From IMG/VR virus record IMGVR_UViG_3300047550_000671, positions 1 through 35,705 of that record: a DNA stretch of 35,705 bases, one strand, 5' to 3'. Below are positions 1 to 35,705 of this stretch, in pieces; positions within the stretch are counted from its first letter, which is position 1, and each line of letters starts with the position of its first letter. This DNA comes from a virus. Under the pieces are notes generated by a model, which saw only the letters and a program-made list of their open reading frames with translations, was not told the origin of the DNA and did no database searches. Position numbers and translations under genes: made by a program.

Positions 1-72
1 TAATTCATTATTGTGAACTACTATGACTTCTGTAACGACATTATTTTCATCTAATTTTGCGAAATGTGCCAT
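1..72 (-). CDS. N-terminus of small conserved phage protein (truncated by window edge)
   Basis: On the minus strand an ATG at 70-72 opens a frame that runs off the left edge. The 24 visible residues start MAHFAKLDENNVVTEVIVVH. From memory, this N-terminus is typical of a short protein found next to tail-fibre genes in T4-like aquatic phages; its function is not established. It lies 8 bases downstream of the stop of the LamG fibre gene, so it is probably the next gene in the same fibre transcript. Only the start is present, so length and C-terminal domains cannot be judged. Confidence 0.7.
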   Translation of the reverse strand, partial: MAHFAKLDENNVVTEVIVVHNNEL

Positions 73-80
73 GATAAAAC

Positions 81-1628
81 CTAAACTAATTGTAAAGTAC
101 CGCTACCGGTAAATGTATATATTCTATATCCACCTGTGACATTGACTGTTGGGCTACCTGTAGTAATTGCTGCTGGGTTAGTATCAGGATATTTTATAAT
201 AACTATTCCGCTTCCGCCAGTGCCGCCGTTAGCACCATAACTAGGACAATAATAAGATCCGCCTGCGCCTCCTCCTCCGCCTCCGGTGTTGATACCCCCA
301 TTTGCGCCGGCGCTACAATTCTGACCACCATTTGCTCCACCGCCATTGCCGCCTGTGCCGGCAGTACCGCTTGTGTCATAACCTTTGCCGCCGCCGCCTC
401 CACCTGCGTAGTAAGTAGATACACCAGATATATTTGATACTATACCATTTCCACCATTTCCGCCACTACTGTTGTGACCCGACTGTCCTGCAGTATAACC
501 TGGTTCCCCTGCCCCGCCTCCACCGCCACCTGCATAAAGGCCTGTAACACCGGCTCCGCCCCTATATCCTTGTCCAGCAATAGCATTACCATATGCTTGA
601 CATCCGGCTGTTATGTTATAGGCACCCCCACCACCAGATCCACCTTCACCATAATCACTACCATAATCATTAGAACAGTATCCTGAAGTGCTACTAAAAA
701 AGCCTTGACCGCCACGGACAGCAGTATAATTGCCAAAAGCACTATTACTCCATGCTCCCCCAACAGTTACAGTATAATTACCTGTAGCATATCCTATATT
801 ACCGGTAACAACTCCGCCGCCACCAGCGCCACCTCCAGCAGTATATCTAGAGTAAGTACCACTACCATCAATACCGCCACCATACCCGCCACCTGCTACA
901 ACTAACATTTGTAGATTTCCAGATGGGAAATAATTGTTTACAGTATCTAGGTAGTTCTGTTGTATTTCAACCTGTGACAATACACGATTATAGATCCAAA
1001 CATGTCCTATGTCTCCTACAACCTGATACCCTTGATCAACTTGATATGTGGCGCGTCCAATCCAAACTTCTTGATTGGTCGTAATATTACCCGTTGTAAA
1101 CTCTGCTGAACTTACAACTTCTGTAGTATTGACATATAATTTCATGGTACCAGCTTGTCGTGTAAACGTTACCAAATACCAAGTATTGTTATTGTACATA
1201 GTTGGTAAAGCGTTGGTAGTGACATTTGCTTGACCTGAAGCATTATATATACTGCCCCACAGTTTTCCATTGGAATAATACAAAGAATAGTTATACTGGT
1301 TATTAGGCAATACATTGCTAACTAACATACCTGTACCGGTTGATGAGGTGCGAAACCAAATACTAATTGTAAACTCATTCGCAGCTAAATTTCGATTGGT
1401 ATCTACATATTGCGCAGTAGCGCCGTTAAGTGTCCAATACCTACCATACTCATATGCCCATTGTGAACTACCTAACCCAACTAATGTAGTATTATAACCA
1501 TTGATACTGCTGTCAGTCCAAGTGCTACCTGATCCCGAATATGTGTTAGGATCCAAATATAAAGGGGGCGGACCATAAGTATTATTAACAGTAGTAGAAA
1601 GTAAAAGTGTTTGAGCAGAACCTGCCAT
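81..1628 (-). CDS. LamG-domain, glycine-rich tail fibre/adhesin protein (515 aa)
   Basis: This is probably a receptor-binding or fibre-tip component of the virion. Residues about 60-235 look like a concanavalin A/LamG-type lectin domain: the stretch has alternating beta-strand character, a NEFTISIWFRT motif near 84-94, WYLVTFTR near 150-157, and an IGHVWIYNRVLS ending near 207-218 that is the usual last strand of phage LamG domains. Residues about 245-480 are extremely glycine-rich, with many runs of four to six Gly punctuated by Tyr, Asn and Ser. This resembles the polyglycine-helix receptor domains of some T4-like fibre adhesins. The C-terminus, GYRIYTFTGSGTLQLV, is a common ending of such proteins. 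The gene starts 5 bases after the stop of the collagen-like fibre gene and has no strong ribosome-binding site, so translational coupling is likely. Domain calls are by eye. The exact receptor is unknown. Confidence 0.8.
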   Translation of the reverse strand: MAGSAQTLLLSTTVNNTYGPPPLYLDPNTYSGSGSTWTDSSINGYNTTLVGLGSSQWAYEYGRYWTLNGATAQYVDTNRNLAANEFTISIWFRTSSTGTGMLVSNVLPNNQYNYSLYYSNGKLWGSIYNASGQANVTTNALPTMYNNNTWYLVTFTRQAGTMKLYVNTTEVVSSAEFTTGNITTNQEVWIGRATYQVDQGYQVVGDIGHVWIYNRVLSQVEIQQNYLDTVNNYFPSGNLQMLVVAGGGYGGGIDGSGTYSRYTAGGGAGGGGVVTGNIGYATGNYTVTVGGAWSNSAFGNYTAVRGGQGFFSSTSGYCSNDYGSDYGEGGSGGGGAYNITAGCQAYGNAIAGQGYRGGAGVTGLYAGGGGGGAGEPGYTAGQSGHNSSGGNGGNGIVSNISGVSTYYAGGGGGGKGYDTSGTAGTGGNGGGANGGQNCSAGANGGINTGGGGGGAGGSYYCPSYGANGGTGGSGIVIIKYPDTNPAAITTGSPTVNVTGGYRIYTFTGSGTLQLV

Positions 1629-1633
1629 GATGA

Positions 1634-4600
1634 TTAACTTACATTACCGTTTACAACGCAAACTGTACCACTGATAAACAATATAGTTGCCACACCACGT
1701 GTTGATAATGTAAGTGTTGCCTGATCAGTATCAGTACCACCAATATAAGCAGTAGTAATACTCATTGTCAATGTAATACTACCTGAAGTATTATTGAATA
1801 TTGTTATAATATCTCCCGCACTAAATGTAGAGTTAGGTACTGTTATACTACCGCCACTACCTATTTCAATAAATGTACCAACATCAGTTGTTGCTAATGT
1901 ATAGTTTGTAGTTTTTGCTGAACCTGATTGTGGAACTTTTCTGATATCACCTAGACTATCAAATACTTTAGCAGAGGCATTTAAGTTAGCAACATTAGCG
2001 TTGCCTGTAGAATTAAATGTACCAGTAACATTAGCGCCTGTACCTGTAATTACAACAACATTTGCTACACCGCCGCGACTAAAAGTAATATCACCACCAC
2101 TAGTAGCAATGTTAATATTGCTAGTACCATTTGCTAGTGGTAATGAAGCACTACCCGCCGGACCAGTAGCACCAGTCAATCCTGTAGCGCCAGTTGGGCC
2201 GCCAGTACCTGTAGCCCCGGTCGGACCTGCAATGCCAGTAGAACCAGTTGGACCTGCTGGCCCAGTAGCGCCGGTTGGTCCACCTGAAGGACCGGTCGCG
2301 CCAGTAAGACCAGTAGCACCTGTAGGTCCAGCAACACCGACTCCAGTAGCGCCTGTCGCTCCTATTACATCATAGCCTGAACCCAGTGTATCTAACCATA
2401 ACACATCCGTGTTGCTGGGCGGGGTGGGACCTTCTTCTACACCAGGTAAGCCAGTAGCCCCAACTGCGCCGCCGGCTGATATTGCAGCAAAACCTGTTAC
2501 TGCTGAACTAAATGTCAAAGTGACAGCATTGGCATTATTAAAAAATACCGATGGATAATCATAACGGCCAACATAACTATAACCGTTGGCTGCAATTGGT
2601 TCAATATTAACATAAAGACTATCTAAATTATGATTGATTGTCCAAGTTGTGCTAGCACTGCTTTGAGTGTATATGTACGAACCACCCGGAGGACCTGCTG
2701 CACCCGTAGCACCTGTCGAACCAGCCGGTCCACCTGCTGATATAGCCGCATAGCCAGTAACTGCACTGCTAAATGTCATCGTTAATGCATTGGCATTATT
2801 AAATGTTATTGTTGGATAATCATAGCGACCTACATAACTATTCCCTGTACTATCAATTGGCTCAACGTTAACATATTGGTTGTTTAAGTTGTGTGTGACT
2901 GTCCAAGTAGTGCTTGGGCTTGATTGAGTATGAACATAGATCGATCCAAGACCCGCAGGGCCTTGCGCACCAGTCGCACCAGTCGCACCTACGCCGCTGA
3001 TGCCTGATGAACCAGTATCATACCACAACACATCAGTGATAGGGGGAGCAGTGGGCCCTTCAACGATACCTGATAATCCAGTAGCACCAGTTGCGCCCAT
3101 GACATTCTGTAATTCAACGATTGATATAATAGGGCCTGCGCTCTCGCCGAATACCCATCCTGAACCATTGTTATCAACTAACTTGACTGAATAAGTGTAA
3201 GTACCGGCTGCTGGCTCATCAATGACTTCAAGTGCATAAGGAATATTTTCTTGTGTATTACTTGATTCACATTGAACATTTGCACCTACTGCTGTAGTGC
3301 CTCTAAAAATATTGAGTATAGCATAAGCGCCTGTTGATAATGGATTTGCATCGCCGGTAGCGATGATTTGTACAGGACCACCTGAGGTACTGATTGTTGC
3401 GCTAACTATAGTAAATGGCTTAGGCTCACCACTATAAACTACAATACTTCCTTTTGTCTGTGCGTAATTTACTGCTGCTAGAGTTGGGGCTACACCAGTA
3501 GCACCTTGCGGTCCAGTAGCACCCTGTATACCAGTGGCACCTGTCGCCCCTGCTCCTGTCGCCCCTTGAGGACCTGTAGCACCCTGTATACCAGTGGCGC
3601 CAGTTGGACCTGCTATACCGGTTGCACCAGTTGCTCCAAATCCACCTTGACCCCAGTATACAACACCGTTGCCGTATGTGCTTAATACATTACCATTCGC
3701 ACCACCTAAGATTCTTAAATTTGCAATAGAACCTAAGTTAGCACTTTGATTTACTAATAATGTGTTTGCTGTTAATAGGTTACTTTCTACTTCACCTGTA
3801 GGTAAAAATATATCATCTGCGGTAAAACTTCCATCAACGATAAGCGATGTCTCTGTGACAGTCACAACATTTGGATTACTGTTAACTGATATCGTCACAT
3901 TGCCTGCAGGTTGAATTACAACATTTGAATCGCCGTTGTTAATAGAACTTACATTCGCACTAACATTAGTGAGTCCACCTGCATCACCTTCGAAATATAC
4001 ACCCTTGATCGTGCCTGTTACATCTAATATATTGTTGCCGGCGTCAAACTTAAAGTTAGGACTTGCTGCGAAATTATCATTTAAATTATATTGTACTTCG
4101 TAATTGCTACCGGCTGCTTCTTGTAGATCCCAAGGTTGACCGTTAGCATAATATAAATTATCAGTAAATATCCCAGCACTTGGAATAGTGTTGGCGATAC
4201 GCACATTACCTGCAAAGTTTGCGGTGTTTGCTGAGGTATGACTATTTACTGTGAGATTACCTGCTACGCTCACAGTTGTTAGTGATGCAAAGCCTGTTGC
4301 ACTTAGGTCATAAGTGTATACTGCACCTGTTACATTTACATTATTTGCGCTAACATTACTAGTCAGTGTGATATTATTAGCCTGAACATTATTTGTTACC
4401 GTTGCATTATTTGCTGAAAGATTCGCGCCGACGCTTACATTAGTAGTGAAGTTGCCGTTGTTAGCAAATAGATTTCTTGTTATGTTTACATTACCAGTAA
4501 CATTGACATTGCCTGCTATGTTAGCAAGATTGCCTACTATGATGTTACCTGTTATAGTTCCATTGGCTGTGATGTCACCTAGTCCCATGCTTGTGTTTGG

Positions 4601-4993
4601 GACAGCACCGATCATCACATTTGGTGCAGTGTTAGGATTACCTACAACTAAACTGTTAGAGATATATGAGTTATCTCTTAAATCAATATACAATGTCTGT
4701 ATAGCATTGTTTACAGTAGTGGCATAGCCAAGACTGTTTGGTGTCAAGCCTACTTCTAAACTAGTAGTTTGTACATTTAATCTGGAAAAATCTGCCGAGA
4801 TTAATACATTGCCAGTGCTGCTATTAACGCTTATACCGGGCTGCTTGGTTCTGTTGATAGATAATACGCCGGTACTAGTCGTTAATCTATAAAGATCAGT
4901 AAAATTTTCTTGGGTTTTCTGAAACGCCGATCTGATCGGATCTGCATCTGGATCATCAGGAAAGCTACCAAAATCTATAATTTGTTGTGCCAT
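1634..4993 (-). CDS. Large tail fibre with collagen-like repeats and beta-modules (1119 aa)
   Basis: A structural fibre protein of the tail. The N-terminus (MAQQIIDFGSFPDDPDADPI, then an SAFQKTQENFTDLY segment) is of the type that anchors fibres in T4-like aquatic phages. Residues about 130-270 are Asn/Val/Thr-rich beta repeats (NVTGNVN, NLSANNATV). Collagen-like G-A-T/G-P-T triplets occupy about 453-502, 669-682, 754-771 and 878-946, expected to form triple helices in a trimeric fibre. Two copies of a ~70-residue beta-module sit at 684-754 and 772-842, and the same module occurs three times in the 693-aa fibre at 26640-28721. A second duplicated motif (EGPT.PP.TDVLW.DT) is at about 645-660 and 853-868. 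A late-type promoter lies 22 bases upstream and AAGGCGAG may serve as ribosome-binding site. High confidence as a fibre; receptor unknown. Confidence 0.88.
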   Translation of the reverse strand: MAQQIIDFGSFPDDPDADPIRSAFQKTQENFTDLYRLTTSTGVLSINRTKQPGISVNSSTGNVLISADFSRLNVQTTSLEVGLTPNSLGYATTVNNAIQTLYIDLRDNSYISNSLVVGNPNTAPNVMIGAVPNTSMGLGDITANGTITGNIIVGNLANIAGNVNVTGNVNITRNLFANNGNFTTNVSVGANLSANNATVTNNVQANNITLTSNVSANNVNVTGAVYTYDLSATGFASLTTVSVAGNLTVNSHTSANTANFAGNVRIANTIPSAGIFTDNLYYANGQPWDLQEAAGSNYEVQYNLNDNFAASPNFKFDAGNNILDVTGTIKGVYFEGDAGGLTNVSANVSSINNGDSNVVIQPAGNVTISVNSNPNVVTVTETSLIVDGSFTADDIFLPTGEVESNLLTANTLLVNQSANLGSIANLRILGGANGNVLSTYGNGVVYWGQGGFGATGATGIAGPTGATGIQGATGPQGATGAGATGATGIQGATGPQGATGVAPTLAAVNYAQTKGSIVVYSGEPKPFTIVSATISTSGGPVQIIATGDANPLSTGAYAILNIFRGTTAVGANVQCESSNTQENIPYALEVIDEPAAGTYTYSVKLVDNNGSGWVFGESAGPIISIVELQNVMGATGATGLSGIVEGPTAPPITDVLWYDTGSSGISGVGATGATGAQGPAGLGSIYVHTQSSPSTTWTVTHNLNNQYVNVEPIDSTGNSYVGRYDYPTITFNNANALTMTFSSAVTGYAAISAGGPAGSTGATGAAGPPGGSYIYTQSSASTTWTINHNLDSLYVNIEPIAANGYSYVGRYDYPSVFFNNANAVTLTFSSAVTGFAAISAGGAVGATGLPGVEEGPTPPSNTDVLWLDTLGSGYDVIGATGATGVGVAGPTGATGLTGATGPSGGPTGATGPAGPTGSTGIAGPTGATGTGGPTGATGLTGATGPAGSASLPLANGTSNINIATSGGDITFSRGGVANVVVITGTGANVTGTFNSTGNANVANLNASAKVFDSLGDIRKVPQSGSAKTTNYTLATTDVGTFIEIGSGGSITVPNSTFSAGDIITIFNNTSGSITLTMSITTAYIGGTDTDQATLTLSTRGVATILFISGTVCVVNGNVS
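2468..2944 (-). repeat. Two tandem ~70-aa beta-modules in the collagen-like fibre
   Basis: Bases 2732-2944 and 2468-2680 encode two homologous modules separated by a short collagen-like linker. Each begins Y.(H/Y)TQSS.STTWT..HNL, continues YVN.EPI and VGRYDYP, and ends NANA.T.TFSSAVTG.AAISAGG. The same module is encoded three more times at 26943-27605. Confidence 0.85.
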
Positions 4994-5014
4994 GAACTAA
5001 CTCGCCTTTATAAT

Positions 5015-5023
5015 GTATTTATC
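5015..5023 (-). promoter_or_regulatory. T4-like late promoter (GATAAATAC) for the fibre gene
   Basis: The minus strand reads GATAAATACATTATA, close to the T4 late -10 element TATAAATA and identical at its core to motifs in front of gp13, gp19 and several other virion genes here. It lies 22 bases before the fibre start, just downstream of the terminator of the preceding unit. Confidence 0.7.
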
Positions 5024-5049
5024 GTTTTGGGGAAAAGGCTATAACCAAA

Positions 5050-5078
5050 AAAATACCCGGCGTGTGACCGGGTATTTT
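5050..5078 (-). terminator. Rho-independent terminator after the 739-aa gene
   Basis: A perfect 11-bp stem (5050-5060 with 5068-5078, core ATACCCGG) encloses a 7-base loop. On the minus strand the stem is followed by a run of seven T. It separates the upstream head/tail unit from the fibre unit. The arms start and end in A/T runs, so some activity on the plus strand is possible. Confidence 0.85.
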
Positions 5079-5099
5079 CTCAAGCATTTGATTGCTTTA

Positions 5100-7319
5100 T
5101 TACTGACCTAGACCTGCTAATCTCTTGTACTCTGCCATGTCTTCATCACCAGTACGCTCTTTATCGCCTGCAAGTACAGGGATAGTCTGCTGACCAGTTG
5201 ACTTAGGCTTGTTTAATCCGCCTGCTATGACCTTAGTCATAAACTCAATGTCACGCTCAAATGACTGCTGTGTGCCATCTTTGCCTGCGTCATTAGCCCA
5301 TTCGTCAAGTTTCTTTTCTTTCTTTTCTTCTTTGTCTTTCTTTTCTTCTTTGTCTTTCTTATCGTCTGCTTCGATGTCCTTAGTGACTTCTTCGCCTGCA
5401 TTCTCTGCCTTTTCATCTTCTTTCTTAGTTGACTCTTCAGCGATCATAGCGATCTTCTTATAAAGGCTTAAAAAACTTGATTCAGCCATTGCCTTCTCTT
5501 GCTCCTCGTCTGCATCTGCTGCTACTACAGCACCTGCTGCTAGTGGGCTGCTTTCCATACCGTCTTCATTAGTGGCTCCACCTTTAGATGCACCGCTTGC
5601 TGCCAATGATGCATCGATCTGTGCTGCTGCTTCCTGACCCTGCTCATAGCCTTCGCCGTCATCTTCACTTACTGAATCTGCTTCAAGTTGATCTGGAGTT
5701 TGAACTTCATCTACCATTTCTTTTTTTTCATCACAGCCGCATTTTGCTTCTACCATGCCGCATTCATTACATGTTTGCTCTTCTGCATGGTCATGACCGT
5801 GTTCTTCGTCCTTGTAATCATCTCCGCCTGACATTACTTTCATTAGATCCATCATGCTCTTTGGTTCGCTATCATAGCCACCAAACTTAGGAGCGCCGTA
5901 ATCACTTGCTACTGCTACTACTGGCTCGCCAGGAATCATTTCAGGCTTATCTGCCCCTAATCCACCTAAGCCAACTTGTTTGATGAATGCTAATAATTTA
6001 CCAGCATCATCACCCTGTGCTGTTACGCTTACAGTGTCTTCCATCTGTCCACCTGGACCACCTAGACCCTGTGACATGTTGACGCTTAGACCTTCATTCA
6101 ACAAGTCATTCAATTGCTTGTCTAATGATTCAAATGCAAATGCATCTGTCTCTAGTACATCTTTATCTTTGAAAGTCTGACCGAATGCATTGAATGTATC
6201 ACCTGCTGTAGTCTTTGCTTTATGCTGCATATAGGCTGTCTTATCCATCTCACCTAATGCTCCTTCATCAGCACCATAACTTGCCATATCGTCAACGATA
6301 TCGCTTTGTGATTCTACTTCGCTGACTACTAATCCGCGATTTGGTTGTAGACCATAGCACTCATCAAGACCTTCTTTAAAGCCGTCATGATAACGCTTGT
6401 GTTCTTCAGTACCTTCATTGTAGCGGCATGAATAACCATGCTTGCTTAATCCGTGTGCTTTGCCTTCGTGATAGGCTGCTTCTAATGTATTCATAGATTC
6501 ATTCACCTGTTTAGTTTCTAGTACATCTGGATTACGACCTCTGCCTAATCCAGCGCCTTTTGCTGACATATTATCGATTGTCGGCTGATCAACTTCTTTC
6601 AATGCTGCGCCTTCGCCCTTTTTCCAGCCGCCTTTGGCACGCAATGCAAAATTGATTTGATGTTGTTTCTTTGCTTCTGGACTATCTGCTTTATGCGGTC
6701 CAGACTTCTTTAATTTAGCAAGCATAGATTTCAATTCTTCAACAGTCTTATCTTTATATTGACCAGTTGGTTTTACTTTAGCATCACCTGCCCACTTTTC
6801 ATCAAGCATCGCTGAGTCAGGATTATCTTCTGCTGCTTCGTTCTTGCCGTGTTTCTTGTTATACATGCTCCAAGCGATTTCATATGCACGGCTTTCTTCA
6901 CCTGGGAATTTTTTCTTCAATGACAATACGACATCTTCCATACCAGGAGGTGCCTTCTCCATCATTGGTTGTTCTTCTTTTAGATCATCGCCTGCTAGAC
7001 TCATCTCACCCTTGCCTATAGCACTCTTTATAGTTGCTGCTAATGCAGGATTGCTTACTGAGCCAATAACTTCATTACCCTTCTTGATAACTTGTGTTGA
7101 CTGCTTGGCAGGTTCGATTGTTAATTGCTCTGCTTCGTTTACAATATTCTTGTCGATAGCTTCGAACCAATCTTTTAAAGACTTCTTCTTTTCTTTTCTG
7201 TCTTTCTTATCGTCGGCTTCGATCTCTTTGGTAACCTTCTTGCCGGCTTTCTCTGCCTTCTCGTCTTCTTTCTTAGTTGACTCTTCAGCCACCATTTCTA
7301 AAAATTTTCTAAAGTCCAT
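5100..7319 (-). CDS. Large acidic/Lys-rich conserved phage protein with internal duplication (739 aa)
   Basis: Function unknown; the composition and context suggest a head-internal, scaffold-like or other virion-associated protein. A charged segment at residues 9-40 (VAEESTKKEDEKAEKAG...) recurs almost unchanged at 625-656. Near 282-325 is a block HEGKAHGLSKHGYSC ... HDGFKEGLDECYG, and near 405-452 a block NEGLSVNMSQGLGG ... DDAGKLLAFIKQVGLGGLG. Residues about 508-529 hold HGHDH and C517-x2-C520 ... C527-G-C529, a possible metal site. The section after it (MVDEVQTPDQ) resembles, from memory, a large conserved protein of T4-like cyanophages. The start has a good AAGGAGA ribosome-binding site and lies 10 bases after the 203-aa gene. 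A strong terminator follows. Real as a gene; the role is an inference. Confidence 0.75.
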   Translation of the reverse strand: MDFRKFLEMVAEESTKKEDEKAEKAGKKVTKEIEADDKKDRKEKKKSLKDWFEAIDKNIVNEAEQLTIEPAKQSTQVIKKGNEVIGSVSNPALAATIKSAIGKGEMSLAGDDLKEEQPMMEKAPPGMEDVVLSLKKKFPGEESRAYEIAWSMYNKKHGKNEAAEDNPDSAMLDEKWAGDAKVKPTGQYKDKTVEELKSMLAKLKKSGPHKADSPEAKKQHQINFALRAKGGWKKGEGAALKEVDQPTIDNMSAKGAGLGRGRNPDVLETKQVNESMNTLEAAYHEGKAHGLSKHGYSCRYNEGTEEHKRYHDGFKEGLDECYGLQPNRGLVVSEVESQSDIVDDMASYGADEGALGEMDKTAYMQHKAKTTAGDTFNAFGQTFKDKDVLETDAFAFESLDKQLNDLLNEGLSVNMSQGLGGPGGQMEDTVSVTAQGDDAGKLLAFIKQVGLGGLGADKPEMIPGEPVVAVASDYGAPKFGGYDSEPKSMMDLMKVMSGGDDYKDEEHGHDHAEEQTCNECGMVEAKCGCDEKKEMVDEVQTPDQLEADSVSEDDGEGYEQGQEAAAQIDASLAASGASKGGATNEDGMESSPLAAGAVVAADADEEQEKAMAESSFLSLYKKIAMIAEESTKKEDEKAENAGEEVTKDIEADDKKDKEEKKDKEEKKEKKLDEWANDAGKDGTQQSFERDIEFMTKVIAGGLNKPKSTGQQTIPVLAGDKERTGDEDMAEYKRLAGLGQ
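5352..5447 (-). repeat. C-terminal copy of a 32-residue charged repeat
   Basis: Residues 625-656 of the 739-aa protein repeat residues 9-40 (bases 7200-7295) with only about six substitutions. Both copies share EESTKKEDEKAE and EADDKKD. In DNA they form two near-identical direct repeats about 1.75 kb apart, which could recombine and delete most of the gene. Confidence 0.85.
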
Positions 7320-7329
7320 GTTCGTCTCC

Positions 7330-7941
7330 TTAAGCCATTGCGCCTGTCTTAGGCTTTTCTGGACGCTTGATATTTGTCATAGGACTCTTGTCGCCCATTG
7401 ATTTGTCGTCCAAGTATGGCTTGAACGGATCGAACGCATCAGGTGTTTCTTTAGCAGCATATGGAATCATGATCTTGCTTTCTTTGCTTTGCTCTTTGAT
7501 GCTGCTTAGATATGAATCGCTGTAATCTTTATTTGCTTGCTCTGCACCGCTGATCTTATCGAAATCTTTATTATTAGGTTCCATCTGATTAGCATATTCA
7601 GCCTGTTCACGGTTGATGCTATCATCATACTTGCTGTCAACTAAACGAACATAATTTAGATTGTAACCTAATAATTGTGCTAACTGCTGAACCATTGGCT
7701 CAGTGCATGGATAGCGGAACTTGCACTTCAATACAGTGACAGGTTCGTTTTTAATGCCGGGGAAACCATATACATCTTTTTGTATTGGAAGTGTCTTAGG
7801 TGTGATAGGACCAGCAGGATCAAATTTCTTTAGATTGAAAATGAACATATCTAGGAAGTTTTTATCAACTTCACCAGCTATTTTAATTGTGACATCATAT
7901 AGATGTACGCTTTCTGCTATATATTGTTTTAGGCTCTTCAT
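7330..7941 (-). CDS. Conserved phage protein, probably virion-associated (203 aa)
   Basis: The protein starts MKSLKQYIAESVHLYDVTIKIAG. This amphipathic N-terminus (MKSLKQYIxE) recurs among proteins of T4-like aquatic phages. Residues about 15-105 look like a compact alpha/beta domain (DVTIKIAGEV, VTVLKCKFRYPC, LLGYNLNYVRLVDS). The remainder is hydrophilic, Lys/Asp/Pro-rich and probably disordered. It sits between the small terminase gene and the 739-aa protein, with a late-type motif overlapping the terminase stop just upstream, so it is transcribed with head/packaging genes. No function is assigned. A head or prohead-core role is a guess from position. Confidence 0.65.
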   Translation of the reverse strand: MKSLKQYIAESVHLYDVTIKIAGEVDKNFLDMFIFNLKKFDPAGPITPKTLPIQKDVYGFPGIKNEPVTVLKCKFRYPCTEPMVQQLAQLLGYNLNYVRLVDSKYDDSINREQAEYANQMEPNNKDFDKISGAEQANKDYSDSYLSSIKEQSKESKIMIPYAAKETPDAFDPFKPYLDDKSMGDKSPMTNIKRPEKPKTGAMA

Positions 7942-7961
7942 ATCTATTTTTCCCGTATCTA

Positions 7962-7970
7962 ATATTTATC
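7962..7970 (-). promoter_or_regulatory. T4-like late promoter (GATAAATAT) for the 203-aa and 739-aa genes
   Basis: The minus strand reads ATGATAAATATTAGATACGG, with GATAAATA 21 bases before the ATG at 7941. It overlaps the stop codon of the small-terminase gene, allowing separate late expression of the two downstream genes. Confidence 0.6.
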
Positions 7971-8445
7971 ATTTATCACTGTTTTTGTCTAGGAGTGCCT
8001 TAAGTATCTCATTGCGATCCAATGCTTTACCTTGTCCTATAGGAGTGGCTTCGATCTCCTTGTCTTTGCTACTTTGCTTCTGATCTAACGCAGCCTTCTT
8101 TAACTGCAACTCAATCATCTTGAGTTTCTTGCTAACTTTGGCTGTTTTAGCAGTTATAGCATGTCCTAGCATAGTACCTGCTACATTGAAAATCTCGCTG
8201 CTAAAGCGGCTGTCGACCTGCATACCTAGATCCATCAAGTCTTTATAACTATTCTGTGCTAGATCAGCCAATTGATCTATCTCTATATCTGCGGTCTCAA
8301 GTCCACGCACTTGAGGTAATGCGTTTTCAATCTTCTCAAGGTTGTTTAATGCAGTCTCGGTGACTTCTTTAGTCTCAGGTGGCAGTTCAAGTTCAGGTTC
8401 TTCGCTGCTAGCAAGATTAAATAATTCTTCTAGTTTCTTAGTCAT
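7969..8445 (-). CDS. gp16: Terminase small subunit, gp16-like (158 aa)
   Basis: Terminase small subunits form ring oligomers that recognise concatemeric DNA and regulate the large subunit during head filling. The length (158 aa) matches T4 gp16 (164 aa). The N-terminal third is acidic and probably flexible. The central helical segment at about 67-119 (YKDLMDLGMQVDSR, FNVAGTMLGHAITAKTAK, KKLKMIELQLKKA) has the pattern I remember for T4-like cyanophage gp16, and would form the coiled-coil oligomerisation core. It lies 7 bases after the head-completion gene gp4, a sensible packaging neighbour. No large terminase (gp17) lies in this window. Identification is from pattern memory, not a search. Confidence 0.7.
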   Translation of the reverse strand: MTKKLEELFNLASSEEPELELPPETKEVTETALNNLEKIENALPQVRGLETADIEIDQLADLAQNSYKDLMDLGMQVDSRFSSEIFNVAGTMLGHAITAKTAKVSKKLKMIELQLKKAALDQKQSSKDKEIEATPIGQGKALDRNEILKALLDKNSDK

Positions 8446-8452
8446 CGACTAT

Positions 8453-8890
8453 TTATTTGCGTTTGCCCTTATAAAACAAATCATCTTCTGTGATGACCCT
8501 AAAAGTACATCCTACCCTTTTGCTATAGGCCATAGCAGCAGCCCATTTTGCGTGATTGACTGCTACCGTAGCTCTGTCTTTAGCACTGGCTACCTTGCTT
8601 TCAATTAGACTTTGTTTTTTTGGCTTTATCTCTACGATTTCTGCTTTTTGATTTCCTAACTTATCCTGATAGACAACGAAAAAGTCAGGTATATAAACAG
8701 TTTGTTTACCTGTCAACGGATTACGATATGGTATCTGTATCGCTTCACTAGCCCATTGTATGACACTATCATGGTTATCGCAGAACATCATAAAAGTTAG
8801 TTCCCAGCCACTGCGATATTTAGGCACGCTTTTGCCTACATACTTCTGTTTATTTTTTACTTGATATTTACCTTGAGCAAAGTTTGCCAT
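8453..8890 (-). CDS. gp4: Head completion protein gp4, PD-(D/E)XK nuclease fold (145 aa)
   Basis: T4 gp4 finishes the packaged head before the neck is attached and has a nuclease-like fold. The sequence shows R26-SGWE30 with an aromatic-rich helix, then IPDFFV (D69) and EIVEIKPKK (E87, K89). This is the E...D...ExK layout of PD-(D/E)XK enzymes and a hallmark of the gp4/gp50 family, whose T4 members are about 150 aa. WASEAIQIPYRNPLTGK at 46-62 is the conserved strand-loop between the motifs. The gene starts 1 base after the preceding stop, placing it in the gp18-to-gp16 structural transcript. All three catalytic residues look intact, so nuclease activity is plausible. Confidence 0.85.
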   Translation of the reverse strand: MANFAQGKYQVKNKQKYVGKSVPKYRSGWELTFMMFCDNHDSVIQWASEAIQIPYRNPLTGKQTVYIPDFFVVYQDKLGNQKAEIVEIKPKKQSLIESKVASAKDRATVAVNHAKWAAAMAYSKRVGCTFRVITEDDLFYKGKRK

Positions 8891-8891
8891 A

Positions 8892-9254
8892 TCATAGAAC
8901 TACATTTCTCGCAACAGGAAATACAGGTTTAGGTACAACTGCTACGCCATACAAACTAACTTTACTTTTAAAACTGTTCATGTAGTAAGCCATTGTTTGA
9001 TTAAGTTCAACTTTGTTATTAATGCCTTTGATATTTTCTAATAGTTCAAGTGCGTCGATACCCGACTCTTGTGCCACTCTAAAGAAAAACGCGGTGAAGT
9101 TGTCAGCGGTTCGTTGATCACTACAAACACCTGAAAAATAACTACGCACTACATCATATTGATTAGTAGGAACAGATAGATTAATGTTATAAAAATTATC
9201 AAAAATTTTTACTGTTCTATCTATTGATTCTTGTTGTGAAGATATTAATGCCAT
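8892..9254 (-). CDS. Small conserved virion protein of T4-like aquatic phages (120 aa)
   Basis: A mostly helical protein with an N-terminal Q-S-I-D-R-T-V-K-I-F-D helix, a central NFTAFFFRVAQESGIDALELL segment (about residues 52-72, split here by description) and a C-terminal MAYYMNSFKSKVSLYGV motif near 88-104. The pattern matches a conserved structural protein that T4-like cyanophages carry beside tail genes. Its exact place in the particle is unknown. It lies 1 base from both the tube-fold protein gene and gp4, so the three are translated in a chain. It could be a neck, tail or baseplate component. No catalytic motif is seen. Confidence 0.65.
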   Translation of the reverse strand: MALISSQQESIDRTVKIFDNFYNINLSVPTNQYDVVRSYFSGVCSDQRTADNFTAFFFRVAQESGIDALELLENIKGINNKVELNQTMAYYMNSFKSKVSLYGVAVVPKPVFPVARNVVL

Positions 9255-9255
9255 T

Positions 9256-10455
9256 TTACTTTCTTACCTGTGTGCCTGCGGTAGGCGTTGCTGATACTGC
9301 ATTTGGAGTAGGAGGGTTGCTGATAGTAGGTGAACCTGCCGTGCCAATGAAATAAGGAGTTACTGATCGATCGGGAATATCAAACAATATATTTCTGTTT
9401 GTGCTTACTGGGCTACCAAAACCGCCTCTTGATGGCGCTAACATTCCCTTCAATTCTGTTTTAAGAGTTTGTTTTAGATTTGAATTTTTAGCAGTACCAT
9501 ATGCAGTACCTGCATCTCTGATAGCCTTCAAAATATTTCCATCCTGTAAATCTTTGACAACGCCTCCGGCTGCATCCAACAATCCACCTGGACCTAATAT
9601 GCTACTGTTGCTACCTGGTCTTGCTATAGGACTTTCAGTTCTATCATAAGTTGCTTGATCACCGAACCCTGTCACTATGTCATTTGGTTTACGACCATCT
9701 ATAGCACCTTCATTATATACTACTGTCTCATAATCTATTGACATAGTATTTTTCATGACACCCGTGCCTTCATCATAATTGTATGTGTCATGACCAAAAC
9801 TAGTAATGATAGGATTTATTAATGTATAAGCCGTGAAATTATGTTGATTAAAACCAAATACTGTTATATTTTTAAAAAATGGTACCTTCTTACCATTTCT
9901 AGGATTTGATGTTTCTCCTATATAACCCCAGTTATCATTACCTTGTATACTATCATTATAGATATTATTGACATCGTAATCAGCATTAGTAGTACCTGGG
10001 GTATTGCTTGTGCCGGTGCTAGGAGGTGTAGCACCCCTATTGCCTAATAATACAGTTGGTTTAGTTGCATCTGCATAATAGTAAGTATAATAAGCATACC
10101 ATAACTTATTGATAGTGTTACCATTATCATCATGAAATCCTATCTGTATAGGATCATATCTTAATTTTGTTTGTATAATTCTTTTGCGATTATATTGATT
10201 TAACTGAACTGTGTTAAAACCATAACTAGGAAGTTTTATATCTTTAACTAGTATACCGTAGTTTGTATTGACACCTGTAGGATATGCTTCAGGATTTATA
10301 TTGAAGTATGTATGGAAGACAAACTTGTATTTAGGAGCATTCTGATATGAATTAGTCCTAAATGTTTTAGCGGCGTGAGTATAATCTCTAAGGTAGTCAT
10401 TGCCGAAGAAACCTTCGGCAGTGCCCTTAAGGAGATCCTGAAAGAAACCTGCCAT
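9256..10455 (-). CDS. Tail-tube-fold structural protein, possibly gp54-like baseplate tube initiator (399 aa)
   Basis: Residues about 40-140 and 195-260 carry strand patterns of the tail-tube fold: KYKFVFHTYF, then ILVKDIKLPSYGF, YNRKRIIQTKLRYDPIQIGF, and later FFKNITVFGF, TAYTLINPIITSF and MSIDYETVVYNEG. A Gly/Thr/Asn-rich insertion (about 140-190) interrupts the domain, and the last ~130 residues are Gly/Pro-rich and probably extended. T4 gp54 and gp48 use this fold to start and cap the tube on the baseplate. At 399 aa this protein is longer than gp54 (about 320 aa). It lies 20 bases downstream of the tube gene. The fold is fairly clear; which T4 protein it replaces is inference. Confidence 0.6.
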   Translation of the reverse strand: MAGFFQDLLKGTAEGFFGNDYLRDYTHAAKTFRTNSYQNAPKYKFVFHTYFNINPEAYPTGVNTNYGILVKDIKLPSYGFNTVQLNQYNRKRIIQTKLRYDPIQIGFHDDNGNTINKLWYAYYTYYYADATKPTVLLGNRGATPPSTGTSNTPGTTNADYDVNNIYNDSIQGNDNWGYIGETSNPRNGKKVPFFKNITVFGFNQHNFTAYTLINPIITSFGHDTYNYDEGTGVMKNTMSIDYETVVYNEGAIDGRKPNDIVTGFGDQATYDRTESPIARPGSNSSILGPGGLLDAAGGVVKDLQDGNILKAIRDAGTAYGTAKNSNLKQTLKTELKGMLAPSRGGFGSPVSTNRNILFDIPDRSVTPYFIGTAGSPTISNPPTPNAVSATPTAGTQVRK

Positions 10456-10474
10456 GAACAGGATATCCTAACTA

Positions 10475-11113
10475 TTAAGTTGTTGCGCCGATACCAGTTG
10501 CGCTCTCGCCTGCTAGTATTCTGCCAATACTCTGACCAACACCACTTGTCAATGGGGACTGTACTGCGTTATCATAAGCGATACCTAACGCGATAGTCAC
10601 TGCATCGCTTGTGCCATAGTTTAAAGTATTATAGTTTGCTGACTTTAAGAAACAACCATATAGTTCCCATGTCTCAAGCACGACTGGTGCACTTGTTCCG
10701 TTACCACCATCAAGAATTTCAATGTTAGTCTGGAACTTGTAGTCTTGACCAGTTGCTGCTGATGCCTGCTCTACGAAATCTAATTGCTTCTGCAATTGCT
10801 GACCTACAGCTCTTGATACTGTGCCTGATGCATCGTCACGAACGTTGACGCTGATATCATTCCATGTATGCTTACCTGCCAACTTTACTGTTGAGTTGTA
10901 AACTTGAAGTGCGATTTCGCCGAAACTTAAGTTAGGGCGTGAGCAGTCAACTACTTGCTTAGTTAGGCTAAGACCGCCTGCTGCATCAACACCGAAGTTT
11001 AAGAAGTTGACTCTAAAACGAAATTGTAGTTTAGGCATTAACAAGCCCTGATTGCCACCGGCATTATCAGATGCTACTGTCATGTTAAACAATGATTGTG
11101 AGGCTGTTGCCAT
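10475..11113 (-). CDS. gp19: Tail tube protein gp19 (212 aa)
   Basis: Polymerises as stacked hexamers to form the inner tube through which DNA passes. The sequence has the expected order: an N-terminal strand (PKLQFRFRVNFLNFG, about 27-41), the LTKQVVDCSRPNLSF loop, a GKHTWNDISVNVRDD strand pair, and a long helix with QLDFVEQA. The C-terminal part is ETWELYGCFLKSANYNTLNY followed by TIALGIAYDNAVQ. It is somewhat longer than T4 gp19 (163 aa), as in many aquatic relatives. It lies directly after the sheath gene, as in T4. Expression looks high: a GATAAATAC late promoter and a strong AGGAGA ribosome-binding site precede it, the latter in the same TAGGAGATTTTA context as the 129-aa gene at 33683. 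Confidence 0.9.
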   Translation of the reverse strand: MATASQSLFNMTVASDNAGGNQGLLMPKLQFRFRVNFLNFGVDAAGGLSLTKQVVDCSRPNLSFGEIALQVYNSTVKLAGKHTWNDISVNVRDDASGTVSRAVGQQLQKQLDFVEQASAATGQDYKFQTNIEILDGGNGTSAPVVLETWELYGCFLKSANYNTLNYGTSDAVTIALGIAYDNAVQSPLTSGVGQSIGRILAGESATGIGATT

Positions 11114-11135
11114 TTGTAAAATCTCCTACTGTATA

Positions 11136-11144
11136 GTATTTATC
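11136..11144 (-). promoter_or_regulatory. T4-like late promoter (GATAAATAC) for the tail tube gene
   Basis: The minus strand reads CATGATAAATACTATACAGTAGGAGA, with the core 23 bases before the gp19 ATG and the ribosome-binding site in between. It gives the tube its own transcript, separate from the sheath. Confidence 0.75.
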
Positions 11145-11150
11145 ATGTTT

Positions 11151-11172
11151 GAGAGCCCCTTACGAGGCTCTC
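11151..11172 (-). terminator. Weak terminator-like hairpin between sheath and tube genes
   Basis: A 7-bp stem GAGAGCC/GGCTCTC (11151-11157 with 11166-11172) follows the gp18 stop by 12 bases. It is not followed by a T run on the minus strand, so it may attenuate transcription or protect RNA ends rather than terminate fully. Confidence 0.4.
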
Positions 11173-11183
11173 ATTATTTCTCA

Positions 11184-14100
11184 TTACGCTCCTGACAACT
11201 CACCTGTGTTCAAGATACGAACTGGGATATAGATGAATTCAGCAGCCTTGACCGGCTCAACTGCGACATCGATCCACAATTCGTTGCGATCTATTCTAGC
11301 AGGAGTGTTGTTACTCTCATCACAGACTACCAAGTAGTCATAGATGCCTCTCTTAGATACAAGATCAACCATCAATGATTCGACAACACCAGCGATCTGT
11401 TGACGAGTCAACGCATCGTTAGGTTCAAACACGAATGGTCTTGCTGCGATAGTCAATTGACGACGGATATATGCGACAAGTCTTGCGACGTTTGTTCTAT
11501 CCAATGCACTCTGACTATTGAATGATGTCTTGTTACCATAGTTCAACAAGCCGTTACCAGTGAAGAACACTAGTGGGTTGATGAAGTTGATGTATAGAAC
11601 ATCACGGATACCGATGCGTGTCTTGATTGTCTGGAATTCACCAGTAGCACGATCTAAGTAACCGATATTCAATGCGTTATCGATGATACCACGACGTGTA
11701 CCTGCTGCTGCTAACCAAGGATAAGCCACTGTGTCATTACGCAAGAATGTGCGCAACATCATGTGACTTGCCGGTACAGCGACTTCATTGCCGTTTAAGT
11801 CAAGTGCGATACCACTTGGGTAGAACAAGCCAAGATAAGTGTTGCGTGTTACACAACCTTCTTCGCCAGTGCTTGTTGCACCTGCTGCGTTAGTTGCCCA
11901 GGCTTGAATTGCAGTTGCATCTTCTGGTAGACCCATTGGAGTGTCACCTAAGATATAACCTGTCTCACCGCGATCCGCATTCAATACAACCATATTAGGC
12001 TGACATTCTGGATAGTTTGGTGTTGCCATCAAGTTGAAGAAGTTATCTTCATCACGAATTGACAAGTTAGTATCGATTACTGAGCGCAATGATGCAACGA
12101 CCATTGCTCTCTGAGCCTTGCGACCCATGTAAGGTGCGCCATTGCTCTGTAGACCGCTTGCTGATACCCATGTGCTACGGATAGTTGGGATAGTCTCGCC
12201 TGGGAAAGATAATGCGTTGAAGTAGTTACTTCTCCACTGCTTGACATTATAACCTGAGCGGCGTGTGTTGAATAACAACATACCTACTGGATAGTTGTTT
12301 GCATTTGGTGCATCTAAGTCAAGATTGTTGCTTGTCAACAAACTCTTGATTGTTGGGATAGGATCATTAGCAGGATTGATTGTATTCTGATCGCTTGACC
12401 AACGAGCATCGGCGAATAATACGCCTGAGCCTGAAGTCTGATCAGTATTATCAATCAATACCCACATGTCTTCACCGTCAACTTGCTGCCAACGACTCAT
12501 AACTGGATAGTTCTCTAAATCGCTAGTATCTACCCATAGATCGCCATAAACTAATGCTGTGCCATCTGATTGTGTAGTTGGCATGCTTGCGCTTACGATT
12601 GGACCATTTGGATCAGTTGTGTTTGAACCGCTTGGTAGTGGGAAACCATTGCTATTGAAGTTTACATTTTTGTAACCTCTCCAACCGTTTGTTGTGTTTA
12701 CCATGATGTCACATTCGTCAGTGACACTGTAAAACCAGTTAGTGTTATTCGCTGGTAGTTCAGTTGGTGCGCCTTCATTTGCTGTGAAATCAAACGCCAC
12801 CCAATTGCTCAACACAGTATCAAAGTTGAATACTGGTAGTTGGCAAGTAGAGTTTAATGTGACCTTAGTAACGCCGCCTGCTGATACAGCTGCAACTCTC
12901 ATGACTAAATCGTTTGAACCATTGCTACCGCCCAGCTGTGCACCTGCTATAGTGATTGTATCACCCACAGCATAACCAGATCCTGCTGCTGATATAGCAG
13001 TGATTTGATAACCTACACCGTTCGCTGAAATGCTGAATTGCGCACCAGTACCGCCACCTGAAGTTGAATCCTGTGACTTACCAGTGAATAATGTTGTCAC
13101 TAGATCGCCGTATTTGCAACCATCAGTGACATTTGGTAGGAACCCTGCTTCAGTAATCAAACCATTTGACAGACCTGTTACTGTATTGAAGTCATTCATC
13201 ATGACTGATCCACCCAATGTATGAGTGATCTGTATAGACCCGTCAGTTGCTACGCTAGCAGTTGTGTATGGAATATTTGCTGCTTGCCATGCTTGAACGA
13301 AATCAGTAGCATCTGAGTTGTCAGCCAATGTCATAGCATATGGACCTGACCAACTAGTGCTATTTGGAGTAGTCACATAAATGTCTGCTGTGTATGGACC
13401 TGCTGTGAAGTTAGGTGCAGTATTTGAACCTGTTACAACAGTAGGACCAGTTGCGACACGCTTCCATAAATATATTGGACCATCTTTGTACTGATTGTAG
13501 TAATAATACTGACCATAGATAGTACCAGCTGGGATCGCCTGTCCGCCAGTTGGGTCAAGAGCAGCGATTGCTGCTGCATCATTAGTTGCTAATGATGCAT
13601 TTTTTGTGATCCATGCACTTGCTACTGCATCATATTCTTTAATCGATGCATTATAACCATTGCCTGAAGTACCCATCTTTAACCATACTGATCCAGTTGG
13701 ATGTGGGCTAGTCTGACCAGTGCCCCATAATGGCATCCCTGCTGATGTAGCATATGTTAAGTGTGCAGCATTGTAAGTACCTGCTGTGACTCCTAGATCG
13801 CTAAGTACTGTGCCTGTACCTGCTGTGATAGTGATACCGTTATTGAACTGTCCTGATACACCGATGATCAATCGTCCTGAAGAACCTGCTGCGTTTAGTC
13901 CCTGCCAGCCCAATGCATTGATTGCTGCTGCCACACCTGCTACTGTGTTTGAACCTAGACCAGGAACAGTGATTAGTGCTGAAGGATTTGCTACGCTTGA
14001 ACCGTTGTTTAATTGAATTGTGAAAGTATCACCAACATTTAATGTTGGGTTACTATTAGTACCTCTTACTGCAGGAGTGCTTTGTTCCCACGCGATTGAA

Positions 14101-14744
14101 CCAACTACTACCCAATCATTGTTTTGATTCTTATAGAAGTATTGGCCTGCTGCGCTTGGATTTAAGTTTGGCTGTAATGCGATGACTGCATAATCACCAA
14201 TCGAACCTATAAAGCCTGCTGGATAGCCTGCTACAACATTGTCTGCGTCAGTGATGACTATTGGCAACTTATTAGTGAATACTTGGGTAGTTGCGTTCCA
14301 CTCATAGATACCCCATGTTGAAGTTGTTGTATCTAACCAGTATGCGCCATCTTCTGGCTCACCTGATGGACGACCTGTCTGACCTACTAGGCTTGCTAGA
14401 TCGATATCTGCACGAAGTGCATATACACGGTTAGTTACGCCCAATGCTGAGTATGCTGCTAATAGACCGTATTCGTTCAATTCATAACCTTGAATTGGAG
14501 TACCGTCTGTAGTCTCATAGAAGAATGGTGTACCGTATAGAGTTACAAGATCACGCTGACTTGTGACCTGGAATAACTTGCCAGCATTAGCAGCAGTTGT
14601 ACCCTGCGCAATGCCTGTACCATTAGGATTTGCTTTATCCTGCGCTGTTGCAAAGACAACTAGCGGAACTGATGCTGTTGGGGCTGGAAGATATTGACTT
14701 TGGTCAATGATTGTAACTTCTACGCCTGGTGATGTAAGTGCCAT
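11184..14744 (-). CDS. gp18: Tail sheath protein gp18 with very large central insertion (1186 aa)
   Basis: Forms the contractile sheath around the tube. The N-terminus (SPGVEVTIIDQSQYLPAPTA, TSQRDLVTLYGTPFF, residues 5-75) and C-terminal third are typical of T4-type sheath. The C-terminal third shows GTRRGIIDNALNIGYLD, RDVLYINFINPLVFFTGNG, ALTRQQIAGVVESLMVDL, and ELWIDVAVEPVKAAEFIYIP near the end. Between about residues 115 and 780 lies an insertion of roughly 650 residues, rich in Gly/Thr/Asn and containing several short W/D modules (GAYWLDTT near 133-140, GSVWLKM near 351-357, GDLWVDTS near 734-741). T4 gp18 has 659 residues, so this is almost twice as long. A CTAAATAA late motif lies 55 bases upstream and AGGAAA is the ribosome-binding site. 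The inserts would decorate the outside of the sheath. Confidence 0.93.
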   Translation of the reverse strand: MALTSPGVEVTIIDQSQYLPAPTASVPLVVFATAQDKANPNGTGIAQGTTAANAGKLFQVTSQRDLVTLYGTPFFYETTDGTPIQGYELNEYGLLAAYSALGVTNRVYALRADIDLASLVGQTGRPSGEPEDGAYWLDTTTSTWGIYEWNATTQVFTNKLPIVITDADNVVAGYPAGFIGSIGDYAVIALQPNLNPSAAGQYFYKNQNNDWVVVGSIAWEQSTPAVRGTNSNPTLNVGDTFTIQLNNGSSVANPSALITVPGLGSNTVAGVAAAINALGWQGLNAAGSSGRLIIGVSGQFNNGITITAGTGTVLSDLGVTAGTYNAAHLTYATSAGMPLWGTGQTSPHPTGSVWLKMGTSGNGYNASIKEYDAVASAWITKNASLATNDAAAIAALDPTGGQAIPAGTIYGQYYYYNQYKDGPIYLWKRVATGPTVVTGSNTAPNFTAGPYTADIYVTTPNSTSWSGPYAMTLADNSDATDFVQAWQAANIPYTTASVATDGSIQITHTLGGSVMMNDFNTVTGLSNGLITEAGFLPNVTDGCKYGDLVTTLFTGKSQDSTSGGGTGAQFSISANGVGYQITAISAAGSGYAVGDTITIAGAQLGGSNGSNDLVMRVAAVSAGGVTKVTLNSTCQLPVFNFDTVLSNWVAFDFTANEGAPTELPANNTNWFYSVTDECDIMVNTTNGWRGYKNVNFNSNGFPLPSGSNTTDPNGPIVSASMPTTQSDGTALVYGDLWVDTSDLENYPVMSRWQQVDGEDMWVLIDNTDQTSGSGVLFADARWSSDQNTINPANDPIPTIKSLLTSNNLDLDAPNANNYPVGMLLFNTRRSGYNVKQWRSNYFNALSFPGETIPTIRSTWVSASGLQSNGAPYMGRKAQRAMVVASLRSVIDTNLSIRDEDNFFNLMATPNYPECQPNMVVLNADRGETGYILGDTPMGLPEDATAIQAWATNAAGATSTGEEGCVTRNTYLGLFYPSGIALDLNGNEVAVPASHMMLRTFLRNDTVAYPWLAAAGTRRGIIDNALNIGYLDRATGEFQTIKTRIGIRDVLYINFINPLVFFTGNGLLNYGNKTSFNSQSALDRTNVARLVAYIRRQLTIAARPFVFEPNDALTRQQIAGVVESLMVDLVSKRGIYDYLVVCDESNNTPARIDRNELWIDVAVEPVKAAEFIYIPVRILNTGELSGA

Positions 14745-14798
14745 TTTATTGTTTCCTATATGTTATATTTTGAGGGTAACAACCCTGAATGCTTACTA

Positions 14799-14806
14799 TT
14801 ATTTAG
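14799..14806 (-). promoter_or_regulatory. Late-type promoter (CTAAATAA) for the sheath gene
   Basis: The minus strand reads CAACTAAATAATAGTAAGC. The TAAATAATAGTA part is shared with the promoter of the 129-aa gene at 34072. A small AGGGT/ACCCT hairpin (14773-14786) lies in the leader between promoter and ribosome-binding site. Confidence 0.6.
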
Positions 14807-14836
14807 TTGAGTTATTAAAAAACACTGGGTTATCAA

Positions 14837-14848
14837 ACCTTCGAAGGT
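14837..14848. promoter_or_regulatory. 12-bp perfect palindrome in the divergent gap
   Basis: ACCTTCGAAGGT is a perfect palindrome located between the divergent sheath gene and HNH-like gene, 13 bases before the latter's start. It could be a binding site for a regulator, or its GAAGGT half a weak ribosome-binding site. Chance occurrence cannot be excluded. Confidence 0.3.
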
Positions 14849-14861
14849 AAAATGCTTAAAT

Positions 14862-15221
14862 ATGTATATGGCCGCAATCAGACCTATATGTAAAGACTGT
14901 AACAAGAACTATCGTGCCGTCAATTATATAAGAGACGGTGTGACCCATTACCGTAGTATATGTGATGATTGCGGTAAGAAAAAACCCAAGCAGAAAACAA
15001 AAAGACCCTTATGGGAAAAGGCTGGTTATAAAAAGAAAGCAATATGTGATATATGCGGCTTTAGATCATTATATCCAAGTCAGTTAACCGTGTTCCACAT
15101 AGACGGAGACCTCAAGAATACTAACTATAGTAATCTGAGGTCTATATGCTTAAACTGTGTTGAGGTCGTCAAACGCAAAGAAGTTACTTGGAAACGCGGT
15201 GACTTACAAGTTGATTATTGA
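14862..15221 (+). CDS. Small HNH-like zinc protein (119 aa)
   Basis: Four CxxC pairs are visible: C10/C13, C34/C37, C62/C65 and C96/C99. The last two flank FHIDGDLKNTNYSNLR, giving the H79-x-D81 ... N91-L ... C96-x2-C99 layout of HNH/treble-clef endonucleases. The first two pairs would form a second zinc knuckle. From memory, T4-like cyanophages carry a homologue, usually starting MAAIRP, next to the sheath gene, so the true start may be the second ATG at 14868. It is encoded opposite to its neighbours and overlaps the dNMP kinase gene tail to tail by 18 bases. Function is unproven: it may be a nicking enzyme, a homing-type relic or a small DNA-binding regulator. Confidence 0.75.
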   Translation: MYMAAIRPICKDCNKNYRAVNYIRDGVTHYRSICDDCGKKKPKQKTKRPLWEKAGYKKKAICDICGFRSLYPSQLTVFHIDGDLKNTNYSNLRSICLNCVEVVKRKEVTWKRGDLQVDY

Positions 15222-15836
15222 ATCTACTGTTCTATGTAAGTCATCTATACTACCGTCATTATTAATGTGATGATCATACTCTAGTCCTACGCTACTGTAT
15301 TCGCTAGCATGTACATTAAATGACTCAAGTACCTTCATTGCTTCATGGTATCCCTGTGAGTAGTATCCTTTAGCAAAAGTGATGGCAGCATCATGCCAGG
15401 GTGGGTTATCTCCTCTATGTACCCTAATTGTGATTCCATTCATTCTTTTGATAGACTTTAGTTCATTGGGAAACCTACAATCGCTGATTACGATATCATC
15501 CTTAGCATGTCTAAGTTGGTTTTCAATGCTAGCGATCCAAATGTCATCATGGAAAGCCCTGCGACCTACTTCGGTGCCCCACTGCTGTAATACCCATCTT
15601 GGGGTTAAGTGCTTGATATCAAGTCTCTCTGCCCACCAAGGGTCTACTGTGTCGCGCCATTCACGGCTATACTTAGTAGTTCCCTCAAGTAGTTCACGAT
15701 CCCAATTAAAAATGCTTGCTACCGCATCCTTCAATGGGCCTGCGTAACTCATTCGTTTAAAACCTTTAAAAGTGATTAGATAGTCGGCTATTGTGTCTTT
15801 GCCGCTACCGATGAAACCTGCGATTCCAACAATCAT
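15204..15836 (-). CDS. gp1: Deoxynucleoside monophosphate kinase, T4 gene 1 type (210 aa)
   Basis: Phosphorylates dNMPs released from host DNA breakdown to dNDPs, feeding phage DNA synthesis in the cytoplasm. Residues 7-15 (GFIGSGKDT) are the P-loop, with K13 and T15 binding phosphate. The downstream segments DTVDPWWAERLD, TPRWVLQQWGTEVGR and DIVISDCRFPNEL are characteristic of this family, the last including the catalytic Asp-Arg region. The length is close to T4 gp1 (241 aa). The ATG start follows a 9-bp inverted repeat that overlaps a sigma70-like -10 element, suggesting early, possibly regulated, transcription. It is the only gene of this unit before the convergent HNH-like gene. Confidence 0.92.
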   Translation of the reverse strand: MIVGIAGFIGSGKDTIADYLITFKGFKRMSYAGPLKDAVASIFNWDRELLEGTTKYSREWRDTVDPWWAERLDIKHLTPRWVLQQWGTEVGRRAFHDDIWIASIENQLRHAKDDIVISDCRFPNELKSIKRMNGITIRVHRGDNPPWHDAAITFAKGYYSQGYHEAMKVLESFNVHASEYSSVGLEYDHHINNDGSIDDLHRTVDSIINL

Positions 15837-15847
15837 AAATTGGTCCT

Positions 15848-15869
15848 TATACTATGAAAACATAGTATA
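15848..15869 (-). promoter_or_regulatory. 9-bp inverted repeat overlapping the dNMP kinase -10 element
   Basis: TATACTATG and CATAGTATA form perfect 9-bp arms around an AAAA spacer. The right arm contains the -10 hexamer (TATACT on the minus strand, 15864-15869). As DNA it looks like a repressor operator; as RNA it would be a hairpin at the very 5' end of the transcript. Confidence 0.5.
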
Positions 15870-15891
15870 GCATGATTTTTAAGAAAAGCAA
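15864..15891 (-). promoter_or_regulatory. Sigma70-like early promoter for dNMP kinase
   Basis: On the minus strand a -35 of TTGCTT (15886-15891) is 16 bases from a -10 of TATACT (15864-15869), upstream of the kinase ATG at 15836. It matches host-type promoters rather than the late motif used by virion genes. Confidence 0.55.
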
Positions 15892-15908
15892 ATATAGAGT
15901 TGACCGAA

Positions 15909-16694
15909 TCAGCCCTGAATCCATGTCAATGGTTGGCTGTAATCTACATAACGCTTGAGTTCATCAATCAAACGCTCTTGTTCGGCTTTACCTTCTGACT
16001 TCATGGCCTGACCATTTAGTGAAGTACCACCACCTGGACCTGCGATAGTACCAAATTTTTCACGTGCCTCACCAATTATAATCTTTACTGTGGCTAATAT
16101 AAAATCGGTTAACCATACCCCGATGCCAGGATCCTGTAAAAGTTCAGTTTCTGGCCTAGTCATGTCTGCCCAAATCAATACACGCTCGCCTGTGCCCTTG
16201 AAGTCACGCACTACACGCAATACTTTAGTGACCGGGTTAAATGTATATGTCACATAACCACCAAACATACGAGCAGCCAATTCTACATAGCCTGCATAGA
16301 AATCATATGTTGCCATGCCGCCTGTATAATTATAATTCAATAGGTATGTGTTAAGGATAGCACTACTGAATGGGTCAAAACTTGTGCTACTTGGACCTGT
16401 CTCAAGACCTACTGTTCTACGAAAGATAGCACGAACATTGACATATTCGCTAGGCAATGTATAAGTGTCAACATTCTTGATGATAGTCATCAAGGTATAA
16501 CTTTCTTGTGTGCTATTCTGTGCTTTCTGACGATATACTTTGATAGCATAGTCATAAGCAGCCTCATAATGCTGCGGATCTAATTCTAAGTCTATGATAT
16601 CGCCACCTAGACGCAAACGCACATTATCAAATAATGCTTCTTTTAATTCTTGTAAGTTAGCGTTTGTAGGTACTGATAGTGGATCTGCGGCCAT
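15909..16694 (-). CDS. gp13: Neck protein, gp13-like (261 aa)
   Basis: Neck proteins join the completed head to the tail. The N-terminal half (NLQELKEALFDNVRLRLGG, IIDLELDPQHYEAAYDYAIK, VYRQKAQNSTQESY) and the following YTLPSEYVNVRAIFRRTVG strand have the layout of the T4-like gp13 family. A DPFSSAILNTYLLNYNY block near 105-121 and AREKFGTIAGPGGGTSLNG near 209-227 are conserved landmarks I recall from cyanophage versions. The length (261 aa) is a little below T4 gp13 (309 aa). It has its own GATAAATAC late promoter 22 bases upstream, set in a 10-bp inverted repeat. The gp14-like gene is 2.6 kb away on the other strand instead of adjacent as in T4. Gp13 is preferred over gp14; the exact number is not certain. 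Confidence 0.7.
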   Translation of the reverse strand: MAADPLSVPTNANLQELKEALFDNVRLRLGGDIIDLELDPQHYEAAYDYAIKVYRQKAQNSTQESYTLMTIIKNVDTYTLPSEYVNVRAIFRRTVGLETGPSSTSFDPFSSAILNTYLLNYNYTGGMATYDFYAGYVELAARMFGGYVTYTFNPVTKVLRVVRDFKGTGERVLIWADMTRPETELLQDPGIGVWLTDFILATVKIIIGEAREKFGTIAGPGGGTSLNGQAMKSEGKAEQERLIDELKRYVDYSQPLTWIQG

Positions 16695-16697
16695 GAT

Positions 16698-16731
16698 ATA
16701 TTCCGATTAATATATGTATTTATCGGAATAT
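16698..16731 (-). promoter_or_regulatory. 10-bp inverted repeat enclosing the gp13 late promoter
   Basis: ATATTCCGAT (16698-16707) and ATCGGAATAT (16722-16731) are perfect complements separated by 14 bases. The late motif GATAAATAC (16716-16724) overlaps the second arm, so the repeat could be an operator or, in read-through RNA, a hairpin. Confidence 0.5.
16716..16724 (-). promoter_or_regulatory. T4-like late promoter (GATAAATAC) for the gp13-like gene
   Basis: The minus strand reads CCGATAAATACATATATTAA, identical at its core to the promoters of the fibre, tube and scaffold-like genes. The spacing to the ATG is 22 bases. Confidence 0.72.
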
Positions 16732-17330
16732 TAGCCATAACTAAAAAGCGAGTTAAAGACGGGCGCGGTATTTGCAAGTTTAATGAAACGCTTCATACCG
16801 CGATCACTGATACGGAAAGCATAGCTATTACCCTCTTTATATTCAAAAAACGCTAGCCTGTCATCTCCGCGAATCGTATACTCTTTAAGTATATCACCGT
16901 TACTCATCAAGTGATACATTCTTAACTTATTTCTTGCATCCTCATAAGAATGCATAAGTTCATTTTCAATATCAGGATCGTCTTTAAAGTGAATAACTGT
17001 TTGTTCTGATACTTTACCAGTTTCTACATCAATAGTGACCCTAAGTTGGCTCTGTAACTTACGCTTAAAACTTGTATTTGCCCAGTCAGTAATAAGGATA
17101 TCATCATGTGTCATAGTACCCACAGTATGCGGTGCATCACTTGAACTTTTTCTAGTTTTAATCTCAAGTTGTAGATCGGGCATATCAATTACACCAGATG
17201 AGATACGATAACCCTGCTTGACTAGTTCTTGCTCAATAGCCTTGCCCATGCTACCGTCGCAACAGTTCTTTGCGTTGGGAAATGACAACTTACTAAAATC
17301 AGCCTTTACAGTTTTAACACGAATGGTCAT
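16731..17330 (-). CDS. MutH/Sau3AI-like PD-(D/E)XK nuclease (199 aa)
   Basis: Residues 26-60 read as a MutH/Sau3AI-type active site: G26-SMGKAIE33 (the G...G...E helix), then MPD52-LQLE56-IK58-T, the D-x3-ExK signature. A TVGTMTHDDILITDWANTSF stretch (69-88) follows, where MutH relatives have their substrate-facing loop, and a KLQSQLRVTID strand comes after it. The C-terminal ~70 residues are basic and aromatic. The family comprises sequence- or methylation-sensitive endonucleases used in mismatch repair or restriction. Here it overlaps the mazG stop by ATGA and closes an early-type operon. In a phage it might cut host DNA, exclude competitors or act in repair. The fold is well supported by motif; specificity is unknown. 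Confidence 0.65.
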   Translation of the reverse strand: MTIRVKTVKADFSKLSFPNAKNCCDGSMGKAIEQELVKQGYRISSGVIDMPDLQLEIKTRKSSSDAPHTVGTMTHDDILITDWANTSFKRKLQSQLRVTIDVETGKVSEQTVIHFKDDPDIENELMHSYEDARNKLRMYHLMSNGDILKEYTIRGDDRLAFFEYKEGNSYAFRISDRGMKRFIKLANTAPVFNSLFSYG

Positions 17331-17779
17331 AGGTCACCTTCTTTTCTATTCTCGCTCTGATAAACATCAAAGTACCCGCCCGGGTAACGAGCCTGCAATT
17401 TTTTGACATTTTCTGCGATGACTTCGTTAGGGTCTAACTCAAGTGCCCTGCAAGTATTGATCCAGTACCACATGATATCACCTAACTCACGCTTCATATG
17501 AAATAGATTTTCTTCATTGAGGGGCTTACCCTGAAACAGCATTTTCTTAACAATCTCAATCAACTCACCTGCTTCGGCAGTCAAGCCAATCGTGCCTGTC
17601 ATAAGCAATGGAACATTGATATCTGGACCATGCATGTATTCGCCGTCGCTGCCGTATGCTTCGTAGTTGGCATCTAGCCGATCCAGACGATTCATAAATG
17701 TTGTAAGGTCGTTGCTTTCTTTGCTAGTCACAGCCTTTACAAACTCCATATACTTTTGTAAATCAACTTGATTATTCAT
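17327..17779 (-). CDS. mazG: MazG-like nucleotide pyrophosphohydrolase (150 aa)
   Basis: All-alpha NTP pyrophosphatases hydrolyse NTP or dNTP to NMP and pyrophosphate, and phage MazG has been linked to nucleotide pools and (p)ppGpp-like signalling. The metal-binding motif ExxE(12-28)ExxD is intact: E69-AGE72 and, 26 residues on, E98-LGD101 in the segment HMKRELGDIMWYW. The length fits single-domain phage MazG. Phage-encoded MazG is common in T4-like cyanophages. The gene overlaps the 66-aa gene by 8 bases and the nuclease gene by ATGA, so the three are translationally coupled. The extra ~55 residues before the core (TFMNRLDRLDANYEAYGSDG) may form the dimer interface. Confidence 0.88.
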   Translation of the reverse strand: MNNQVDLQKYMEFVKAVTSKESNDLTTFMNRLDRLDANYEAYGSDGEYMHGPDINVPLLMTGTIGLTAEAGELIEIVKKMLFQGKPLNEENLFHMKRELGDIMWYWINTCRALELDPNEVIAENVKKLQARYPGGYFDVYQSENRKEGDL

Positions 17780-17972
17780 CTATTAATCCTCTAAACATTT
17801 GTTTTCTACCCTCAACACCTAAAATATGATCAAAAATTTCTCTTGTCCTCTGTAACATAGCACATGCCAACATCAATTGATCTTGCCGATTAGATGCGCT
17901 AGTGATAGCAGTATCAATTACTGCCATCAAAGTTTCCATTCTTTTTTCTAATGGGTCGAACGAATCTGTCAT
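17772..17972 (-). CDS. Small helical protein of unknown function (66 aa)
   Basis: A short acidic, probably all-helical protein starting MTDSFDPLEKRMETLMAVID. It has no membrane segment and no recognised motif. It overlaps the 51-aa membrane protein gene by ATGA at the start and mazG by 8 bases at the end, so it is almost certainly translated as part of the operon. It could be a small partner of MazG or of the membrane peptide; this is conjecture from position. Confidence 0.6.
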   Translation of the reverse strand: MTDSFDPLEKRMETLMAVIDTAITSASNRQDQLMLACAMLQRTREIFDHILGVEGRKQMFRGLIDE

Positions 17973-18124
17973 TTGTATTTTACTCCTAGTGCGTCACACA
18001 TCGCCATATACAGTATGAGACATGTGCCGAAAACAATATATGTTACTAAAGCAGGTAATACCCATATAGGCCATGTCACCACAATAATACCTGCTAAGAT
18101 TTTCTTTTTAGTATTATAATTCAT
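17969..18124 (-). CDS. Small membrane protein (51 aa)
   Basis: An ATG at 18122-18124 opens a 51-codon frame ending in TGA at 17969-17971. After a basic start (MNYNTKKK), residues about 9-44 are almost continuously hydrophobic (ILAGIIVVTWPIWVLP, then ALVTYIVFGTCLILYM). This is enough for one long or two short membrane helices, and a polar tail DALGVKYK follows. Its stop overlaps the ATG of the 66-aa gene and its start overlaps the stop codon of the 373-aa gene (TAATG arrangement). This double coupling strongly supports a real gene despite its size. A role in the inner membrane (holin-like, superinfection exclusion or sensor) is possible but not shown. Confidence 0.7.
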   Translation of the reverse strand: MNYNTKKKILAGIIVVTWPIWVLPALVTYIVFGTCLILYMAMCDALGVKYK

Positions 18125-19245
18125 TAGAATGCCTTTAAGATAATCATGTCAGCATTGAAGCGACCATTAGGTGTCACGCTCACAGCCTTGATGTCCTTGA
18201 AGAACTTTCGTGCTGCCGGTTTGCTACCCATGATCTCTTTGATCTGAGTTTCAGGCTTGCGCAATGTCTTGATCTCGCTTTGCTTAGTGCAGAATCCAAT
18301 CACAGTATTGCCTTTGACGCTAAGGCTCTTAGCATAGTCATCAGCAACATAGTGATGCATCTTGCGCTTCTTAGTGTCATAAACCCACGCTTCAGCACAA
18401 CCATGCAACTTAGTAGGGCTTACGCTGACCAATTCAAGTTTCTCAAGTTTAAATTCCTTGAGGTACTTCAACTTGCGAACGATCTTCTCAACAGGCACAG
18501 CCTTCTTAGCACGGGGCTTGCGACCGTTCTTCTTGATGTTGATGTAACTGTTGAGTTCGGCGATGACAGATTCGATAGTACTGATGATATTACGAATCTG
18601 AATCTTACCGAAACGATCATAGGCTTCGGTCAGTTGTTCATCTTTGCCCTCTTGCAATTCATAATATTCGTCTAACTTCTTTTTCCAAGCATCTACTAGA
18701 ATATTGATGTGTTGCGGCAAGATATTGTATTGGGACAATACTTGAACAACATTTATATTATTTTCTTTCTTACATCCATCGTTAAGATAATCGTCCCAAC
18801 GACCCTCAAGTTCGCCCCCTGCTTCATGCGCCTTGTCACGCATGATTTCTTGAACGTTGGGTCGATTACTAATAGGCTTTTCTACAGATTGCACGACCTC
18901 TACCGTACGGATCATACGGTCGATCTCGGTATTTAATCGTTGTGTATGCTCTTCGTCTACATAGCCGCGCATGAAGCATCGTGCTAGATACCCATAACTG
19001 GTAATGATCTGATTATCATGTACACGGCGTACAGCTTTGGATCTTGGGGTATCACCTTGCAGTTCCAAATATTGTGCGATAAATTCGCGGCAATCTTTCT
19101 TGTCGTAGAAATGCCCATACCATGTCAATGCGCTACCAAGTGACCATTTACTACCCTCTCCAAAAGCAGGCTCAGACCCCAAATACTTAGCGTCAGGGTC
19201 GCGAGGATGCAATTCTTTAACTTCAGTAGATTTAGAACGAGCCAT
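18124..19245 (-). CDS. Conserved phage protein of unknown function, early operon lead gene (373 aa)
   Basis: I do not recognise a function. The N-terminal ~110 residues are soluble and mixed (LTWYGHFYDKKDCREFIAQY, ITSYGYLARCFMRGYVDEEH). Residues about 165-260 are helical with a basic linker NIKKNGRKPRAKKAVPVEK. The C-terminal ~110 residues look like a beta-rich domain (KLELVSVSPTKLHGCAEAWV, DDYAKSLSVKGNTVIGFC, NADMIILKAF). The basic linker suggests nucleic-acid contact. It is the first gene after a strong sigma70-like promoter and is followed without gaps by the membrane peptide, 66-aa protein, MazG and MutH-like nuclease, so it is probably expressed early. Start chosen at the ATG 31 bases after the -10 element; AGACATGC context gives only a weak ribosome-binding site (CTGGAGA). 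Confidence 0.75.
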   Translation of the reverse strand: MARSKSTEVKELHPRDPDAKYLGSEPAFGEGSKWSLGSALTWYGHFYDKKDCREFIAQYLELQGDTPRSKAVRRVHDNQIITSYGYLARCFMRGYVDEEHTQRLNTEIDRMIRTVEVVQSVEKPISNRPNVQEIMRDKAHEAGGELEGRWDDYLNDGCKKENNINVVQVLSQYNILPQHINILVDAWKKKLDEYYELQEGKDEQLTEAYDRFGKIQIRNIISTIESVIAELNSYINIKKNGRKPRAKKAVPVEKIVRKLKYLKEFKLEKLELVSVSPTKLHGCAEAWVYDTKKRKMHHYVADDYAKSLSVKGNTVIGFCTKQSEIKTLRKPETQIKEIMGSKPAARKFFKDIKAVSVTPNGRFNADMIILKAF

Positions 19246-19275
19246 GCATGTCTCCAGATGTATTACGATTTATAT

Positions 19276-19304
19276 ATTCTAACAAACTAATAAGCATATG
19301 TCAA
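19276..19304 (-). promoter_or_regulatory. Strong sigma70-like early promoter (TTGACA-17-TAGAAT)
   Basis: On the minus strand a consensus -35 TTGACA (19299-19304) is exactly 17 bases from TAGAAT (19276-19281). It drives the 373-aa/membrane/66-aa/MazG/MutH-like operon and is the best host-type promoter in the window. Confidence 0.8.
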
Positions 19305-19331
19305 GTCCTATTTAAGCCGTTGTTTATATGA

Positions 19332-19339
19332 CTAAATAC
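19332..19339 (+). promoter_or_regulatory. Late-type motif (CTAAATAC) before the gp14-like gene
   Basis: The plus strand reads GACTAAATACTACTATG, a late-promoter core like that of the sheath gene, but only 4 bases before the gp14-like ATG. A transcript from it would be nearly leaderless, so either translation is leaderless or the real promoter is elsewhere. Confidence 0.4.
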
Positions 19340-19343
19340 TACT

Positions 19344-21062
19344 ATGCCCAAATTATCTCTTTATAGACCAACCAAACAGAATGATTATAAGTTCTTCGAT
19401 AGAACAATATCGGAGCAGTTAACTGTTGGCGGTACAGATTTGTACATACACAAGTACATGGGCCCGAATGCGCAGACACCAAGTCCTGACTATACACAAC
19501 CACAATATTTAAGTCCGGATCCGACACAGATACAAGATTTGCTATTTTTAGAAAATCGTGATCGTGTTTATGATCCAAATATTTATAGATTGCGCGGTCA
19601 TTACAATGTCCAAAATCTAGATTTCGATCTAAGCCAATTCGGCTTATTCTTGAATAATGACATTATTTTTATTACCGTCCACTACAACGACATGATCGAT
19701 ATCGTTGGAAGAAAATTAATGGTGGGCGATGTTTTAGAACTACCACATTTATTAGATTACAATCCATTAAAAGAAACTATACCAGTAGCACTAAAAAGAT
19801 TTTATTCAATAACAGACGCAAACTTTGCTAGCGAGGGTTTCAGCCAAACATGGTATCCACACTTGTGGCGCATTAAGTGCGAACCGTTAGTTGACAGTCA
19901 AGAATTTACACAGATTTTAACTGAACCAATAAACAAAGACAATTACTTAGGTCAGTGGGATAAAGATAAAGTTTATCCCCCTGGCTATGTGATAACTTAC
20001 GGCGATAAAAACTACATTAGTAAGATAGAAGTACCTGCAGGCATATACCCACCTAACCCAACTTATTGGGAACTAGATCCAAATCAAAATTTAAGAGATA
20101 TATTAGCAACATACAATAAAAACATTGAGATCAACAACGCACAACTTGAGGAAGCAAAACGAATCGTACCTAAAGCAGGTTACGATAACAGCAAACTCTA
20201 TGTCGTTCCTACATATGGTGTATATGAGAGTAACAATACTCCTTCAGGTAAATTAAATCAACCCGCACCACCTATCAATATAATTTCAAGTTCAGCAGGC
20301 GCGCCTAGCACTACTGGTACAGTCGTTTACATGCGCAGTCCTAAATATAAGAATCCTAGCATCGGCATACGAATCAATAAAGATGTGATCAAGAGCATAT
20401 GGGATATGACTGCTGATATGGATATCAAAGATAAATTTGATAAGTTTGTGCAAGCAAACCTTGAAGTTACAGAATCGAATCCATATGTGTTACCCGAAGG
20501 TTCAGGTAGTAGAGCGTTAGAAGGTCAAAAGATGTTGTCTGTTATGTCTGCGGGTCCAGTTACTGGTCCATATGGCACTGCGGATAACACTTATGCTACC
20601 GCTGACCAAGATCCAACACAACCTGGATTCACTGGCACTATCAGTACACAGATGGACTACAGAGCAGACTGTGATCCAGCATATCAATATATCAGTCGTG
20701 CAAGTCCAAGAAGTTTCGGTTATGAGACTGCATATCTAAGCGGAGATGGTCAAGCACCTAACGGATACCCTTCAGGTGCCGGCATCAGTTTCCCGCAAAA
20801 TCCACAGGTAGGTGATTACTTCTTACGCATAGATTATCTACCGCAAATATTATATCGCTGGGACGGACAACTATGGGTTCGTATATCAACTAATGTCAGA
20901 ACTGACACAGGCTTTACTGCTGATGACAAGGCGCAGAAATCCACATTTATCAATAATGAGGCAGTGATATATAACAATAACACTGCTAATGTGATACCTA
21001 GTGCGCAGCCATTATCAAGCATATTGCAATTAGCACCAGACAATTTACCACCGCAACCATAA
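19344..21062 (+). CDS. gp14: Neck protein, gp14-like, with long C-terminal extension (572 aa)
   Basis: Residues 1-190 follow the order of the T4 gp14 neck family: ISEQLTVGGTDLYIHKY, DLLFLENRDRVYD, FDLSQFGLFLNNDIIFITV, then GRKLMVGDVLELPHL and YPHLWRIKCEPLVDS near the end. T4 gp14 has 256 aa, so more than 300 residues are extra. Residues about 204-242 (QWDKDKVYPPGYVITYGDKN, then YPPNPTYWEL) resemble a small carbohydrate-binding (CBM5/12-like) module. Residues about 491-520 hold a W-rich unit (GDYFLRIDYLPQ, LYRWDGQLWVRIS). It is followed by gp15 after 9 bases, a plausible neck/tail-terminator pair on the plus strand. The gp14 assignment is by alignment from memory. Confidence 0.68.
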   Translation: MPKLSLYRPTKQNDYKFFDRTISEQLTVGGTDLYIHKYMGPNAQTPSPDYTQPQYLSPDPTQIQDLLFLENRDRVYDPNIYRLRGHYNVQNLDFDLSQFGLFLNNDIIFITVHYNDMIDIVGRKLMVGDVLELPHLLDYNPLKETIPVALKRFYSITDANFASEGFSQTWYPHLWRIKCEPLVDSQEFTQILTEPINKDNYLGQWDKDKVYPPGYVITYGDKNYISKIEVPAGIYPPNPTYWELDPNQNLRDILATYNKNIEINNAQLEEAKRIVPKAGYDNSKLYVVPTYGVYESNNTPSGKLNQPAPPINIISSSAGAPSTTGTVVYMRSPKYKNPSIGIRINKDVIKSIWDMTADMDIKDKFDKFVQANLEVTESNPYVLPEGSGSRALEGQKMLSVMSAGPVTGPYGTADNTYATADQDPTQPGFTGTISTQMDYRADCDPAYQYISRASPRSFGYETAYLSGDGQAPNGYPSGAGISFPQNPQVGDYFLRIDYLPQILYRWDGQLWVRISTNVRTDTGFTADDKAQKSTFINNEAVIYNNNTANVIPSAQPLSSILQLAPDNLPPQP

Positions 21063-21071
21063 GAGTGATAC

Positions 21072-22448
21072 ATGGCACAATTTTTTTACGACAATCAGAT
21101 ACGCAGATTTTTATTACAGTTCGCTAAGATTTTTAGCAACTGGTATGTCACTAGAGGCAAGGACCCTAACGGCAATGATATTTTGATGCGTGTGCCTATC
21201 ATGTACGGCGATCAAAGTAGAATCGTCAGCACAGTGATCGGTAACAACAGCGCAAGCACTACCCCTTCTGCACCATTGATTACTTATTGGATCACTGGAT
21301 TAGAATACGATCAGCGTAGAATGCAAGAGCCTACATTTATAGATAAGATAAATGTTCGTCAACGTGCATATAATCAAGAGACACAAACATACGATCAAAC
21401 TCAAGGACAAGCGTTTACAGTTGAAAGATTGATGCCTGTCCCTTATACATTAAGAATGCAGGTTGATATGTGGACTACCAACTATAATCAAAAATTAGAA
21501 TTAGTAGAGCAGTTGGGAACAATATTCAATCCTGCGCTAGAAATACAAAGCACAGACAACTTTGTTGACTGGACATCATTGACTGTAGTGTATCAAGATG
21601 GTATCACATTCAGTTCACGCAGCATTCCCCAAGGCACAGGTAATCCTATCGATGTGTTGAGTTGGAAGTTCTATATGCCTATATGGATTAGCACTTCAAC
21701 TAAACTCAAAAAGATGGGCGTCATCAATAAGATCATAGCCAGCATATACAAAGGCAGTGCATTGCAAGACATTCAAGACGAAGATTTATTATTGGGCACA
21801 AGACAAAAGATCACGCCATATGGTTATAAAGTATTGTTGATAGGCAACACATTACAACTATTGCCTGCTAATGAAGCATTCTATCCACCTAATACTGATC
21901 TTGACAATCCACCGCCACCCAACACCAATCTTTATTGGTCAAGTTTGTTGAACGTGTATGGTAAATTCAAGCCTGGTATAAGTCAGATATGGTTACAAAA
22001 TCCATATATGGAAGATGATATCGTAGGTACTATCGTACCCGATCCAGTGGATGATAGATTGTTGATATACAACATCGACCCAGATACACTACCGCAAAAC
22101 ACGTTAAACCCTGTCGATGCTGTCATCAATCCGCAATTGACAGGACCAAACGCAGGATTGCCTGGACCTATAAATGGGCGCAGATATCTTATCGTTGAAG
22201 ATATAGGTAGCGCAGGTAGCCCAACAGTCAGTTGGGGTAATCTAGTAGCCAAAGTAAATGACATCATAGAATATGATGCAGGGACTAGTTCTTGGTTCGT
22301 GAGTTTCGATGCTGAAACATCTACCTCTGTACAGTATGTGACTAATCTAACTACCAATATACAATATCGATATGTCCAAATTGAAGGACAATGGATGAAG
22401 TCATATGAAGGTTGGTACGATCAGGGCGATTACAGTATTGTAATTTGA
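21072..22448 (+). CDS. gp15: Tail terminator/sheath stabiliser gp15 (458 aa)
   Basis: T4 gp15 caps the finished tail and docks it to the neck. The N-terminus (FFYDNQIRRFLLQFAKIFSN, then RVPIMYGDQSRIVS) matches the T4 start pattern of YFYNSSFRRY ... LFSNI ... RVPITYAS. The next landmarks are ITGLEYDQRRMQ, VPYTLRMQVDMWTTNYNQKL and VEQLGTIFNPALEIQ, followed by LSWKFYMPIWIS, all in T4 order. It is 458 aa against 272 in T4, with the extra ~200 residues at the C-terminus rich in Asn, Pro and Gly and beta-like. It is coupled to the gp14-like gene. High confidence. Confidence 0.85.
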   Translation: MAQFFYDNQIRRFLLQFAKIFSNWYVTRGKDPNGNDILMRVPIMYGDQSRIVSTVIGNNSASTTPSAPLITYWITGLEYDQRRMQEPTFIDKINVRQRAYNQETQTYDQTQGQAFTVERLMPVPYTLRMQVDMWTTNYNQKLELVEQLGTIFNPALEIQSTDNFVDWTSLTVVYQDGITFSSRSIPQGTGNPIDVLSWKFYMPIWISTSTKLKKMGVINKIIASIYKGSALQDIQDEDLLLGTRQKITPYGYKVLLIGNTLQLLPANEAFYPPNTDLDNPPPPNTNLYWSSLLNVYGKFKPGISQIWLQNPYMEDDIVGTIVPDPVDDRLLIYNIDPDTLPQNTLNPVDAVINPQLTGPNAGLPGPINGRRYLIVEDIGSAGSPTVSWGNLVAKVNDIIEYDAGTSSWFVSFDAETSTSVQYVTNLTTNIQYRYVQIEGQWMKSYEGWYDQGDYSIVI

Positions 22449-22454
22449 TACCTT

Positions 22455-22473
22455 TTGTGTTAGACTAACACAA
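22455..22473 (+). promoter_or_regulatory. 19-bp perfect palindrome abutting the Nudix start codon
   Basis: TTGTGTTAG-A-CTAACACAA is a perfect palindrome of two 9-base arms around one base, and its last base is the A of the Nudix ATG. No Shine-Dalgarno sequence is visible. It may be a repressor operator or an RNA hairpin that masks the start codon. Confidence 0.5.
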
Positions 22474-22889
22474 TGAAAAATACTTCAGCTGGTATATTCT
22501 TCTACTGCACACCTACACAAAGATTCCTTTATCTTATGCGCAGTGACGCCAATTTTGCCTGGGGTGTTCCCGGTGGTAAGATAGAAGAAAATGAAACTTT
22601 GCTTGAGGGTTTACAAAGAGAATGCATGGAAGAGATTAGTTATTGGCCTTCGTCTGCTAAGTTGATACCTATACAGATGTTCGTTAATAACAGTTTCACT
22701 TATCACACTTTCTTCTGTGCTATCGATGAAGAGTTTGTTCCTATTCTCAATGATGAGCATGTAGGCTATGCATGGATAGGTCATGATCAGCATCCTAAGC
22801 CTATGCATCCTGGATTGTTCAGCACGATTAATATCGATATCGTCAAAGAAAAACTTAAATCCTTGACAGAAAATAAAAACGGGGCCTGA
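22473..22889 (+). CDS. Nudix hydrolase (138 aa)
   Basis: Nudix enzymes cleave nucleoside diphosphates linked to another group, using Mg2+. The complete Nudix box is present: G35-x5-E41-x7-R49-E50-x2-E53-E54, in the segment GGKIEENETLLEGLQREC followed by MEEI. The upstream FAWGVPGG strand and the downstream TYHTFFCAIDEE strand fit the fold. The length is typical of a single-domain enzyme. T4 NudE and related phage Nudix proteins act on ADP-ribose, NADH or Ap-n-A; the substrate here cannot be read. The gene follows gp15 by 24 bases, which hold a 19-bp palindrome in place of a ribosome-binding site. Its stop codon lies within the terminator hairpin. Confidence 0.9.
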   Translation: MKNTSAGIFFYCTPTQRFLYLMRSDANFAWGVPGGKIEENETLLEGLQRECMEEISYWPSSAKLIPIQMFVNNSFTYHTFFCAIDEEFVPILNDEHVGYAWIGHDQHPKPMHPGLFSTINIDIVKEKLKSLTENKNGA

Positions 22890-22900
22890 GCCCCGTTTTT
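22875..22900. terminator. Bidirectional rho-independent terminator
   Basis: A perfect 11-bp stem (AAAAACGGGGC at 22875-22885 with GCCCCGTTTTT at 22890-22900) encloses the loop CTGA. T runs follow the GC-rich core on both strands, so it serves the plus-strand Nudix unit and the convergent minus-strand coiled-coil gene. The Nudix TGA stop is in the loop. Confidence 0.92.
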
Positions 22901-22919
22901 ACTACTAAGTCATTGAGAC

Positions 22920-23240
22920 TTAGAATTGGCTTACTATTGTTTTAAAGGCTTCTACGCCAGTAGCACCAAGTACTGCTGCCGCACCCATTAGCATCCATTT
23001 GATCTTTTCTATCGAACTGATCTTTTCTGCTAACTCGTCATGTGATGTTTTATTGCTATCCTGAAATTCTTTCAGTATTTGCTTAGTCTCATCCATGTTT
23101 CTATCTAAACAATCGTGCAAATCTTTGACTTCGGTCTTTAAGTCATCCAACTTCTCGTCCATATTTCTGAACTGAACTTGTAAAACTGCGATCTCAGTCT
23201 CGGCTTGCTCGACTCTTTTAGCGGCGTTAATAGTAGACAT
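22920..23240 (-). CDS. Coiled-coil protein with C-terminal membrane helix, XhlA-like (106 aa)
   Basis: Residues about 5-78 are a continuous heptad-rich coiled coil (AETEIAVLQVQF, MDEKLDDLKTEVKDLHDCLD). Residues 82-98 (WMLMGAAAVLGATGVEA) form a single hydrophobic helix. This architecture is that of XhlA/holin-associated and similar phage membrane-anchored proteins, but no specific family residue settles it. It ends at the two-way terminator and follows the 336-aa gene by 10 bases. The ribosome-binding site is AAGGAAA. It may act in lysis timing at the inner membrane, or as a small structural or superinfection protein; the lysis role is an inference. Confidence 0.55.
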   Translation of the reverse strand: MSTINAAKRVEQAETEIAVLQVQFRNMDEKLDDLKTEVKDLHDCLDRNMDETKQILKEFQDSNKTSHDELAEKISSIEKIKWMLMGAAAVLGATGVEAFKTIVSQF

Positions 23241-23250
23241 TTATGTTTCC

Positions 23251-24261
23251 TTATGCGCCAGTTATTGTGACGATTGGGTATGGTTGACCGCCATAAGTAT
23301 TGGCTGCATATGCTGTGTTAAATGTACCAAACGCTGGTGAACTATTGTTGATGTTTGCAGTCTCATTTGGAAGTGCTGTGACTCCAGAATTCGCTGTAAA
23401 GATTTCAACAGTATGATCACTTAGTGATTGTACCTTTGTAGTTGCAGCATTAGCATAAGTCGCAGTGATAGTCATTGTATTTGGTAACAATGCTGTATTT
23501 GCGACATTTGCTGTATAGCAAGCAGCAGTCAAGCCTGAAGTTGTACCTGTTACTAGATACTTCTGCTTACCCTTCTGACGAACGATAAAGCCTGCTTCTG
23601 GAGTGCCATAACTATAAGCACCTGCTGTAACATTGGCTGTAGCATTTGCTGCAAATGTTGCGAATACTGCGTTGGCATTTGCTATATCAGTGATTGTACC
23701 TAATATTGCTCCTGCTTCACTATAGACGATTGTACCATCTACTAATGTATTTGCAAAATCTGTGCCTACGCCATCTAGGTTTGGACTGCTATCTGATGTA
23801 GTGATCGTGCCAGTACCTGCGATACCGATACATACACCTACTAATACCTGAGTGCCGTATATAGCAGTGTTACCACCGACTACAGAGTATGTGTTTGCGT
23901 TGGTTGCTGGATAACCTGCACCGCCATTTGGATTGTTGAAATATGCATCAACAACACCAACTGTTGCTGCTACTGTACCTGCAGCAGTTGAAACATCAAA
24001 CTTTGTATAAGTTGGATTTGCTGAAAGTTGAGTTGCAGAAGCATAGAATGTACTATTGTTACCTGAGTTTACAACCTGTAAAATCCAATATGTAGTACCA
24101 GCAACTAAGTTGCCGATATTACTTGCTGGAATAAATGGCATACCTGCAATGATGCCTAAGTTGGTAAAGTTTGCACTTGTTGTTATTAGATCAGTACCAG
24201 CAGTAGTGTTGGTGATTGTAATAACAGCTTGTGCTTTTGCGATTTTAAGTGGACGACCCAT
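23251..24261 (-). CDS. Probable virion protein, Ala/Thr/Asn-rich beta structure (336 aa)
   Basis: I do not recognise a specific family. The protein begins MGRPLKIAKAQAVITITNT and is rich in Ala, Thr, Asn and Gly with many short beta-strand patterns (TGTITTSDSSPNLDGVGTDF, TTYWILQVVN, GFIVRQKGKQKYLVTG). The segment near 224-245 resembles the KQKYLV strand of phage head or tail decoration proteins. The open frame extends 30 codons upstream, but the start at 24261 is chosen for its near-perfect AGGAGA ribosome-binding site 7 bases away. A late promoter lies 80 bases upstream and the leader in between folds into hairpins. High-level late expression is likely, so an abundant capsid or tail component is plausible. 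Confidence 0.68.
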   Translation of the reverse strand: MGRPLKIAKAQAVITITNTTAGTDLITTSANFTNLGIIAGMPFIPASNIGNLVAGTTYWILQVVNSGNNSTFYASATQLSANPTYTKFDVSTAAGTVAATVGVVDAYFNNPNGGAGYPATNANTYSVVGGNTAIYGTQVLVGVCIGIAGTGTITTSDSSPNLDGVGTDFANTLVDGTIVYSEAGAILGTITDIANANAVFATFAANATANVTAGAYSYGTPEAGFIVRQKGKQKYLVTGTTSGLTAACYTANVANTALLPNTMTITATYANAATTKVQSLSDHTVEIFTANSGVTALPNETANINNSSPAFGTFNTAYAANTYGGQPYPIVTITGA

Positions 24262-24298
24262 TTTTTTATCTCCTGTTAAGCCGGGTTCTAGCCGGTAC

Positions 24299-24333
24299 GC
24301 AGTGGGTACTGCATAAACTCTCACCATGAGAGT
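24299..24333 (-). promoter_or_regulatory. Structured 5' leader: consecutive hairpins
   Basis: Between the late promoter and the 336-aa gene the minus-strand leader contains ACTCTC-loop-GAGAGT (24317-24333) and GCAGT-ACCC-ACTGC (24299-24312). A weaker CCGG/CCGG stem follows at 24281-24295. The ribosome-binding site at 24269-24274 stays unpaired. Such leaders can stabilise late mRNA. Confidence 0.45.
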
Positions 24334-24341
24334 ATATGTTA

Positions 24342-24349
24342 TATTTATC
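24342..24349 (-). promoter_or_regulatory. T4-like late promoter (GATAAATA) for the 336-aa gene
   Basis: The minus strand reads TTTGATAAATATAACATATA. The core matches the other late promoters in this window and lies 81 bases before the chosen start, leaving a long structured leader. Confidence 0.65.
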
Positions 24350-24374
24350 AAAAAAGTCTATTTTTTTGCGTGGC

Positions 24375-24647
24375 TTATTCGCCGATACTTGCGCCGAGGT
24401 CTGTGACTGAGAATATTCCTGTGCCACTTACTGCAATATATGCTATGTAATTGCCTTCGCCTACTATAAAACTATTGTTAACAGTATTCGCTGGAATAAT
24501 CTCACATGCAGTTAGATTTGCTGTTACTGAACTATTACCTACTGCTACTGCGATTGCGCTTGATGTTGTGGAAATACGAACCTTATCGGTGGTGGCTACC
24601 GCTGTTAATTGACTGGATCCGCTAGGTGTATAGATTGCTGCCGCCAT
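24375..24647 (-). CDS. Small beta-rich structural candidate (90 aa)
   Basis: A short Ala/Ser/Thr/Val-rich protein starting MAAAIYTPSGSSQLTAVATT, with alternating hydrophobic strands (VRISTTSSAIAVAVG, NYIAYIAVSGTGIFSVTDLG). It has no membrane segment or catalytic motif. The gene has its own GATAAATAC late promoter 17 bases upstream and a GGAAA ribosome-binding site. It sits between the protease and the 336-aa protein, so it is likely a virion component such as a decoration or fibre accessory protein. The function is otherwise unknown. Confidence 0.6.
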   Translation of the reverse strand: MAAAIYTPSGSSQLTAVATTDKVRISTTSSAIAVAVGNSSVTANLTACEIIPANTVNNSFIVGEGNYIAYIAVSGTGIFSVTDLGASIGE

Positions 24648-24663
24648 AATAATTTCCTATAAT

Positions 24664-24672
24664 GTATTTATC
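24664..24672 (-). promoter_or_regulatory. T4-like late promoter (GATAAATAC) for the 90-aa gene
   Basis: The minus strand reads TTTGATAAATACATTATAGG, identical through GATAAATACATTATA to the collagen-fibre promoter at 5015-5023. It overlaps the protease stop codon. Confidence 0.75.
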
Positions 24673-26638
24673 AAACTATTCTAAAGGTAACACCACCTGT
24701 CATAGTGAATGATCCAGTAGTATTTCCCGTAGTATTCTCACTATTATTATTATATAACACACGCCTAGTTCCGCCCATGAGGCTATTCAAGTCTGCCCAG
24801 TCTGCACTAGTAGCAGTCGTGGGGTCGGGTCCTTGATAAAATGTACTTGCTGATTGTGTAGTTAAACTTTGTAACCATGCTCTGATATCAGTCCATACCC
24901 AAGTTCTATTATACTGTAATTGCGCAGCGATTAATCCTGTAGCCACTGGACATGCTGCGCTAGTACCATTAAAACTTTGATCATATGAAGTCAACGATCC
25001 TGCGGGAAGTGTTCTCTGGTCAAATCTATTAAAGTTTGTCGCATCTCTATTAGCACTTAATGTTCCATCAGCAGGTGTATAACAATCTATCTGTTCCCCC
25101 ATGTCACTATAATTTACTTTTCTTTCTAGATTGCCTGCGTTAAACGAATCATCTAACGCACCTATGTTAATGACTGGATACACTACTTTCGAACCTACGC
25201 TGAACTTACCTAAGTGTTGCGGAAATCCTCTACGGCTTGTAGTGTTATAGCATGTGCTACCGAATTCATCATGTGTAGCACTGGCTAATGGAGTTGCTAC
25301 TGAATTTGACCAGTAGTTATCAAAATCAAGTTGATCACTTCCTACTTGTTTTTGATTACTGTTACCTGCAGCAGCGACAAATATAACTCCTGCTGCGATT
25401 AATTCATCACCTGCTGTAGTCAATGAGTTCGTGACCATCTCACCTTTACATCTACCACTGTCGCCGGCAGTTCCTATATAAAGCATAAAGTTAGGTTTAG
25501 AACTATATGCAACTCCACCTGCTCCTGATGTACCTTGTCTAAAATAATAATATCCTGTGCTAGGAGTTGTTGCTCTAAAACCCCAACTATTGCTTGTGAT
25601 AGTTGGATTCTTATTACCATATGTGGGATTAACTGACTTTGCCAAGTGAAATACTTTGACAACATCAAAATAATTGTCTATAGGCCATAATCCATTATTT
25701 CCATATGCGTTGACTAACCATTTGTTAGCGTTGTATGCCCAACCAAATGTTCTACCATAGGTCAATGCCATGCATGGTGTACCGTGACTTCCGTCTGGTG
25801 GTCGATTAGTATTATTACCGTTACAGTTTAATCGTGTATAATAACTCGGTACAGAAACATTACCCAACGCAGCAAATTGTGAACTGCGTTGTGTAGAATC
25901 ATTCCACCATGCTCTTGCTACGCTTTCGACTGGAACTGTAGTACCGTCCCATCTTACTGTCAATCTTGTACCTGGGCTTGCATTAAACCACGCAGGATCG
26001 AGGTAATACGGCCCTTCTAAAACTACATCAAGCACATCACAAGTTCCATTACCGGGCAATGGATTGCCGCCTACATAATCACTTGGTCCATAACCGGTGT
26101 TATTTGCAAACTCAACATGACCGAACCATCCACCATCATCTCCTACTATCACATCGATTCCAGTTCCTGTGCCAGTAGTGTTAGGTATAGTATTGCTATA
26201 GACTGTAGTTGCAGAACCACCAGTTACCCAAGGATTAGCATACTGATTACATCTTAATAATTGATACCCTGAACGATTCAAATCAGTGCTGTTAGGTGAT
26301 GCCGGCAATTGACCTACAAAATTCATGTAACATTTTGCATTTGCGCTGTATCTAGGAGTAGTATGCAATTCATCAGGCGAAGGTCTAGGAGTGTCTGGAT
26401 AGTATGTTACATTTATCTCAACAAACTTTATATCCGGATGCTTAGATAATTCTTGTGCTTCTTCATCTGTGAGCATGTAGACTGCTCTAGTGGGACTATG
26501 TTCTTTTAGATCGGTACACTCTATGGCTCTAGTTGGTATATTATTTTCTAATGTGCTATCCATAGTTAAAATTTGATGAACTCGTTCCCAAGCATCAGGT
26601 GATACAGCACCTACTGCATAATATTTCTGTTCGCTCAT
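24671..26638 (-). CDS. Subtilisin-like serine protease (S8 family) with propeptide-like N-terminus (655 aa)
   Basis: A complete subtilase active site is visible: D167 in IDVIVGDDGGWFGH, H285 in DGSHGTPCMAL, the oxyanion-hole N426 in VIFVAAAGNSNQ and S560 in FNGTSAACPVATGL. Residues 1-80 (YYAVGAVSPDAWERV ... EEAQELSKHPDIKFVEINVT) resemble the I9-type intramolecular chaperone propeptide, whose last strand precedes the mature enzyme. There is no signal peptide. A ~115-residue insertion between D167 and H285 is rich in Asn, Trp and Gly. The gene starts 1 base after a tail-fibre gene and is followed by virion candidates. This suggests a fibre-associated or particle-packed protease that attacks host surface protein or matures the fibre. 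The enzyme class is well supported; the role is inference. Confidence 0.88.
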   Translation of the reverse strand: MSEQKYYAVGAVSPDAWERVHQILTMDSTLENNIPTRAIECTDLKEHSPTRAVYMLTDEEAQELSKHPDIKFVEINVTYYPDTPRPSPDELHTTPRYSANAKCYMNFVGQLPASPNSTDLNRSGYQLLRCNQYANPWVTGGSATTVYSNTIPNTTGTGTGIDVIVGDDGGWFGHVEFANNTGYGPSDYVGGNPLPGNGTCDVLDVVLEGPYYLDPAWFNASPGTRLTVRWDGTTVPVESVARAWWNDSTQRSSQFAALGNVSVPSYYTRLNCNGNNTNRPPDGSHGTPCMALTYGRTFGWAYNANKWLVNAYGNNGLWPIDNYFDVVKVFHLAKSVNPTYGNKNPTITSNSWGFRATTPSTGYYYFRQGTSGAGGVAYSSKPNFMLYIGTAGDSGRCKGEMVTNSLTTAGDELIAAGVIFVAAAGNSNQKQVGSDQLDFDNYWSNSVATPLASATHDEFGSTCYNTTSRRGFPQHLGKFSVGSKVVYPVINIGALDDSFNAGNLERKVNYSDMGEQIDCYTPADGTLSANRDATNFNRFDQRTLPAGSLTSYDQSFNGTSAACPVATGLIAAQLQYNRTWVWTDIRAWLQSLTTQSASTFYQGPDPTTATSADWADLNSLMGGTRRVLYNNNSENTTGNTTGSFTMTGGVTFRIV

Positions 26639-26639
26639 G

Positions 26640-28721
26640 TTAACCTATACGCCAATTAGTACCGTCACTGTAGACAGGAACAGTGTTTGAGCCGCCACCA
26701 CTCACTACTGCGCCGAAATTACCTGATGCTACAAGATTGCCATCGCTGACGAATGCTTTGCGCCCTGCTGTAGTCGCTGCTGGTAAATTAGCAAACGCTA
26801 CTACACTTAATGTAACGAAAGGTACAGATAGAATATTTGTGTTAGTGTCGTAATTGAATACAGCATCGCCGTCTAATGCGCCACCGTTATTGAATTGAAC
26901 TTCTGTGTTGCTGCCGCCTGCGGGTAGTGCTTCGCCGCCGCCACCTACTACGACAACATTACCCGTCAATGCTGAACTGAATGTCAATGTTAATGCATTA
27001 GCATTGTTATAAGTGATGTTAGGGAAGTCATAAGTTCCTACCATCGAAACATTGTTTGGATAGACAGGAGTTACACTCAAATATTTTGCTGCTAGATTAT
27101 GATTGACTACCCATGTAGTATTGGCTACTGATTGTGTATGAGTATAGTAACCAGCAATATTGCTGCTGCCAATGATAGCGACATTACCTGCTTCAGCAGA
27201 ACTAAATGTCAATGTTAGTGAATTGGCGTTAGTATAACTAATGCTAGGACCATCATATCTACCATACCATGATAGATCAGCGGTGCTAGCCGGAGCGACA
27301 GCAACGAACTCTGAATTTAAATTGTGATTTATAGTCCACGTAGTGCTAGCCGATCCTTGATTATGTAAATAATATCCTTCGCTATTCCCGCTGTCTCCAG
27401 CGATAGCAACATAGCCCGTGATCGCAGAACTAAATGTCAATGTTACTGTGTTAGCATTATTGTAATAGACATTGGGATAATCATAATGTCCAGTAATAGC
27501 AGTGCTGTTAGCAAAGATAGGAGTCACACTTACATATTGAGTGTTTAAGTTATGATTGACTACCCATGTAGTATTTGCTGAATTTTGTGTGAATAGATAG
27601 TAACCTACCGCCTCAGTGCCACCTCCGCCACCGTTCGACCAATATAGATTACCTAATCCATCTGTAGTCAATACTTGTGTAGGGTTTCCACCTTCTATGT
27701 AAATGTTAGCATTTGAACCTAGATTTGAATTGCCTGTCACCGTCAAATTAGGTACTGTTAAATTACCTGTGCTTGTGATATTAGGTTGTGCTGATGTTAC
27801 TAATGTACCTGTGATTAAGTTTGCAGTTACAAGATTAGCACCCACTGTACCGCTGTTGGCATAGATGTTTGCAACTGTAGTGGCATTGCCTAGTGTTAAA
27901 TTTCTATTCGTGTAATCGTATAAGAATACTGCATCACCGGCGAAATCTGCGCCTGAATTATATTGTACGCTTAGGTTTGAACCGCCCGGCTCGCCGCCAT
28001 TCGCTGATACAGTATTGAATATGACGATACCGGTATCAGTAGGGTAGCTTCCGTATGTGCTACTATTGACAGGTATCAATAATGCTGAATCTTGATATAA
28101 ATCATATAATTGAATATTGCCGGCTACCGGCTTTAAGAAGAAATTATCACCGTTCAAGTTAGTAGCATAAGTTCCGCTACTATTGCTGATCATGTTGATA
28201 GTGATCTCTGCACCCTGATCAAAAGGATAAGAATTCTGTAATGTGACCCTTGCTGTTGTGTTAGCAGAGATAGTATTGATGTTCTGTACTACTGTTCCCT
28301 TAGGAGTCCAGTTAAGCGCACCTGAACCGTCAGTAGTCAACACATAACCTATAGCACCGCCACCTATATATAGGTTGTCGATATTACCTAGATGTATAGG
28401 AGTGCTTGTCCAATAAGTTGAATCGGCAGGTGCAGATGCGTTTCCACCTGCATTTACCCAATAACCGCTATTAAAAACTAATACTTGTCCGTTAGCGACA
28501 TTCGCTTCGATGTCTAAGTTACCTATAGCACCGTCTATCTGGCTAAATGCTATTTCGCTATAGGCAGTTAGGACTTCCACATTTTCTGTGTCACCTATGG
28601 TTTTACCTATGAAAAGTAGTTTCTGATCGCTGGCAAAACCGAATTCTGCTTCGTCAAGTTGTGGAAGATCGACTAGATCACCCGAACGCTGCTGAATTTT
28701 AGAAATCTGTATAATAGACAT
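26640..28721 (-). CDS. Tail fibre protein with three beta-modules (693 aa)
   Basis: The N-terminus (IQISKIQQRSGDLVDLPQ, then EAEFGFASDQKLLFIG) is like the Mtd-type N-terminal domain that starts many phage receptor-binding fibres. Repeated units GYVLTTDGSGALNW (about 125-138) and QVLTTDGLGNLYW (349-361) follow. Three ~70-residue modules occupy 373-441, 449-517 and 524-593, each with TTW...NHNL, a V.P... strand and NAN..TLTFSSA..G. The end (GAVVSGGGSNTVPVYSDGTN, then WRIG) is a common fibre C-terminus. A CATAAATAG late promoter lies upstream. The subtilase gene follows after 1 base. The receptor is unknown. Confidence 0.87.
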   Translation of the reverse strand: MSIIQISKIQQRSGDLVDLPQLDEAEFGFASDQKLLFIGKTIGDTENVEVLTAYSEIAFSQIDGAIGNLDIEANVANGQVLVFNSGYWVNAGGNASAPADSTYWTSTPIHLGNIDNLYIGGGAIGYVLTTDGSGALNWTPKGTVVQNINTISANTTARVTLQNSYPFDQGAEITINMISNSSGTYATNLNGDNFFLKPVAGNIQLYDLYQDSALLIPVNSSTYGSYPTDTGIVIFNTVSANGGEPGGSNLSVQYNSGADFAGDAVFLYDYTNRNLTLGNATTVANIYANSGTVGANLVTANLITGTLVTSAQPNITSTGNLTVPNLTVTGNSNLGSNANIYIEGGNPTQVLTTDGLGNLYWSNGGGGGTEAVGYYLFTQNSANTTWVVNHNLNTQYVSVTPIFANSTAITGHYDYPNVYYNNANTVTLTFSSAITGYVAIAGDSGNSEGYYLHNQGSASTTWTINHNLNSEFVAVAPASTADLSWYGRYDGPSISYTNANSLTLTFSSAEAGNVAIIGSSNIAGYYTHTQSVANTTWVVNHNLAAKYLSVTPVYPNNVSMVGTYDFPNITYNNANALTLTFSSALTGNVVVVGGGGEALPAGGSNTEVQFNNGGALDGDAVFNYDTNTNILSVPFVTLSVVAFANLPAATTAGRKAFVSDGNLVASGNFGAVVSGGGSNTVPVYSDGTNWRIG
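26943..27605 (-). repeat. Three tandem ~70-aa beta-modules in the 693-aa fibre
   Basis: Modules are encoded at 27399-27605, 27171-27377 and 26943-27152. Shared features are (Y/H)(T/N)Q, TTW.(V/I)NHNL, a P-containing middle strand, YD.P.(I/V).Y.NAN and LTFSSA..G.V. They are homologous to the two modules at 2468-2944 in the other fibre. Confidence 0.88.
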
Positions 28722-28747
28722 AGTTGTAAGCTTACCAAGTAGTACAA

Positions 28748-28756
28748 CTATTTATG
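28748..28756 (-). promoter_or_regulatory. Late-type promoter (CATAAATAG) for the 693-aa fibre and protease
   Basis: The minus strand reads GATAGCATAAATAGTTGTAC, with the core 27 bases before the fibre ATG. No other promoter is seen before the coupled protease, so both proteins are probably made from this transcript. Confidence 0.62.
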
Positions 28757-28764
28757 CTATCAGG

Positions 28765-29454
28765 TCATATGAATTGTTTGTAATATTGTTCGATCCTAGC
28801 ATACCATAAATCAGTATACTTGTCGAATTCTGACCCTTCTACGATAAATTCCTGATATTGATTGTCTGCGCTGCACATGAAAACTACGCCCTTGCGTATC
28901 TTAGTACCAAAGACTTCATTATGTGCTAATGCATATGCAGCCAACTGCAAGAAATAGTCATCGATCCATTCACGCTTTTTAGGCTTATTTGTCTGCTTAT
29001 GGTCCATGATACATTCGATGTTATCATGCACTCCTACGAGGTCCGTAGTTCCTGCATAGACTTCGGGGAAGTAAAGGCTGACTTCTGTGCCCCAAAATTC
29101 CTGACATTTGCTCAAACCTTTGTCTATGATGGTCTGTGCCATCTGATGACTCTGTATGCTATAAGGATTCGTTCCCGGCTGCCCTGTATCACCGGTCTTG
29201 ACATGATTCTCAAGCCACTTATGCATGCGGGTACCGCGACCTGCAGCCTCAGTAGTGATCTGCTTGGCCTTCTCTTCGCCTACTCTTTTACGCCACTCTT
29301 GTAATGCCTTCTTCTTTTCTTCAGGCTTAGTAGCATCTAATATAGTAGTGACGCTAGGGACTGCGTGACCATCCGGGGTCATGTATTTTCGTGACCCGTT
29401 GACTGTTTCTCTTTTTAGTTCTTTATAGGGGAACTTGTTAGGTAAGTAAATCAA
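28765..29454 (-). CDS. RecB/MGME1-like PD-(D/E)XK exonuclease (229 aa)
   Basis: The motifs of the RecB-family (Cas4/MGME1-like) nuclease fold are present in order: GRGTRMH (72-78), E124 in WGTEVSLY, TTDLVG (D138), IMDHK (D151, K153) and QLAAYA (Q170). Such enzymes degrade single-stranded or end-processed DNA. T4-like aquatic phages commonly carry one for recombination or host DNA breakdown. The N-terminal FPYKELKRETVNG ... VPSVTTILD is conserved in these phage versions, which supports the TTG start at 29454. That TTG overlaps the stop of the iscA-like gene (TTGA), giving translational coupling. The nearest in-frame ATG would remove the conserved N-terminus. Confidence 0.85.
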   Translation of the reverse strand: MIYLPNKFPYKELKRETVNGSRKYMTPDGHAVPSVTTILDATKPEEKKKALQEWRKRVGEEKAKQITTEAAGRGTRMHKWLENHVKTGDTGQPGTNPYSIQSHQMAQTIIDKGLSKCQEFWGTEVSLYFPEVYAGTTDLVGVHDNIECIMDHKQTNKPKKREWIDDYFLQLAAYALAHNEVFGTKIRKGVVFMCSADNQYQEFIVEGSEFDKYTDLWYARIEQYYKQFI

Positions 29455-29771
29455 ACTGTAAAACTCTCACCGCAGCCGCATCTTGCTGATTCATTAGGAT
29501 TGATGAACTCAAATTTTTCATTTAATCCCTGCTTGATGTAATCAACAGTTGTACCATTAACATATGGGTATGCGTCTTTAGTTACCCATACATATAGGTT
29601 GTCGTGAATAGATAGCATATCTTCGCTTTTCCATTCGTCAGCGAATTCGATTTTATAAGAATAACCATTACAGCCTGTCTTAGTTATTCCCAATCTTATA
29701 CCTAACCCGCTTCCTCTTTGCTGTATTTGCTCAAGAAACTTTTTCTTGGCAGTATCGGTCAGTTTAATCAT
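29451..29771 (-). CDS. HesB/IscA-type iron-sulfur cluster carrier (106 aa)
   Basis: A-type carriers hold an Fe-S cluster through three Cys and pass it to apo-enzymes. The three ligands are in place: C34 in KTGCNGYSY, and C98/C100 in ARCGCGESF near the C-terminus. The rest (LTDTAKKKFLEQI, LGIRLGITKTG, FEFINPNES) follows the family, and 106 aa is the standard length. It is the first gene of a short unit with a sigma70-like promoter directly before the ATG and overlaps the exonuclease start. Phage copies are known in aquatic myoviruses and may help host or phage Fe-S enzymes during infection; which client is served is unknown. Confidence 0.9.
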   Translation of the reverse strand: MIKLTDTAKKKFLEQIQQRGSGLGIRLGITKTGCNGYSYKIEFADEWKSEDMLSIHDNLYVWVTKDAYPYVNGTTVDYIKQGLNEKFEFINPNESARCGCGESFTV

Positions 29772-29778
29772 ATATGTA

Positions 29779-29808
29779 ATTATACTAAACTTTGTTGCAA
29801 AAACTCAA
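29779..29808 (-). promoter_or_regulatory. Sigma70-like promoter (TTGAGT-18-TATAAT) for the iscA-like gene
   Basis: A perfect -10 TATAAT (29779-29784) and a -35 of TTGAGT (29803-29808) are 18 bases apart on the minus strand. The expected start of transcription is almost at the ATG (29771), so the message would be leaderless. Confidence 0.6.
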
Positions 29809-29817
29809 CAGAAATGG

Positions 29818-30774
29818 TTACATGAATCTGTATTTGAAGCCTTTGTTTGTAAGATAGCGATTTATCTGCATGATATGTTCTGGGCCGCACATCTCTAAGA
29901 ATCTGCGATGGAAACCAAACACTTTGATCTCATCGGTGTTTACGATGCTGTTAGGATCTTCGAATGCAGAGGCATCAGCGATCAATGGTGCATCTTCGTG
30001 GAAATTCTCAAAGAAATATGTGTGTGATATTTTTGGTACATCACGCATCATAGTGTTAACACCTGGGTGTATCTTATCGTTTACTGCTAGGCTATAGAAC
30101 AAGAATTCGCTAGGATTCGCTATAGTTTTATCTACATCATAATACAATAACTCATCAAAAAATTTATCTAAATCGACTCTTTCAGTCAGCAATTTATAGT
30201 CTATCTTAAAGGGCGTTCTAGGACCCAAGAAATACTTAGGCATCTCAGAGATGCCTAGTCTGTCCATATAAACACTTATAGTACCCTGCCAGTATTTGCT
30301 GTGCAAGGGTGAGACAAAGAACGGTTCAGATTCTTCTGCATCTTCTACATCGATCATTTCTACTTCATCACTTACTTCTTCTTTGTCATATACTAATTTT
30401 TCAAGATATCCAGAACCTATAAAGTCATCATATACTGAAAAAGTAAATGGTTGTACGAAAAAATTTTTTGCGTCAAGCAATAGATAATCCTTTTGAACTA
30501 ACCGTGATACAAGCATCTTTAATACCTGCTGTGTGGCATGTCCAGACAGTTCATCGAATCTAGCATCATCTAATAAAAATCTTCTGGGAATTACATATAG
30601 TTTGTGATGCTTATAGTAAGGCTTTAGTATGTCATGCCAAGCATGAACATCTACATTTTTCTCATTAACGATTACCCAATGTGTGCAGGGCTCCATAAAA
30701 TTCAACACACTTTCTGCTTGCAATACCATCAAGTGTCTTTCTATGTTGCATGTTATTGTAACTAAGTCTGTCAT
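29818..30774 (-). CDS. Glycosyltransferase-like protein, DUF6492-type (318 aa)
   Basis: The N-terminus (MTDLVTITCNIERHLMVLQA, then THWVIVNE) and a central YLLLDAKNFFVQPF near 97-110 resemble nucleotide-sugar-dependent GT-A folds of the DUF6492 type, where the D-x-K/D position would bind the metal-sugar. An acidic insert (DEVEMIDVEDAEESE) follows. Later landmarks are DRLGISEMPKYFLGPRTPF and KVFGFHRRFLEM. The start is set at the ATG of 30774, which overlaps the SGNH gene stop (ATGA), rather than the TTG three codons earlier. A glycan-modifying role, for instance on virion or host surface, fits its pairing with an SGNH-type protein. The family is suggested by memory, not by search. Confidence 0.55.
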   Translation of the reverse strand: MTDLVTITCNIERHLMVLQAESVLNFMEPCTHWVIVNEKNVDVHAWHDILKPYYKHHKLYVIPRRFLLDDARFDELSGHATQQVLKMLVSRLVQKDYLLLDAKNFFVQPFTFSVYDDFIGSGYLEKLVYDKEEVSDEVEMIDVEDAEESEPFFVSPLHSKYWQGTISVYMDRLGISEMPKYFLGPRTPFKIDYKLLTERVDLDKFFDELLYYDVDKTIANPSEFLFYSLAVNDKIHPGVNTMMRDVPKISHTYFFENFHEDAPLIADASAFEDPNSIVNTDEIKVFGFHRRFLEMCGPEHIMQINRYLTNKGFKYRFM

Positions 30775-31580
30775 ATATTCCAACGCTCTCTCATTATTTT
30801 CTGATACATATCAGCAAGATAAACTTGTCCTGCTAGATTAGTATGATATCCCGGATCATTGTCTGCTTCTGTGGCATAATCGCCGAATTTAAATTCTGGT
30901 TTATCATGCGTAGCACATGGACAATATGCTAGATCAGTCGTATAATATTTCTCGTCTAGCAATGGCATTTTCATATCACCATTAAACAATGATAATGTGG
31001 GTATCAATATAAATGGTATATTATTCTTTACTAATTCTAAGCAGCCTTGTTCTATGATCCACTGATCTTGTTGTTTCTTCCAACTACTATCATATAGATG
31101 TGACACATAATCTTTCACTGCTTGCTGTGCATCATCTCCTATCTGTAATGTTTTTCTATATGGATGATGCCAGTTATGTACGAGGCTATTATAATTCTCA
31201 CATATCAACGTTGGGTTAGTGTTATTTTTATGATTGATGTTATCATAGCCCTTTAAAGGATCGTACTCTGAAGGTCCTCTGGTGATTATATCTAAAGTAT
31301 GCCATAATACTTTAGTCCAATCAAGTTTTAGTGTTTTGATAGGAATCTCAGTCCTATCATGAAAAGAAGGTATTATGATAGCGAAATTAGGTTTCTGCTT
31401 AATGACTTCGCTGATTTGCAACCGTATGCCGCCGTTGCTGCAACCTGCGTAGGCTAGATTCTCTAGATCCCAATCTAACCTTTTGGCTAGAATCTCACTA
31501 AAGTGTGTTCCAATATATTCTTCTTTGAGTGTGGTGGCACTAAAACTACATCCACACACCATCAACTTTTTTCTAGTCAT
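30771..31580 (-). CDS. SGNH/GDSL-hydrolase-like protein (269 aa)
   Basis: Residues 6-16 (LMVCGCSFSAT) form the block I motif, where the catalytic Ser (S12) sits in GCSFS instead of GDS. A GCSNGGIRLQ block near 46-55 supplies the Gly/Asn of the oxyanion hole. D242-PGYH246-TN near the C-terminus is the D-x-x-x-H catalytic pair. Such proteins are esterases or acyltransferases acting on lipids or sugars, and similar GCSF-type phage proteins are common in aquatic myoviruses. The gene overlaps the glycosyltransferase-like gene by ATGA. The pair may modify a glycan, such as by acetylation. No signal peptide is present, so it acts in the cytoplasm or on the virion. Confidence 0.65.
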   Translation of the reverse strand: MTRKKLMVCGCSFSATTLKEEYIGTHFSEILAKRLDWDLENLAYAGCSNGGIRLQISEVIKQKPNFAIIIPSFHDRTEIPIKTLKLDWTKVLWHTLDIITRGPSEYDPLKGYDNINHKNNTNPTLICENYNSLVHNWHHPYRKTLQIGDDAQQAVKDYVSHLYDSSWKKQQDQWIIEQGCLELVKNNIPFILIPTLSLFNGDMKMPLLDEKYYTTDLAYCPCATHDKPEFKFGDYATEADNDPGYHTNLAGQVYLADMYQKIMRERWNI

Positions 31581-31612
31581 GTGGATATTTAATATTAGAT
31601 ATAGTTATCCAA

Positions 31613-31954
31613 TTATTTCATGGCATTTTGTGCCATTTTATCAACTACATCTTTGCTCTGTTCTGGTGGGGGAGGAGGTTCTGTTTTTTGTGTTGGGGTA
31701 AGACCCTTGAACACTACCTCATCTCCTTGTATGTTAGAAATGACTGTGTTTAAAGGTCTGTTCTTTATAAGATTATATAAGTCGTCACTGCTTAATATCA
31801 ACTGCCCATTACTTACCTTCTTAAAGAAATCTTTAAGTTGTTGCACAGTTATATTTTTTGTTATCTGACCATTATCCAAAGCAGTTTTAAGTTGATCTGT
31901 TGCTGCGATCAATCTTACTAATTGCGGATCAGTAACCAATTCAAAGAGGCGCAT
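31613..31954 (-). CDS. Small phage protein of unknown function (113 aa)
   Basis: Starts MRLFELVTDPQLVRLIAATD. The first ~75 residues are helical and hydrophilic (LKTALDNGQITKNITVQQLK), followed by KGLTPTQKTEPPPPPEQSKD, a short proline-rich hinge, and a Lys/Met-rich tail. It has no recognised motif. The MRLFE start recurs in small proteins of T4-like aquatic phages. It lies 3 bases after the 238-aa gene and is probably translated with it, suggesting it belongs to the late virion set. Function unknown. Confidence 0.6.
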   Translation of the reverse strand: MRLFELVTDPQLVRLIAATDQLKTALDNGQITKNITVQQLKDFFKKVSNGQLILSSDDLYNLIKNRPLNTVISNIQGDEVVFKGLTPTQKTEPPPPPEQSKDVVDKMAQNAMK

Positions 31955-31957
31955 TAA

Positions 31958-32674
31958 TTACCTCTTTTCTCTGCCGACTCCGCCTTCTGGACCTGCTTCT
32001 GGTTCTTCTGCTGGCATCTCAGGTGCGACATCTGCTGCGACTTCTGCTCCTGCAATTTCTTCGCCACCGCCTGGTGCAGGCTGTGCAGCGATATCAGTTA
32101 CAGCCATCTCTTCGCCACCAGCTGGTGCTGCGCCTAACGCTGCCATATCACCTTGACCAGTCATACTGTTCATGGCGCCCTGCAATGATTGCTTGCTCTG
32201 GCTTAATGTTTGATTCAATGTTGTCAATGCTTCGCTTGCAGCCTGATTGAACGCTGCTGATTCATTGACACCGATCTCGCTTTGAATGCTATCAGTCAGA
32301 GCAGGAAGTTCCTTAACAAGCATGTCATTCACTTCTTCGATCATCTTCTGAAGGCTATTGATCATGTCTTGTGCTGCAAGGATAACCTGTGACTTTTCAA
32401 CTTCTTGGTTCTCAACAACGATTTTGGCTTCTTTTGTAGTATTGTAATGCTCGGTCAAAGCCTGTGACATGAATACAAGTTTCATGAATGCAGGTTGTGT
32501 CTGATTCTTATAGAAGTCAGGTTGAGCCTTCGCTTCCTTGATTAATCCATAAACTCTTTCGAGCATAGATTTAGTCTGTGCGCGGCTAAGTTTAGTGACA
32601 TCAAAACTGACATCGAAATTCTCTTTAAGTGCCTTTAGGGCAACATGCTTTTTGTCAAAATCGTTTAGTTTCAT
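31958..32674 (-). CDS. Conserved helical phage protein, scaffold-like candidate (238 aa)
   Basis: Residues about 1-175 are strongly helical with coiled-coil character (SRAQTKSMLERVYGLIKEAK, VENQEVEKSQVILAAQDMIN, SLQKMIEEVNDMLVKELPAL). The C-terminal ~60 residues are Ala/Gly/Pro/Glu-rich and disordered (GGEEMAVTD, PAEEPEAGPEGG). From memory, T4-like aquatic phages carry a virion-associated protein with the VENQEVEKSQVILAAQDM block. The structure is suited to scaffolding or an internal head component, but the T4 scaffold gp22 is not recognisable here. A GATAAATAC late promoter lies 26 bases upstream. It leads a small late unit with the 113-aa gene. Confidence 0.65.
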   Translation of the reverse strand: MKLNDFDKKHVALKALKENFDVSFDVTKLSRAQTKSMLERVYGLIKEAKAQPDFYKNQTQPAFMKLVFMSQALTEHYNTTKEAKIVVENQEVEKSQVILAAQDMINSLQKMIEEVNDMLVKELPALTDSIQSEIGVNESAAFNQAASEALTTLNQTLSQSKQSLQGAMNSMTGQGDMAALGAAPAGGEEMAVTDIAAQPAPGGGEEIAGAEVAADVAPEMPAEEPEAGPEGGVGREKR

Positions 32675-32699
32675 GGTGATAATTCCATTATTAATAGAT

Positions 32700-32708
32700 G
32701 TATTTATC
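32700..32708 (-). promoter_or_regulatory. T4-like late promoter (GATAAATAC) for the 238-aa gene
   Basis: The minus strand reads CTGATAAATACATCTATTAA, with the GATAAATACAT core shared with the gp13, fibre and 90-aa gene promoters. Confidence 0.72.
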
Positions 32709-32717
32709 AGAATACCT

Positions 32718-33167
32718 TTACTTTATGTCCTGATATTCTTTATACTTGTTGGTCTGTAGATGCTTGGAAAATGATAGATATTGCTCAAGTTCCTGCATGA
32801 ATTTGCGTTTCCTTATCTTTTCTTCACTGAGTTTAGCGACATATATGAACTTATCAGGTAATGTTGATTTTTTCAGCATTTTCTCATGCTGCGCTATATT
32901 GACATTCAACGACCCTATAGTTCGGTCTAGTTCATACAATCGCTTATTCTCTTTAGTCTTCTTGTTCTTATCAAACACACAATAAGTCACAGCGTATTTT
33001 AAACTGCTAAAATCAAGTGCTGATATGGTTGGATCATTGATGACTGATACGAAATACAGTTCACCCTGTTTCTTGATAAGGTAGGTTCCGAATATATTAT
33101 AACTACCATCGTCTTCTTGCACGATGAATAGTTCTTTAATATCCTTGAAAAAACTCTGCTTGTTCAT
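32718..33167 (-). CDS. Phage protein of unknown function (149 aa)
   Basis: Begins MNKQSFFKDIKELFIVQEDD. Residues about 10-70 look like a small beta domain (SYNIFGTYLIKKQGELYFVS, KYAVTYCVFDKN). Residues about 75-149 are a basic helical or coiled-coil tail (KRLYELDRTIGSLNVNIAQH, EEKIRKRKFMQELEQYL). The basic charge and helix suggest nucleic-acid or protein contact. It lies 1 base downstream of the 147-aa gene and is separated from the next gene by a late promoter. No family is recognised. Confidence 0.6.
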   Translation of the reverse strand: MNKQSFFKDIKELFIVQEDDGSYNIFGTYLIKKQGELYFVSVINDPTISALDFSSLKYAVTYCVFDKNKKTKENKRLYELDRTIGSLNVNIAQHEKMLKKSTLPDKFIYVAKLSEEKIRKRKFMQELEQYLSFSKHLQTNKYKEYQDIK

Positions 33168-33168
33168 G

Positions 33169-33612
33169 TTAATATTTAGCGAAATATATGTTGCGTGTTG
33201 TAGAAGTTATATCTAACTTATCCCCTGCTTTATGGTACATGCTGTCGCATCTTATCATTGGGACACCGTCACAGTCTTTGTATAATGCGCCCAATTCTGT
33301 AATGCCATCTTCAAAAACACCTGCGTGTTGTATCTCAAAATCAAAACTCCATACAGGAACATTTTTGTCTTTGAGAGTATATCCAAAATATTCATACTCT
33401 GATAATTGCAGATACTTTAATTGCGGGTCCTTAGTGACATCAGGCTGCGCTCGTAATGATATAACTTGTAATATCGTATCAAAGTTACATTGAGTATTGC
33501 GTTTTCTCATCCAGTCATTGTTATCTGTGATATCAACGCTAGGTCTAGCACGGTTCAACACACCCGTCTTAGTGATATCAAAAAGAGTGAAACATGCAAT
33601 CCTATGGCTCAT
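33169..33612 (-). CDS. Conserved phage protein of unknown function (147 aa)
   Basis: The N-terminus MSHRIACFTLFDITKTGVLN is a pattern I recall from T4-like aquatic phages. The middle (RKRNTQCNFDTILQVISLRA, then YEYFGYTLKDKNVPVWSFDF) and the end (KAGDKLDITSTTRNIYFAKY) are mixed alpha/beta without catalytic motifs. It comes directly after a terminator, so it needs a promoter of its own; the only late-like motif (GTAAATAC) lies 3 bases before the ATG and seems too close. It is coupled to the 149-aa gene. Function unknown. Confidence 0.6.
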   Translation of the reverse strand: MSHRIACFTLFDITKTGVLNRARPSVDITDNNDWMRKRNTQCNFDTILQVISLRAQPDVTKDPQLKYLQLSEYEYFGYTLKDKNVPVWSFDFEIQHAGVFEDGITELGALYKDCDGVPMIRCDSMYHKAGDKLDITSTTRNIYFAKY

Positions 33613-33635
33613 CCTGTATTTACAGCCACAAAAAA

Positions 33636-33656
33636 GCCCGAGAATAAATCTCGGGC
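33636..33656 (-). terminator. Rho-independent terminator after the 129-aa gene
   Basis: A perfect 8-bp stem GCCCGAGA/TCTCGGGC (33636-33643 with 33649-33656) encloses a 5-base loop. On the minus strand it is followed by six T. It closes the single-gene unit of the 129-aa protein. Confidence 0.88.
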
Positions 33657-33682
33657 CCTTTGTTGTTAACTTAAACTAACTA

Positions 33683-34072
33683 TTAGTTAGTGAAAGTTGC
33701 TGAGGCTGCGATTGATACTGCTTCGCCTGCTGCTGAAGTGATAGCAGCATCTAGAGTACCAGTGCCAGTTGCTGTTACATCGCCCCATGCGCCTGTTGGG
33801 TACATGGCAACTGCTAATGTGTCATTAGTGTCAGTTGTGAACTCATAGATGTAAACTGTTGCTAACTGCTGAATTGCCTGGATAGTTGCATTAACCTGTG
33901 CGCCAGTTGTACCTGTGCCAGTGAAAGTTACTGTGAAGTACTCTAACTTTGGGCCTTGTGGCTGTACAGTTAGACCTGAAGAAACAGCGTTAACGCCAGT
34001 GTTTGTGTAGTCTGGTTGGTCAAGCCACATAACTGGCTTAAGATCACCATTAACTCTTGTAAATTGTGCCAT
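33683..34072 (-). CDS. Abundant-looking small virion protein (129 aa)
   Basis: Starts MAQFTRVNGDLKPVMWLDQP and is beta-rich with Gly/Thr/Ala (PKLEYFTVTFTGTGTTGAQV, TVYIYEFTTDTNDTLAVAMY). It has no signal peptide or membrane helix. The unit is monocistronic: a late promoter, an AGGAGA ribosome-binding site in the same TAGGAGATTTTA context as the tail tube gene, and a strong terminator. This arrangement is what a major structural protein would have. I recall similar small proteins in aquatic myoviruses without known role; head decoration is a reasonable guess. Confidence 0.7.
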   Translation of the reverse strand: MAQFTRVNGDLKPVMWLDQPDYTNTGVNAVSSGLTVQPQGPKLEYFTVTFTGTGTTGAQVNATIQAIQQLATVYIYEFTTDTNDTLAVAMYPTGAWGDVTATGTGTLDAAITSAAGEAVSIAASATFTN

Positions 34073-34114
34073 TTTAAAATCTCCTAATGTTGTGAACCCT
34101 TAAGGCTCATACTA

Positions 34115-34123
34115 TTATTTATG
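34115..34123 (-). promoter_or_regulatory. Late-type promoter (CATAAATAA) for the 129-aa gene
   Basis: The minus strand reads GGCATAAATAATAGTATGAG, sharing TAAATAATAGTA with the sheath promoter. It lies 43 bases before the ATG. Confidence 0.68.
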
Positions 34124-34149
34124 CCTTAGGAGAAAAAACCTGGTTTTGG

Positions 34150-35325
34150 CTAGCGTTGGCCAGCAAGATTTTGGGCGCTAAATCCCATGCGGTCTACGAA
34201 CTTAAGACCCTGACTGACGAATCCTTCTTGGCTCTGCTTGCCTGATTGTAGATAGCCCTTGACAGGACTCTGTTCCGCTGCTGCGGCTAACTGCTCTACT
34301 ATATTTTGTTTTAATGCGTAGACAGCAGCCCATATAGTGAATAGTCCAACTACACCTGCTTTATTAGCATTGATGTGGTCTGTCAACTTTTGCTTCATGC
34401 TAGCAGTCATGGGTCTACTCTCAAAGTAGTCCATGAACTTCTCGCTCATATTGCTGACATCCCCTGCAACGATTTGCTTATTGATGAAGGTCGTGAATAA
34501 CTGATTAAATGTATTTCTTGCTTGCGGTGCAGTAGATAATAGTTTTTCTACGGCCGCGCCATGTTTTGCTATGCTAGATTTTACATTACTTACTAATGAT
34601 TTATCTAAATCGATCTTAGGAGTAGTAGGCATCGCACTAGGAACTATAGCCACATCGCTATCATTTTTTAACTGTCCTATTGTGCCGTTTAATGGACTGG
34701 CGTCATCTGTAGTCGCGGCGTCAGGGCTTAAAAATTGATGTACTGCTATACCTGCTTTTTTACCTGTAAGCAATTTTCCTATCTCGCTATCAACGTCTAC
34801 AGTATATGCTATACCGTTAGGATTCGCCCTGAATTTATACAAGCCTTTTTCATCTTTGAGCGGATTACCGAAGAGCAAGTCGCCCCAGTAGTAACCCGTT
34901 GTTCCTTCGCTTGCTTTTTGTAAACCTGCCCATATATTTGAAATAATCCCATTAAGTTCAGCACGGTCCACCCCCCTCGCTTTATCGTAGTTTATAAAAT
35001 CCTGCGGGCTGTAAATCTTTCTGCCTGTTCCATCAGACTTGTTGAACATATGCTTGTCCATGATACTAAACTTACCGTCTGGACCATGGCCAAATATCAA
35101 CGCAGGATAACCATCCCACTTGATTGTGATAGTCTTAGGATTTTTTGCTGTGTCTTGTATCGCTTTAAGTGCGCGATTGGCTCCGGCAGTACCGTCAAGC
35201 ACTATCAAGTCTTCAGGGTGGTCTAGATGACCTTTAGCCTCTTGCAATTGTCTTGCGTCGGCTTGTAGTCTTCTTAAGGATTCTCTCACATGTTGAAAGA
35301 ATTCTGCCTCACTCCTAAAATTCAT
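34150..35325 (-). CDS. KxDG-containing conserved phage protein, DUF6267-type (391 aa)
   Basis: Residues 66-76 (TIKWDGYPALI) contain K69-W-D-G72, which looks like motif I (KxDG) of the covalent nucleotidyltransferases, the DNA/RNA ligase and capping fold. Next come a KHMFNKSDGTGRKI block, GYYWGDLLFG near 145, KFRANPNGIAYTVDV and IAVHQFLSPDAATTDD. The C-terminal third is helical (FESRPMTASMKQKLTDHINA, SPVKGYLQSGKQSQEGFV). From memory this is the DUF6267 family of T4-like cyanophages, without an established function. The start at 35325 is chosen because the next upstream start would overlap the preceding gene by 56 bases; the ATG lies 4 bases after that gene's stop. A ligase-like role is an inference from one motif. 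Confidence 0.65.
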   Translation of the reverse strand: MNFRSEAEFFQHVRESLRRLQADARQLQEAKGHLDHPEDLIVLDGTAGANRALKAIQDTAKNPKTITIKWDGYPALIFGHGPDGKFSIMDKHMFNKSDGTGRKIYSPQDFINYDKARGVDRAELNGIISNIWAGLQKASEGTTGYYWGDLLFGNPLKDEKGLYKFRANPNGIAYTVDVDSEIGKLLTGKKAGIAVHQFLSPDAATTDDASPLNGTIGQLKNDSDVAIVPSAMPTTPKIDLDKSLVSNVKSSIAKHGAAVEKLLSTAPQARNTFNQLFTTFINKQIVAGDVSNMSEKFMDYFESRPMTASMKQKLTDHINANKAGVVGLFTIWAAVYALKQNIVEQLAAAAEQSPVKGYLQSGKQSQEGFVSQGLKFVDRMGFSAQNLAGQR

Positions 35326-35329
35326 GATA

Positions 35330-35705
35330 TTAGACTGGTGCTTTTTTGTCTTGAGTCTTACCCATATCACTTTGTGCAAATGCAATCATAGCGATATTCT
35401 GTAAGTCTTTAGCGATAGTACCACCCTTATAACTCTTGCCCATGTTGTCAAGAATTTTTTGTATCTGTGGCATCGCCGCAGTCAAGTCGATACCCTTCAA
35501 GAAATTCTTCATGAATGTATCGTTAAACCATGTACCTATATATGGCTTACCTGACGCTGCTGGGGCAGCCGGCGCATTTGCTGCTGGGGCAGCCGGCGCA
35601 TTTGCTGCTGGGGCTGCTGCACCACCTGCTGCCGGTGCCGCTGGGGCTGCTGCCGGTGCGGGTGCCGCGGCTGGTTTCTTTCCAAAGAAGCCCTTGACTT
35701 TATCA
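35330..35705 (-). CDS. Ala/Pro-rich phage protein, N-terminus beyond window edge (C-terminal 125 aa)
   Basis: The frame is open to the right edge, so the start is missing. The visible part begins with a basic KGFFGKKPAAAPAPAAA segment and about 40 residues of Ala/Pro/Gly linker encoded by a repetitive GC-rich tract. It then has a conserved-looking domain (KPYIGTWFNDTFMKNFLKGI, AAMPQIQKILDNMG, KDLQNIAMIAFAQSDMGKTQ). A start at the internal ATG (35512) would give only 60 aa and cut YIGTWFNDTF from the domain, so the longer partial frame is preferred. It precedes the KxDG gene by 4 bases and is probably cotranscribed. No function is recognised; the linker suggests a modular virion protein. Confidence 0.65.
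   Translation of the reverse strand, partial: DKVKGFFGKKPAAAPAPAAAPAAPAAGGAAAPAANAPAAPAANAPAAPAASGKPYIGTWFNDTFMKNFLKGIDLTAAMPQIQKILDNMGKSYKGGTIAKDLQNIAMIAFAQSDMGKTQDKKAPV
35556..35603 (-). repeat. 24-bp tandem repeat encoding an Ala/Pro linker
   Basis: Two perfect copies of a 24-base unit (35556-35579 and 35580-35603) are followed by a partial third. Each encodes the eight-residue unit A-P-A-A-P-A-A-N in the partial protein. The tract is far more GC-rich than its surroundings and likely to vary in length by slippage. Confidence 0.85.

Follow-up and report, generated by a model that had tools for sequence, protein, structure and literature searches.

The tail enzymes with which phages are known to breach the host surface are mostly directed at sugars or peptidoglycan. 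Enzymes of the proteinase K and pro-subtilisin type are secreted and carry signal peptides; aqualysin I (PDB code 4dzt), keratinase (5wsl), proteinase K (2prk) and pro-subtilisin E (3whi) share the catalytic and propeptide fold predicted for the phage protein described here, but their catalytic domain comprises ~280 residues compared with ~540 in the latter. The closest described viral systems are found in cyanophages. PSSM2_297 of Prochlorococcus phage P-SSM2 (~25% identity) and SSSM7_232 of Synechococcus phage S-SSM7 (~45%) are full-length relatives with the same catalytic residues, likewise located beside fibre or tail genes, with the sequence GTSSGCP around the serine as a deviation in S-SSM7. 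In contrast to the catalytic reading given here, both are annotated only as hypothetical proteins, and the GenBank records of the two phages list T4-GC 292 with the remark 'contains PF00082 domain'. ORF228 of Synechococcus phage S-SCSM1 (QFG06492.1) also combines an I9-like start with a subtilase (S8 at 2.9e-26) possessing the full triad and lies directly downstream of another virion protein, but differs by its length of 1411 aa, two Laminin_G_3 stretches and an identity of ~25%. The S-TIM54 protein (UYE97265.1, L084:7998-14420, 2140 aa) resembles the present one in its subtilase and N-terminal 80 residues, whereas an esterase-like domain (BD-FAE/carboxylesterase) is placed between propeptide and protease, Ig domains follow, and the gene lies near the portal gene.

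The family is thus already recorded, as PHROG 9158 / T4-GC 292, but almost unstudied, and the protein reported here is a further member. A literature search on phage virion and tail subtilases found no description of it, and the sole S8 peptidase mentioned in the main text of Sullivan 2010 is a different one, T4-GC518. Relatives are encoded on at least 268 IMG/VR stretches and in 20 phage records, all of them cyanophages or marine single-virus genomes and mostly cyanomyoviruses, and S8 structures are numerous in viral structure comparison. The view of the preliminary description that such proteases are rare can therefore not be upheld.

The window, i.e. the whole analysed stretch of 35,705 nucleotides (IMG/VR record IMGVR_UViG_3300047550_000671), encodes the pro-subtilase on the minus strand, from 26638 down to 24671. 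The strand had not been given before; the plus-strand reading of 24671-26638 is full of stops. Gene and protein are divided as follows.

24671..26638, minus strand: gene of the pro-subtilase (655 aa), running from an ATG to the stop codon 24671-24673
26402..26638, minus strand: residues 1-79, I9-like propeptide, beta-alpha-beta-beta-alpha-beta (predicted structure, structural neighbours, weak Pfam I9 match)
26354..26401, minus strand: residues 80-95, low-confidence linker (pLDDT <50), presumed autoprocessing region
26138..26140, minus strand: codon of catalytic Asp167, invariant (72/72)
25784..25786, minus strand: codon of catalytic His285, invariant (72/72)
25361..25363, minus strand: codon of oxyanion-hole Asn426, invariant (72/72)
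24959..24961, minus strand: codon of catalytic Ser560 (69/69 reaching the site)
24734..26353, minus strand: residues 96-635, subtilase catalytic domain of proteinase-K type with large insertions (Z ~30 to 5wsl, 4dzt and 2prk)
24674..24733, minus strand: residues 636-655, low-confidence C-terminal tail ending in GGVTFRIV (model and tails of relatives)

Over its whole length the protein is matched best by PHROG 9158 (E=5.9e-94, residues 4-641), which is listed with function unknown. Pfam recognises Peptidase_S8 clearly above the threshold (E=9.6e-13, 48.5 bits vs cut-off 21.8), and the same profile matches 43 of 44 relatives. Asp, His and Ser follow each other in the order of family S8 and in subtilase-type motifs, namely GDDGGWFGHVEF (also given as VIVGDDGGWFGHVEF) for Asp167, GSHGTP for His285 and NGTSAACP for Ser560, complemented by the oxyanion Asn426 in AAAGNS. 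The conservation counts refer to 72 distinct IMG/VR relatives, with Ser560 scored in the 69 that cover its position; moreover, all four residues are kept in six of six divergent isolates, down to 25% identity. As dN to the nearest relatives amounts to ~0.20-0.29 while dS is near 2 or undefined, i.e. saturated, the comparison indicates purifying selection on the gene, without a firm ratio.

The AlphaFold2 model, built from an alignment of 44 relatives, reaches a pLDDT of 84 and a pTM of 0.82. Superposition by VIA-align places model residues 94-639 on proteinase-K-type subtilases with Z ~30 and an rmsd of 2.3-2.6 over ~275 residues. Fervidolysin and unprocessed pro-subtilisin E head the Foldseek list, and S-SCSM1 ORF228 is the top match in the viral structure comparison (E=2.3e-35). 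The complete subtilase that had been read from the motifs is thereby supported, including its core in the predicted structure. By profile, motifs and predicted fold the protein belongs to family S8 and would be expected to possess proteolytic activity.

For the N-terminal domain fold and sequence score diverge. Modelled separately, residues 1-90 attain a pLDDT of 78 and a pTM of 0.65, and each of the best 18 PDB neighbours is a subtilase propeptide or a pro-enzyme, with moderate Z-scores of 6.5-8.2; Foldseek matches are weak (E=0.019 at best), and a PDB sequence search with the propeptide profile yielded nothing. The Pfam I9 match remains below threshold (E=0.0074, 17.4 bits vs cut-off 21.2) and is obtained for only 1 of 44 relatives. 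The I9-like N-terminus proposed earlier is consequently retained as a fold assignment but not as a Pfam assignment, and the domain is termed I9-like rather than a member of PF05922. In the predicted structures it sits directly before the catalytic domain, and together with the disordered linker 80-95, whose first residue Tyr80 is nearly invariant among relatives, this leads us to read the 655-aa protein as a putative pro-enzyme with a flexible processing site at which it would be cleaved. In agreement with the preliminary description, no signal peptide is apparent by eye at the N-terminus.

The gene is embedded in the following arrangement.

28749..28756, minus strand: late-type promoter CATAAATA, located 35 bp upstream of the fibre start; presumably serves both fibre and protease
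26640..28721, minus strand: fibre-like gene upstream of the protease and in the same transcription unit; its 693-aa product has three TTWxxxHNLN-type repeats
24665..24672, minus strand: late-type promoter GATAAATA belonging to the gene that follows; shares bases with the protease stop
24375..24647, minus strand: downstream 90-aa gene (cluster c11), kept downstream in the closest relatives

Between the end of the fibre-like ORF (26640) and the protease start (26638) lies the single base that had been noted before. The TTW/HNLN repeats of the fibre-like protein recur in ORF 1634-4993, which matches tail-fibre families. Judged by its sequence, [GC]ATAAATA is a late-promoter variant of T4 TATAAATA; minus-strand examples are located at 5016, 7963, 11137, 16717, 24342, 24665, 28749, 32701 and 34116, and 10 of the 11 minus-strand NATAAATA sites in the window, the fibre's included, are followed by an ORF start at a distance of 12-80 bp. 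A TATAAATA-like promoter hence precedes the fibre and protease unit, as for a T4-like late gene, and the window scan found none directly before the protease, so that transcription from the fibre's late promoter, already suggested in the preliminary description, fits the site distribution. Elsewhere in the window two tail-tube-like genes adjoin each other (9256-10455 and 10475-11113), a long tail sheath gene of 1186 aa occupies 11184-14744, and a small plus-strand ORF (14862-15221), opposite to its neighbours, resembles an HNH endonuclease by eye.

Of the 70 distinct relatives in which this could be assessed, 63 have a same-strand gene at most 60 bp upstream of the protease, the exceptions including L006 and L010-L012 (L numbers denote loci of relatives). 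Since 71% of neighbouring ORF pairs in these genomes are same-strand and close, the short gap as such is hardly informative, and more weight attaches to the neighbour being constantly of one kind: the upstream proteins fall nearly all into one fibre-like cluster, loosely defined owing to single linkage, and two of those tested begin with the tropism-determinant domain Mtd_N. In length and sequence they vary greatly, whereas the protease is conserved. In the closest relative, L001, the short upstream protein carries a Peptidase_G2-like (autoprocessing chaperone) domain, with 3.5e-5 just under the cut-off, so that processing at a protease locus would not be strange.

Evidence for particle association comes from relatives. 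ORF228 of S-SCSM1, full-length although only ~25% identical, is annotated as 'baseplate wedge subunit (virion protein)' in its GenBank record. According to the paper on this phage (PMC9602691), 45 proteins were detected by mass spectrometry of CsCl-purified virions, and its main text does not mention ORF228 by name. The whole record contains 48 '(virion protein)' tags, as opposed to the 45 proteins given in the paper, and several expected structural genes carry none; the tag thus fits detection, but not exactly. The S-TIM54 relative is annotated as a virion structural protein. Fusions provide a second line: He_PIG Ig-like repeats accompany the protease in both relatives tested (L006 and L012), and the lectin-like and esterase fusions described above suggest a role directed outward rather than at maturation. 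By analogy to the distant relative's tag and to these fusions, the pro-subtilase may be present in the particle of its own phage, which lends indirect support to the particle-borne role envisaged earlier.

The reading we favour, an evenly poised proposal, is that the virion bears the pro-subtilase at its tail tip, where the enzyme would cut protein on the host surface. In this view a T4-like myovirus expresses the gene late and so produces, together with the fibre, a subtilisin-type pro-enzyme whose I9-like domain would assist folding of the catalytic domain and at the same time block the enzyme. Cleavage in the flexible linker at about residues 80-95, presumably by autoprocessing, would free the active protease without secretion. 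The enzyme would be incorporated in the distal part of the tail or around the fibre and might cut its host target during adsorption or penetration.

The main rival is maturation of the fibre or of neighbouring proteins: a morphogenetic protease would process the adjoining fibre, or other proteins of the tail, while the particle is being assembled, and may be retained there as a remnant. In T4-like phages head maturation is carried out by a separate protease. The fibre-like gene that in most relatives directly adjoins the protease gene and shares its transcription unit, as well as the Peptidase_G2-like neighbour in L001, are in keeping with such a function. It is nevertheless the less likely of the two readings, as the conserved protease would face presumptive substrates differing widely in length and sequence, an unsystematic look revealed no common cleavage motif, L006 and L010-L012 lack the same-strand upstream gene while L006 and L012 carry He_PIG repeats, and the lectin-like and esterase fusions point outward. 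Less probable again is a protease working inside the cell, where it would degrade or modify host proteins late in infection without becoming part of the particle. Intracellular subtilisins exist, and the apparent lack of a signal peptide would suit one, but the position between fibre-like and other late genes, the virion tag on ORF228 and the adhesive domains fused to relatives argue against it. A catalytically dead structural or adhesive protein keeping only the subtilase fold is very improbable, for despite the large insertions relative to proteinase K, and although enzymes are sometimes recruited as scaffolds, the catalytic residues are retained throughout the 72 relatives (Ser560 in 69) and all six isolates together with the I9-like region.

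Extended from the single protein to its relatives, the favoured reading of host surface cleavage would describe a widespread T4-like class of fibre-coupled tail zymogens activated by propeptide cleavage, a generalisation that we put forward tentatively and with somewhat less confidence. If true, such zymogens would be the protein-directed counterpart of polysaccharide depolymerases and would suggest that proteolysis of surface layers or receptors is a common part of entry or release, carried out by a conserved fibre-coupled pro-subtilase that has been left as 'hypothetical protein' on hundreds of T4-like contigs. Cultured cyanophages, P-SSM2 and S-SSM7 among them, would allow this to be examined directly.

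Within the 655-aa protein no virion-attachment domain was recognised. Short alternating hydrophobic C-terminal tails of the GLxIxGxGLxIxF type recur in many relatives, and a loosely scored version of the motif occurs in 35 of 87 relatives vs 1 of 727 other ORFs, a contrast to be taken as a lead only because the pattern was drawn from the same relatives; the tail is possibly a docking strand. Much longer C-termini are seen in L006:5001-10457, L010:5001-10088 and L012:4077-9734, single proteins of 1.7-1.9 kaa that include the protease; in a comparison with phage records the C-terminal 700 aa of the L012 fusion matched nothing. In L014, L018-L020, L045-L046, L053, L058-L061, L064 and L076 the catalytic serine loop is immediately preceded by an insert of ~190 residues. 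No Pfam domain was found in it in the two relatives tested, and the only match of the insert (184 aa) is a partial one to a hypothetical protein of S-SRM01.

A bacterial or prophage origin was considered and rejected. Only L093 matched closely in the genome scan; this short contig has been assigned to a gammaproteobacterial MAG, but the relative on it lies beside phage-like ORFs and the contig is probably phage DNA. The remaining matches mainly cover the serine region of ordinary subtilases. Finally, paired protease copies lie close together within one locus in L021, L055, L065, L067, L069 and L080.
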